A stretch of DNA of 64,000 nucleotides, taken from positions 8,184,001 to 8,248,000 of the forward strand of contig JAPNXP010000002.1 of NCBI GenBank assembly GCA_028753945.1, in the 5' to 3' direction. The notes beneath the pieces were generated by a model. The model did no database searches. It was not told the origin of the DNA and saw only the letters and a program-made list of their open reading frames with translations. This document shows positions 1 to 64,000 of the stretch, one piece after another. Origin of the DNA: Hexactinellida sp. DTS-2022. Its lineage: Eukaryota; Porifera; Hexactinellida. Made by a program: the position numbers and the translations under genes. The stretch's first letter is position 1. Each line of letters opens with the position of its first letter.

Positions 1-1090
1 CTGATCTAAACTAGAAGAGTTGAGATTTGTAAAACACATATAAAGTCAAGTTTATCTAAAACTCGGATTCTTAACAGGGTTGCCAATCCAATCCAATTCA
101 ATCGAGAGAACTTATCGATTATCGATTGCTGAATTTTGTATCGATTGGATTGCCCAAAGTCTTCATCAATTGGATAATTACCGATTTTTCCAATTTTACG
201 TGTAAGGCGAAAAATATTAATATATTTGTTTGTTTGGACGAATAAGTATGAAAAAACATTATAAAATTATAGCTAATGAGTCCATAAAAATGAAAATTCA
301 AAAGTTTTGCAATTTGCTTATACTTACATACGGAATCGAATATGTAAATAGTTTATTGATAATACTTTATTGAGATGGCATCGGAAAATACTATGTAACT
401 TGGAAGTAAATAACGGATATATAACAGTGGCAAATGTAACTGCTGGAAATTAACGTCAGTGAAATTAACGCGATTTAGAGCAATTCGTATTAATTTCCTA
501 TAATAGGGTATTAATATAGGTAAATAGTAACTTCATTAGTAAGTATAGCAAAACTCGTTAGTAACTTAGAATTAACATGATTAATGCTAACTTTTGGTTA
601 GTACGAACACAATTTTTGGAATTTTAAAATTATTTAAATTTAAATTACACCGTTAAAACCGGCTTCTGATTAGACGAACAATTTTTGATCGTCTCTTGGT
701 TAATCAGGAAGTTTATATCAATACCTAAAGTACTTGACCTGATCCTAATCAGTTATGAACTTTACGGGGGATATAGCCCTCGTAGCGCCCCCGTGGTCCC
801 GCAGCCTATGCATGAGCGGCAACGAAAAATCCATTTCCGTTAAACATAACTACTGTCAATTGAGTTTTTGTTAGTTGCACTTATAAACGATTCTGATTCA
901 TTATATTGAATGAAGGAGATAACTAATCTACCCCCGACCATGGCCAAATTTTAGTTAAGAAATCCTGAATCTAAAGAATTGAATTTACGTACCAATTTTC
1001 TTCTTCTTTTTTCTCTTAGATAAAGATAGAAATAGAAATAAAGCATCAGCTAATTATTTTGCGAATTATGGTATACAAAGAAAAATATAA
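1..1090. other. AT-rich non-coding flank
   Basis: No gene recognised. At about 440-515 there is one end of the MITE family that is complete at 40295-40677, recognised by the phrase CTATTATAGGAAATTAA read on the minus strand. Text resembling pogo-like ends (TTAGTACGAACAC) lies near 597-610. These are fragments. If the mini-exon gene next door is real, this flank holds its 3' untranslated region; I found no clear AATAAA close to the stop. Confidence 0.5.
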
Positions 1091-1096
1091 AAAAAA

Positions 1097-1129
1097 TCAC
1101 TCGGCTAACTCGCCGGAACCCCCCAGACT
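1097..1129 (-). CDS. candidate terminal exon with stop
   Basis: After the last GTAAGTATC donor, the minus strand has CCCAAATCAG as an acceptor, followed in phase 0 by SLGGSGELAE and TGA. The intron would be 84 nt. It is the first phase-compatible acceptor and stop downstream of the array. It is a short exon and the weakest part of the model. Confidence 0.35.
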   Translation of the reverse strand, partial: SLGGSGELAE

Positions 1130-4100
1130 CTGATTTGGGAGCATTCTAGTACAAAGGAACATAATATTACAAGATATGCAACCAAAGTGGACCCTGACAA
1201 ACTAGATACTTACGGGGACAGTTTTTACCGCCCCCTGCGGCCCCTGCGGCTGGGTGCCACCTGCTGAAGTGTTGCTCTATATTAGAGAAATAAGCATAAT
1301 TAGAGTCAACCAAAGTGGACCCTGACAAACTAGATACTTACGGGGAGAGTCTTTAGGGCATCCTGCGGCCCCTGCGGCTGGGTGCCGCCTGCTGAAGTGT
1401 TGCTCTATATTAGAGAAATAAGCATAATTAGAGTCAACCAAAGTGGACCCTGACAAACTAGATACTTACGGGGAGAGTCTGTAGGGCACCCTGCGGCCCC
1501 TGCGGCTGGGTGCCGCCTGCTGAAGAGTTGCTCTATATTAGAGAAATACGCATAATTAGAGTCAACCAAAGTGGACCCTGACAAACTAGATACTTACGGG
1601 GACAGTTTTTACCGCCCCCTGCGGCCCCTGTGGCTGTGTACCTGCTGAAGTGTTGCTCTATATTAGAGAAATAAGCATAATTAGAGTCAACCAAAGTGGA
1701 CCCTGACAAACTAGATACTTACGGGGAGAATCTGTAGGGCATCCTGCGGCCCCTGCGGCTGGGTGCCGCCTGCTGAAGTGTTGCTCTATATTAGAGAAAT
1801 AAGCTTAATTAGAGTCAACCAAAGTGGACCCTGACAAACTAGATACTTACGGGGAGAGTCTGTAGGGCACCCTGGCCTCGCTCTTGCCCCTGCCGGGACT
1901 GGTTATGATTACTATCGGACAATATAATCAACCAAGTAAAAGCTTGCAAGCAATATACTCACCTAGGGTAGAAATTGTGGGAGTTTTGCCGCCCCTGCAG
2001 GGACGGGCGATGATATCTGAATCTATATCGGATAATATAGTCAACCAAGTGTGAAGCTTGGAAACAATATACTCACCTAAGGACGCTGTGGGGACTTCGC
2101 CGCCCCTGCGGGACGGACTATGATATCTGTCTCTATATCGGACAATATAGTCAACCAAGTGTGAAGCTTGCAAACAATATACTCACCTATGGTCGCTGTG
2201 GGGGGCTCGCCCCTGCCGGGACGGGCTATATTTTATGTCTCTATATCGGACAATATAGTCAACCAAGTGTGAAGCTTGCAAACAATATACTCACCTATGG
2301 TCGCTGTGGGGGGCTCGCCCCTGCCGGGACGGGCTATATTTTCTGTCTCTATATCGGACAATATAGTCAACCAAGTGTGAAGCTTGCAAACAATATACTC
2401 ACCTATGGTCGCTGTGGGGGGCTCGCCCCTGCCGGGACGGACTATAATTTCTGTCTCTATATCGGACAATATAGTCAACCAAGTGTGAAGCTTGCAAACA
2501 ATATACTCACCTATGGTCGCTGTGGGGGGCTCGCCCTTGCCCCTGCCGGGACGGGCTATAATTTCTGTCTCTATATCGGACAATATAGTCAACCAAGTGT
2601 GAAGCTTGCAAATAATATACTCACCTAGGCAGTGGCGCCGAACTTTTCCATTTTTCGGAAAATCATGCCGGGGCGAGTTAAGAAATTTTTAAATTTCACC
2701 TAGTATAAAACATGTTTTCCGAAAAGTTGTTTTACCAATCTAATGAAACTTTTTTCAAAGAAGTCGGTTTTATATTGATGAAAAATTTCCCGCTAAATCG
2801 CTATCTATTCAATTTACTGACAAAACACATACAGTGCATTCTTTAACAATTACGGTTCAAATTAAGTTCGGCCGTACCTAATTAGCAAAGTTCTAAAGAA
2901 ATAATAAAAAATAGCAATCCATGATAGATACATCCAATTTATCACGATATACCACCTAAAATCAACGAATTTCGGCAGATTTATGCCGGGGCGAAACAGT
3001 GGCCGCCCCGGCATGGTTGACGCCTATGCACCTAGGGTAGTCACTGGGGGGCCCTTGCCCACTGTGGGCAGGCGCCCATTCTGCGTATCTATATCGGACA
3101 ATACAGTCGACTCCGCTTAATAGAGCCACCTCGGGACCAGGATGTTTTGACCCGATTAAGCGGAGAAACCGATCAACCGGTGGCTCTATTAAGCGGAGTT
3201 GACTGTATAATCAACCAAGTGTGAAGTTTGCAAACAATATACTCACCCGTCGATTAAATTGGGGGGAAGAGGGGCTGCTTGCCCCTGCCCCTGCCACTGC
3301 CCCTGCCCCTGGGGCCGATTGTAATTTCTGAGTCTATATCGGACAATACAATCAACAAAGTCTGAAGTTTGCAAACAATATACTCACCCGTCGATTGAAT
3401 TGGGGGGAAGGGGGGCTGCTTGCCCCTACCCCTGCCATTGCCACTGCCCCTGGGGCCGATTGTAATTTCTGAGTCTATATCGGACAATACAATCAACAAA
3501 GTCTGAAGTTTGCAAACAATATACTCACCCGTCGATTGAATTGAGGGGAAGGGGGGCTGCTTGCCCTTGCCCCTGCCCCTGCCACTGCCACTGCCCCTGG
3601 GGCTGAGTGTAATTTCTGAGTCTATATCGGACAATACAATCAACAAAGTATGAAGTTTGCAAACAATATACTCACCCGTCGATTAAATTGGGAGGAAGGG
3701 GGGCTACTAGTCCCTGCCCCTGCCACTGCCCCTGCCCCTGGGGCTGAGTGTAATTTCTGAGTCTATATCGGACAATATAATCAACAAAGTCTGAAGTTTG
3801 CAAACAATATACTCACCCGTCGATTAAATTGGGGGGAAGGGGGGCTGCTTGCCCCTGCCCCTGCCCCTGGGGCTGAGTGTAATTTCTGAGTCTATATCGG
3901 ACAATATAATCAACAAAGTCTGAAGTTTGCAAACGGTATACTCACCCGTCGATAAAATTTGGGAGAAGTGGGGCTGCTTGCCCCTGCCCCTGCCACTGCC
4001 CCTGCCCCTGGGGCTGAGTGTAATTTCTGAGTCTATATCGGACAATATAATCAACAAAGTCTGAAGTTTGCAAACAGTATTCTCACCTCAGGTGATCGCT

Positions 4101-4334
4101 GGGGGGGCCTTGCCCACTGTGGGCAGGCGCCCTGGCCTCTTCTCTTAGTAAATCTGTCTAAAATACATGTGTTTTAGCAATTTAGTAAATTATTAACCAT
4201 ATTTACTATTTTTATGCACTCACCAGTTGATTTAAGCATCGAGCAATGGAGTTGGTTACCCCGACCAATGTCGGGGTAACCAACCCACTTTGCGTATGTC
4301 CTCCTCCTCTACCCCGCCGCTTATTCCTTTTCAT
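1097..4334 (-). CDS. candidate gene of ~22 tandemly duplicated mini-exons (Gln/Gly/Pro/Arg-rich protein)
   Basis: Not recognised as a known family. On the minus strand a basic ATG exon (4224-4334) is followed by about 20 cassette exons of 39-93 nt and a terminal exon ending in TGA (1097-1129). Most introns are 54-84 nt. Acceptors are mostly TATAG; donors are GTGAGTAT in the upstream two thirds and GTAAGTAT in the downstream third. Phases join correctly: 0 out of exon 1; 0-to-2 for exon 2; 2-to-2 for the middle cassettes; 2-to-0 for a hybrid exon; 0-to-0 for the last five; stop exon entered in phase 0. Length changes between cassettes are nearly all multiples of three. Two cassettes are faulty: 3388-3474 has an in-frame TAG and 2077-2132 is one base short. 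Both lie among 2-to-2 exons, so skipping them keeps the frame. A decayed gene, or a minisatellite that merely carries splice-like motifs, are the alternatives. Confidence 0.55.
1214..1785 (-). repeat. array of five cassette exons (type 1), unit ~126 bp
   Basis: Proposed exons: 1214-1276, 1342-1404, 1470-1532, 1598-1657 and 1723-1785 (63, 63, 63, 60 and 63 nt), phase 0 at both ends. The acceptor is TTCTCTAATATAG and the donor CCCCGTAAGTATC. Peptides follow SNTSAGGTQPQGPQGALQTLP with changes such as AVKTVP for ALQTLP. The 60-nt copy has lost exactly one codon. The core TQPQG is shared with the type 3 exons although the intron text differs. Confidence 0.55.
1851..1911 (-). CDS. hybrid phase-switching exon (phase 2 in, 0 out)
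   Basis: The exon has 61 nt. Its acceptor side (CCGATAG and upstream intron) is of type 2/3; its donor side (CTCCCC then GTAAGTATC) is of type 1. After one base that completes a split Ser codon it reads NHNQSRQGQERGQGALQTLP. It is the exon needed to join the 2-to-2 cassettes to the 0-to-0 cassettes, and it has the length that allows this. Confidence 0.55.
1963..2555 (-). repeat. array of six cassette exons (type 2), core unit ~108 bp
   Basis: Proposed exons: 1963-2022 (60 nt), 2077-2132 (56 nt, broken), 2187-2225, 2295-2333 and 2403-2441 (39 nt each), and 2511-2555 (45 nt). All but the second are phase 2 at both ends. The 39-nt form reads PSRQGRAPHSDH between split Ser codons. Acceptors are GATATAG in 1963-2022 and ATATAG or TTATAG in the shorter copies; the donor is always TAGGTGAGTAT. 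In 2077-2132 one G is missing relative to its neighbours, which breaks the frame. Because the 108-bp unit is a multiple of three, unspliced readings are also open on both strands; I take those as by-products of the period. Confidence 0.5.
2630..3028. mobile_element. hAT-type MITE inserted in the mini-exon array
   Basis: The element has 399 bp with ends CAGTGGCGCCGAAC and, inverted, CATAGGCGTCAAC. It is flanked on both sides by the exact 8-bp duplication CACCTAGG (2622-2629 and 3029-3036). The target is an exon-intron junction of the array. No coding capacity is seen. Confidence 0.85.
3032..3088 (-). CDS. candidate cassette exon with donor disrupted by a hAT-type MITE
   Basis: The exon has 57 nt, phase 2 at both ends, preceded by GATATAG. 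It reads YAEWAPAHSGQGPPSDYP. Its end CCTAG should be followed by GTGAGTAT, but the MITE at 2630-3028 has inserted within the junction. The true donor and a copy of the last five exon bases now sit at 2615-2629, and the exon itself is followed by GTGCAT. The intron on its upstream side (in transcription) carries a pogo-type MITE. Confidence 0.5.
3104..3205. mobile_element. short pogo/Tc1-mariner-type MITE
   Basis: The element has 102 bp with inverted ends CAGTCGACTCCGCTTAATAG and CAGTCAACTCCGCTTAATAG, flanked by TA on each side. It lies in a proposed intron: removing it restores an intron of about 56 nt like its neighbours. A 185-bp relative is at 62471-62655. Confidence 0.85.
3247..4032 (-). 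repeat. array of six cassette exons (type 3), unit 129-147 bp
   Basis: Proposed exons, in plus coordinates: 3247-3333, 3388-3474, 3529-3621, 3676-3762, 3817-3891 and 3946-4032 (87, 87, 93, 87, 75 and 87 nt). All are multiples of three with phase 2 at both ends. Consensus peptide starts LRNYTQPQG, continues with QG/QW pairs and ends near PLPPNLID. Size differences come from 6-nt CAGGGG or CAGTGG steps. Introns of 53-55 nt share the phrase TTGTCCGATATAG before the exon and GGGTGAGTATATTG after it. The exon at 3388-3474 has CAG changed to TAG. An Arg/Gly-rich frame is also partly open on the same strand, but is closed by TAA in several copies. Confidence 0.55.
4087..4157 (-). CDS. candidate exon 2 (phase 0 in, 2 out)
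   Basis: The exon has 71 nt, preceded by an acceptor ending TATTTTAG with a TGCTAAAAC branch-like motif about 20 nt upstream, and followed by GTGAGAAT. It reads TDLLREEARAPAHSGQGPPS and a few more residues. The part APAHSGQGPPSD recurs in frame in the exon at 3032-3088, although the two are separated by six cassettes of another type. Confidence 0.5.
4224..4334 (-). CDS. candidate initial exon of the mini-exon gene
   Basis: The exon has 37 codons starting at the ATG at 4332-4334 (minus strand) and ends in CTG followed by the donor GTGAGTGC. The start reads MKRNKRRGRGGG, a basic Arg/Gly stretch with no signal peptide. The upstream ATG near 4344 meets a stop within a few codons, so this start was preferred. 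A TATA-like GATTATACATG lies just upstream on the minus strand. The exon contains a 15-bp inverted repeat (arms 4252-4266 and 4271-4285). Phase 0 at the donor matches the next exon. Confidence 0.5.
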
Positions 4335-4373
4335 GTATGCTAAATGCTCAATAACATGTATAATCAATTGATA

Positions 4374-4510
4374 TACAGTGGAAACCGCTTAATTCTTAAT
4401 CGGGACAGCTCAAGGCTAAGCATTTTGTCCCGACGAACCCTTCGGTCTCGGTCGCTTTGCGACAGATCGGTGCTACGCACCTCAAGTTAACGGCCGCTAT
4501 GCGGCCTTAC
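4374..4510. mobile_element. one-ended pogo-like fragment and hairpin-chain motif
   Basis: The stretch starts with CAGTGGAAACCGCTTAATTC and then has Tc/pogo-like text with GTCCCG. From 4437 it runs into consecutive tiny hairpins: GGTCGCTTTGCGAC, GGTGCTACGCACC and GGCCGCTATGCGGCC. A related chain occurs at 14848-14915. No opposite end was found. Confidence 0.5.
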
Positions 4511-5621
4511 TCTTCACTAAACAATTGATTACATAGTTAGTAATATTTATCATAGTTATATACTTATAATAAGCGTTTAAGGGTACACTAAGACTAAGTG
4601 AATTTTCAACATTCGAATTTGAGAAATTGAAATAGCCATTAATTTGCTCTATAACTATCTAGTAAATATACATAGTAACAGAAGTTGCGAATTCATATAT
4701 CCTCGGTTATAGCTTAATCAACTCTATTTAGCTGTGTTTGTCTCTTTTCAAATTTTGATTTTAGGATTACAATTTTCTAAAATATATTATTGGACATTTT
4801 AGTCGAAAATATTCATAATTTTCCCATTAAAAAAATAATAACTTATTAAAACATTTTTAAAAAAGGAACAGACATAGATACTTGCAATTATCGATATTTT
4901 TTACAATGAATGTCCCTTTCAAAAAATCATATTTTTACCCTTTATCACTTTTGGCGCAGTGTCTAAAAGATTTTTTACTTTTTTGTCTTTTTTTTTCAAT
5001 AAGTTCATAATAATCATAGAAAACAACATTTATGGAAGAAATATTTTAATCTATTTTTTATTAAAAAAGATTAACTCCCAAAAGTGAACTCAAAAGTGAA
5101 ATTTTGTTAATTTTTTCCGGATTCGTTGTCTTCAAGTATTTTCGATTTCTTTATCAAAATATTTTTATATTTCCAAAAAAAAATTACAATATAAATGATT
5201 CGCCGCCGATCAGTCCTCTTTGTGCATATGTGTAAAGTTTTATGCAACAATTGTTCATCATATCGGCGATGAATAAACGAATCCTATGTTTTCAATTTTA
5301 TGTTTCGTTTATTGTTACTCTTTATTTGATATGTGTATTTTTTATGATTTTTTTGTGTTTTTGAATTTTTTTCTGTTTATTTAATTTTTGTTTTTTAGAT
5401 TCTATAGGTTTTTGTCTATTTGTCTAATTGTCTCTTACATGGTCCTATCAAACGATCCTAAAGTCTATTTGTCTAACTGTATACTAAATAATGAAGACAT
5501 TTGAAGCTCCTTCGATTTGTACGTATTGAATTTCTCTAAGGCATGATGAAACGATTTAGAAGATGTTATGTGTCTAAGTGGCATTGTTGGATATGTCGCA
5601 CATGAATTCAGTTGCTGCGGT
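4511..5621. other. AT-rich spacer
   Basis: About 1.1 kb rich in T and A runs, with no open frame, no long inverted repeat and no recognisable element. It may include the downstream end of the MULE, but I could not identify a terminal inverted repeat. Confidence 0.5.
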
Positions 5622-8197
5622 TTAACTAGTTTCCTCCAACCCTACGCAATGGAAGTGGTAATTGCGATTACATACGTCACACTGAATCCAATTCAATATT
5701 TCTGCTCTTACACAGATGTTTAGATTATCAATTACTCCGTCTTCATCACCTTTCCCGCAAAAGGTACAAACTAAGTTTTCGGAAGTTACATGCAATGAAG
5801 TAGGTGTTGTAGAAGTGTCAATCGGAAAAACTTCTGGACACACTGTGGAGAGTAGAGATTCAGGTGTTATTTCGGCATGGGGTTCTGGCAGGTTCGAAGC
5901 ACTGTATTTCCCGCTCTCGTACTTCTACCAAACAAACGAATGCTCGCAGTCCTCTTCCTTTGATGCATCATTCTAGAATCAAATCGTCTCTTCTGTTTAC
6001 TTAGTTGAACGAAGCTCCTATTTACTCTCGACAGATCCATTTTCGTTAGCACGTTGACAAGATTCGGGTGGATTGTGACTTTCAATTCCCTCAGTGTTTC
6101 CAGGATGGCAAGGATACCTTAGGTTATACCTGATAACGGATAGTGCACTGCACAATTTCATTACATCCATGCCTACTGCACCGGTTTTACGCACCATTGA
6201 AACAACAAACTATGTAAACATTCGTTGTGGTTACTTGTTTACCATCGGCTATTCGATTGACAAAGAAATCCTCATCGTAGTGAAATGGCCTAAAAATTCG
6301 ACTAACTAGATCTACAGCCTGTGCGCTGAGATAGTTTGGATGACGCGGAGGCTTCTCGCCTGCAGCGATTGCCTTTTGATATCGACACCACGAATCCGGA
6401 CCTGTTGCGCACGATGAATGGTTTATTGAGGCATTATCTTCGTTCGCTCCTAGGTGCAGAGGTATGGCTTTTATTGACTGTAATATTGCTTCACTATCTC
6501 CTAGATGTTGTTTGACAGCTAGTTGATAGAATAATGTAATTCTCGTGCACATCTCTTGACTTAGGTATTTCAATTCTACTGGTGCCTTATCTTTCTTAGG
6601 TTGTGAGGTTATTTTAGAAGGACGCACTGGAGAAGGAAATAATCTCGCAGGAAGAGTATCCGTCCAAGTGCCACGCTGAATCTGAGTTCGAACCAAAGTA
6701 CCGGCAAACTGTTTCTTTAGCTTTTTCTTTTGAGCCCCTGGAATTCGATTGCCACCGAATCTTCGATGCAAATTTCTTTGCGCTTCTTATCCGCTCGTTT
6801 AGATTTCAGTATTTTGTATTGTTCCTCCATTAGATGCCCTTTCATGCGCTTTCCGACGTGTGCTAAGCATTCGTAACGCTTTACGACATGTTCTGGTGCT
6901 ACATCTTCGTAGGGATTGTGTTCCGAGATTTTGGAGAATGTTTTATTGTCTCCATCACCGACTAACCCGTCGAAGATTATTCTTCTTCTGAGGGCTTGTG
7001 CTAAAATATTATGGGCAATTTCGCTTTCGAGCGAGACACTAGAAAACGCCGCGTATAACCCAGGACAGTTGGCTTTGTGATCTCCTAAGTTTTTCAGGTA
7101 TTCGGCTTCGGTGATAATCCCGTCTTCTAGTAGATTTTCGAATCGAGTACAAGTACTGCAACTATTGCAAGCAACGTCGTACGCTAATACCTTACCATTC
7201 GCCATTGATATTACCGAACCAAAGCAGTACCTTGAGTATCCCCCACCGCTCTTAGTGGATCTCTTCTGGTAGGCACCGTCAAAGGATGCGATGGTGTGAA
7301 TGAAATTATTTTCGTCGGTGACTGATTCGTTTTCAAAATCGATGGCAGCGTTATTCATCGATCTTTCAGCTATAAACTCCGCGACTAATAGCAATTCCTT
7401 TTGGGATCCACGAAGACGCCAGGCGGTAGTCCTATGCCATTCATTGAGTGATATATATCGAGGGAATACTTACCGAGACCAACTAGACGACCAGCAAGAA
7501 TGCACTGATACATTGTGTCGTTGCGTTTAGTGATCTTGTGAGGTCCGATATCGATTTTAGACTGGAATTTGCCAGAAATAGTCCAGAAATCTTTGCCGCT
7601 ATTGCAAACATCACAGCGCATTGTAAGATAGTTTGCGAAACACGTCCTGGTTCCCTTGTCCCAGATATGCAAGCTTCCTCTACGACATATCTTGCAAACA
7701 GCGCAAAATTCTAGAACATCCGCAAGTACTTCAAGGTCAATGACAAGGTTGCAGCTAAGTGAAGAAACTGTTACGACCTTCTCACGCATATCAGGGGATC
7801 TAACAAGCAATTCATGGGGAGTTTCCTTCTCAATTAATTCGAAACTAAGACCCAACTTTGATTCAGCGGTGGTTCTGCTTGCTTGCGGTGTTTGCTTAGG
7901 AGAATGAGATGGTATGGGGTTTACAGTGGCAGCCTTCGGGCTATTACGACAGATCTTCTTGGTGGCGTGAAGTCTGAGTGGTGATTTCATGAGATTACCA
8001 GGCGCCTTTCTCTTCTTCAAACCATATTTCGCATGGCCAGTGTATTTCCTAGAAGAAGATTTCGACTGAATGCCACAGAAATCGAAGGTTTGAGACAATC
8101 CAGTGGTAGGAGTGACATCAAGGTCGTATTCAGAGGAGCTTTCGCTACGGGGGTCAATAGAAGTATCCGGTATATAGTCTGTGTCGCGCTTAGACAT
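5622..8197 (-). pseudogene. decayed Mutator-like (MULE) transposase with C-terminal PHD finger
   Basis: MULE transposases cut and insert their own DNA element. Five minus-strand segments in three frames line up end to end. The first (7385-8197, 270 aa) has a Ser/Lys-rich N-terminus and a zinc-binding set (Cys165, 168, 171, 186, 195, 198). The second (6717-7394) has the first catalytic Asp in SFDGAY (residue 39) and the second in LVGDGDN (residue 147), then YECLAHVGKRM. The third (6187-6771) has GPDSWCRYQKA. The catalytic Glu codon survives out of frame at 6221-6223 in ECLHSLL, followed in another frame by VGMDVMKLCSALSVIRYN. The last segments give a basic tail and a PHD-like Cys/His cluster (CTFC, CDVC, HFHC) that stops before the final Cys pair. 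At least four frameshifts make it inactive. No terminal inverted repeats were found. Confidence 0.85.
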
Positions 8198-8441
8198 AAA
8201 GGTGAATTAGGAATCTAATATTCAAAATAACAAGCAGATAATATAATTGAAAATCACAGACTTCACAGACCTAAAACATAATAACTAGAGAAAAAATATG
8301 CTAACTTACAGCTACGCAATTTGAGAAGACTCAAGTAGTGAAAAACATGGCAATATATATAAACGCTGGAGTGCATATTGATGTATGTATATTGTGATAG
8401 TATGACAAGAGTTTATATAGATATATGATATCACTTATGAG

Positions 8442-8633
8442 CAGGGTATATTATAAGCCCATTTTTTTATTCCTAGCCCATTTTTTTATTCCTATTTTCA
8501 TTTTTTTACTCCCTTGAATAGTGAGTTTTTATCGTCTGATATCCATTTCAATATTCCATTTCTACCGAAAATCCAGTTTTTTATTCCACGAAAACAATAA
8601 AAAACATTTTTTTATTCCTTATAAAATACACTG
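8442..8633. mobile_element. hAT-type MITE
   Basis: The element has 192 bp, begins CAGGGTATATTATAAG and ends TATAAAATACACTG, and is flanked by the exact 8-bp duplication CTTATGAG (8434-8441, 8634-8641). The interior repeats TTTTTTTATTCC. It lies about 240 bp upstream of the MULE coding start. Confidence 0.85.
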
Positions 8634-8749
8634 CTTATGAGTTCTATTCCCACATAATTTTAATTAATGGAAAGTGCCAAACTGAATAAAACTATCTCGA
8701 GTATGACTGTCGAAGTATGCTAGCAATAACTTTGAAAAAAACACAGTAG

Positions 8750-9430
8750 CAATGTTGGCATATGTAATTAGGAGTGAATCTAAATTCACACCATTTCCAA
8801 TACAAACTATGAAGACTATAGCCCTTTGATGTCGAACTTCGACTGCCACCCTCAAAAATAGGTTTTATTCGTTTATTTGTAAGAAAAATGTAAAATTAAT
8901 GCTGTGCCGTGATATAAATATGATTAATAATAATCCATTATCATGGTATCATATGTAATTTTAGAATTATAACTAAAGTGACACCATTTCCAATACAAAT
9001 TATGAAGATTACAGCCCTTTGATTTCAGACTTCGACTGCCACCCTCAAAAATACGTTTTCTTAGTATAATGTATGAAAAATGTAAAATTAATGCTGTGCC
9101 GTGATATAAATATGATTAAAATAATCCACTAACATGGTATCATATATAATTTTAGATTTATACCTAAAGTCACACCATTTCCAAAAGAAACTTTGAAGAT
9201 TACAGCACTTTGATGTAAGAGACTAAGTAAGACTTCGACTGCAACCCTCAAAAAGACGTTTTATATCCATATTTGTATGGAAAATGTAAAATTAATGCTG
9301 TGACGTGATATAAATATGATTGAAAATAATCCATTATCATGGTATCAAATATAATTTTAGATTTATATCTAAAGTCACAGCATTTCCAATGCAAACTATG
9401 AAGATTACAGCCCTTTGATGTAAGATCCTT
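8750..9430. repeat. tandem repeat, ~4 copies of ~180-205 bp
   Basis: The phrase CCATTTCCAATACAAA recurs in similar form at about 8791, 8994, 9175 and 9381. Each copy is followed by GACTTCGACTGCCACCCTC and by ATTAATGCTGTGCCGTGATA or close variants. Copies differ by small insertions. No conserved open frame. Confidence 0.8.
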
Positions 9431-11640
9431 AAATACTTAAAAGAAAACTTAAAAGAAAAACATGGAATGTAAAACGTGCACAAATGATTGGTTAAATGAA
9501 TTTATTTTCAATCAATCAGATTGCACCTCAGGAAGACTGATATTATGTATTCAAATAATTATAGGTTCGTTCCCTCAGGGAAATTCTATAATAGAACGGA
9601 CACACTTGGGACATGTCCTGTACCTTTCCCCGAGCCTACGCCTGAGCGCTAATTAGATCCGTCGTCTCGGGGGGCAGAAAACAATAAAAATTGGTATTGC
9701 TTTCTGCACTTCTTAGTAGCTCAATTAATGAAGTAACACTGGAATAGTAATCCTCTCATAATATACCTGTATACATAACTGTAATCATCACTATGCTGGG
9801 ATAGCGTACATCGAAGGAAGCAAAGCTTCTGGCTGTCAATAAATACATATTGGACAGCTGCTCACCAATAGAGAATCACTTTTGGCATGATATGGGTATC
9901 ATTTGCCAAAATGCTCCATCCCTCAGCGGAATCACGCTTCATTCAGTAAGCAGTAAACTGCTTCTGTTGACTAAGGTTATGTTGAATACAGTTAGTCAAT
10001 GCCACGCCATTTTGAATAGCAGGGGGGATTTCGACGCTGTTGTTACTTCATTGAGCTACTTAGTAAAACGGATCAAAGTGTTCAGAACCTACATGTGCTG
10101 TATGCAATGATACACTATTCCCAATTTTTGACCATGGTAGGTTGCTATTGGACTTGATAGTTGACCATGGATATGCACAGGGCGTAGTCTCCAGTTATTG
10201 CAATCATTATCGGTTGCAGTAATGGAGACGACGTCTATGCCAGCTAAAGCTTCTAACATCCTTAATTCTACGTCAGTCTCACTAGTGGTAACCTAAATTT
10301 TACCCATATGATTCCCCGAAATATAATCAACCTGTTGTGTTTTGAATTTTAGGTAATGCTCAAGGGGTAAGTAATACACCCCGTGCTTTTATTACAAAAT
10401 GGGAAAAAGCGTGATCTAGGGAGGGGGTATATAATTTTTTTAATTTTCGTTACAAAACCGACAATTTTTTATAGGCGCCCAGATTCAGTTTGAGCTGAAG
10501 CATATAAAATACTCAATTTGCATTGCGAATATTGGAGTATGTAATTAAATACAAACGGAATTTTATTGAAAAGGCAAGTGTTGAAATACTAGTGAGTGCC
10601 ACAGGCCTGTGTGCAAGTTGTAAGAACGCGCGTAGCGCCGACGAGCAGCTTACATCAATCAAGAACACCAAACGACCAAAATTTAAATTGTTTCAGAGTA
10701 GGCTAAACACTCGTTAATAAGCTGCAAGAAGCATAATGTGTCTGGAATAAAATTCCTGTTGTTCAAATACTTTTGGTCGCTTGGTTAGCTTTAGTAATTA
10801 ATGAATAAAGCAAAGTAATCGGGCCCTAAGGGTTCACCTTATGGTAAAATGGAGTGCACTTGGGACACACTCTGTTCCCTTCCCCGAATGTAGAGATCCA
10901 ATTCGCGGGGGGCAGAATAGTATCCTTAGATAATATTCTGCACTTTCGTAACTCGATTCAATGATGGATTCGGTTAACCGGTTAACCGGTTAATCGCCAC
11001 TAATGCCGGGAACACAACCTTGTCAGATTATTCCTTCTACACATCGGGGAATCCAGCACTCCAACCTTCAGAAGTACCAATAAATGGTACTTAACTATCC
11101 TGAGTATGTCCATTGCAATGGTTTGACAGATAGCTATTGGATATCCGTTACTACCATAGAGCATAGGGGGAGAACCAGCGAAAATTTGATCAAAACTTAA
11201 ATAAGAAATGTATCAAATAATGCGATCAACTCGACCTGCTGGCCTGTCACTAAAGCAACTGGTCAACACAATCTGAACATCTCAGAACGACACAGATTTG
11301 CACGTTTTCAGCATAAACTGCAAACCAGTCTCAGGAATGGGTGCACAATTGATTCGCCAACTAATTCATGTAGTATACCACAAATTAATGCGATATACAC
11401 ACTTATTAGCAAAATAATCGAGCTACGTATGAAATGGATCAAAGTGGTACATCTTGTGATATCATCCTGAAGTTATCAGCCCTCATAGATGGGATTTACT
11501 TGAAATCCGACAATCCAAGAATAAAACATGGTGCCAGCCAGTTGTAAGTATTGTTCGCGTCCATCTATTCATTCAATGTGGTGGAATATACAGGGGCGGC
11601 ATATCCGTAAGGCTGGTGCGGTAGAAACTCAAGTTAACGG
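9431..11640. other. unassigned region with two related ~130-bp segments
   Basis: Segments at about 9585-9745 and 10845-10970 share the order CTTGGGACA, TTCCCCGA, GAGATCC or TTAGATCC, CGGGGGGCAGAA and a CTGCAC motif, so they are two diverged copies of one sequence. An imperfect inverted repeat (GTCTCCAGTTATTGCAAT and its partner) lies at 10168-10234. Three tandem GGTTAACC-type units are at 10973-10997. An 86-codon open frame at 9850-10110 has no recognisable domain and is not called as a gene. Confidence 0.4.
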
Positions 11641-11654
11641 CGTTATGCAGCCCA

Positions 11655-12443
11655 TGGCCTACAATATTACGGCTAGATAAATCAAGTATTTGCTCATTTC
11701 ATTTCCAGGCCAGTGTTCACTTTCTGATTGCTCGTAAATATAATCACCTACAGTCATGGAATCAATTAGACTTAAGTTTTCAAATAGACTGGAAACATCT
11801 AGAACACTTTTGATAATGATTTCCCGCGGGATTTAACCGCAATGACTTAATCAAATATAAATTCAAATATATGGTAATTATTACTCTATACTATTAAAAT
11901 AAATCAAAAAAATAGAAAATGAGTACTATATATTTTTCCATTTGGAACACGAAATACAAGGATTATAGTACGGGAGAAGGTACACAATTATGTTTTCTGG
12001 CGTTTGTTGGATTTAAATGCAGAAACCTGATCTTTACGGCGGGTTTCACTGATCAGTTTCCTTCCACATGTACTATTAAATTTAACACAAGATATTTGGA
12101 CAGATGACAAATTGCTACATATCAACAATTGACAACAAGCCAAATGGATACTGGAATTAATAAAGTCCTCATTTTCTAATTTTTTGAATTATTTTGATAG
12201 TATAGAGTAAAAATTTCCATATATGGGTATGCATATTTGATTACGTCATTGTGGTTAAATCCGATGTGAAATCATTCTCCAAGTATTTTAGATGTTTCTA
12301 GCGCATTTGAAAACCTAAGTTTAGTTTATTCCAATGACAATAGGTAATTCATTTTACGAGCAGTTAGAAAGTAAACACAGGCCTGGAAATGAAATGAGCA
12401 AATACTTGACTTATCTAGCCGTATAGTTATGTAGTAGGCCTTG
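11655..12443. mobile_element. foldback element (inverted arms ~270 bp)
   Basis: The left arm (from 11659, GGCCTACAATATTACGGCTA) returns inverted at 12409-12441 (TAGCCGTATAGTTATGTAGT). Long matching stretches run inward, including CAAGTATTTGCTCATTTCAT. About 250 bp of spacer separates the arms. The terminal motif GGCCTAC...ACGGCT is shared with the foldbacks at 15091-15560 and 59592-61297, so this is one family. Confidence 0.7.
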
Positions 12444-12444
12444 G

Positions 12445-12546
12445 TTTAACTCAGCACTGCAGCGGCCGCGGCCGACACAAATCGTGGTGTAACTCCCAAA
12501 TCTTGGTGCAAATTTACAACAACATCGGCCTTAAAAAAAACCCTGA
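12445..12546. mobile_element. partial hAT-type MITE related to 51438-51570
   Basis: It shares CGGCCGCGGCCGAC, TCGTGGTGTAACTCC and the right end TTAAAAAAAACCCTG with the complete copy at 51438-51570. The left end is missing or diverged, next to the foldback element. Confidence 0.65.
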
Positions 12547-12720
12547 CATTATGCTGCCTAAAATAAACAATAAATATTGTCCGGGCGGAGTAAAAATGGG
12601 GCTGGGTGTGATGACAAACAAGTAATATATTCTATATGGCCTTAAATAAATTTGTGGTTTATTACACGAGAGCGTATTCGAGTTACGTGAAATGGATCAG
12701 GGCGTGATAAGCACCGACAC

Positions 12721-13215
12721 CTATGTGTACATACCTATACCGAGGTTTAGCATCAATTCATAACTCACTTGCAAACGAGATGCCTGCTCACAGGATGTAT
12801 TATTAAATGAATGAGTTAAACGTGTACAAACAGTTTGAGAAGGCAAGGTGTTAATGACTGCAGTTGTTGAATAAATTCGCCCTCGAGTTTGATACCAAAT
12901 TAGCCGTAATTCGCCACTGGGGATGTGCCGTTTGCAGATCACGTTTCCATTATCTGGGCTCACCACTTGATAGGGATTGCGTTGCCTGAATAACCTCGGG
13001 AAGAGGTCCCACAAGGTTCGATGTACCTTTGCCTTTGAGAGCCTTCGAATTGAAGAAGTGCGTTAATAAAGGAGGAACTGTGAAATAAACTACAAAAAAT
13101 TCAAAAGGTTAGTAATAGAAGCGTGAATGTGAAAATAGTTAGCATTCGGAAATCATTATGTATGGAAGCTAATTTTGAATCTCACAAATAGTTAGGCAAT
13201 GAATAGCAAATTAGG
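12721..13215 (-). repeat. dispersed repeat copy, inverted relative to 23150-23575
   Basis: On the minus strand this copy contains CAGATAATGGAAACGTGATC and CGGCACATCCCCAGTGGCGA. The same phrases, with few changes, occur on the plus strand near 23410-23465. Similarity extends over about 400 bp, including AAGGCAAAGGTAC-type text and a tract ending in GCATTCGG or GCATTCTG. The minus strand has a 97-codon open frame without a known domain; its homologue is not open over the same length. Confidence 0.65.
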
Positions 13216-13584
13216 TGCATTCAGTATCAGACGCAAAGCGATCGAGACCGAAGGGCTCGTATAAATATTTTCGGTAACAGTATCTGGCTAGCCAGGTGCA
13301 GGAATGGAGCACCCCTTTTAGTAGATGTTGTGCCTTATCCTTATATGAAATCAAAACTTCTATGAGTCCTATAAATTTGTAATTTATTGTTCATTATAAT
13401 TAATAGACCACTTCACAATGAAAAGGCAACGCATTTCAAAAAAACAAACAGTTAAAAATAACACGTTAAATGTCTAATTAGAGCAATGTTCCGCAAACTT
13501 TTTAAATCTCGAGGCCAATTTTCCATAGCCCACAGCTGTGCCGGCCTCAAAAAAGAAATAGCAAAAATTCCCTTGTGTATCACT

Positions 13585-14041
13585 CAGGGGCGTCAGGTTG
13601 ACCAAAAAAGCGGGGGGGCCGTTGTACTAGTTAATTCAATATGTCAAATATTCAAATTAAAATGAATAGTAATATCAATTATATTTTGAATCATTCCATG
13701 ACTCCATTCAATGTCTGTATTTCCTCAAGCTAAGTGAAGATAGCTTGAGGAATTCTTAAAATAAGTTAATGACATTAATTTGTTTATGATAATATTAATT
13801 GGCTTATATTATACGTATACATTTCAAATACATAAATAAATAATATATAATCAGTAGTATCTAGTATTGCAATCACGCACTGCATATTTATTCACACACA
13901 TTGAGGAAAACTACGATCAAAATACCTTTAAAGTGAGCATAATCTTTGAAAGGAAACTGGGGCGGCGGCCCCCCCGGTTTTTGGCTCATCTCAAAACAGG
14001 GGGGGCGAGCCTTCCCGCCCCCCCGGAACCTGACGCCCCTT
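13585..14041. mobile_element. hAT-type MITE nested in 13484-14577
   Basis: It begins CAGGGGCGTCAGGTTGACC and ends GGAACCTGACGCCCCTT. The exact 8-bp duplication GTATCACT flanks it (13577-13584, 14042-14049). Both ends carry long G or C runs. Open frames near the right end are by-products of these runs. Confidence 0.85.
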
Positions 14042-14531
14042 GTATCACTTATTTGGTGGTTTATGTAGTAGTATAGTATACTAAATGTTTTATTGTTCAA
14101 AAAGGTGGATAACCCTAATTAACAAATCATGTATAATATAATGATAGTTTTATATTTAAATGTCAACGCCCAAATTTGTAGACTAGGCTCTGAATAGTGA
14201 CGAAATATTTCATAGAAATTCAAAGGCCTGTCACGGAACTTTTGGTCCCCTTGGAAAATTGGTCTCTCTGAGTTAAGTTTATTTAGTTACTCAATAATGA
14301 ATTATGCAGAATCAACTTGATGGAAGATAGGATTTGGGAGACTCAAGATCTGATACAAGACGTGTACCAGAACCTAAAAATGAATGTCACTGGAAAATTG
14401 ATCCCCCAAAGGTTTTCGGTGGAAAAATGGTCCTAGGAACAATAAAAAATGCAATATTGCATGGAACTTCAAATCCATAAGAGATTCTAGAAAACAATTA
14501 TTGTCTGAAATTTTGCCGGCCGCAAAAAGTA

Positions 14532-14559
14532 ATTTGCCGGCCGCATGCGGCCGGCAAAT
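14532..14559. repeat. 28-bp perfect palindrome
   Basis: A perfect palindrome centred between 14545 and 14546, built from GCCGGCCGC on each side of a central AT. It lies just inside the right end of the hAT-type element and could form a cruciform or hairpin near the terminus. Confidence 0.9.
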
Positions 14560-14585
14560 GTTTGTTGCGGAACACTGAATTAGAG

Positions 14586-15090
14586 GGGTTTGAGGGGGAA
14601 AATACTGGTTTGAAAGCACATGAACATTTCGATATTTCTTATGTATGTTTAGCTCAATTTATAAACGACAAATATTTAGATTTACAAACATATAACAACC
14701 GAAGTTAAAAAGGTTAGTAGTTAACCCCTATAATACCCGTTGGAAGTTTCTTCTAGGTTTAGTTTGAATTTTTTTAATTTTCTATTATAGAATATAATAC
14801 TTTAATACACAAACACAAACACGACAAAAATCGATTTTTAAAACACGGCCCTTCGGACCTTTGTTCGTTCGTGTACTACGCAATACAATTAACGGCCGTT
14901 TCGCGTCCTACCCTCCTAAAATATCACTCCTAATAAATAAGTTAAACCTATCACTTGTAAATTACAATCACTTAACTCAGTTCAGCATGTTGCTAATTTG
15001 GATTTGGGAGCGAAGGTATGTTAAGTAGATAATTAATGCCATCATTAACCCAAGATTTAGCTTCTGTAGAATAAATAGGAATAAGGTACA
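14586..15090. other. spacer with a hairpin-chain motif at 14848-14915
   Basis: Mostly AT-rich with no gene. The motif at 14848-14915 contains CCCTTCGG, TACTACGCA and TTAACGGCCGTTTCGCG in the same order as the chain near 4437-4505, so the two sites look related. It has no visible element ends. Confidence 0.45.
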
Positions 15091-15560
15091 CCATGGCCTA
15101 CTATATATACGGCTGTGTATGTTCCCGACTTGGCCTTCAAACAAGAAGGCCAGTTTCTAACTTTCATTCTAGGACAAACTATGCCTCCTATTGTTGTTAT
15201 TTGGGTTGTATGTGGGGTAATCAACCATTGTGAATCCATTGGAACCACTTTTGAGAATCTCAGATTTGTGGTTAAGCTATTTAAGCGCCATTTAATGATG
15301 ACGGTAACAATTTTTGGTTACCGTCATCATAAAAATTGAAAAAAATTGTTACCGTCATCATTAAATGGCGCCTAAATAGCTTAACCACAAATCTGAGATT
15401 CTAAAAAGTGGTTCCAATGGATTCACAATGGTTGATTACCCCATATACAACCCAAATAACAACAATAGGAGGCATAGTTTATCCTAGAATGAAAGTTAAA
15501 AACTGGCCTTCTTGTTTGAAGGCCAAGTCGGGAACATCACAGCCGTATATATAGTAAGCC
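15091..15560. mobile_element. near-perfect foldback element
   Basis: Two arms of about 220 bp meet at a short centre near 15310-15345. The left arm starts CATGGCCTACTATATATACG and the right arm ends with its complement. Both include GCCTCCTATTGTTGTTATTT and its complement. The two arms differ at only a few positions. Flanking bases GGTACAC and GGCTACAC may be a diverged target duplication. Open frames in each arm are mirror images and not genes. Confidence 0.85.
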
Positions 15561-15629
15561 ATGGCTACACTAATCAAATCTATTATGCAGAATATTAATC
15601 CTGGGTTAGTAACATTGCTACCAAATAGC

Positions 15630-15725
15630 TTCGAATAAGCGCCGGGTCAATAAAATATTTTTCTGGATTAAAAAAAAAATCTAGATAATTTTCTAAAAAT
15701 AAGCACCGGGGCGTTTATTCGAAGC
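15630..15725. mobile_element. possible fragment with inverted ends CGAATAAGCGCCGG
   Basis: TTCGAATAAGCGCCGGGTC near 15633 faces GCACCGGGGCGTTTATTCGAA near 15705, about 90 bp apart. The text resembles the CCGTATTTACTCGAATA family seen at 36649-36908. No clear duplication at the edges. Confidence 0.4.
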
Positions 15726-15793
15726 AATCCATAATAACTTTGATAGTAATATTCTAATATTCTCTTAAGCTAACAGTAAATCGCCAATAGAAG

Positions 15794-16134
15794 CATAGTA
15801 ACCTAGTACGGGGTACTGTACGGTACGGTACGAACTAAATACGCAGATTATCCTTCCGTACCGTACTTACACACCATGTATGCACTCCGTATGTACTTAG
15901 TTAATGATAGTATAGATGCTATCTTTTAACACTTTATTCTCATTTTTTATTGAAGAATAAGTTAGGTAAATTTATCAAGACTTACTGTCGATTTTTAGTA
16001 GAAAATTCAACTTGTATTTGGTTATATTGAAAATTGTCCACAATGTATTATTTCGTACCGTACGACGTACAGTAGAAATAACACGGTACGGAGACTCTCC
16101 GTACCGTACCGTACGAACGTACGCGGTTACTCTG
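15794..16134. mobile_element. hAT-type MITE rich in GTACGGTACG
   Basis: Ends CATAGTAACCTAGTACG and, inverted, CAGAGTAACCGCGTACG; flanks AATAGAAG (15786-15793) and AATAGAAT (16135-16142) match at 7 of 8 bases. Subterminal GTACGGTACGG motifs are present on both sides, in opposite orientation. Length 341 bp. Confidence 0.8.
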
Positions 16135-16624
16135 AATAGAATTAAACTGATTGGAAAGCCAAAATCGATCAATCTAAGTATGCAATTTCGGAAATAATGT
16201 AAGTAGATAATAAATTCACCAAACCTAATTTGTGCAGTGAGGCAGCAGTAGGACTGTAGGAGGATACATTTTTGTTAAAACAGTAGAAACCAGTTTTTTC
16301 TAACCATTTCTTTACAAGTAAAAAGTTAGAATAAACCGATATTTAGCATTTCTGCCAACCTTAAGGGATTAAACCATTTTGGCGGATCTGTACAGGCTTA
16401 TAGGGATGGATTACATTCGGACAGGGATTTATAGTATGGACAAAATTACTGATTGTGAGACTAAATTGGAGCATAATTACTGATTGTGAGACTAAATTTG
16501 GAACTGAACTAGGTTGGTAGGTATGAGTTAGAATAAACCGATAGTTAGAAAAAACAAAGGAAAATACTACTAGTCAAGTTGGAATCAATTACACCACAAA
16601 TATTCAGAAAAAACCGATAAGTAG

Positions 16625-17463
16625 CAGGGCCGTGCGAGCCTATTGATACCTGCCCAGGTCAGTGGCGGCGCCAAGGATGGTCAAGGGTGGTCAGCTGACC
16701 ACCCTATCAAAGTGCTTGACCACCCTCCTGACTATACTATATTTGATGTTTGACCCAAAAAATAAGCATACTGACCCATGGGTGACCGACCACCTAGTGG
16801 TGGAGCACACGCGCCGCCACTGGCCCAGGTCAACCTAACTGGAGTAAGCATAATTGCTACCCATTGCAAAAAAATTATTATATCATTAACTTCTTAAACT
16901 CTTAATATCATGTTTTCTGTATTTTGGTTTTCGCTAGAAAATTATACTACAGTCGAAACTGGGTTTTTTTGCCCCCCTAAATGCATGGAAAAAGAGGCAA
17001 AAAAACCCGTATTTAACAATATACAGTTTTATGAGGTTATGAAGAAACAAGGAAAAGCAAGGAGTCTTAAGATCAATCTTAAGTCTTAAGATCAATCTTA
17101 AGTCTTAAGATCGATCTTAGTACTTAACTTATTAGTGAATACGGCCGCAGGTTCTGACCAGGTCAACCTGGTCATATTGACCAGGTGTATAATTTAGTTA
17201 TGGCAAGTGTATATTTATTATTGATCAGTAAAAATATGTATTTCTTTATTTTTATTTTTGAGCGCAATTAAGTTCGGTCTTAAGATCGAACTTAAATCTT
17301 TGTGAATACCGATCTTAGTGAATACGACTAAAGATCGAACTTAAGACTTAAGCACTAAGATATGTCTTAAGTTCGATCTTAAGTTCTTAGTGAATACGGC
17401 CGCTGTTCTGGAAAACTTTGCCCAGGTTTGACCTGGTCAGTTTGTATTAGTGACACGGCCCTG
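16625..17463. mobile_element. terminal-inverted-repeat element with ends CAGGGCCGTG
   Basis: The ends CAGGGCCGTG and CACGGCCCTG are inverted and flanked by AGTAG on both sides. The interior has many TCTTAAGATCGAACTTAAG-like palindromes and two copies of GTGAATACGGCCGC. It contains the nested MITE at 16660-16822. hAT or another superfamily; undecided. Confidence 0.6.
16660..16822. mobile_element. hAT-type MITE, nested
   Basis: The element has 163 bp with ends CAGTGGCGGCGCC and GCGCCGCCACTG, and an exact 8-bp duplication GCCCAGGT on both sides (16652-16659, 16823-16830). Confidence 0.9.
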
Positions 17464-17612
17464 AGTAGAATAACTCGAATTAGAAAAAACCGATAGAAAT
17501 TAAATAAGAATAATAAAGAAGTCGAAATAAATAAATAAATAATAAGTGCAGTAAATTCGTTAGAAAAAACCGTTAGTTAGAATAACCTGGTGTTAGAAAA
17601 ATCCGGTTTCAC

Positions 17613-17990
17613 CTGCAACTAGCGCATAGTAAATTATACAATTTTGAGAAAAGATGGAATACAATTGATCTTATGTGAAATTTTTTGGGTCGACCGAATC
17701 AAAAGTGAGAGGTGAATCCCAATAAATTCATACATGACGTCATAAAACCATAATTTGTTGTGTCGCCAAAAACGAACGCGAACTCTATTTCGGTACTCAG
17801 GAAAATAAATGGCAGATCCCGTTTCAATCGTTAAAAAGGATCGCGATCGTGATCCTACATTTGTCTGTACATTACAGAATCCATATTGAATATTTCCGCA
17901 TATTAGGAGCTTATACTAGGAGTCGCTTATACCGATTTAGGGGTTATAGTACTTATGATGAGTAAACTCACTTGTCTTGGGTGCAGAAAA
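17613..17990. other. spacer
   Basis: No element or gene recognised. It separates the composite element from the 3' end of the second MULE coding relic and may hold that element's terminus, which I could not identify. Confidence 0.4.
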
Positions 17991-17992
17991 TC

Positions 17993-19407
17993 CTAATTAT
18001 CAGCAAGAGAATCCTCTTGAACATTTGAATCTGATGCCATATCCACAGTATCTGATTTTGCCAGGGAATAACTCGCATGCGAATAACCACTTCCGAACAA
18101 AGATGCTTGCTCTTTACGCTCCGCCTTACGCATTTCCTCTCTAGCAAAGCCGTCTTCCCATACGTGTTCTTTTGTGCTAGTCTTGATCCGTTTATTATCA
18201 AGCAGACGAAATCTCTCCTTTGTGTGTATGAAATCCATTGATGCAAGAAGTATTTCTAATATATTGTATACATCATTATATCCCCCATTGTAACGGATGA
18301 CGGACAATGCAGCTGCCATTCTTAGCGAATTAAGTCCAACATGATCTTTCTTCGGGGCCATATCATTCAAGAGACTGTGTATAACTTCGTTATGATTTGT
18401 AGTCATTCTAAAACTCACAGTTTGTATAAATTTTACGTGATTGTAATTGTAATCTGAGAAGATAGTTTGAACGTGTTTAACTAATTCCACAGATAGATAG
18501 TTCAAGTGGTGAGGCAGATCAGATTTGTTAAAAATAGCTTTTTGATAATCACACCAGGTATCTTTACCAACAGGACATAATTGGTGGTTTACGGGGGCAT
18601 TGTCGTCACTAGCCCCAAGATGAGACGGTATCGCATCTATTTCAGCCTTTGCTCCCATAGGATTTTAATCGTTATTTTCCAGAGCAAGACGATACAGGTG
18701 GTAACTCTTCCAGCTATCGAGCGAGTCATGTCTTTGATTTCCACAACCTGAGGTTCGACTTGTGCTGCTATAAATTTACCATTCAGAAGATTACCAAGCA
18801 TGTTTCTTATCACATGGCTAAGGCACTCCAACCTCTTAATTTTCGGAATACCTAATTGATTACAGAAGGTAGCATTCAAGGATTCAATACCATTATTATC
18901 TCCATCACCGACTAGTGTATGAAAAACGATACCTCTATTGAAAGCTTGTTTAATTAAATCAGGCGCTACTGCAGTTTCCATATGATCACCAGGCAATGCC
19001 GGATATTCTAATGGATAACAATCCACTTTGTGAACATCCCACTTCGCGGGTTCTTCGTCTGATGCTTTGTCATCATTGACGAGATTTTTATATTTAGTAC
19101 ATGTGCGACAATTCATGGCGGCTACTTTGTATGCAAGCGCTTTGCCTGTGTCCGTGGATACAATAGAAGAAAAGCAAGCCGAAGAATTATAAGCACCGTC
19201 TATAGAACCAGGAACATGTACGAGATTGGTAGTGTGATCAATTTTGTTCTGAGATTTTAACTCCATCGTCGCCCTTTTCATGCATGCTGCAGCTTCGTCC
19301 TCAGCTGCAGTAAGTAATACCGTGTGAGTCTGCTCGAATGTATATGGGGTCGGTGCAGGTGGAAGGTTCATACATGCATTAAAAGTGCGCAAATTCTCGG
19401 AATTCAT
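17993..19407 (-). pseudogene. second decayed MULE transposase, no PHD finger seen
   Basis: Two minus-strand segments join with a frameshift near 18640-18660. The upstream one (18637-19407, 256 aa) carries the first catalytic Asp in GSIDGAY (residue 70), a Cys pair in CRTC, the second Asp in LVGDGDN (residue 168) and KRLECLSHV. The downstream one (17993-18658) carries GKDTWCDYQKA, the catalytic Glu in NHNEVIHSLL (residue 91) and VGLNSLRMAAALSVIRYN. The frame breaks again upstream of 19407: DISYVLAARIV occurs in another frame just before it, as expected for the N-terminal half. All three catalytic residues are therefore visible, but no intact protein. It is a different lineage from the MULE at 5622-8197: they match only in family motifs. 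Confidence 0.85.
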
Positions 19408-19499
19408 ACCACGATACGAGCAGCTAGTACATATGAAATATCAAGTCGGTTGACTGGGTTCGTAGGAGACTTAATTTACTGCCTTGCTTTGTATCATCT

Positions 19500-20680
19500 A
19501 GTTCAACAAAACGGACTGACATTCTTAGGTAAGTATTATGTAATTAAAATACCATTAAATCATACTTTATTTTTTGCATTTTCTTTTAGATTGGGATGAT
19601 TCTTATTATTTTATAAATTTATTTATTATATTTAACACTAGATAGACATTTTAGTTAACACAGTCCATTTGATCTTATTAGGGACAGTATAAGTAGTATA
19701 GAGGGTGGAAAAGAGATTTTCTAGCTGTTGCTAGCCAATTGATAGGATAATTTGAACGGTCGTAACCTGTTTTTCTAACCAATTCTTTCCATGAAATATA
19801 GTAGGAATAATCCAGGGTGTTATCCAGGCGTGCTTGGGCGCGCCTAAAGGAGCGTAATTTGGCAGGATTTTTATCTAGGCGTACAAAAATCGATTCTAGG
19901 CTTACAATATCGAGACTTGGTCCCACAGACTTAATACAAGATGACTAATCTAGGTGTACAAAATTAAAACTGAACGAGGTCTAACAAAATCTAGGAGCGG
20001 GATAATTTCTTTCCTGGATGAAAGCCTAGAATATTCCTATAGAAATAACAATTCGATTATGGATAGAGTATGCATCAATTGTAGTAGTATTTTACATATC
20101 TTATAAATGTTCTTAAAGACTTTTCTGATATTATGGTTAATTATTATTTAAGTTCGTACAACGAAACGGGTTTGTCTAATTAGCACTGGGGTTTCCTAAC
20201 TAACTATTTATTCTAAATATGCAAGAAAATCAAATTTAGTTATACGTATTTTCAATCGGCGATAGTATACTTATATCAAGTAATATGCTGTATTACTATT
20301 TTAGTGCAACTTTGCAAAATTAATATATTGGGTTCTTTGGTTGGGTCACAAATGCTGAAAATTCAAAATTGTATAATTGAGTCGGAAGAGAGAATGAGTT
20401 GAAATGCTTGCTCTAATTTAACCGAGTGTTACAATCTCTGAAATTGGTTTGAAATACTCGGAAGTCAGTGGGCCAACAAAGATAGAAATGATTTATGTAT
20501 TTAATTTTAGTATAATCTACTATATCATCATTTAAATTAGTAAACATAATATAAATTTTATAGATACATACTATATTGTTTGTTATAATTTATAAAACTT
20601 ATGCTATCAAAATATTTTCCAAACAATTTAAATATATAAAATCATTTCAAATCATTTGTATTTCGATTTTATCCAAAAAA
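19500..20680. other. AT-rich spacer
   Basis: The N-terminal part of the MULE probably decays into 19408-19560. Beyond that I see only AT-rich sequence and a local repeat of CTAGGCGTACAAAA-like text near 19850-19960. No supportable gene. Confidence 0.4.
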
Positions 20681-20684
20681 TGTA

Positions 20685-21490
20685 GCTGTCCCGACGCATT
20701 TCCCTTTATAGGCACTATCTTTTGGTGGCTACTGGCTGGGTAATTGATAGTGCCTCCAATGAAAATGCTGTCGAGACAGCTGCAATTTTTGATTTTTTTT
20801 CCGCAATGTCAGAACGCCTCATGGTGTTTAGACTCATTTAAGAAGTTGTTACAGGACAAAGGAACGGTTGATATATTTAAAGTTTGTTTCTATCTTAAAC
20901 CATCTTGAGTTTAATGACATTCATTGATTATGTATTGATAATAAATTATTTATTTTGTATTTACTTATTTTAGCAATGTTACCAACGGTGAATTGAGTTG
21001 AGTAATAAATTTCTTATAATATTTTATTTTAATTTATCCATTGTATTGTAATACAATTAAATAGAAGCCAGCTCGAATTCACAAATTTAAATCAATATAA
21101 TTATCGCAAGTTGAAACAATAGTGAAAGATTTAACAAGTTAAATCATTAAATTTATTATAAGTTGAAACAATGGAATTTGATTTTACAGTTTTACTGAAT
21201 CTGAAGTGTGAGTAAACAAAGAAATTTCAACACCCATATATGGCATGAATTAAACGCTTTATTAAATTTCCTCTTCTCCAATCTGAAACAAAATTTAGGG
21301 TGAATCCAATGGTGAAATAAAAATTGCGGGTTTAGTACAACATTTTTTGAGTTATGGACCAGCCAAATTTTCAAAGGTGTCAAAGTGGTATAAAAAAATT
21401 GTTATTAAAAATTTTGATCGAGATGCAAATCTGTAACATATGGGATACGGTCACCGATGCTAAAAATTTGAGCTCCGGAGAAATCTAACT
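20685..21490. repeat. dispersed family A copy
   Basis: It contains a stem-loop at about 20687-20800 (AGCTGTCCCGACGCATTTCC and the paired AATGCTGTCGAGACAGCT), then text shared with 62860-63120, then GTTGAAACAATGGAATTTGA shared with 57370, 62310 and, inverted, about 63920. Coding is absent. Copies keep the same internal order, which suggests a non-autonomous element of at least 0.8 kb. Confidence 0.6.
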
Positions 21491-21510
21491 CTGGCCTGTA
21501 GAGCGGATAC

Positions 21511-21543
21511 GGACAAAAAACAAAAAACAAAAAACAAAAAACA
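21511..21543. repeat. microsatellite (CAAAAAA)n
   Basis: Four to five perfect units of CAAAAAA in a row, lying between the family A copy and a pair of TATAGTATAG palindromes. Confidence 0.9.
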
Positions 21544-21549
21544 AGCAGT

Positions 21550-21672
21550 CATTTCAATATTGGGCCACTATACCATAGTATAGTCGGCACAGTATTATAA
21601 TAATAATCGGTAACCAAAGCACTAAGATTAGAACTGGGCCACTATACTATAGTATAGTCGGCACAGTAATAA
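21550..21672. repeat. two TATAGTATAG palindrome units
   Basis: GGGCCACTATACCATAGTAT near 21562 and GGGCCACTATACTATAGTAT near 21638, each followed by AGTCGGCACAGT. These are the same units, inverted, as at 57890-57920 and 63120-63560. Confidence 0.75.
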
Positions 21673-22152
21673 TCTTTCTACCATGACTGCAATCGGATCT
21701 GCCCTGTCCTGTGATGCTCTGCTCTCTCACAATCCGACTCGTGTAGGTCCATAATTGTCCATGGTATTCTCATTCCATTTAACTTTATCTCTCTGATCCA
21801 GCAGTGGTACAGTTTTTCCTCAAAGATGTTCGCTTGCGGCGAGAATCGGATCATGCCCTGTAGTCTGATGCTCTACTCCCTTCGCGTAGGTCCATAATTG
21901 TCCATGGTACACTCGTTTCTTCTAATTTGGAGTATTGTAAGCGAATTTGCATAGCCTGTGATTTTCAATTTAGTGGTAATACTAATGACTTCACTAGGCT
22001 ACTAGAAAACGACACAATTTTATATCAAATGTATTTTGATTCCATTAATTCAAGAACTAGTCTGAAATATAATGGGTGGAGAAATATCACAAATACATTA
22101 AAACAGCTCGACATATTCCGCTAATATGATTTCTAAATTAAAGAAACATGCA

Positions 22153-22550
22153 AGATTCCTCATTCGGATCCGGATCCGCTTGGAAAGAAAATTCAGTTAT
22201 ATTAACTTTGTAGTAATTGATATATGGTAAAGTAAAACTTCGTTAGTAAGAAGACATTAAAATTGTCTCAATCTGTCAATCAGAGATATTTAATTAATTT
22301 TTGTCTCCTATTACTTCATGAAAATTATAATATATTTGAATTGGCGTAGAGTATGTCACTATTGAATAGTTTTTGTAAGTAATTAGAGGTTACTTGGATT
22401 AATAGAATCAATTAAATAGTTGATACACATACAGATTCGCATCCGGTGGATCCGGTAACCTCATCTCGGATCCGGCCGGATCCCGGATCCTCCACAAATG
22501 GGGAAATCCGGCCGGATCCGGAAACGGATCCAGGATCCGGTGCCCTCTAG
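22153..22550. mobile_element. possible MITE with GGATCCGG-rich ends
   Basis: CATTCGGATCCGGATCCGC on the left faces several GGATCCGGCCGGATCC and CGGATCCAGGATCCGG motifs near 22440-22545. The interior is AT-rich. Exact ends and target duplication are unclear. Confidence 0.45.
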
Positions 22551-22559
22551 TTTTTAATA

Positions 22560-23140
22560 TTTAGTCTCGGGAATTGATTTTTTAAACCCAGGTTCTCGGG
22601 AACACGATCTGAAACGTAATGCTGGTGATACAAGGGTTTTGCATTATTGATTGAAATCGGTTTCAAATACTATATACTGCACCTCGATTATAATAAAGAC
22701 TGCATTTTATCATGGTGATGTCATTTTCCAATGAGTAAGCATATTCGTGATTTTGGGTGGTGGATATGTTTGTACAATAAATATGCATATTATATTACAC
22801 TTTCTCTTATAGAGTGTGAGTTTTGATTAATTGGGTCGATTTCCACATTTTGAAAATGTGACAATAACGTCATTAGGTGTTAATTTTTGTTCAAAACTCG
22901 AACTTATCCTATCCAGACCCAAAATACCCTGTTTCCCTTGCTATATATGCTATGTGTATATATGAAGATTAACTGTGTTAAATTTATTGTATAGATTTGA
23001 TGTATTTTTTGCAATTGTATGTCTGTAAACACTACAGTGTACCAACACCAACAGGTATTCGAATCTATTGTCAGATTTACACAATCTGGTTCTCGTTGTT
23101 AATCAATGGCAACAACGATTATTCAGTACTTTAAAGGAAC
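22560..23140. other. AT-rich spacer
   Basis: Nothing recognised beyond local TATATA-rich text. Confidence 0.4.
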
Positions 23141-23149
23141 ACGCCTAAT

Positions 23150-23575
23150 TAGACATTCATTGCCTATCTATTTGAGAGATTCAAAATTAGCTTCCAATGC
23201 CTTCCATAGATTTTAATTTCAGAATGCTAGCTACTTTTAACATTCTCGCTACTACGTCTTTGCTCTTCTATTAATTTGAACGTTTTGTAGTTCACAGTAC
23301 ATTTCCTCCTGCACTTATTCTATTCGAAAGCGTCAAAGGCAAGGTACATCGAAACCTTGTGGGGAACTCTGCCCGAGGTTATACAGGCTACGCAATCCGT
23401 ATCATGGTGAGGCCAGATAATGGTAACGCGACCTGCAACGGCACATCCCCAGTGGCGAATCATCACGTAACACTCCAACCAACACTTCTCCATCTAAAGT
23501 GTATTGCGGAAAGGCAACGCAACTGACGAGTCCAGGCTGGGACGAACGAAACACAAGGATTGGAATTCAATACAG
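23150..23575 (+). repeat. dispersed repeat copy, inverted relative to 12721-13215
   Basis: Carries CCAGATAATGGTAACGCGAC and GGCACATCCCCAGTGGCGAA, the same as in the other copy with small changes, and AAAGGCAAGGTACATCGAA. Outside these motifs the similarity fades gradually. Copies lie about 10.3 kb apart in opposite orientation. Confidence 0.65.
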
Positions 23576-23934
23576 GTGAGTTTCTAGTTAATTTATTGAC
23601 TAAATTACGGTGGATTATTATTATAGTGCTGTCTGTATAAGGGGCGTAGATTCCGGATGAGGATTTGTATGCCCATCTTTATTTGGAGTTGTAGATTAAT
23701 TGGGACTTGGGTGACAATTGTCAATTTGCAATTGGTTAACGCTACCTACGAGTACTATTTTGCCAATGGCTATAAAATCACAAAAAAATTATAATTCGTC
23801 TATAGACGCTTGATTAAGCCCCCAAGGATATGCAAAGGTCAAACGTACAATATCTCGATTAATTTGACCTCTATAAGTACGATATTTGGGATGCTGAGTG
23901 TACTGTTTCAGTGGTTCAGCACTTTCAGGATTGT

Positions 23935-24600
23935 TTGCTGTAACTGACGTGATTTTTTGTGATTTTCCTTGAATATACCTGGCCCATTAGATAGTCTGTG
24001 GTAAAACACCAAAATTGATAAAAAAATCATATAAAAAGAGAAAATTCGCAAAGTTAGGGCCAATATCTATCCTTGGGGTCCTATTTCCAACACACCCCCT
24101 CTCAATACATTTCTCAGACACCCGTGCACCTAGAATTAAAATGCACTAGTGAAAAAGTCTCGCAATATACGACTTCCTATGCGTCCCTAATACATTTTGT
24201 GACCCTCAGACGCCCCGTTTTTTCAAATGACCATATATGGGCATGGATATGTGCCCCATGTTGATGATTCATCAATTTGTATCTCATAAACTAGAGAAAG
24301 CAGAGCTTTGCTCTAATCGATTATTCACATCAATATATCATGCATATATCATTGGAATAACAAATTGGACTATTTTTCAAATAGTTACCATGCTAAGAAG
24401 CCCATGCCCATATATGGAGGTGTCATGTGACCATCACAAACCATCGATCATGAAAATCAGAATTGTGCAAGAGCTTAGCTCTAACTTGCTAACACTATCA
24501 GTAATCGTTTTCGAGGAATATGAACTGCTTCAATTATCTTCAAACCATTTTCTGTCAGAAGTATTGAAGGTTTGTGCCACTATTGTGTCCTTCTATACCC
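23935..24600. repeat. dispersed family B copy 1
   Basis: It shares an ordered set of phrases with 35160-35860 and 42780-43330: ACACCCG, CGACTTCCTATGCGT, AATACATTTTGTGACCCT, CCATATATGGGCATG, AGAGCTTAGCT and CCCATATATGGAGGTGTCAT. The palindromic CCATATATGG core occurs twice per copy. Open frames here are not shared by the other copies. Confidence 0.7.
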
Positions 24601-25587
24601 TCTTCTCCACATAAATATTTTCTAATACCGGCTGTGGAAAAAGCTAGAGAACTCCGTGATTATTTATCATATCAACTTGAAATTTCTGGGAGATGTAGTT
24701 TATATATATATCTAAATATCGTTCAGAGCGTTTCCATACTTTTTTCTATTTTCGAAAAGTTGTATGGCCACATTTCTCAAAAATAGGGAAATTCCATCGA
24801 AAAATTGACCTAAATCTTTGAATTCCTTATAAATTTATAAATTTCGATAATATTGAGGATTTTAACGTATACCATAGCCTACTATATAAAGGCCATTTCA
24901 CTTCTTTGGACCAGGGATTTGATAAAGGCGGGTTTATTTTTCTAACTGTAACCAATTACCTGATTAATACTAGACTCATTATATCAACTACACATATCAA
25001 AGTTTTATATATGGGTCATAGTTGTCTCCCAACATAAATTCAAGCTCAAGTATTATTATAACATGCAAACTAGATAGTATAATTATGAAAACTAAGCAAA
25101 TATTTAGAGGAATCTCTCATGATTTTCTTTGGGGCAGGTAATAGGAACAATAATACAATATGGTTCTTTGCCTTGTTGCTGTTAAGTAACAATTGGCTAC
25201 TGTTGTTAAAATTAAAGTAATTAATTGATTTTCTTCTGTACTAAGCAATCTATACACTCATTAACGAAGTCTTCGCACTTTACACTATCGAGTTTTAGGA
25301 GGGGGAGTTGCTTGAATCCGATCGAAAACATAATTGTAAACACTTTCCAAGGTGTAAATACCACATTTAGCACGTAATTGGAAGGGCCATTTTAAGCAGC
25401 CACGATCAAAAAGGCCAATCAAAAGGCAAAAGTTAAAATTCGGGTCTTCAATTTCCATTCAATTCCGTATATTTTCAGTGAGTACTGAACAACGATCGGG
25501 GTACAAATCTGAGATTTTAGACAATTTCCTTAATAAGAAAGGCAGCATATTCTCCGATAAATGCAAGAGGATGTCCTGTGTATGAAT

Positions 25588-25803
25588 TCAGGAAAAATCT
25601 TCAAAAGAGTGGCCACAGACATTATGTGTGAAATCACAATTCTCCAGATGGCTGCGATAAAGATAATCTTCATGGGTTTCGAAGCTGCTGATAAATTCCA
25701 TAAACGAATCTCTATCTTTATGGACATAATCTTTCCTATTATACAACTTGAGAATATTGGACTGTTTAAGTGCGCTCTCATTTTCCAGGACTTGACGAAC
25801 CAA
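25588..25803 (-). pseudogene. coding-like relic, unidentified, Cys/His at the end
   Basis: A 71-codon minus-strand open frame, rich in charged and aromatic residues, that ends in HLENCDFTHNVCGHSFEDF before a stop. A stop also lies shortly upstream, so only a fragment remains. The amino-acid composition looks more like protein than the two overlapping frames. No family recognised; it could be a remnant of the transposase of the surrounding inverted-repeat element. Confidence 0.25.
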
Positions 25804-26491
25804 TACATTGTAGTTTTACATCTGTAATCTCGTTCTTTGAGACGAACTCCCTTCCAAGAGTGTTGATTAATCAATCAATGTCCATATCTATCGGTTTTCA
25901 AACATCCAGCTGATTGAGAGATTCGCAAGGGTTCCACAATTATAACACTTTAACTTGAAGAAACTTGTTAATAGTAATAATGTTTTGGACTGAAATGACA
26001 ATATTTGATGTCTTATTGACAATATAAATGTGGTATCAAGGTGCCAAAAAACAATCCTTGGGGATCTTAATGTCAGATGATTTAGAGACAGTGAATTTTC
26101 TCTGTTCTTCTTCGTACAAGTCAACACTCTGTCTCATTGCCTATATACAATAACATAAAACATGTTAAAATACAAAACCTTTACATTTAGCACAACTTGA
26201 CATACTTGGATCAGTAAATCATGCTCCTTTTGTCTCTATCAAGCCGCTGATACTTGATAGTGCAGTGTGATTAAGACGATCAGGGCCACCAGGAAGGTAT
26301 TTAGGTACTGCGCTTTACTTCAATGTAGCTTTATTGGTCGTATCTTCGTTTGGCCATCATGTCAAGATAAGTTTGTGTGTCAATGATATCATCAGGATCA
26401 AAGTATTTAGCACAAACGAAAATGTTTTCAGTGTGTGAAGATCTAGCATATAATTACATAATTACGTATGATTAATTAAAGAGCATCCTTA

Positions 26492-26639
26492 TATGTAGAC
26501 GGTCTATATAAAAAGCCCATACAAATAAGCCAAAAAATTGTCGACCGTCTATAAATTCTGTAGACCAAACCCCCTGCCGTCTATGGGTATTACTAATGTA
26601 TATGTAAGAAACCTGGTCTAGAAATAGATGGTCTACATA
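26492..26639. mobile_element. small MITE with ends TATGTAGAC
   Basis: TATGTAGACGGTCTATA and, inverted, TATGTAGACCATCTAT bracket 148 bp; TA occurs on both sides. The interior holds further GTAGAC and GTCTAT motifs. Confidence 0.6.
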
Positions 26640-27129
26640 TAAGTTATTTATTAATTAAAGTATGTAAGTGATGTTAAGCTTAAAGGAAAACTGGTAAGTA
26701 ATCAATTAAGCATGTCCAACTAGTAAAGATATACTCACCATCTCTATCAGAAAAGTTTTCATTTATCATTTATATCTTGCGGCCCAGAAGGAAGTGAAAT
26801 ACTGCAACACCACTATGGTCACTATAGTATCCAGTAGCACATCTGGGAGCAGAACAAGTGTTGGGCATGAGTTCAGGATATAAATAAACAAGGAGCTAGC
26901 ATTATAAAGGCAAAGTATGATTGAATTAAAGAGAATTTGTAATTAGAATAACTAATATTGACAGACGAATCTCGTTAACTATTTTTCTAAACCAGAAAAG
27001 CATTTATATTTTTAATCAAAATATGTATATTTACATTATGGGTATACAAGAAAATCGCCTTCATCTTATCCCTGGTCCAGGCGCATTTGGCTCAGTGAAA
27101 TGGCCTTATGTTTAGTAGGCTATGCGTAT

Positions 27130-30100
27130 ACCCAATTTGAATGCATATTGATTTACTAGTAATGAAGTAAAACAAAGTGTTTCAAGTTATCGTGATTTTC
27201 TACTAGAAATATGTATGGCTTATATTACATAGCAACGCTATATATGTTTCTTTGAATATAGGCAAGTTTAAGAATGAAATCAATGATGTTAGTTATTTTT
27301 AAATACTCTATAGTAAGGTAAAGGAACTGATATACTAATTGAATTGACATCGTTAATAGTTTTGATTTTACCCATTACGTCACAGTCCTGACTAGTCGTA
27401 GATAGCGTAAATAGAGAATCAACAAATTATTAGTATGTCCAGGGCCCTACGAAGCATACTGGATCCTACGCAGTGAGGTCTGTTAACATAACAGTGCAGT
27501 ATGTTCATGTATAAATGCAGAGGACTGGAATGTGGCTGTAAGGGAGGAGGAGGCCACATATAACTTATTTTGTAGATTATATGTCTTGTACATGACTTAT
27601 GTTAATTTCACATAGAAGATTTAGCTCACAAAGCCAATAATCGTTCACTTAGAGAGTTGGATGTAAATATGGAGAGGATTAAGCTACCCAAGCAAACAAC
27701 ACATGCGTTCTATTTTGGTTCTGTATTATACTTATTCTATTAAAGCTAGATTTCCTTAGGAAATCCAGTTTTTCGATTGCTTTTCGTGTACCTTATTTGT
27801 TAAGTTACTGTATTAACTACGCGCTGACGGCAGGAAATCGACTCTAGCCCTTGTACCTTTCGTAATATAGTACTGTAAATAAAATTGGAACTAAATTATA
27901 TTTGTATTTTGATTTCTGCAAGTCAATGAATTTGCTGTCCAATACAAAGTTCAGCAATATGGCCTGATAGCAAGTTAGGTTAACTTGTCTATATTTCATC
28001 TTTTGGAGTAAATTCTTTTTAACGATGATATCAACTTTCAATTCAATGGTTAGGCGATTAATTTGGCATAAATTATTATTGTGAATAACACATTAATAGA
28101 CAGAAGACTCGCGTTATTGTGAACACGGATAAGGCCAAATGTCAGTTTAAATCTCCTAAATATCCTAATGCATGCAAGTGATTACAGTTAATACGAATTC
28201 AGGTATAACATGAAAAAATCGATTTCTGTATAGGTTTCAAATCCACTACAAAATAAGTGATAATACAGAGTGTTCTTTTGAAAGTAAATGTATCAACAGG
28301 AATAATTCTACTTCTCTACATTTCCCTAGATATAGGTAACTAGACTGAAAAATGTTTAAAAGTTATTATTTCAATATTCAGCTGACACGACTATTGTTGT
28401 TCTTGCAGATACAAATCCGCCAAAAGCTACAGTAACGTAAGTTAGATCCGTTCCTTAAATGAGTACGAATACTTGGTACAATGAAATCCGAACTTTACTC
28501 TAGATAGTTATGTGACGCATTTCGATATTCGCCAGGAACTAATTGATTGGAGAACCAGCGATTGTTTTCCAAATTGTAAATTAAGCTAAATATGTAAATT
28601 TACATTCCATGATATGAATTATCTATCTGAATTGACTTTTAAGTACCATACTATATTCATATATTTAGGAAGATGGAGATATTCAAAGTGTTTTTCTAAT
28701 CAGCAACACAATGAAGTAATATTTCCTATTATAGTAAACTGCATATAGAATTATCGTTCATTGAAAAATCATCAGTTTTGGTTACACCAAAGGTTCTACA
28801 AAGGTTCCAACTAGCGGCCTAATTTTTAGCACCGAAATTTTGCAGACCTAAATTGACAATTTTGTGTAAGTAAATAGATTCAATTTAGCGCCAGTAAGAA
28901 GATTGAAATCCAGATTTTCGCTCCAAAATGAAACCTTGTAAGCATATTGTCTCTGCAAAAGTATCATAGGCGTAAGACCACCCGCCACCCGGACATTTCC
29001 AGATGGCTAAGACCTATACGCAGTTATCCGGATAATAGTACACATGGATAGAGGTGGGTTACCGTTAATCGAATCTGCCAGTTTTCACTTTCTGATAAGC
29101 TTTAATGAACACCGGTTTACAACACACAACTTTCTCTTTCCTGTAACCTATTGAGGGAAAGTATTAATGAATGAATTTTCAGATCTGCGATCCTCTTGGT
29201 ATACAATAATGATAAACTCTGTCGACAAAGTTCAATTGTTGTACATCCCAACGGTATTGATCAGTGGGTATAATGTATTATCAGTCAAGAGTCCCTAACT
29301 AAATAGCAGTACTGCCTAACTGTCCTTCAGACTGCCCCTCCCAACTCGGAGGGTGAAACTAGTTTATTTGGACCCTGAGTTAATAAGATATGTATGTAAC
29401 ATATATATTTTTGCAAAAATACACCAAAAATTAAAGTATAAATAAAAATAAACATACACTGTAAAGTTAGGAATATGATTATAACATAATAATGTTATAT
29501 ACTCTAACCTAGTAGACCCTCAAGCTGAGCGTTCCGCTCTGAAGCTGGTCAATAATATTCAGCACTGAAGAGCATTTCATGCAATACAATGCCATCGTTT
29601 CTACATTCTTATTTCTTCATCACTCTTATTCACTCAACGGATGCTAGGTAATTTAATTCTGTTCCTGTTATAGAAGACACTTAAGTTTGTAATACTGGAA
29701 TGACAAATTATTGTAGCGTCCCAGACGCCCCATTAAATCCTTGTAAACATCTTTCCAGTATCCACCCTCAAATCTGTTTACATTTAAGGCTATATGCATT
29801 CTGTCGGGCCAAAATGGCCGAATCACTCTTGTTAATTTTTTTATAACTCTTAGAATGTTATATTTTGTTGTAGATCTAGTTTCAGGACTAGCGCATTACA
29901 AGTTTTCATATTACAGAACTTTTATAAGTCGATCCTGATATAATCATTAATGTTAGAATTCCGTTCATGCATATTTTAGTGGTAATTTTCAGCAGAATTA
30001 ATTTTATGTAGAACCTAGAGACGTCAATTCGATCCCGAATCACCTAAACTAAGTTTCTGCTATCAGTAGGCATATAGATCTATCCTGTAAAGCATCCGAT

Positions 30101-31460
30101 TCTATACCATCCTTTGAAACTTTGGAGAATTTCAAAATATTATACATTTTCGAGTGAGATAATTTCCAAGGGTCAAATATCATAATTATATAGAATATAT
30201 CTTAGTTCGTGCTTTACAGGATAGTTAACATAGTATATTTACTATACAAACTTGAATTGAATAAAACAGAAGCCTATTTACTATACTAGCTCCTACATAA
30301 CTTTGGTTCTATATGAATTCCCATACAAAGAGCGTAATACACTTTATCAGACTAAAAATAGCTACAGTTTCGAATATAATGATTGGAATGAGCTGAGATT
30401 TATTTTAAACTTAGAAAGCACTATTTAAATACTGAAGCCATAACTTCCTCACCGAAGGTAAATAGCCTTAACATTCTGTCAATCTTATAGCATTCAAGAC
30501 ATTTAAAGTATGTAGATCTAACTTTAAATATATAAATATCATTGAAATCAATTATTAAACCGATTAGGAGTACACACAATTTCATATTGCTCATCGTATT
30601 CTTTCTTTATACTTAAATGTATACGACGACCAATTTCGGTGGAGTACAGCCAACTGCAAATAGTAAGTCGAAATCTATTTCATCATTTATTTTACTCTAG
30701 TCTTACTCTGTTCGAGCTTGGAAGTATGTACATCTTGAGCATTTTAATTATGATGGCATTTACATATCCCATATTCCACGCCAAATCTTCCAATTACTTC
30801 ACTTGTTGGGATTTAAGTTTCGTAGGTTATTTAAGATGTTGGCTCCATTGTACAACTGAAATGTTGCTTACTAGAGGTACCGTTTTTCAAACTATCATTC
30901 TTGCGAAAGACTGCCCAGAATATTTACGAACCAGAATTTGAAGAGCGTTGTTAAGACTAAGTCGATGAATAACTAGTGTTTAAACACCTTGCAAATCCAA
31001 TATACACATACAATAAATTTGAACACTTGTAAATTGCTCATAATATCTTTGTTATTCGCTGATTACCAGCATGTCGATTAGAAATCATTTGGATGTTTAT
31101 CGAGTGGTAGCATATAGAATTTTGTATATCAAAGCTAATGTTTGACTCGATTTATCCACATAATCCGCGAAAATTGAACAAAACAACAAGAAAATCAAGA
31201 GACTTCTCGTCCAAGAAGTTAAAAGTGATTACGGGATAATTCCTTATTACTCTACATTTGACTAAATGTACTCTACATTTGACTCACATATTAGTTCCTT
31301 GTATGCGAAGCACACTATCTGACCATAGCTTAACGTGTTGATAGAAGGTATTCAATCATTTGGATTATTGTGTTTGTCTTCTTACTTACTTATCCAATAG
31401 GAGAGATTATATGTTATTATGTGTGATGTTTGAACTCTTGATACATATATAAACTGTATT
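27130..31460. other. 4.3 kb without recognisable genes or elements
   Basis: AT-rich single-copy-looking DNA. A short inverted repeat, CTATCCTGTAAAGCA near 30082 and TGCTTTACAGGATAG near 30210, is the only structure I noted. A 100-codon hydrophobic open frame at 30639-30941 has no family signature and is not called. Confidence 0.4.
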
Positions 31461-31464
31461 CAGG

Positions 31465-33050
31465 GTAGTGACTCGTTATACCACTTATAATAATTATAGT
31501 TCTAGTTATCCGGGAGTTAATTCTGAATTGTCTAGTGGTCCACAAGTCATTTATTCCGCAGTTTTCCTTGAAGTTATCTGTTACTTTGTGAAATCTTTGT
31601 AATCTATCTTACATCTATAAAAGGTATCCCGGGTAGTGACTCGTTATACCACTTATAGTAATTGTTCTTCTTGTTATCCGAAAATTTATTATGAACCGTC
31701 TAATGGGTCCACAAGTTAAATATTCCGCAGTTTTCCCTGATGTTATCTGTTACTTTGTGAGATCTTTGAAATATATGATACATCTATAAAAGGTACCACG
31801 GGTAGTGACTCGTTGTACTACTTATACTAATTATTGGTCTAGATATCAGAAAGTTTATTGTGAATTGTCTAGTCGGTCCACATATTGCATATCCCACACT
31901 TTTCCCTGAAGTTATCTGTTACTTATGTGTCAAGTTTGCAATCTATGATACATTTATAAACTGTTATCAGGTAGTGACTCGTTACAACACTTGTGAATTA
32001 TTGTTGCTCTATTTGTCCGAAAGTTTATTGTGAATTGTCTAGTCGGTCCACAAGTTACATATCCCGAAGTTTTCTCTCAAGTTATCCTTTAGTTTTGTGA
32101 CATCTTTGAAATCTTTGATACATCAATAAATTGAATCCGTTTAGTAACTCGTTATACCACTTATCTATGCAATTAAAACACAAGCCTGGGTATATATGTG
32201 TGTATATATAGTATATTTGTTTGTATGTTACGAGTTGATAGAAGAAAGTGTAGGGTTTCCAAATGTGATTTTTGGCATATAGAGGTAACATTTGGCACCC
32301 GACAATAAGTTGAGGTTTCCACTCAAAATTTCTCACACCTCGACAAGTTGTGACGTCATTGTCACAATTCGAGAAACCTGGAAATTAACTTAATCGCACA
32401 TAATTCGCGCCCTTTAAGAGATAAAAATCTGAAAATTTAATAGAACATGTACATTAATGATGCGGACACATTGGTCACACCAGATTTCCAATATGCTGAG
32501 TCATTATCGCATGATGATGTATTCACTAAAATTTCACATTGTTAAATTTGACAACTTAGGCTTATTTACGCTTTATAATCAATATTAGGAGTATATAAAC
32601 CACACACCAACCGCGAAGCGGTTGGTATGTGGTTGTGTTTTGCCGCGAAGCGACCTAGCCTGCGAAGATCGCTAGTAGTAATTATTGTTTAAGTTACCGA
32701 AAATTTATTGTGAATTGTCTAGTCTGTATACAAGCTACAAAGCCCGCAGTTTTAACTGAAGTCATCTGTTACTTTTGTGACATCTTTGAAATCTTTGATC
32801 CATCTATAAATTGAATTCCGTTTAGTAACTCGTTATACCACTTATAGTAATTGTTCTTCTAGTTATCTAGAATTTTATTGTGAATTGTCCAGCCGGTCCA
32901 CAAGTTACATATTCGCAGTTTTCCCTGAAGTCAACTGTTACTTTGTGACATCTTTGAAATCTTTGATAATAAATAATTTGAATTGCGTTTAGTAACTCGT
33001 TTTATCACTTATAGTAATTACTGTCCAAGTTATCCGATAATTAATTGTGA
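31465..33050. repeat. tandem array, unit ~169 bp, interrupted
   Basis: The phrase GTAGTGACTCGTTATACCAC or close variants starts units at about 31465, 31633, 31802, 31971 and 32141, and again (TTTAGTAACTCGTT) at about 32820 and 32990. TTATTGTGAATTGTCTAGTC and CCGCAGTTTTCCCTGAAG recur within each. A stretch of about 500 bp at 32165-32670 interrupts the array. The last unit is cut abruptly at about 33050 by GC-rich sequence. Confidence 0.8.
32165..32675. other. interruption of the 169-bp array, ending in a hairpin cluster
   Basis: AT-rich sequence followed at 32600-32670 by ACCAACCGCGAAGCGGTTGG, then GCCGCGAAGCGAC and GCGAAGATCGC. The first forms a strong hairpin. The cluster lies at the right edge, so this may be an inserted element with hairpins at one end. 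No transposase or target duplication was found. Confidence 0.45.
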
Positions 33051-33560
33051 ATTGTCAACCTCCCAAAGCGGTACACATCGGGAGAATGATTTTGTGCCGC
33101 TTCTCGGAGGTTGCTGCCACTCGGAGGTGCCGCTTTGGGAGGTTTACCTGTTTAGGTAAACGAGTACTTATGCGGCCGCAAGGTCTGCCCATCTACCGAC
33201 GTCGCAGACAAGAAGGCCGCTCTCGGATCTCCGGCCACGCCCTCCTTAAGGACGTCCCCCTCTACAGCTCCCCCGACCCGAAATTCTTGCGGAAGAGAGC
33301 CTCCTCCGCCGCGGAGCCGAGTCCCAAGATTACGCGGCTGTAGCAGCCGCGCTACGACTGGCACATGACTCGATCCTTCCTCCGCCAGGAGGGGGCCAAA
33401 ATAAAGACCAACATGGGCATAGTTTCTTCGTTAATTTCCCAATTTGAGGTCCTCTCCACCTCCACGGCCTCCACGCCCCCAGGACATACGGCGCAGTTAA
33501 CTCGGCTCACGTCATGTCTCTACTACTGCAGCTGGCTCGCGCCTACAGATACAAAAGTCC
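33050..33560 (+). other. GC-rich block with unidentified coding-like frame
   Basis: Composition changes sharply from AT-rich to GC-rich at about 33050 and back at about 33570. It opens with an inverted repeat (ACCTCCCAAAGCGG at 33058 and CCGCTTTGGGAGGT at 33128). One plus-strand frame runs from 33047 to 33565 with a single TAG at 33341-33343; the second half reads MTRSFLRQEGAKIKTNMG and onward. I do not recognise the protein. Base composition unlike the neighbours suggests transfer, a transposon coding fragment or a contaminant join. Confidence 0.4.
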
Positions 33561-33943
33561 CATAGGGGGGGTTTCTTCAGATTCCACCTGACAGGAGTGT
33601 GGATTTCAAGATCATTATTTGCTAAAGACATATACTGTGAATTATATTACATAGATCATCGTTATGGGCGGTTGGTGGCCTGTTTAGAATTTTGATTTGA
33701 CCTAAATAAAAAAATTTGAGACATTTTGAACTAAAGAAAATTATAAAAAGGTCATCTTTTTATGCGATATTCGATAAAATGTTTGAAAGAAATATTAGGA
33801 GTCATAATTCTAAAATGTAAACTGACTACCAACTGCGTACGCTTATAATCTTTAAATATTGATTCTAATAACAAACATTGCTGGCCACATTGCCAAAATT
33901 TGGGACATTAACGACCACCACTTTTGGAAATCCCCCTATGGGA
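33559..33943. mobile_element. possible element with ends CCCATAGGGGG
   Basis: CCCATAGGGGGGGTTTC faces GAAATCCCCCTATGGG about 370 bp away. The interior is AT-rich. The left end coincides with the edge of the GC-rich block. No target duplication seen. Confidence 0.45.
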
Positions 33944-34355
33944 GATTTCTATTAGCCAAATTTTTAAACCCACAAAAAATATAAAGTATAATAGATAGAG
34001 ACATTTTCTTTTTGGTTTATTGCTTTGTATCGTTAGGGATCTATTTATCACAATTACAGATTTTTACAAGAAATAGAATTATGTGGGGTAATTTAACCTT
34101 CAATAAAATATATCAAAATTATAATAGGAATGTTGACACATTCCTCGATTGTCAGGCAAATGTATATTTCCTAATGAGCCATAATACCAAAAATATAATT
34201 GTTATGTAAACTAGACTACGCCTCATCTATCCGCAATAGGTGACTCCCTATTCATCGATAGTACATTTTCTATGCCTTACTTTGATACCTTTTTAGTTTG
34301 TGAGATAATTAAGAAAAAAAATTATGTGAGCTAATTTAATAACCTTAAAATAGGC

Positions 34356-34755
34356 CAAGGCTGGATTCGGTTAACCGTTGCTGACATCGGTTAACGGTTG
34401 GAGATTTTATTAACAAGTTAGCCAGTCTGTTAAATAACAGCAGAGTTATTGGGAAATCAATGTATAAAGTATTAAATTCTTTGAATTTTATTAGAATATG
34501 TATTCCTAAATCCATTTCTCATCACTTGATAAATTTTATTGGACAACATTGATTTAAATTTACCTAAAGCACGAAATGTATCAGTTAATATACTTATGCA
34601 GTTATACTTTATACACCTGACTCTTATTCTGTAGTGTAATCAAATTTTTATGAAGGATTTATTGTATTGAGTAGGATGGGCGGTTAACCGGTTAACCGTG
34701 GAGAGAAATCGAATTGTAACCGTTGCCTCAGATCGGTTAGCCAACCCCACCCTTG
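34356..34755. mobile_element. hAT-type MITE, GGTTAACC family, copy 1
   Basis: Ends CAAGGCTGGATTCGG and, inverted, CAAGGGTGGGGTTGGC. Flanks AAATAGGC and AAATAGCT match at 6 of 8 positions. Subterminal GGTTAACCG motifs on both sides. The whole 400 bp is closely similar to 42096-42513 in opposite orientation. Confidence 0.75.
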
Positions 34756-35159
34756 AAATAGCTTACATATACGTATGCCATTCAGTTTGCAGCTACAAAT
34801 AAACTATATGCCAATAATACTTCATTAGATTAGTATATTAAGCACTAAAACTCAAAAGGAAATAGCTTGGATATTTTCACTAATATATCTATTGAATAAA
34901 TTAACGTTATTCGCCGGACGAAAAATTATCGATTATGCAACAACAACAAAAATTATACCGAATTCTTTTTTCTTCTGCCAAATAGTAGTGACGGACAATT
35001 ATATAGTTTGCACAAAGTTTTACTCTTTTCCATCATTATTTTCTGAGATATTACCTATTTGTCTATCAGTCGATTGAATTTCACCGTTTCCATCGATTGT
35101 CCGTGGTTCATTCTCCAATATTCGAAAGACTGGAGTCAACATAACTTTTCCATGTTTTG

Positions 35160-35860
35160 TCAGACAAAAATAATCAACAATTCATCAAAATAAATAGTTG
35201 AAAGGCGAAAATATGAAGTTTTATGGCCTATAATCCCAATCGAGGGTACGTTTTCTTGTGCATTTTTTTCTCAAACACCCGAGGTACTAGAATCAAAAAT
35301 AACTTCTCAAATTACTTGCAATACCCGACTTCCTATCCGTCAATAATACATTTCGTGACTCTAATACGCACCGTTTTCAAAATGATCCATATATGGGCAT
35401 GTAATATGCCCATTTTTAATGACGCAGCAAATTTCCTCTCTTCTAAAGTATGACGCTAGAGCTTAGGGATATTGATGTGATTAGATCGCTAGAGCCATCT
35501 AATTACATCAATATCCCAATATAAACTCATTGGAAAAACAAAAAACCATTATCAAAATGGCTACAATTCTATAAATTCACAGCCCATATATGGTGGTGTC
35601 ATTTCAGTGTTGTGTCCATAAGATTGAATTTAAAAAAATAGCTAGAGCTTAGCTGTAACTTTCCAGTCATATCAATTATCCATTTTAACCAATACCCGAA
35701 ACTAATTGGGACAAATTCACCAAAGTTTCGGAATAATAATGTAATAATAAACTTTGAAAGCTTCTTTCCCAGAATATTATTGTTGACCACAATGACGTCC
35801 ACGAGGGACATCACTGGGACCACAAAAGTGTACTTAGAGTTCTGAAAATTTTCACACATA
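35160..35860. repeat. dispersed family B copy 2
   Basis: It shares GAGGGTACGTTTTCTTGT, ACACCCGAGG, ATACCCGACTTCCTATCCGT, CCATATATGGGCATGTAAT and CCCATATATGGTGGTGTCAT with the third copy at 42780-43330. A local inverted repeat around ATTGATGTGATTAGATC lies at 35470-35515. Confidence 0.7.
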
Positions 35861-35922
35861 TTATTATAGTGTTTTTGAACTGATCGGCCACTACGCGGTG
35901 CTTGTTTAAAGTTGGATTAGAG

Positions 35923-36189
35923 CAGTGGTTCCCACACTTTTTTATCTCATTCCCCCTTTTTCAACACCATTTTTTTGCATTCCCCCTTCCCAAGATTGTA
36001 CAAATTAATTTAATGTTTGTATACTAAGGATACTTTAATGTCAAGGATAAGATAAGTGTATAATGAACTAATGACCCAAAAGTATGCATAAATCTGCTGA
36101 AAAAATGTAAATTTACACCGCAGCCATCCCCCCTAAAAAGTGCCAAATTCCCCCCCAGGGGGGAATTCCCCCCCCTTTGGGAACCACTG
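35923..36189. mobile_element. hAT-type MITE with ends CAGTGGTTCCCA
   Basis: The element has 267 bp. CAGTGGTTCCCA and TGGGAACCACTG are perfect inverted ends, and the 8-bp duplication GATTAGAG is exact (35915-35922, 36190-36197). This end type is common in hAT elements of animals. Confidence 0.92.
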
Positions 36190-36648
36190 GATTAGAGGAT
36201 AAATCCATGGTATTTCACGCAAATTGGTAAATCAAAGAAAAAACCCCAGGCAGATATCTGAATTGATTAGTGAGCAATCTAAGAAATTTCATTATACTCT
36301 AAACTAGTTGTATAGACATTACTGAAGTTAGTAATATAAATTGATTATGAATCCATACTGATTGAAACTATGTTACCTCCTATGAAGCTCAAAACGTAAT
36401 TGTAAAAATAACTCAATACTTCAATTAAAACAAAGGTTTCAATCAATTTCATAGTTCTATTTGCTCAATTTATTCCTCCTAATTTGGAGTTTAGTTAAAC
36501 TAAAGCATAAGCTCTGGATTCTACCCATAAAAAATGCATATATCTTCCGGGGAGACCGTTGAGCTCTATAATCGCTTAATAAAAAAAGCTAAAATATTAA
36601 AAAATTGTTTTAGACCGATTTTCGATTTTTTAAAAAATAATCTATATA

Positions 36649-36908
36649 CCGTATTTACTCGAATAGTAGCTTAGGCGATTATTGTTTTTACTCCATTTTT
36701 GGACAAATAATTTTGAGCAATTTTTCAAAAATATCACATTTTATTACAATTTATTTATGACATTCGGTTGATAATCGTATTGTGAGTTATATTAGATATA
36801 AATGTTTACTCCGGGTAGCAGTAATAAATTTATATTTGCTACTTTAGGGGGGCGATTATTGGAGGTAGGCGATTATTCGAATAGAGGCTACTATTCGAAT
36901 AAATACGG
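36649..36908. mobile_element. MITE with ends CCGTATTTACTCGAATA
   Basis: CCGTATTTACTCGAATAGTA and the inverted CCGTATTTATTCGAATAGTA bracket 260 bp; TA on both sides. GGCGATTATTG motifs lie inside both ends. A second copy begins at 63949 and runs off the window. Confidence 0.8.
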
Positions 36909-37019
36909 TACTACATATATAGAAAGTAGTGTTTAATGCAATAAACTGTAAATTATTGTATTTAGTTTCTAATATTAATTAGCCTTAACTTAATTGTTTT
37001 AACCAAACATATTGGAGTT

Positions 37020-37112
37020 CTCTTAGAACCCGCGTATCGGGGCACTACCTCGTTCCGGGGCGCTGAGCGCTTGGACGGAGGTGCCCCATTACACGGGGTT
37101 CCACTGTATGTA
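37020..37112. mobile_element. short pogo-like fragment
   Basis: TCTTAGAACCCGCGTATCGG at about 37021 faces GTGCCCCATTACACGGGGTTCCACTGTA ending at 37109 (broken here as CACGGGGTTCCACTG). GGGGCACTACCTC and GAGGTGCCCC are inverted copies. One end is degraded. Confidence 0.5.
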
Positions 37113-37311
37113 TCTATTTTACACCCACTATCATTTAAGGGTAATTAATTTCAGCAAAAAAATATTCTTTGTAGATATCCATCTTTTTACTGTAGAACAC
37201 TTATACATATAGAATGATAACACCTTCTCTTAAATTTCGATTTACTAATATATATTTTGATTTTTCATTTTTTTAAATTTTTCTTATATCAAATTCATAT
37301 ACCCTAGAAAC

Positions 37312-37670
37312 CAAAAGTGGATTTGCGCCAACATTCCCCCAGAATGTAACTTACCTGATACTAAGTTGATTGTTTTTCTCTTGTATAGTTCATGAATAGA
37401 TCTGTGATTTGTCGGGTTGTATAAGCTTTATCAAATATAGAAGTAATTTTTTTTTCATGTTAAATATTTTTACCGGACAGAAACTCCCACTTTTTTGGAT
37501 TTCCCGGAATTTCATGACGATTTGGTAATAAATGTGAAGAATAGATTGAAAAGCTTAGTCAATCCGACAAATCACAGATCTACTAATAAACTTTACGAGA
37601 GAAAAGGATTTAACATGATAACTGGTATATAAACTTCTGGTGGAATGTTGGCGCAAACTCACTTTGTCTG
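37312..37670. mobile_element. foldback element
   Basis: The left arm has TTTGCGCCAACATTCC at about 37323 and GATCTGTGATTTGTCGG at 37398. The right arm has CCGACAAATCACAGATC at 37563 and GGAATGTTGGCGCAAA at 37642. Arms of about 115 bp, spacer about 125 bp. No target duplication identified. Confidence 0.7.
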
Positions 37671-37984
37671 TTTCATGGATTTTTTGAAAAATTTCGTCAT
37701 AATAGGAGTTATTATTAAATATCCCACCGATGTGACTAGTCAGACTTCCCATTAATGTTCTCTGATACGCTAGTGGAAACGTACTTATTTATAGTGTAAG
37801 AACATTATTATACAATGTTGAAGGAATTTTAGAGAAATTGGAAATTTGCTGAATTTCAACTTCGGATGATCGGATTTAGCAAACGTATTTTTCTAGTGGA
37901 ATATGAAACTATAGCGATATTATTTGAAACTTTTATATTTGATAGATTTTAATCCCACATAAAGATAAAATAGGATTTGGGGAA

Positions 37985-38265
37985 GAAGCCCTAAATTGGA
38001 AGGGCCCCAGAAATAGAATAATAGGACTTTTGATATGGGAGGACCTCTGCAAATTTTGTGGGGCCCCCAAAATTTGATACAGGATTATTGATTATGGGAG
38101 GACATCTCCAAATTGGGGTGGCCCCCAAAATAAAATAACGGGATTTTTGATTTGTGGAGGACCTACTAAATTTGGAGGGAGCCCCCCCATATAAAATAAC
38201 AGGATATTTGATTTAGGGAGGACATCTCCAAATTCTTTTGGGCCCCCCCAATTAAATTAAATCAA
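37985..38265. repeat. tandem repeat, ~60-bp unit, about 4.5 copies
   Basis: GGGAGGACATCTCCAAATT or near variants recur at about 38038, 38097, 38156 and 38216. Each is followed by a run of C in GGGCCCCC and by a motif like AATAACAGGATATTTGAT. Degenerate, with no conserved frame. Confidence 0.8.
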
Positions 38266-38269
38266 ATAA

Positions 38270-40290
38270 ATATTTGAAATATTTGATTTGATTTGAACCT
38301 TAACTAGTCCTGTGCCAGTGCAGTGCCCCCACCCCCCACTTTCGGTGGCCCTGGTCATAATTACATATGCAATTAAAATAATCATAAATAACTGATTGAC
38401 GCACTAATTGTCCACTGTAGGATCATTATGTATGCCATGTTGGATATCTTCGATTTCGGGACAATTTGGTTTGCCAATAAGTATCATGTTCAATGCAACT
38501 ATGAAATCTGTATAATATCATCGTTTCTATAACCAGCTTGGATTCTCTGTCATTGCAACCGAATGTTCCTCCCGTTTTATGCATTATTGCTTTCCATCAA
38601 TCTTCCACAATTCAAACGGGCCCACTCAATAGACTTTGCAGTCTTTAGGAAAGCACAATTGGTTCTTATCTACTCTAGCTCTAGCAGCTATATCCGGACA
38701 TATGAGAGTAAATAAGGACAAAAACGTACAAAAAAAAGTATAACAGAGAATTTGTAAATCCTTGTGCGAAATTCCCAATTGTCTCCAAATAAATGAATAA
38801 TATCTCCTGGCCATTTCGCTAAAAGAACAATGAACTACGAATTATCATAACTCATTTCCCGGATATTTGTCGAGTGTTCGTTCTTCATGTCTAATAATAT
38901 TTCTTCATTACCTGTAGGTGCAACGATTTGTTCAAAGATACCATCGATGGAGCCATGTACCGAAGTTAATTCACTCTTATATAGAAATTACTACAATTGG
39001 GTCGTAGTTGGAATAGAAAGTGATTTGTGAGTGGATCGATTGAGAAACTTAACCTTTTCGTGTAGTTGTTGAAAACATAACGAGTAAGACAAATAGCGAC
39101 TGGTTAATTCGAAATCGTTGTAATCAGTCTATCTGGAAAGATTTATTGCTAGATTAGACCGTGAATTATTTCAGCCTCAATTATTAAAATGGAAAGTGCC
39201 ATTCACAGGGATGTCGCCAGGATTTTTCATCTAGGGGGAGGGGAGGCATAGAAATTCCGATGGACGGGCAAACATTATATTGCAGGGCAGTAACCACTGG
39301 TCAGGTTGGTCAAATTTCAACCTGACCACTTTTTGTTGATGAATTTCACAATATGGCACCACTCGGTCAGGTTAGTCAGATTAACCTAACCACTTTGATT
39401 TTGGTGGCTACGGCACTATATGGGTGTTAGATCAAACAGCTGACGTTGCCAAAATCAAGGCAATTAAGATGAAGCTTTCGAGTTGAATGTTTTCAAAACT
39501 TTGAAAAGTAATCTATGGAAATCAAATACCTTAACAGTAATTTAGCAATTCCCAGGAAATATTACAGAAAAAATCTACTATAGCTATAATGTCATGTAAA
39601 AGTTCTGAAATATAGGTGGATTGGGTTTGTAAAAAGTTCATTGGAAGATAGAACCAAAATTGCCAAAATATATAGGAATATTCTATATGGTGTAACTAGA
39701 TGATTAACAGTCCATTCCTGTCTACCGAACAAGAATTTCAACCATTTTGGTTGTTCTATCCAGGGGTACAGGGATGTATTGAATTTGTATATGCATTGCT
39801 AACTTAGAAATTTTATTGATTGTATGTCGAATAATACCAACAAATGTCTACATCCTCAAACTGTAGAAGTTTGTTTTGAGTAAATTAAACTCCCTAATCA
39901 AGCGCACTGGAACCCTGTACAGTCTATATAATTGAATATTTTCTCCGATCCTAAATAATTATTTTGGATTATGTCAAATTCAATATGAATAAATAATATG
40001 ATCGTATATCATGACACACTTAATAAATTGCTTTGGTAAGTATAATTTGTGTCTGTATAAGTGTAAATTTACTTTTTAGACGAGCGAGAGCGAAGCGAGC
40101 GAATAAAAGATTTGGGTTTGTCCAATGATTCTGGCCAATGCAAAAGGGAATATGCAGCCTGGTAAGGGATATATATATTACTCAAATGATTGACAAGTTT
40201 GATTTCATTAAATTGAATATATAGTATCAATGCATCAGAGCAATGAAATAGTTTCAAAATGTTTGCTTATTGAGTGTAAATTAAATGACA
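38270..40290. other. spacer with a possible degraded element at 39210-39425
   Basis: Inside, CAGGGATGTCGCCAGG near 39208 and GGTGGCTACGGCACTA near 39404 loosely mirror each other. GGTCAGGTTGGTCAAAT and related CAACCTGACCACTTT phrases repeat between them. No clean duplication flanks them. A short AGCGAGAGCGAAGCGAGCGA run is at 40084. No gene supported. Confidence 0.35.
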
Positions 40291-40294
40291 GATA

Positions 40295-40677
40295 CCATAT
40301 TATAGGAAATTAACGCGCCATGAAATTAACGCGAATTTCTCCAAATCGCGTTAATTTCCTTCGCGATAATTTCATGGAGCTTGAATTTCCATGACCTTAA
40401 TTTCCTCCCTTTTTGCAAAATAATACAATCGATGGACAAACTTCCGAGGTACATATTTTCAGATTTGCAACTAGGTTGAAAGGATATATACCATGTCTAT
40501 CAAGTAGATTGGAATCCTATTTGGGCACAATAAATAGTAATTAATCAGGAGATTATTAATCCTGAAATTTTTATTAATTTATTCGCGTTAATTTCATGTA
40601 TTTGAAAATGTTCAGCTCCAATTCGCGTTAATTTAATGGAGTGTTAATTTCCTTAGAGTTAAATTCCTATAATAAGG
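40295..40677. mobile_element. MITE with AATTAACGCG-rich ends
   Basis: CCATATTATAGGAAATTAAC and the inverted CCTTATTATAGGAATTTAAC bracket 383 bp; TA on both sides. ATGAAATTAACGCGAATT and its complement lie inside each end. A one-ended relative is at about 440-515. Confidence 0.75.
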
Positions 40678-40679
40678 TA

Positions 40680-42090
40680 GCTGAAACTTAGTGCAAACTT
40701 AAACTATATCGATTTTCCACCATTTATTGATACTTTAGTATTCTTAGTTACAACTTCTTGCAATTTGCACTCGGAGCCGTGCAGGCCGCGGACCAGTTTA
40801 ACTGAAAACTTCGGCGCGAGTGTAACTCTAATTTAGATATAGTACAGAAAGGTGTTCAAATTTTCCTAAAGGTGTCCCTTATTGGGAAAAAATCGGATAT
40901 TTCGCTCCAAAAAACAACTTAAGGGTGTTTAGGGTGAAAAATGTATTAGCGGTATGGGTGGTTTTAGCTTCTTTGTAGATATTGAAGTGTAATTCTCCAA
41001 TCTGCTCTGTAATTGCATAACTAAGCTTAAAATGATTACAGCATTTCTAAGTCCAAACTATTTTTCGAGTAGCATTAAATTCTTAGGAAATGCCTCCCAA
41101 TAGGGGTAATACTGTTTTATTAGATTTCACTGAATTAATTCTTAGAAAGTATATTCGATATAGCTCCAAAAATTTGTGTGATTGATCAGTACTATTAGCA
41201 CCACATTTGCTTAGCTCACCAGACGCGTATCCCAAGTTTAACCAATTCTTAACTTACGAATCCTAAAATTCGTCAAAAAAGAGACCAGAAAGTGGTATTT
41301 TTGCTCCTTGCTTGGATCCTACTCAGACACTAATCGTTAGTTTGCTTCAATGAGCTTGCAAAATGATCATTATACTATTAAGAACTATATCTGAATTTTT
41401 GAAAGCAATCCCTTATGAAATTTATTAGATAAAATTCGGGATATGTAAAAAAAAAAAAAATGAGTTATTGAACCCTGAAGTTATTTGATTGTGAAATGCA
41501 TATGTGCTATTAAATTAGTCCGCATTACAACCGGATTTAGTTTAAATATACTAGATAAGTTTCATACTATATACTGAAATGTATTGAAACATCATAGTAA
41601 ACAAACTACTTGATTAAATCGAATTCTATATAAGTTTCTGTCATATTAATGGAGTCCGATTTCTTTTGGGACATCATTATCAGTGATTAAATCATGGCTT
41701 ACGTAGTGATTAATGCTCTAATATGTATAATATGTCCATACTAGTTGGGATACAGTATGAATATACTAATATATATGACAATTGAGTTGAATAATATAAT
41801 AATGTCAATTAATCTGTTGATGATGCATACAAAAATTAAAAAAATATGCAGATCAGAATTTCTAGCCCATTATCAACTGGTTTTGGCAAAATATGCTAAT
41901 CACTGAGATATTTGTGCATATTAATGTTAGTTTACATACAGTATATAAGTGCAAGATAAGGTACATATAAAACCAAGGAATGTCAATTGAGATAATAAAA
42001 AAGCTACATCATCAACAATGACGTCACCAAATTTACACTTTGAAGACTTTGTAGAATATTTTTTCAAAAAAATTCACTTCTCACATAATT
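40680..42090. other. AT-rich spacer
   Basis: No gene or element recognised. A GC-richer stretch at 40770-40820 contains GGCCGCGGACC. A 13-base A run is at 41449-41461. Confidence 0.4.
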
Positions 42091-42095
42091 TGATG

Positions 42096-42513
42096 CAAGG
42101 GTGGGGTTGGCTAACCGATCTGAGGCAACGGTTACAATTCGATTTCTCGCCACGGTTAACCGGTTAACCGCCCATCCTACTCAATACAATAAATCCTTTA
42201 TAAAAATTGATTATACTACAGAATAAGACTCAAGTGTATAAAGTATAACTGCATAAGTATATTAACTGATACATTTCGTGCTTTAGGTAAATTTAAATCA
42301 ATGTTGTCCAATAAAATTTAATAAGTGGTGATGAGAAATGGATTTAGGACTACATATTCTGTTAAAATTCAAAAAAATTTATACTTTATAAATTAATTTC
42401 TCAATAAATCTGCTGTTATTCAACAGACCGGCTAACTGGTTGCTAAACTCTCTAACGGTTAACCGATGTTAGCAACGGTTAACTGGTTAACCGGTTAACC
42501 GAATCCAGCCTTG
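42096..42513. mobile_element. hAT-type MITE, GGTTAACC family, copy 2
   Basis: Same family as 34356-34755, opposite orientation. Ends CAAGGGTGGGGTTGGC and, inverted, CAAGGCTGGATTCGG. The bases TTTGATG are directly repeated at both sides (42089-42095, 42514-42520). Confidence 0.85.
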
Positions 42514-42779
42514 TTTGATGATATATTAGCTTCATTTCACAGAATAAACTCGCATTTCAATTTTGTCACTAGAAGACCAAAAATCTCATCCGAAGCATCC
42601 TTAAATTAATTTTCTTTTTTGTACCAAACACTGCCGAAGGACCATAACTAACGTTTGTATATGGATATGAGCCACGTCCACGCGTATTTTCAGAGTTATG
42701 AGCTATTTTGTACAGCGTATCGCTGGTTTCTCACTTTGAAATATTATCAGTACTGTATTCCTCAACAATGGTAAGATTG

Positions 42780-43330
42780 GTGGTATCATTACTCTATCCT
42801 AGCAATCAATGACGAAAATAAACAAGAATTGATCAAAAAATTCGCAAAAAGTTAAAATCTAAACATTTATGGTCCATAATCTCATTCGAGGGTACGTTTT
42901 CTTGTCAATTTTCTTCCTCAGGCACCCGAGCAGCTAGAATTAACAATTACGTCTCAAAATGCTCGCAATACCCGAACTTCCTTTACGTACATAATACATT
43001 TTGGGACCCTAACACCCTCCGTTTTCAAAATTATGCCTATATGGGCATGTAATGTGCCCAATTTTGATGACAAAGCAAAATTTATATCAACGAAGTATAA
43101 ACTCTAGAGTTTAGCTCTAACCATCAGTTCACATCAATATCCTACTACAAACTCATTGGAAGTACAAATGAGACTCATAACCAAATGGTCACTCTTCTAT
43201 AAATTTACATACCCATATATGGTGGTGTAATTTCAGAAATGAAACCATGAACTTTGTAATTAAATAATAAGCTAGAGCTTAGTTCCAACTTTCCTTGTTA
43301 ATCCATTTTAAGTTAGATGGTATAATTATC
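42780..43330. repeat. dispersed family B copy 3
   Basis: Shares the ordered phrases described for copies 1 and 2, including GAGGGTACGTTTTCTTGT and CCCATATATGGTGGTGTAAT. Copies 2 and 3 are closer to each other than to copy 1. All three lie in the same orientation. Confidence 0.7.
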
Positions 43331-43950
43331 GAATACTAATTCGTGGATTTAATCGTATGGGGATTTTTTGAGGCCTTTTTCTCAAAATAATATAAATGCC
43401 GGTGTTTGGGGGCTAATGTCACGGAGTGTGACGAAATCAAGATAGGTTAAGAGCTCAATTTTTTTCTACAAGTTCTATATAACTAACATTTAAAAACAAG
43501 TGCTTGAATAAGCAAAAAACACCAAACTTCTACTAATAAGAGAAAAACAATCTCAAAATAAAATATACAATCAAAAATCATACCTTTAGACGCTCTCCCC
43601 TTCATATTCGTTGATCGAATTTCGAAATCACATGTTATTGGTCTCAGGTTGGAAAGATTAAGCCTTTATATAGTTAAATTGAGCTAGAGAACATTCTAGA
43701 ACAATTAGAAACTAAGTAGATGCTTGACACTGCCTATGCTATATTGAATAGACGCACAAAACTGTATATTAAAAGAATCCATACCTAGACAAAACAATTC
43801 AATATGCACTTGAATGAATAAATTCTTCGCTATTTTTATCCAGGCAAAGTTCTGAGGTTACTTAGAAGTATTCAGAGAATCTATAGAGATGTTCTATAGT
43901 GTTTTATCAGTTTACTATAAGGGACACCGTTACAGCAATTAATAAGCTGT
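43331..43950. other. AT-rich spacer
   Basis: Nothing recognised. Confidence 0.4.
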
Positions 43951-43952
43951 TA

Positions 43953-44247
43953 CAGTACTCCCTCGCTCTTCCGAACAGAGGTGTTCAGATTCAAAAAATT
44001 TCTGTTCCAGTTAGCGAATTCTTTCGAATTGTGAAGTAATGCATTTTTATTGGCATCCATAAATGAGAATCTCGATAATCTGAACCAAAAATGGGGAAAC
44101 CTTGCTAATCCGCACTAAACATCTAGTGTAGTGCTTAAAATACTTGCCTGCGAATATTTTTTATAGATCCATTGCAATTTCCGTTTTTACACACAATTAT
44201 TAGAACAATATTTGGTTTCTCCTGTTCGGATTAGCGAGGGTGTACTG
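43953..44247. mobile_element. pogo/Tc1-mariner-type MITE
   Basis: The element has 295 bp. CAGTACTCCCTCGCTCTTCC and the inverted CAGTACACCCTCGCTAATCC are its ends, with TA on each side. GTTCAGATT and GAATCTCGATAATCTGAAC text recur inside. Confidence 0.85.
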
Positions 44248-44249
44248 TA

Positions 44250-46190
44250 TTAGCAAATATATGCTGTTAGAACAAGAAATATGAGCTCTTAACAGCTACT
44301 CACTAGTTTATAACACAAAATAAGCGCTGTAAATAGTGTGGTAGAAAAGGAACATGGGAAGATTCAATTCCGTTCGTAGGGGGGGGGGGCTCGGTGGGTT
44401 GTCATCGCCCTTGGGGCCAAGTTGGCTAAGGCCGACCCTGCTCTCTTCGTCAACAACTATCACAACCTCCTTCAATCATAACAAACTGGATCAACACAAA
44501 TATTCGTTCATTTCTATTCTAATTTGCAAATAAATTTAGATGAGAATTAACAAATTATTCAGTTTCTTCGCGAAAAAAGATATCTTGAGACATTGCAAGA
44601 AATATGGAAAACAAATAGCATTTCTAAAGAAACTGTCCTCCTAATTTCTTTGGAGATTCCCTGGCACTTTTCAAGGTGAGATGTATTTATAAAAAAAACC
44701 CCAAAAATGACTCTTTATAAAAACAAATAATCCCATTATGTATATTTTATTTAAAATACCGTAGATCAACTTTAAATACATTTCGAAAGATATCTTCGTC
44801 ATCTTTTGACGTAAACAGTATTCTCGGAATGGCTTTAAAGAAAAATCAGATGAGTTAAACCCAACAAACTTGGAAATATTCCAAGGGATTCCCCACCAAG
44901 TAGAGCAGGTTTGGATTTAGCATGATTTCAAATGATTTTAGTCCCAAACCTTTATATTTGTTAGTACTTACTTGCACGCTAGTGTTGTTCACAGATTGAA
45001 CATCATCGTTTATTTCACCAATTAAGGAAGGTGTTGGTGATTATATTCCAAAGTATTTAGAGTGTAGATGAGCATTTTGTTCCGAGGATTTGGCAGTAGG
45101 AACATGAATGTTAAATTGTGAAATTTCAATATTTGATACATCGAAATGGAGCTTTGTCTATCAACTTAGGTATTCTTAATCTCATAACAGGAATTTGGAG
45201 TAGAAGAAGTTAGTGAAGCAATTGAAATATAAATAGGATTCAATTAGGTACTAGGAATAGTAGAGTTGTGTACATTAATTGAATTCGAATTAGGATTAAG
45301 TTCAGTCTGTGATTCAGCTGTAGGACAATCCACTAATTTATGAAATGGACTTTACATGTCACTCATTTTCTCATTGGAGTGAAAATCTCAAAGAAAAACA
45401 CCACATTCGAAAGAAGAAGTTTGGTCAAAATAGTCAGCCAGAGAAGAATTATTATTAAATGATGGAATTCTCTTAAGCGTGAACGTTGGATGATCATTAT
45501 GCAGGTTCAGGCCCGGAATTACTATACGACAGATGCGGCATTTGCAGGAGGCCCCGCCTCTGGGAGCCCGAGCTTTGGTAGCCCCGAGCTTGGGACCCTC
45601 CAGAGGGTATATTTCTTTTTTGACAAAGATTTTTCAAATTCGATGTACCTACTTTGAGGAATACTATATAGTCTCTTTTTCCAGCGAAATGAAGAAATTA
45701 CCATACCAACGTGACAGGGCCGGATTTGGGTTGCGCGGTTCCGAGGCATATATTTCCGCGCGGGGCCCCTTGATCATACTGCAAACGATTAAAATTGGCT
45801 TCCTTTGGCCCACGTAAAACTGTTTTTTGGTTGGATCGCTCATGGAGTGCTAGGCCAAATATTACCTACTCATAAAATATTTAAAACTAAACGCAGTTCC
45901 TTCTGTCCCCCTTGCCATTACCATTTCACATCTGTGTTTATGAAATTAAAACTCGATTGTTGTATGTGGATCTTTGTCCGGCTTGTATTAAGTTATTAAA
46001 GAATTTGCGTCAAGGTCTTTATAATAAATACAAAGAATTCCCCGTGTGTGGTATTGCGCAACTTATAATATTTATAGAAAAGCATAAATCGCCACATAAG
46101 TATTTATCTATAAACGAATCATCACAATACATATTTCCTCCAAATACCAATGAAACATCTTTGATACTATAAAAAGCAGTCTAAAAAAAT
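44250..46190. other. spacer with element fragments
   Basis: CGTAGGGGGGGGGGCTCGG to GGCCGACCCTG at 44375-44440 resembles one end of a hAT-type element. Another GC-richer patch at 45510-45800 has CAGGCCCGGAATTAC and CAGGGCCGGATTTGG in the same orientation, so it is probably fragments rather than one element. No gene is supported. Confidence 0.35.
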
Positions 46191-46195
46191 ATATA

Positions 46196-46378
46196 CATTA
46201 GAATCTCGTTAGTACGAACACAATTAATACGAATTTCCGGTTAAGACGAACAAACAGATCTACAAAATCAAGTTCCTACAATGCCTATTGAATGGGTATT
46301 ACTCCGGTTGATACGAACTCAGGAGATAGCAAACGAAATTTACCGTCCGTTGGTGTTCGTATTAACGAGGTTCCACTG
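46196..46378. mobile_element. pogo/Tc1-mariner-type MITE
   Basis: The element has 183 bp. CATTAGAATCTCGTTAGTAC and the inverted CAGTGGAACCTCGTTAATAC are its ends; TA on both sides. GTACGAACAC and GTGTTCGTA lie inside each end. Confidence 0.85.
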
Positions 46379-46514
46379 TATTACTAAAATGATGCTTCTA
46401 GAACTTCTTTGTGAATAAATTTCAGGGTGCAGAAGTGTATCTATGATTTGATTTGAATAATGGGTGATAGGTTCGTTGAATGTTCATTTGAACATTTACC
46501 CATTATTTATTAAA

Positions 46515-46543
46515 CAATAATAATAATAGTAATAATAATAATA
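46515..46543. repeat. microsatellite (AAT)n
   Basis: About nine AAT units with one interruption (AGT). Confidence 0.85.
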
Positions 46544-46544
46544 T

Positions 46545-48035
46545 ATCGTGAAAACAAACTTCAATTTCGAAACAATTGAAACGACATTATGTTAGTACAA
46601 CACCATAAGTTATGATCGTCTCTTGCTAAATGTTGCAGCCAACGCTTAGGAACAAATGTTTGTGTATATGATGAGTTATCGCCTAGGTGGCTATCTCGTT
46701 TGGGTAGATGGTTTGCTATTGTTGATTGTATTGTTTTGAAAATAGTTGAATTGATCTGCCTCTCTATTGTTCCACTATGTTGCTAAGTTCCACCAACATG
46801 CACAGTGGCTTAACACATGGAAATAGGAAAATATTTGTGTTTATCAAAATGCCTCTAAATGGTATTAAATCAAAGTTAGATAGTATACTAACATTCATTT
46901 GAAATTTCAATTGATTCGAACACAACTACGCCGATAAATAATTTTTGAATTATAACAAATGTATAGTTCCATTTGCGATTTTCAGAATTCATAAAAATAC
47001 AACATATTTCATTTAACTCTGAACTACATTGTATAAGGAATCGTGGTTATTTTGTATTCAAATAAATACAAAATGAGTATGCTAAATATATATTTCTATA
47101 CTGATTTACTGTAACACTGATGCATTATAAATTTAACAGGGGGTAAAAGCTCTTATGAACCAAAATTCTTCGAACTTTCAAAATTAAAAATCTCAGGTAA
47201 GCGCAAAAAAAAGTACATCAAAAATCAACGAGAAATTTTGACAGGTTTTAGATTAATGTTGTAAGAATTAATTATGGAAATCTTAGCTTCCGAAACAGTG
47301 CGCAACTTTGAATATTTTAGCGAATTCCATTGTCTATTTGTGTTGCTATGAAAATGTTAAAACTAATTATTCGCTACTATTCAGTAGTATATCTTATTGG
47401 TTACCCAAATGTATGGAAATTATTGTATATTAAGAACAACTGAGCACGTAAGGACAATTTCATCCATCAGAGCAGCGAACTATGAACTCATATTGGGTTT
47501 TTGATATTGAAGGCTGTTAGTTTTGCACAATTCGGAGGTTATTTAGTGTGATGCACAATTGACAGCTATGCTAGAAAAAGTCATCTAGGGTACTATGAGT
47601 TCTAATACACGCTATAATTACATTCAGAACCATCTACCCCCTTTACATGAGTGTACAAATCCTTATATCCCTTGGGAACTGGGCTTTTACGAAATATTCC
47701 CCATGTTCAAGATATTTGAACAATAATCATGGGTGAGTATTAAAAGATTGTTAACAAACCAAAAATTTTGTGTTTCATTGATTTACAACAAATCGCCCAG
47801 AACTAAACTTAAAAGAGTGGATACATCATTTTTGATGATGCCATTCAATTCGCAGCTATCAATAACCTATATGTCAATAATACTTCACTTTTGAGTACCT
47901 GCAACCCAAATGCCTATTTCCTATTAACATCAGTTTTAAGCCACTGTGCAACAACAGTACATCTAGGCTTCCCTAATGTCATGCTATTTTCTCTGATGGG
48001 TTTAACTGATGCAGTGTCTACTGTTCGAATATCGG
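46545..48035. other. AT-rich spacer
   Basis: No gene or element recognised in about 1.5 kb. Confidence 0.4.
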
Positions 48036-48041
48036 GGCAGC

Positions 48042-48694
48042 CAGGGCCAATCCTTCCACTAGGTGAACTAGGCAGTCGCCTAGGGCAGCACAATTAGGGG
48101 GGCGGAATATTTGTAAACTGAGTTAACAATTGAAGTACACACAACGATCACTTGCTTATGTAAATTGAAAATGCTCATCCTCTGATTATCCCACACCCAT
48201 AATCCAAACACACATCAATTAGACTTATTTTTCACCCAATTTAATTTTATAATCCGTAACTAAATGGCCCAATTCTCTAAATAATTTTTCCTCGTAATTC
48301 CAAGTACTCAGTGTTTTCTTTGTTTATGGAATTTAGCAGGGCCGTAACTTCCCGATTTATCCGGTTCCAATCAGGGCTTTATCTAGAGTTAGGTATCCCA
48401 CATCCTAAGTATGCATAGTTGTAATTTCGTCCAACCTAATGCATTATGAACATTGAGATAGCACCTGATATGGCCATTTTCTCGCTCCCACATAAATATT
48501 TCCCAAATATCACTCACCCCAGGGTGCGCGGGCCCGCCCAAATAAGGTCTGGTTCCAACCTGACCTCTTTTGTTGTTAATTTTCCTAATACGATATACTA
48601 CTAAATTAGGACATGTATTCGAAAATTTGGAGGGCGGCACGGCTTCAAATTTGCCTAGGGGTCGGATTTAGAACCCGACTCAAGGACGGCCCTG
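48042..48694. mobile_element. hAT-type element, non-autonomous
   Basis: Begins CAGGGCCAATCCTTCC and ends ACTCAAGGACGGCCCTG; exact 8-bp duplication GGGGCAGC (48034-48041, 48695-48702). Length 653 bp. Inside are further CAGGGCCGTAAC, CAGGGCTTTATC and CCAGGGTGCGCGGGCC motifs, which may be ends of older nested elements. Confidence 0.85.
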
Positions 48695-48812
48695 GGGGCA
48701 GCCTGGAAATTTCCAAATTACCACAGTTTTATAAAATGCTCACTTACACCATAGTTTGCATATGTGACAGAATTTGCGAATATTCTTTGGGGGAACATTG
48801 AAAAACTGCATA

Positions 48813-49358
48813 CAGTGTACTCCGCTTAATTGGGACACCGGTTAATCGGGACAGCCGCTTAATTGGGACAACGCCACCAGAACAGAATCCTTTCACTAGA
48901 AGCCATTACAAAATTTTCGGTTAATCGGGACAAACTCCGCTTAATCGGGACAAACAAAACAATTTTGGTTCAAAATTCGTGTCGCTCAATAGAAAATTCC
49001 TTTGATCAGAACAAATTCTAATAAACTTTGTCAATAATGATGAAGGCAATACAAAATATCTAAATATTGTCAATTTCTTATTGATTTCAGTAATATCTAA
49101 ATTTGACACAAATTATGACTTTGTATTTCAGGGATATATCAAACGATCCAAAGAATATTACGGCTCCTTCCATGGGTTTTTGAGAAGAATTAAGGGTCCG
49201 CACGCTTTGGAGGAATTGTTGTAACAGGTTTAAAACCAAAACTTGTGTAAATCGCAGGTAAATCACTACTTTACCAAATTTTTCGGTTAATTGGGATCTC
49301 CGCTTAATTGGGACAAGAGGCCTGGAACAAAGGTGTCCCGATTAAGCGGAGTAGACTG
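48813..49358. mobile_element. pogo/Tc1-mariner-type MITE, 546 bp
   Basis: CAGTGTACTCCGCTTAATTG and the inverted CAGTCTACTCCGCTTAATCG are its ends, with TA on each side. CCGCTTAATTGGGAC occurs several times within the ends in both orientations. Related by end sequence to 3104-3205 and 62471-62655. Confidence 0.85.
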
Positions 49359-49359
49359 T

Positions 49360-50375
49360 ATATTCATCTCCAATAGTAGTGGGACCACTTCGATTATTCA
49401 CACTCAATTCACACTCATGCCTCGATCGCTTCGCGACGATTAACTCAAACACTTCGGGGTTTCGTTGCGTTTCAATAGACAATAAATATTTACCAAAAAT
49501 ATCTTAAAAGATTGACTTATAAATTAAAGTGATGGGGAAATACCAGATTGAAACTAACTTCCAAATGTTATAATATGAAAACTATTATGCTGATTTCTAA
49601 TTTCGATTTATATTATTTACGTGAATTTTCAATGTTCTTGAAATGTGACAATGACGTCATAAATTTCACACCTGAAACGATGGAATAATTCTGATTGCAT
49701 CAAAAGATTCCTTGGGGTCGAATTCCCTTGGGTCAATAATATAGTTTACAATGGTATCTGCAACATAAATGCCTAGTTCCAGGTTTGGGCTGTTTCGTGC
49801 CACTGTGGTAATGTGCACTATCTGGGTCAAGAATTAGTTGACCATTTTCAGCTGTAAATATGAATGTAATCTTCTAGTTCAGAATCCTGGTTCCTGCGGG
49901 TGTTATTTTTTCGTTGAATACTAACACCTAATGACTGAATCCTTGATTAACTTTATGTTACCTCAGTAATCATTACCATCTGCCTTTCAGGCATTTGAAC
50001 CGTTTAGATGTACATGAAAAGGTCTTCATACGATCCTGTTTCTGCCCTGTTGGACAAAATCAATGCCCTCTGTGCCATCGTCATGTACTTCCTGGTCCAG
50101 ATCTTCCTGGATTTTTCCCTTTCTCTTGTGTCGTTTCTTTATTTAGCAATGTCGTCATAACATGTCGAAGTGTGAGAGATTTTGTGTATAAACTTCCACT
50201 TTTGGAATGTGCAAAAGTTACCCACATATGCCAATAGTCCCATTTCGAAACCGTCCAATTTCTTCAATCAACTCGTAAATACAAACAAATCTATATTTAC
50301 TGAATTTAATGAAATCTGGCAATATACTGCTCTTTAATTTTCCTAGGTGTACTGTTTAATTAATTAACCCGGCAA
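49360..50375. other. spacer with a hairpin-like motif
   Basis: At 49424-49470 the text CTCGATCGCTTCGCGACGAT and ACTTCGGGGTTTCG resembles the hairpin-chain sites near 4437 and 14848. The rest has no recognised gene. An 80-codon open frame at 49995-50237 lacks any family signature. Confidence 0.4.
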
Positions 50376-50464
50376 GACCTAGCTAAGAAAATTAAGCGCT
50401 GTTGCCAAAGTGGGGTATGTGTCAACCCCACAAATTTTGGGGTATATATAGCCAACATGAGCAT

Positions 50465-51270
50465 ATACGTCCGGAATCAGTGGGGTCTGAATATACCCCA
50501 CCTGGGCTTCTACGTCGGGAATCAGTGGGGTCTGAATATGCCCCACCTGGGCTTCTACGTCGGGAATCAGTGGGGTCTGATTATACCCCACCTGGGCTTC
50601 TACGTCGGGAATCAGTGGGGTCTGATTATACCCCACCTGGGCTTCTACGTCGGGAATCAGTGGGGTCTGAATATACCCCACCTGTGCTTCTACGTCGGGA
50701 ATCAGTGGGGTCTGAATATACCCCACCTGGGCTTCTACGTCGGGAATCAGTGGGGTCTGAATATACCCCACCTGGGCTTCTACGTCAGGAATCAGTGGGG
50801 TCTGATTATACCCCACCTGGGCTTCTACGTCGGGTATCAGTGGGGTCTGATTATACCCCACCTGGGCTTCTACGTCGGGAATCAGTGGGGTCTGAATATA
50901 CCCCGCCTGGGCTTCTACGTCGGGAATCAGTGGGGTTTGAATATACCCCACCTGGGCTTCTACGTCGGGAATCAGTGGGGTCTGATTATACCCCATCTGG
51001 ACTTCTACGTCGGGAATCAGTGGGATCTGATTATACCCCACCCGGTCTTCTACGTCGGGAATCAGTGGGGTCTGAATATACCCCACCTGGGCTTCTACGT
51101 CGGGAATCAGTTGGGTCTGATTATACCCCACCTGGGCTTCTACGTCGGGAATCAGTGGGGTCTGAATATACCCCACCCGGGCTTCTACGTCGGGAATCAG
51201 TGGGGTCTGATTATACCCCACCTGGGCTTCTACGTCGGGAATCAGTGGGGTCTGATATACCCCACCTGGG
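50465..51270. repeat. 45-bp minisatellite, about 18 copies
   Basis: The unit begins GTCGGGAATCAGTGGGGTCT and ends CCACCTGGGCTTCTAC. Copies alternate GAATATACC and GATTATACC and carry few other changes. Because 45 is a multiple of three, frames stay open across the array on both strands: 15-residue repeats such as SEYTPPGLLRRESVG and, on the minus strand, GYIQTPLIPDVEAQV. The A/T alternation changes the amino acid in all of these frames, which gives no support to any of them as selected coding sequence. Confidence 0.9.
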
Positions 51271-51437
51271 TATGAGTTTATGTGTCATTTTGACAACAAT
51301 CACAAGCTACTTATAACATTAATATGCTAGTCTTTTCTAGCTAGATTGAATCAATACAATTATCACACGTTCAAGCAAATTTATTAAATGAATACATCTT
51401 TTTATTGTGCTTTTTCTTGTAAAAACCTATCGTAGGG

Positions 51438-51570
51438 CAGGGTTTTTTTTAAGTTTCAGACCTTAGTGTAACTCAACACTGCATCGGCCGCGGCCGACCC
51501 GAATCGTGGTGTAACTCCAAAAAATCTTGGTTCAAATTTTACACCAAGATCGGCCTTAAAAAAAACCCTG
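51438..51570. mobile_element. hAT-type MITE
   Basis: The element has 133 bp. CAGGGTTTTTTTTAAG and CTTAAAAAAAACCCTG are inverted ends. Flanks TCGTAGGG and TCGTTGGG match at 7 of 8. The interior has CGGCCGCGGCCGAC. A partial relative is at 12445-12546. Confidence 0.88.
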
Positions 51571-51794
51571 TCGTTGGGTCCTAGTTTAGTTTAACACTAT
51601 AAGATGTACAGTTCCAAAATCGTTCTGTCGGAACCCATGGACTAGACCATTGGTGATAGAGATTTCTAAATTAGACAGGGGATACATAATAATGTAATTT
51701 AAACTGTCCTTGATTTCACGCTCAAATATAACAAATTTTCCATAATTTGTGTTTCATTGTGGTGCAAAACTCAAAGTTGATACGAGTGCAAGGC

Positions 51795-51947
51795 CAGGCT
51801 TGTCAAAAGTTCAGGTCATGACGTGAATTGACCTGAGTTTTGAGTGACAAGAGGTCATTTTTGTTAAAGACCTGAATTGACCTGATCGGAGCAAATCTTT
51901 TAAAGACCAGACCTGAGTTAACAATTAGGGAACTTTTGACAAGCCTG
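51795..51947. mobile_element. hAT-type MITE
   Basis: The element has 153 bp with ends CAGGCTTGTCAAAAGTTC and GAACTTTTGACAAGCCTG. Flanks GTGCAAGGC and GTGCAGGC differ by one inserted base. The interior repeats GACCTGAATTGACCTGA. Confidence 0.8.
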
Positions 51948-51955
51948 GTGCAGGC

Positions 51956-52765
51956 AACAAAAAATATTCTATACTTGTTCTTCATGTCATACATTAATTC
52001 AATGTAAAATTATCTCGATTGTAAATATCTGTGACTAAAAATAATTTATCCATAAATATATTCTTGAATCTCTTCAATCACTAAAGGTAAATGATATTAA
52101 GAATTCTTCCTTGGAGCGCAGGGAATAATTCTCAACTAGATTTTCTAGAAATTTTTCTTTTCTTCATCATATCTTCATTCGATGGATTCCATCCGCTTAT
52201 ATAAAATGCCTGCTTCACTTCAACCAAAACCTTGTTCCCTCTTTATTAAGTATTGTTAGGAAACGCCATATGGATGGTGACATAACATGTGACACGTGAA
52301 AGAGTGGTGCTAAGCTTCAACAGCATTGTTTGTTCTTGATAATCCATGCAGAACTATCAAGTGGTTGTTCCACACTTCCAAGGAAATAATGGTGGCGACA
52401 TAAGGGGGGATATCAATATATCTACCAATGTAAGTATGTAGCTTCAAAACATAGTGCCAAATCGTAAGCTTCAACTGGTAGTTGTAAGAAAAGATTATTG
52501 AAATGTTCAGGAACGTCAGTAGGTGCTGCGAATACAAGCTCGGGTAGCATGCGAACTTTATTTGCAAATTTGGCATCTTGTTATATTTCGCTGCTAGCCA
52601 TAGTTATTGAACGTTGCGCCGTATATTTTGAGATACATAGATGAAAGAAACAGCCTTGGACTTTTGTAAGAAGGAAATATTGGGACTAATAAACTAAGCA
52701 GAAGATGACCCATAGTAAATAAGTTTGAACCACCTTTCAAACATGTATCACGTACATTTGGGGAA
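51956..52765. other. spacer
   Basis: No recognised gene. Two short minus-strand open frames at 52310-52576 and 52594-52806 show no domain; the second runs into the end of the element at 52768 and is not called. Confidence 0.35.
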
Positions 52766-52767
52766 CC

Positions 52768-53060
52768 TGAATAGGATCGACTGGAATAAGATCGACCCAT
52801 TTTCACGACTGGATTAAGATATTATTAATTCGATCTTACAGCAGCACTCGGACCCGTTAGGTATAGCTTCAACTAAGAGATCAGTGAATGTACTACATTA
52901 GATCAATATCAGATTAACAATAGATAATTCTTATTCTAGAAGTGAAGATGAGCCATAATACACACCAAAAGAGCCTATCTTATTCTAGACGTGAAAATGG
53001 GTCGATCTTATTCCATTAGATAAATTCAGAGGTCGATCATATTCCAGTCGATCCTATTCA
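52768..53060. mobile_element. MITE with ends TGAATAGGATCGACTGGAAT
   Basis: TGAATAGGATCGACTGGAAT appears at 52768 and inverted at the right end (53060). CGACCCATTTTCACG and CGTGAAAATGGGTCG mirror each other further in. About 293 bp. Target duplication not resolved. Confidence 0.75.
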
Positions 53061-53363
53061 GTCAACCCGTACAGTTGATAAAATAGGTTAGGGACTGTTT
53101 TAAAGGTACCATCGGCTAGCCAGACTGTTGCTGTTGAAAGCAGTTCTACTTTAGCTTCAATTCCGAATACGTATAATAATCCTCTGGATTGGATTCTCTA
53201 CGACAGAACTATAAAGCAAAAAGTTATCACCCTTTTCTGTTTTCGTATAGCTTTCTGGTATTTTTAAATTTTCTCATGAAAATGGGTTCTGGAGGAACAT
53301 TTTCAGCTTTATTTCTACTCCTAACTATTGTTTTCTTAAAGCTATCAAGTTTGAGTAGATGAT

Positions 53364-53627
53364 TCAATCCAATTCATCATACTCGTCGTTGTTAAGAGAA
53401 TCCGATGAAATTGAAACATAAGTAGGCGTAGAAGAGTGATCTAGTGAAAATGAATCCAATAATTTTATGAGTTGCTCATTCTCAGTGGAATCTGAAAAAA
53501 GTGACGATGGAAAATCATAGGTATCTTCAGATCCATAATTTTCGTATCTTGAATGTATTGTATTGTGAAGTAGGCACTCGTCATCAAATGAACTATCACC
53601 AGTAGGCGAAAATTTGCTGATACTCAT
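53364..53627 (-). CDS. short acidic open frame, unidentified
   Basis: An 87-codon minus-strand frame starting MSISKFSPTGDSSFDDECLL and ending NNDEYDELD. It is rich in Ser, Asp and Glu. Acidic low-complexity N-termini are common in piggyBac transposases, and the N-terminal exon of the piggyBac at 59171-59423 is of the same kind, so this could be a remnant of another copy. No core domain lies next to it. Whether it is expressed cannot be told. Confidence 0.25.
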   Translation of the reverse strand: MSISKFSPTGDSSFDDECLLHNTIHSRYENYGSEDTYDFPSSLFSDSTENEQLIKLLDSFSLDHSSTPTYVSISSDSLNNDEYDELD

Positions 53628-53834
53628 ATACAGATTAGATGTATCAAAAAAGAAAATACCGTATTTGAAGAATATCTAAATTTGGAGATTTATAGGAAAT
53701 ATTGGATATTAGTAACCTGAATCCATGAGTATATAGTTAAATGTGTTTCAGGAAATGACTTGCACAAAATGTCCCTGTTGTCACTAAAGGTCCCTGTCAC
53801 AAAGGTCCTGTCTCGAAAAGTATGTACCCTTAGC

Positions 53835-54376
53835 CAGGGCAGGATTTACCCTTGAGTGGACTGAAGGCTGAACCACATAAGTAGCCCGAACATGATTGAC
53901 ATTGGTCGGTAGCAGGGGCGTAGCCAGTGGGCCTGCATGGCCTGCCGGCAGGCCCAACTGGGCCTGCGCATTTTAAGAATTTACTCTTCGGAAAATGCGA
54001 CAACACTTAATTACCTAAGCTGAAACTGGACTAATTACAAATACTAAAGTTGTATTTTATTTGTTAAGAAATATTAGTATATGGTGGCAGGTGTCAGTTG
54101 CATTTTTATCACTTCAAACCTTTAATCGATTTCATTATCTTAAGTTCTGCTTGTACCTTGCATTCATTTATACTTGTGTAAGTCTGCTATTACAGCAAAT
54201 CAGCAGGCCCTACAGCCAATTTGCAGGTCCTATGAAGGCCCAGTCCGAAAAACCTGGCTACGCCACTGGTCGGTAGTGGTCCTGTAGTGGCCCATTGGTC
54301 CTGTATATCCTGTAGATTGGTCCTGTATTGGCCCGAAGGCTATAGCCTACTTAGCCTAATGGTAAATCCGGCCCTG
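53835..54376. mobile_element. hAT-type MITE, outer of a nested pair
   Basis: Ends CAGGGCAGGATTTACC and, inverted, CAGGGCCGGATTTACC. Flanks CCCTTAGC and CCCGTAGC match at 7 of 8 (53827-53834, 54377-54384). Removing the inner element leaves 178 bp. Confidence 0.87.
53913..54268. mobile_element. hAT-type MITE, inner of a nested pair
   Basis: The element has 356 bp. Ends CAGGGGCGTAGCCAG and, inverted, CAGTGGCGTAGCCAGG. Exact 8-bp duplication GTCGGTAG (53905-53912, 54269-54276). It inserted into the older element at 53835-54376. Confidence 0.92.
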
Positions 54377-54384
54377 CCCGTAGC

Positions 54385-55030
54385 ACAGTAGTCTAAAATT
54401 ATATGCTAATAAGCGTAGAGCGAGCGTTAGAGCTGGTGAAAAGCATTATTTTAAGTAAATAAGTGTGCTCATTGGTCACTGCTGATTAAAGCGGTCAAAT
54501 TAAAATGATATATCACCAATTTATCAAAACTCGAGATCAAAATAAACACGGGAATAGACTTAACCACATCCCTCAATAATATATATTTTTAACTTATCTA
54601 GATATACACAGGGCTGTGTTGGATTCAAGGAATCTAAAACTTGAATTTAAAATCCAACATTTTTCTATTTAAAATAAAATTCGTATAAAAAACTCTATGT
54701 AATTGGTGTAATTTAACCTTAAACTATCAACTTCAGTACACTACTTGGCGGTACATAATATTGTCTTCTAGTCCCGGATAAAATATCGGGACCGTCCCGA
54801 TCCCAAGCCCAGTAGGAATACCATTCCGATGGATTCCTAACTTTTTATCTGCTTTATGTACGAAATAAATTATCAACTACATATGGAAAATTAATATTCG
54901 GTAAAAGTTCCGGGCTCCCGGATCAATAGTAACAAAATGCTATGAATAAATATGTGATGTACATAATAAAATATCATAAATAATTTATGTTCGTAAGTAT
55001 CAGACTACACTGTTTCTGAGTAGTGGTCTT
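54385..55030. other. spacer 3' of the piggyBac gene
   Basis: GTCCCGGATAAAATATCGGGAC at 54770-54791 (centre part CCCGGATAAAATATCGGG) makes a small hairpin near a second GTCCCGATCCC. The 3' end of the piggyBac element should be in or near here, but I could not find a TTAA-bounded inverted end matching one upstream. Confidence 0.4.
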
Positions 55031-55033
55031 TAT

Positions 55034-56678
55034 TTAATAAAATGATACATCTTTTCCACAGTTTGAACAAAAATAAATAGTCGTGGCATGGGTATTGCAA
55101 ATAAATGAAAAACATGTTTGACATCTTTTTTTAGTCTTTTTATCTTGTGACCTTGGGCAATCTCTGCACCTCCCCACTCTTTTAATTTGTGTAGAAGCTT
55201 GAGGCGGATTAAATGTAGACACCTCAACCGTCGGCAGTGTTAATTCAATATTTTGATGTTGAATATCTAGAGTAGAGGAATTACAAGCCTGATTAGGGAG
55301 TATTTGTTGTGGTTCACTACTCGAAATTTCAGTATTGGATAAGATGAATGAATCTGGGATAATAGAATTGGATGTGCTTGGAGCATTAAGCTCATTTTAC
55401 GGTGTTGATGTAACACTTTGGTTCACTATTGGGGATGAGGATTCACAGATCGAATTAATAGTGGCTTTTACATCTGTAGAGAGGTAACGGAAGTTAGAGG
55501 ATTGTTTTCTTGATAAAACTAAGGGACGAACTAGCTCTTGGGCCAATTCATATAGAAACTTTTTCCTATTTTTAGTTAAAGAGAGAGTATGAGATGGAAA
55601 TTTTATACAAAAGATCACCCACGCAGCAAGTCCAGAAAATGCGATCAGATCATAGAATAATACGCAAGGCCATCTTCGTGTGGCCCTATAAGGGCGATAT
55701 TCCTTATTCATTTGATCTGCTTTGTCCACCCCCGATTTATTTGAATTATAATCTAATATAATTTCGGGTTTAAATTTATGGTCAGAAGATACATCCGTTT
55801 CAAAATGTATGTTTGATATAAGTAGGACGTTTTTAGTCTTCTTTGCTATATAGGAAACCAGGGTCTTGTTATCTGTGAAATAAAATTTAGAAGAATAAAG
55901 AGGTATCCCCTTTAAATAGGTGAAGCAAGTAGGAATTTCCCTCCGACTTGATTTTATTGTACCTAAGTAGAATATTTGCTTTTCTTGGAGCAAGCGTTTG
56001 GATAACTTTATAGAACTGAAATAGCTATCCCCAACAATAACATGCCCAGGGGAAATATTCGAGAGCATGCGCATAGAAACTTCTTCCGATGAGTTAGATA
56101 GTGACAAACTTTTTCCAGTATATACTTCTAGTTTTAGAGGATAAAAATTTCGGGCGTCTGCAATCATCCAACATTTGATGCCATATTTGTCGGGCTTATT
56201 TGGCATAAACTGACGAAATCTACAGCGTCCCCTGTACGGCACAGATGTTCATCAAGAGTTATGAACTTACCGGGTCTGTAAGCTAAATGAAAAGCATCGT
56301 TGACAATGGTCCATATATATCTAATAGGAGCTAACTTATCAACCAATGCCCTTTCACTACGTGTACTCAAGTCATCGAACCTCAAAAACCGTAAGATATT
56401 TTTCAGGCGTTCACGAGGAATAGTTGCCCGAAAGATGGGTCTACCAAAGTTAAGATCGTCGCTGTATAGATCACGTAATGGATCCCTCGTTGCCCGGAAC
56501 ACACCTGTTACGATCATGAGGCCAACAAAAGCTTTTATTTCGTTGAGATTGAACGTATTTAGATATCGTCTATCCACAGATTCATCCAGATGAAAATTCA
56601 AAAACTCCTCCAATTTTTTATTTGTCATCTTCAAAACAGTATTAAAGACTTTTTCAGAAAAGAACAAAGAAAAGAAAT
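55034..56678 (-). pseudogene. piggyBac transposase, main exon, one frameshift and one premature stop
   Basis: piggyBac enzymes cut and insert DNA at TTAA sites. The upstream segment (to 56164) has the N-terminal DDE domain (AFVGLMIVTGVFR, RPIFRATIPRERLKNILRFL) and the first catalytic Asp in TLDEH (residue 139 of the segment). The frame then breaks near 56240 (one base lost just before PYRGRCRF) and continues in 55397-56242 with PNKPDKYGIK, the second Asp in VGDSYFSS and the third in SGVDKADQM. A TAA at 55397-55399 interrupts the tail, but the same frame stays open beyond it and ends in the C-terminal Cys-rich domain (CRDC, CQTC, CSNC). All three catalytic Asp codons remain. With the exon at 59171-59423 the total is about 630 codons, near family size. 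Confidence 0.88.
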
Positions 56679-56699
56679 CTAAATAAATAGAGAAATGGC

Positions 56700-57355
56700 A
56701 CTAAAGCCAATTTTCAACCAAATATCTGATGGAGAATAAATAGTGCAGCATGCCTACATTCAATAAGTACTTAACTCTAAATTCGCTACGTTAACAAGTT
56801 TCGACTGATTATTGATTTTGTATAACGTAATAAATATCGCAAAATTCTTCGTCATCATGATAATTTGGTCTATATCGAAAGTAGTATAGTGAGTTACACA
56901 ACAACTAATAAGTTGGCGAGGGACGAAACATCCGCAAAGAAACTTCAGGAGACTAAATATCCGTCCGCCATTCGCTAAATTTAGATACATTAGTACACTA
57001 AGCTTTCTAGACAAGATTGTGTCACTTGCAACCAAGTGGCAGGTGGAAGGAAGAAAAGTTCCAGTTTTTTATATTGGGCCAACATAGACTGAAATCTCAA
57101 GGTTTTTAAATAGTGATACTCACACCAGATCACAAACTAATCATTTTATCCATCATACTCATGCATTGTGCACTCAGTGTCCTAAGATGGTTCATGAATT
57201 GTATATTATCAGCTCAACTCTCTAATATAGAGTACCATCAGAAAAAGAGAGTACCATTAAAAATACCATTAGAAAAGGCTCCCAGCACAGCTGTAATTTT
57301 TCTCTAGCTTTCCATAATAAACTTTAAATAAAGCCTAGTAAATTTTACAAGTTGA
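56700..57355. other. piggyBac intron or insertion, unassigned part
   Basis: AT-rich with scattered short open frames and no recognised domain. Confidence 0.4.
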
Positions 57356-57359
57356 ATCA

Positions 57360-57930
57360 AATAATTCTTAGAAGTTGAAACAATAGAGTAAGACGAAACA
57401 CTTAAAGAAAAGCTAAAATTAGCACCTCTCATTGAGACAAAATATACCCAAATTTAAAATTCATATCTGCCCAAAAGGTGTAGAATTAAATTCTCTATCC
57501 GATGTTCATAAATTCAATACAAATTCAATACTATTTATACTCTTTTGTTATGGCCAGACAAATTTGTATACCGTGTGTCTGAAGGCAGAGTAAGAATAAT
57601 TATATAAAGGCCGCTAAACAGCTACCAGTTTCAAGTTTGATATGTGGAATTCAGTGGACATTAAAAGAAAATTCCCTTGACAAATTGTGGTATTTCTCGC
57701 GAAAATGAAATTTCACACCCTCCATAAAATGTGTTTTATCTCGAAATCTACTTGTTTTGGAAGGCATAAATGTTATATTATTGAAGAATTGAAAGTTTGG
57801 GATATAAAACTTCTTGTAAGTGTACGGGTCAGCGAGTTATGCATTTTTATCAAACACAATAAATTCCAGAAAAGTTCCCTTTTTACTGTGCCGACTATAC
57901 TATAGTATAGTGGCCCAGTTCTAATCTCAC
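57360..57930. repeat. dispersed family A copy ending in a TATAGTATAG palindrome
   Basis: GAAGTTGAAACAATAGAGTA, ATTTAAAATTCATATCTGCC and AAAGGTGTAGAATTAAATTC match 62310-62460 in order. The copy ends with GTGCCGACTATACTATAGTA and TAGTGGCCCAGTTCTAATCT at 57888-57930. It lies in the proposed piggyBac intron. Confidence 0.6.
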
Positions 57931-58213
57931 TGCTTAGTAGACGGTATTTTCAATTAACTGACATGCATTAATCGTGTTAAAAGTTCCAGTTTCACAAATA
58001 ATTATATATTAAGAAAAGTATAAGAGCTAGAGTCGATTTCTTTTTTTCAGTAGATAGCTAATACAATAATCTATACATATAAAATACGCTACAATCAATC
58101 GGACCATTGGAAAACACCGGGGACATTTAGCCTTAATGTGAATGAAATGAAGTGGGCTAAATGGACACTGTAAGGGTCGATTCTTTCCGAAAAACCTTTC
58201 TGAAATGGTTTAA

Positions 58214-58323
58214 CCCTCGGCTGGCTTGGGGTAAAATGTATAAATAGAAAAACCCCACTTTCACTTTCAATTGAAATTCAATTAACTTTCAGTTTCAATT
58301 TTACATTCCTAGCCAGACGAGGG
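58214..58323. mobile_element. piggyBac-type MITE
   Basis: The element has 110 bp, with CCCTCGGCTGGCTTGG and the inverted CCCTCGTCTGGCTAGG as ends and TTAA on both sides (58210-58213, 58324-58327). TTAA duplication with CCC-starting ends is the piggyBac signature. It lies inside the proposed piggyBac intron. Confidence 0.85.
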
Positions 58324-58364
58324 TTAACACCTTTATAGCGATAATTCTGCGAAAAAATCTAAAA

Positions 58365-58565
58365 TTACAGCTGTGCAACAGCATGTTCATTGGAGGCACC
58401 ATCAATCAATCAACAACTAGGTATATAGTGCCATCAAAGGGACATGCTGTCGGAACAGCTGTAATTGTAGATTTTTTCTACTGTTAAGAAAAAATGCATA
58501 ACTAATAGATCCAAACACTTCTAAAGAAGCTTGAAATACCAAACGATTTAAAATAGTCGACATCC
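58365..58565. repeat. family A stem-loop copy
   Basis: ATTACAGCTGTGCAACAGCATG and GACATGCTGTCGGAACAGCT pair (here given as ACAGCTGTGCAACAGCATG and CATGCTGTCGGAACAGCT) around a loop with GGAGGCACCATCAATC. The same stem-loop is at 20687-20800 and 62860-62960. Confidence 0.6.
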
Positions 58566-58569
58566 TATC

Positions 58570-59145
58570 CTTAGATAATACATTTATGCCTTCTCAAATT
58601 AATAGATTTTGAGAAAATGAACTATTTCCATTATTGGAAGTTGTGAAAGTCCATTTTCGCAGGAAATCGAATTTTGCAAAGTGACAAATTTAAATATATC
58701 CACTGAACTCCATTTATCAAGCAGAAACTACAGATCACTGATTAATACGGCCCGTATTTAAGAATCATATTCGACCCTCAGGGACTCCGTGGCTCCAATT
58801 CACCACGTGTGGATGGATGAAGGTCAAAATAATTTTCGTAAACGTGGCTCCAGGTGATCATCTAGAACCCAATATGGTACCTTCCCTAAAATTTAAACCC
58901 ATAATCTGTGAAACTCTGGTCATACCTTTTGATTCCGAGCCACAAACAAACTAACTAATTAAACAAGGCAGAGAAGTCTGAACTTGCCAACTACATACAT
59001 AGTATAGTGCTCTAGAACTGAGCTCTATCTATTAAGTCAATTATTAAATTAAATAAATACCTGAGAAAGTAACAGCATCCTGAGAATATGATGTCAGATT
59101 TGGGACATGATCTTGAGGGTGGATATCAGGTGCTGAGACAAAATT
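58570..59145. other. spacer in the proposed piggyBac intron
   Basis: Partly similar to the family A region around 62740-62830 (Ala-free text such as CAGGTG and AACCCAT). No gene. Confidence 0.35.
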
Positions 59146-59170
59146 ATCTACCAAATAGTCCCGTCTCTAC

Positions 59171-59423
59171 CAATAAGATTATTTGCCCCAATAGATTGGT
59201 CCATAATACTTTCCAAGGAGGACTCAGGCGTAAGTTGATCCTCTGAGCCAGATATCATAAGGTCGGATTCATTCTCAACAATGTCTTCTAAGTCATCATC
59301 CGAATTTAAATTCAAAACTGCATCTGAATCATAATCGAGGATATAATTTTCTAGATTGTGAGGCATTGTTCGTCTCCTCTTTGGATATTGATGTACTAGA
59401 TTTTGATCCATTTCTGAAGCCAT
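59171..59423 (-). CDS. likely N-terminal exon of the piggyBac transposase
   Basis: It begins MASEMDQNLVHQYPKRRRTM and continues with an acidic Asp/Ser/Glu-rich stretch, typical of piggyBac N-termini. The donor-like ATTG-GTAGAG at 59170 leaves phase 1. The acceptor-like TTTATTTAG before 56678 re-enters in phase 1, so the two exons join in frame. The intron would be about 2.5 kb and contains a piggyBac-type MITE and a family A copy. Splicing is inferred only. Confidence 0.55.
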
Positions 59424-59846
59424 CTACGTTCAAATAAACATCGCGGTAAATAAAATACAGTCGACTCGTTTACTACTTGACAGTGACAGTGCAAAAATGA
59501 CCCATTTTCACGAGATAATTATCCCACATCCAATTTTAGTGAACACGATGCACCTGGTTATAACTTCACTCTACAATTGAGAATTGACTGGCGCATGGCC
59601 TACTTAATATACGGCTATATATGTCGCCGAGAAGGCCATAAAACAAAGAGGCCAGTTTCTAATTTTCATTCTAGGAAAACTATGCCTCCTATTGTTGTTA
59701 TTTGGGTTGTGTATGGGGTAATCAACCATTGCGAGTCCATTAAAACCACTTTTGAGAATCTCAGATTTGTGGTTAAGCTATTTAGGCGCCATTTAATGAT
59801 GACACCACAAATATACAAACATATACAATTCGAGTCTAAAGAACTA

Positions 59847-60271
59847 CAGTAGAACCTCCCAGATCCGGACCTCTCAGAACCGGGCACCTCCTTAAACCGG
59901 GCAACATTTTTGTATAAGTTCAAAATTAATTCGCCATTTTTCTGGGAATTAGCCCCAAAATATAGTTAATCTTTGCAGATTAGTATGTCAAACATGTTAC
60001 TAAAGTAGAAACACCCTTATCTGGGAGGTAAATATTGGTTTGGATTTGGAAATATGGTAATCTCGCTACTTTATATACGATTCATATTCAAAATTAATGA
60101 ACTTTTGGGTAAACTTATACCAAGATCAGATGTCGGAGGTGCGTATCAGGTCAGACAACAGCTATTGAGACATCAGAACATAACTAGCTGATTATACAAT
60201 AGAAATTATGATTATTTCCGAGATTCGGGCAACCTTCGGACGAGGCTGCCCGGATTGGGGAGGTTCGACTG
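59847..60271. mobile_element. pogo-type MITE in the foldback spacer
   Basis: The element has 425 bp. CAGTAGAACCTCCCAGATCC and the inverted CAGTCGAACCTCCCCAATCC are its ends, with TA on each side. GGGCAACATT and GGGCAACCTTC-type text recur near each end. Confidence 0.87.
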
Positions 60272-60789
60272 TACAAGAAAATGAAAATAATTTGCTAATA
60301 TACTTAGAATACATTTTCCGAATATACTGTATAATGAGAATGAATATATATATAAAACCAGCAATTATATACGTTTTATGGACGAAAATAGCAAGTTGTA
60401 ATTCTGATAATACTTGTATTTTAGCATGTGGTTGCTTTATAATTTAAAATTTTGTAGAATGTCGTAATTTTGTGATCTTGTAGCCTTTGGGGTATGAAAT
60501 ATATCCCTATTTTAGTATTCCTATTATAAAATTATTAGAAAGTAGGAAGTAACTGAAATTTATGATATTAATTTTTTTTTCATTTTACCAAAAATTGTTA
60601 CCCTCATCATTAAATGGCGCCTAAATAGCTTAACCACAAATCTGAGATTCTCAAAAGTGATTCTAATGGACTCGCAATGGTTGATTACCCCATATACAAC
60701 CCAGATAACAACAATAGGAGGCATAGTTTTTCCTAGAATGAAAATTAGAAACTGGCATCTTTGTTTTATGGACTTCTCGGCGACATATA

Positions 60790-61269
60790 CACTACCCGGA
60801 CAAAAGTATTCGACCACCCAACATTTTCCCATTGAAAATAGTACTATTGTAGGTTAATAATGGGAGATAGTGTTTTCAAATTGCATGAGATATTGCTATT
60901 TTGATTACAAAATCGTATTCTGCGCATTCTAATTAACAATTGTAGAAGCTTTCAATTAAATCCCTTTTTGATTTGGTTAAAAATTATCATCCTGTGCCAC
61001 TAAGCACCACCTTTCCCAAATTGCCACTATGGGATAGATGGGAACAGGTGGCTCATGTTGCCATTTGATGATAATTTTCAACCGAATTAATATGTAATCA
61101 ATTTGAAAAAATCTACAATGGGTAATTCGAATGTGTAGAATACGAATCTGATATCAAAATAGCAATATGTGATAAAGTTTTAATACATTGAACAATATTA
61201 TAAGGCCTACTATAGTACTATTTTCAATGGGAAAATGTTGGGTGGTCGAATACTTTTGTCCGGGTACTG
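60790..61269. mobile_element. Tc1/mariner-type MITE splitting the foldback right arm
   Basis: The element has 480 bp. CACTACCCGGACAAAAGTAT and the inverted CAGTACCCGGACAAAAGTAT continue for over 50 bp of near-perfect inverted repeat. TA on both sides. Excision restores CGACATATAGCC-type text that matches the left arm, which proves the order of events. Confidence 0.92.
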
Positions 61270-61297
61270 TATAGCCGTATATTAAGTAGGCCATGAC

Positions 61298-61725
61298 TGG
61301 CGGAATGAAATTTAACCACAACTCTATCCCCTATGTAGGCTTATGCTATTTCAAAACATTGTCCCATAATGACCAATCATATAAATATTTTTGTTAATAT
61401 AAGCAGGGACTTCTTAGTCTTCTTTAATATAGGGACTGTAAACTTCGTTTTACGGTAAAATTAGCGTAGGCCTAAAACAGTATTGTTACTTATTGATATC
61501 CCGTAATCCGCTAATGCTAGACACAGGAAATGTTTGGAGTCCAACGGTCATATTGGTTTATCGAAAATATTTGTGGAATGTAAGTTATGCGATGTTCACA
61601 CCTTTCCATCTATGGTAATATTGTAAATCTCGAGATTAGTTAACTTTATCCATATGAAATATATTATTGGCGAATGGGAAATGGGTATTCATATTTAGGG
61701 ACTCAGTAGATCACATTGATTTACC
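61298..61725. other. spacer
   Basis: No gene or element recognised. Confidence 0.4.
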
Positions 61726-61730
61726 TAGCA

Positions 61731-62105
61731 CCCTAGGGTCAGATGTCCCCCCCCCCCTCGGACTCCTCACCCTAGGATTAGATGCCCCCCCCCTCGGACT
61801 CCTCACCCTAGGGTCAGATGTCCCCCTTAGGGTCAGATGTCTTCCCTCAGAAACCTCACACTAGGGTCCCAAAACAATAAATTTCACAATGCACATCACT
61901 ATAGTTTCATATTCTACATTTAAAGGAGTCCGATTGGGGGACATCTAACCCTGAGGGGGGACAGCTGACACTAGGACCACAGGTCCGGGAGAACATCTGA
62001 CACTAGGGTGAGGAGTCCGAGGGGGGGTACATCTGACCCAAAGGGAAGGTGGGACATCTGATCCTAGGGCTACATGTCCGGGGGGACATCTGACACGGGG
62101 AGACC
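61731..62105. repeat. inverted minisatellite (CTAGGGTCAGATGTCCCCC)
   Basis: The left half (61731-61870) repeats CACCCTAGGGTCAGATGTCC and CTCGGACTCCTCACCCTAGG. The right half (61927-62105) repeats the complements, such as GGGGGACATCTGACAC and GGGTGAGGAGTCCGAGGGG. The halves, each a tandem repeat, can pair with each other over an AT-rich loop of about 55 bp. Confidence 0.8.
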
Positions 62106-62289
62106 GCTGGCACTCCGACACCGTCTCTATAAGTTAAACACGGAGCGAATTAATTAGAATTAAATATGTCAGTGTGTCCATTGTGGAAGAACATTCCCGC
62201 ATAAGTAAATATAATCACATAATCTGTCGTTGTTATGGAATGTAAAATCTTAGTTTTAAATTGGAAAATAGAAGCCTACTCGTTCGCAC

Positions 62290-63175
62290 AAGTGGTATCA
62301 ATATAATTATCACAAGTTGAAACAATAGAATTAGATTTAACACCTTGAATTGAACTGAAGTGTTAGTAAACAAAGGGGATTTGCAACTCAATTGTGGCAC
62401 AAAGTAAACCCAATTTTAAAATTCGTGCCTGTGAAAAGGTGTAGAATTAATTTTCTATCGAATACATATACAGTCAACTCCGCTTAATAGAGCCACCTCG
62501 GGACCAGGTTGGTTTGACCCGATTGAGCGGAGAAACCGATTAACCGAAAATATAGTAAGCCAAACTGTAATTCTAACCTATAAATCCTGTGAAATTTTTA
62601 CACGATTAAGCGGAGAAACCGATTATCCGTTGGCTCTATTATGCGGAGTCGACTGTAAATTGAATATTCGGGCACTATTTATTGTTCCTTTTCTAACATT
62701 AATCATGTGTAAAAATGTGTCCAAAAGTTTTTAATCAAAAATCGTGACCCCAGGTGCACACCTGTAACCCATGAGACACATATCCTGAAATTTTGGGCTC
62801 TTAGTTAATTAAACTCTGTTCTGTGGAGTGGCTACGGAAGAATAAAATCCAAAATTGCAGCTGTGCCGACACATATTCCTTTGGTGGCACTATACTTTGG
62901 TGGTTGGTTTATTGATAGTGCATCCAAAGGAACATGCTTTCGGAACTGCTGCAATTTGGGATTTTTTTCGCCATGTCATGAACGCCTCAAGTTATTTAGA
63001 CCCATTTATCAAGTTGTTGTGATACAAAGGAACGATCGATAAATATGAAGTTTGTTTCTATCAAAAAGCATCTTGAATTTGATGCCATACATTGATTATG
63101 CATGGAAAATATCTTATTATTGTGCCGACTATACTTTAGTATAGTGGCATGGTATTGAAATCACAGCCTAATATT
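62290..63175. repeat. dispersed family A copy with a nested MITE
   Basis: It contains ATTATCACAAGTTGAAACAA, ATTTTAAAATTCGTGCCTGT, the stem-loop CAGCTGTGCCGACACATATTCC (first part CAGCTGTGCCGACACAT) with its partner near 62935-62950, and ends in the GTGCCGACTATACTTTAGTA palindrome. A pogo-type MITE is inserted at 62471-62655. Confidence 0.65.
62471..62655. mobile_element. pogo/Tc1-mariner-type MITE
   Basis: The element has 185 bp. CAGTCAACTCCGCTTAATAG and the inverted CAGTCGACTCCGCATAATAG are its ends, with TA on each side. A longer relative of 3104-3205, with extra internal sequence. Confidence 0.88.
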
Positions 63176-63565
63176 GTGCCGACTATACTAGGTATAGTCA
63201 TGGGCGTAGGGAGGGGGAGTCAGAGGGGGGGGGTAGTTGCCCCCCCCTAGCTCAGCCATTTTCACTCCCAGACCCCCTTTAAGTCGCACGCTACGCTCGC
63301 TGGTTGTACATTTGCCCCCCCTAGATTTTGGCCTGGCTACGCCCTTGGGTATAGTGGCCCAGTTCTAATCTTAGTGCTTTGGTTGCCAATTATTATTTTA
63401 CTGTGCCGACTATACTATAGTATAGTTGCCCACTCCCAGTATTGAAATGACTGCCTTTTTTTAACTGTGCCGACTATACTTTAGTATAGTGGCCCAGTAT
63501 TGAAATGACTGCCTTTAATATTTTTTACTGTCCCACTATACTATAGTATAGTGGCCCAGTATTGA
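63121..63565. repeat. array of TATAGTATAG palindromes
   Basis: ACTATACTATAGTATAGT or a one-base variant lies at about 63128, 63182 (split by an insertion and completed at 63348), 63408, 63468 and 63535. Most copies are preceded by TGTGCCG and followed by GGCCCAGTATTGAAATGACT. Units are about 55-65 bp apart once the insertion is removed. Confidence 0.8.
63199..63347. mobile_element. hAT-type MITE in a palindrome unit
   Basis: The element has 149 bp. It begins CATGGGCGTAGGGAGGGGG and ends TGGCCTGGCTACGCCCTTG; exact 8-bp duplication GGTATAGT (63191-63198, 63348-63355). Its ends resemble those of 53913-54268. Confidence 0.88.
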
Positions 63566-63589
63566 AATCCTGCCTTTTTTTCTATATTT

Positions 63590-63945
63590 ATTCAGACGGT
63601 GCCCTGGCCAGAGCTTTATAGTTGATGGTCTGAAACTTGGCATGTAGGTGCGATGGGACCGCTAATTTGCACCTGGGGTTACGATTTTTGATTAACAAAA
63701 TTTCGACACATTTTTAACAAATTTCAAAGAACTTTTGGTCCATAAGTCAAAAAATGTTATACTAAACCCTCGATTTTTATTTACCATTGGATTCACCATA
63801 GAATTCTGCGTCGGATGGGAGAAGATAAATTTTAATAATGGGTTTAATTCATGCCATAAATGGAGGTTTAAATTCCCTTTGTTTACTAAAACTTCAGTTC
63901 AATTGAAAGTGTTAAATCAAATTCTATTGTTTCAACTTGTAATAA
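63590..63945. repeat. dispersed family A copy, inverted
   Basis: On the minus strand it carries GTTGAAACAATAGAATTTGA, ATGAATTAAACCCATTATTA and GGTGAATCCAATGGTAAATA, matching 21115-21330. It is inverted relative to the copies at 20685 and 62290. Confidence 0.65.
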
Positions 63946-63948
63946 TTA

Positions 63949-64000
63949 CCGTATTTACTCGAATAGTGGCCTAGGCGATTATTGTTTTTACTCCATTTTT
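63949..64000. mobile_element. MITE cut by the window end
   Basis: CCGTATTTACTCGAATAGTG then GGCGATTATTGTTTTTAC match the left end of 36649-36908. TA precedes it. The rest lies outside the window. Confidence 0.75.

Follow-up and report, generated by a model that had tools for sequence, protein, structure and literature searches.

Schistosome micro-exon genes (MEGs) consist of tandem symmetric exons of 6 to 36 bp, each divisible by three in length, and several of their products carry signal peptides (PMC3961193). Aphid bicycle genes contain numerous short internal exons, nearly all in phase 2, and form a fast-evolving family that was found by structure and not by sequence (PMC9168663). Some genes in segmental duplications of primates, among them NPIP and GYPA, have exons that outpace the adjacent introns, fivefold in one example with a non-synonymous excess; the analysis took one exon at a time (PMC3906575).

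The locus studied here can be set beside the main features given in these accounts. Compared by description only, it resembles MEGs in its symmetric tandem exons, their lengths in multiples of three and the scope for alternative splicing, but its cassettes mostly measure 48 to 93 nt, with a few of 27 to 36 nt, and no leader is apparent by eye in its exon 1. With bicycle genes, as summarized in their source, it shares many small internal exons, a phase 2-2 block and fast evolution; it differs in that a phase 0-0 block follows the 2-2 block, in that the two complete gene models (C17 and C11:7575, see below) hold no cysteines and hence no CYC motif, and in that synonymous sites are also fast in two of the three pairs compared. 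Like the accelerated primate exons (NPIP, GYPA), its exons have changed more than the adjacent introns; unlike the primate example as reported, the divergence is at least 6% in six of the seven exons compared between one pair of genes, and synonymous sites are fast too. Symmetric mini-exon genes are already on record in schistosomes and aphids; such a family in one more animal would suggest that this plan has served more than once as a way to rapid protein change. Our literature search found no report of such a family in a comparable setting, although one may exist elsewhere. The unusual part is the rate pattern, the opposite of the usual one: exons have diverged much further than their own introns, even at synonymous sites.

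What kind of locus is this? The stretch of DNA that we analyzed (the window) is 64,000 nt long with a GC content of 36%, and the window copy lies on its minus strand at positions 985-4334. Separate domain searches gave 16 homeodomain matches among the best candidates and no match to GH6. On sequence evidence, we consider it, with a probability of roughly 0.8, to be a damaged copy from a multigene family with scattered members; these would be protein-coding genes made of mini-exons, with cassettes that diverge faster than their introns. A member of this family would open with a promoter-side block and a start exon, continue with an entry exon from phase 0 to 2, at least one symmetric 2-2 cassette, a switch exon from phase 2 to 0 and at least one 0-0 cassette, and close with a penultimate and a Lys-rich last exon. 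Cassettes would multiply as exon-plus-intron units; since these units are symmetric and are copied with their introns, cassettes could by their anatomy be gained, lost or, presumably, skipped without a frameshift. The cassettes would then diverge very fast and the introns would not. The window copy has lost its intact frame.

The sequence-only reading had described tandem repeats with splice-flanked cassettes on the minus strand, and this description is borne out. Tandem arrays span positions 1179-1874 (period 128), 1913-2627 (period 108) and 3209-4087 (period 141). Positions 1097-4334 hold 20 GTRAGT sites on the minus strand and none on the plus strand, against a mean of 1.8 and a maximum of 7 in 300 mononucleotide shuffles. 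Our model comprises 23 predicted mini-exons, mostly with TAG acceptors and GTAAGT or GTGAGT donors. Exon 1 (4224-4334, 111 nt, exit phase 0, MKRNKRRGRGGGHTQSGLVTPTLVGVTNSIARCLNQL) begins with ATG; the paralogue L010 has the same start and the same length of 111 nt with zero indels, and a by-eye translation points to a related start exon in L066. Intron 1 (4158-4223, 66 nt, GTGAGTG...TATTTTAG) is a block that is recovered even in paralogues whose exon 1 escapes a DNA search. Exon 2 (E2; 4087-4157, 71 nt, phase 0 to 2, TDLLREEA...) is the positional counterpart of TQMLTEENFR in C17; its donor, GTGAGA, is one of two non-GTRAGT donors in the model.

Six B cassettes of phase 2-2 follow, at 3946-4032 (87 nt, LRNYTQPQGQGQWQ...), 3817-3891 (75 nt), 3676-3762 (87 nt), 3529-3621 (93 nt), 3388-3474 (87 nt) and 3247-3333 (87 nt). 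Next comes a 57-nt cassette of phase 2-2 (3032-3088) with a split donor, and then six C cassettes: 2511-2570 (60 nt, phase 2-2, DRNYSPSRQGQGRAPHSDH), 2403-2456, 2295-2348 and 2187-2240 (54 nt each), 2077-2132 (56 nt) and 1963-2022 (60 nt). The switch exon (1851-1911, 61 nt, phase 2 to 0) starts as C type and ends as A type; C17 and C11:7575 have an equivalent 28-nt exon. Five A cassettes lie at 1723-1785 (63 nt, phase 0-0, SNTSAGGTQPQGPQDALQILP), 1598-1657 (60 nt), 1470-1532, 1342-1404 and 1214-1276 (63 nt each). The penultimate exon (1101-1145, 45 nt, phase 0-0, NAPKSESGGFRRVSR) has the second atypical donor, GTGATT (GTGAGT in L009, a near copy of the locus). The last exon (985-1014; acceptor CTAAG, CTTAG in L009) encodes a Lys-rich tail and stop, RKKKKKIGT*, like RQKKKKN* in C17 and RQKKKIN* in C11:7575, and is the likely terminus of the window copy.

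The gene of about 22 mini-exons in consistent phase that had been proposed survives as a phase plan, which recurs in paralogues, and not as an intact copy. B cassette 5 carries an in-frame TAG at 3428-3426 in the very phase assigned to it before, which contradicts an intact frame, and the 56-nt C cassette 5 breaks the frame. Two insertions are present. A palindromic, TA-flanked element of 102 bp (3104-3205, minus strand), which by eye we take to be MITE-like, sits within the intron between 3246 and 3089; an element of 399 bp (2630-3028), presumably a non-autonomous hAT-like one, splits the donor of the 57-nt cassette and is bordered by an 8-bp target duplication (CCTAGGTG, at 3029-3036 and 2622-2629). 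The stop exon previously chosen, with TGA at 1099-1097, does not hold either, because, read in the phase that reaches this TGA, three of the five A cassettes contain a stop. In phase 0, which gives TQPQG, the nine distinct A cassettes that the window, L009 and L010 hold between them are all open, and in the window this frame reaches the Lys-rich last exon, beyond the borders drawn earlier (1097-4334). The regularity of internal cassette lengths stands with a corrected count: 20 of 21, not 19 of 20, have the length that their phase requires, the sole exception being the 56-nt exon. This count is weak by itself, because tandem copies have common lengths, and it is the paralogues that bear the weight.

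We located paralogues on C17, C11 and C12 via the 3' flank and intron 1. The common phase plan outlined above, from start exon to Lys-rich last exon, is complete in C17 (C17:3188549-3190340) and C11:7575 (C11:7575423-7577990), and its 5' part is found in C12:4024 and C11:5653. The C17 model splices to 108 amino acids with no internal stop, against 5 and 9 stops in the shifted frames; the C11:7575 model splices to 216 amino acids, again with no internal stop, against 7 and 33. All nine distinct 2-2 cassettes that a fixed rule lists in C17, C11:7575 and C12:4024 are multiples of three and open, whereas their two alternative frames contain 8 and 28 stops. C11:5653 was fetched once the plan was set, and its three exons are all of the required length and free of stops when read in the predicted frame, with a stop in five of the six other frames; the borders of these exons were set by hand, the fixed rule listing none there because a donor is lost. 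C7, the test locus alongside it, is decayed: length and frame are kept in one of three cassettes checked, and the donor of that one is gone. C11:7575 and the window both contain tandem cassette copies, and the earlier view that exon-plus-intron units were duplicated jointly, with symmetric cassettes that look protein coding in the intact-looking paralogues, is supported by these sequences.

Most members that we examined are broken somewhere (the window, L009, L010, C2, C7, L030, L060, the C12 copies and one donor of C11:5653). In C2 the indels are not all multiples of three, and L030 has six distinct cassettes of 61 to 62 nt. Among all the exons that the fixed rule lists, lengths divisible by three occur in 23 of 33 distinct ones of type 2-2 and in 10 of 11 of type 0-0; a few false exons (L009 3201, L031 5252 and a 97-nt exon of C11:7575) are among those counted.

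Spliced host genes with non-coding exons, such as snoRNA host genes, have introns that are more conserved than their exons, and the locus shares this feature. Could it be a non-coding RNA gene of this type, with its function in the introns and exons free to drift? Broken frames in the window, in L009 and L010 and in the copies on C12, together with the far more conserved introns, speak for this reading, as does an extended inverted repeat in exon 1 of the window, in which changes between copies are paired. C17, C11:7575 and C12:4024 overturned it, and we now regard it as very unlikely. In pairwise comparisons of these three intact-looking genes, all eight exon indels are multiples of three, against none of four intron indels; synonymous change exceeds non-synonymous change between C17 and C11:7575 (p 0.03), adding codon evidence to the frame evidence for coding in this pair; and the exons outpace even the inserted stretch and 3' flank (13 differences in 1102), so that drift alone is insufficient. 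Moreover, the introns of the compared cassettes measure 53 to 68 nt, and Rfam gave no match within the window at gathering scores.

For a protein-coding family, composition points to a short cationic product without an obvious leader (none is seen by eye in MHNERDAVLGLIKQL and MKRNKRRGRGGG...), which is probably intracellular and possibly binds nucleic acids. The Gln/Gly/Pro/Arg-rich protein envisaged before fits the window and L009, which are Gln/Gly/Pro-rich, but not the C17 and C11:7575 models, which are Arg/Lys/Ser-rich. Pfam-A yielded no families for four model proteins at E values up to 1, and a search of solved structures with the C17 model gave a single PDB match with an E value of 0.29, and hence no relative.

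Exons and introns of the family do not change alike. Among four paralogues, exons differ by 10 to 40% and introns by 1 to 5%, a contrast found in all six pairs (Fisher p 2e-5 to 1e-19). Start exons are hypervariable. Not all exons are fast, however: exon 2 is unchanged between C17 and C12:4024 (0/29); it was omitted from the comparison of C17 with C11:7575 because it is fused to a cassette in the latter. Between these two genes, differences amount to 25% at synonymous sites (16.5/66.8), 12% at non-synonymous sites and 1.4% in non-coding DNA (22/1573 bases). Synonymous change is thus about 18-fold above non-coding change (p 8e-14), with dN below dS, and across the mature transcript, at synonymous positions as elsewhere, change exceeds that of introns, the inserted stretch and the 3' flank by a factor of about 9 to 18. 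The pattern between C12:4024 and C11:7575 is similar. In type A cassettes, pS is 0.252 and pN 0.132 in the right frame, compared with 0.175/0.175 and 0.116/0.182 in the wrong frames. Differences by codon position number 6/6/13 in the A cassettes and 6/9/10 in the B cassettes, the latter without a codon-position signal.

If strong positive selection of the ordinary kind acted on the protein, as it does in other rapidly evolving families that resemble effectors, the introns would be a neutral baseline. The gap between exon and intron change, the hypervariable start exons and the pair C17 and C12:4024 agree with such selection; in this pair pN (0.095) exceeds pS (0.076), and non-synonymous but not synonymous change (3.0/39.5 versus 11/321 non-coding, p 0.2) lies above the non-coding level. 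The two pairs that involve C11:7575 do not agree with it: their synonymous sites have also changed fast, so that plain positive selection fits poorly and seems to us rather unlikely. Gene conversion might instead have homogenized introns, insertion and flanks while selection purged converted exons, so that exons seem old and introns young. The elevated dS is in line with this, as is a 51-nt intron stretch that is identical in C11:5653 and C11:7575, next to a C11:5653 exon that differs from C17 at 5 of 48 positions. However, the alternation every 50 to 60 bp across seven compared exons demands very short tracts, and a 759-base aligned stretch with the insertion, as well as the 3' flank, is as little diverged as the introns; we consider conversion an unlikely explanation, if one to be taken seriously.

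Within the coding reading, we tentatively hypothesize, at somewhat less than even odds, that the diversity of exons is maintained by a conflict acting on the mature transcript or its product. More speculative, and on balance doubtful, is the idea that diversification is aimed at exons as such, synonymous sites included, an effect that is on average absent from donor-less arrays. If so, the force would see only spliced RNA, as in the escape of mRNA from small-RNA silencing, or would be a mutational process tied to exons. Protein selection, intron homogenization and pressure on mature RNA predict different outcomes, and with RNA, small-RNA and population data the locus could therefore serve to tell them apart.

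The same genome supplies a natural control. Besides the paralogues on C17, C11 and C12, homologous arrays occur at 31 further fetched loci, 24 of them on C11, and GTRAGT stands at the donor position in none of their 246 units. This would suit a non-coding satellite, that is, units of a dispersed tandem repeat of about 115 bp with splice-like sites arising by chance and neither splicing nor translation. Yet 14 of the 16 type-A introns at spliceable loci have kept their donor, two paralogues have long open frames upon splicing, and equal mean divergence of exon and intron parts is confined to the donor-less arrays, which makes a satellite highly improbable. The exon/intron variation ratio ranges from 1.9 to 8.5 in six spliceable arrays of this one genome, in line with the unequal change that the sequence-only reading implied, and a seventh array has no intron change at all; the mean ratio in 20 donor-less arrays is 0.99 (7 versus 20 arrays, one-sided Mann-Whitney p 6e-5, the arrays being mutually non-independent). 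The ratio of 1.9 belongs to the B cassettes, of which five of six enter the comparison, as the fixed rule misses B cassette 1, and it matches the highest control value, 1.87. Composition was discounted as the cause of the exon bias, because donor-less arrays show no such bias on average. CpG decay was also rejected, as CpG transitions make up only 3 of 44 exon differences. We considered a common element surrounding the donor-less arrays as well, but few flanks are shared. Finally, the 60 nt upstream of the ATG, which are not slow in every pair and which we excluded from the non-coding baseline, differ at 1/53 positions between C17 and C11, at 12/52 between C17 and C12 and at 28/60 between C12 and C11; C12:4024 seems to carry a different sequence there.

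The minus-strand locus (985 to 4334 of the window) appears to belong to a family of mini-exon genes whose exons diverge faster than their introns. A tandem repeat search recovered three arrays in it, with periods of 128 (1179-1874), 108 (1913-2627) and 141 (3209-4087). Between 1097 and 4334, GTRAGT occurs 20 times on the minus strand and never on the plus strand, and cutting at donors and TAG acceptors yields 23 exons separated by introns that for the most part measure 54 or 65 nt. Donors other than GTRAGT follow two exons of the model, the entry exon E2 (GTGAGA) and the penultimate exon (GTGATT). The acceptor of the last exon is CTAAG in the window versus CTTAG in the fetched locus L009. Judged from sequence, TAG acceptors are nothing unusual in this genome: TAG directly precedes the conserved FWE/FWQ stretch in four beta-tubulin-like genes (introns inferred from translation). 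The turn from phase 2 (cassette types B and C) to phase 0 (type A) is made by a 61-nt exon, 1911-1851, whose start resembles C and whose end resembles A.

The sequence-only reading had proposed a phase-consistent open gene here. In the TQPQG frame, all nine distinct A cassettes of the window, L009 and L010 are open. The gene as a whole is damaged: cassette 3474-3388 carries TAG at 3428-3426 in that reading's own phase, one cassette (2132-2077, 56 nt) breaks the length rule, and three of the five window A cassettes contain a stop in the frame that reaches the supposedly matching TGA (1099-1097). Nor are the donors all intact; that of mini-exon 3088-3032 is split by a 399-bp insertion (2630-3028) with an 8-bp target duplication, CCTAGGTG, which we take to be hAT-like.

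Paralogue searches used exon 1, the 3' flank, a C12 copy and the C17 start as queries, and scored only the best candidates, so that member counts are lower bounds. Intron 1 was found at at least 14 places on contigs C2, C4, C11, C12 and C17, besides further pieces. With query L057, matches of 75 to 95% cover intron 1 as well as the block that precedes the ATG, and the exon between them varies in length and sequence in many copies. Two paralogues, C17 (C17:3188549-3190340) and C11:7575 (C11:7575423-7577990), both begin with MHNERD..AVLGLIKQL followed by TQML..., and continue with at least one NLERRGSSPS..RRRR-type cassette, a linker cassette and the switch exon; phase 0-0 cassettes come next, and the end is Lys-rich. 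The window's entry exon (TDLLREEA...) and last exon (RKKKKKIGT*) agree with their counterparts in place and phase. The spliced models (108 and 216 aa, respectively) contain no internal stops; shifted frames contain 5 and 9 in C17 and 7 and 33 in C11:7575. In C11:5653, fetched after the plan was fixed, all three exons, their borders placed manually, fit the plan in length and frame; the fixed exon-finding rule listed none because one donor is lost. A second copy taken as a check, on C7, is decayed. On the reverse strand of L061 (C12; 3830-5720), a long helicase-like frame, presumably RecQ-like, lies between parts of tandem family copies.

The A intron also occurs in many arrays of ~115-bp units, mainly on C11, which served as a control. 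We fetched 38 loci picked from lists of matches and scored type-A introns (E up to 0.01) in 35 of 39 sequences, window included. GTRAGT stands at the donor position in 14 of 16 units of the window, L009, L010 and L045 combined, versus 0 of 246 units across 31 loci (24 on C11). Exon/intron divergence in the window is 0.105/0.012 for A, 0.147/0.019 for C and 0.064/0.033 for five of the six B cassettes; elsewhere it is 0.054/0.018 (L009), 0.073/0.015 (L030), 0.042/0 (C11:7575) and 0.390/0.138 (C2). Across 20 donor-less arrays, the ratio of the same two parts averages 0.99 and runs from 0.49 to 1.87. Spliceable arrays exceed these (one-sided Mann-Whitney P = 6e-5, with an infinite ratio entered as 50), although the window B block, at 1.9, is level with the highest control value. 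At locus L042 (C11:10253000-10258000), arrays of the 115-bp unit run in opposite directions, with 18 plus-strand and 7 minus-strand matches at E below 1, and could be a source of long hairpin RNA.

Exons also exceed introns in all six pairs of four paralogues (exons, 25/182, 16/153, 45/169, 44/159, 33/177 and 59/146; introns in the same order, 5/226, 2/227, 9/223, 5/226, 11/222 and 8/223; Fisher P = 2e-5 to 1e-19). Among C17, C11:7575 and C12:4024, indels are multiples of three in 8/8 exon and 0/4 intron cases (pairwise counts, events not independent). Exon 2 is the same in C17 and C12:4024 (0/29); therefore, fast change is not a property of every exon. Splicing constraint on short introns may be a partial cause of the contrast, but would leave the slow change of an inserted stretch and the flank unexplained. 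Between C17 and C11:7575, a common aligned stretch of 759 bases, insertion included, has 10 differences and the 3' flank 3/343; with all compared introns, they form an unusually good non-coding baseline of 22/1573.

Against this baseline, both site classes in 97 codons of C17 and C11:7575 are elevated (pS 0.247, pN 0.123; P = 8e-14 each), with N below S (P = 0.03). C12:4024 and C11:7575 agree (pS 0.302, pN 0.162, non-coding 0.022); for C17 and C12:4024, S is not separable from non-coding (P = 0.2). The predicted coding reading gains support because synonymous sites are the freest. Selection on the protein is one candidate cause of the exon diversity, but plain positive selection would not explain the synonymous change in the two C11:7575 pairs, since pS is elevated in both. 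Homogenised introns and pressure on the mature RNA are the other candidates.

The phase plan would permit cassettes to be added, lost or skipped without frameshift, which may be why broken cassettes persist. Pfam, searched with four model proteins at E up to 1, gave no match, and the C17 model had no convincing match in PDB. Both complete models lack cysteines and are cationic, K+R outnumbering D+E (27 versus 13 in 108 aa for C17, 62 versus 31 in 216 aa for C11:7575). We tentatively suggest an intracellular, perhaps nucleic-acid-binding product. Symmetric tandem exons are reported for schistosome MEGs (PMC3961193) and small phase-2 exons for aphid bicycle genes (PMC9168663); the family resembles both in its working but falls short of the full definition of either. 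An excess of exon over intron change is shared with some exons of primate duplicates (PMC3906575).

Several smaller features were also noted, the first two by eye. Exon 1 holds a near-perfect inverted repeat (4251-4284, arms of ~15 bp), in which the differences between the window and L060 are paired, as in part are those from L010. A TA-flanked palindromic MITE-like insertion is intronic (3104-3205); look-alike pieces, which immediately precede the start exon both in the window (~4377-4440) and in several paralogues, are perhaps promoter material. Elsewhere in the window are Mutator-like and piggyBac-like (DDE_Tnp_1_7) transposase fragments (6187-7394, 18637-19407 and 55397-56667), the DDE_Tnp_1_7 ones presumably piggyBac, and a 45-bp tandem repeat of ~18 copies, open on both strands (50402-51316). 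The 112-Mb genome also has at least 16 homeodomain matches and, in L054, a tubulin-like frame that we take to be epsilon-tubulin.
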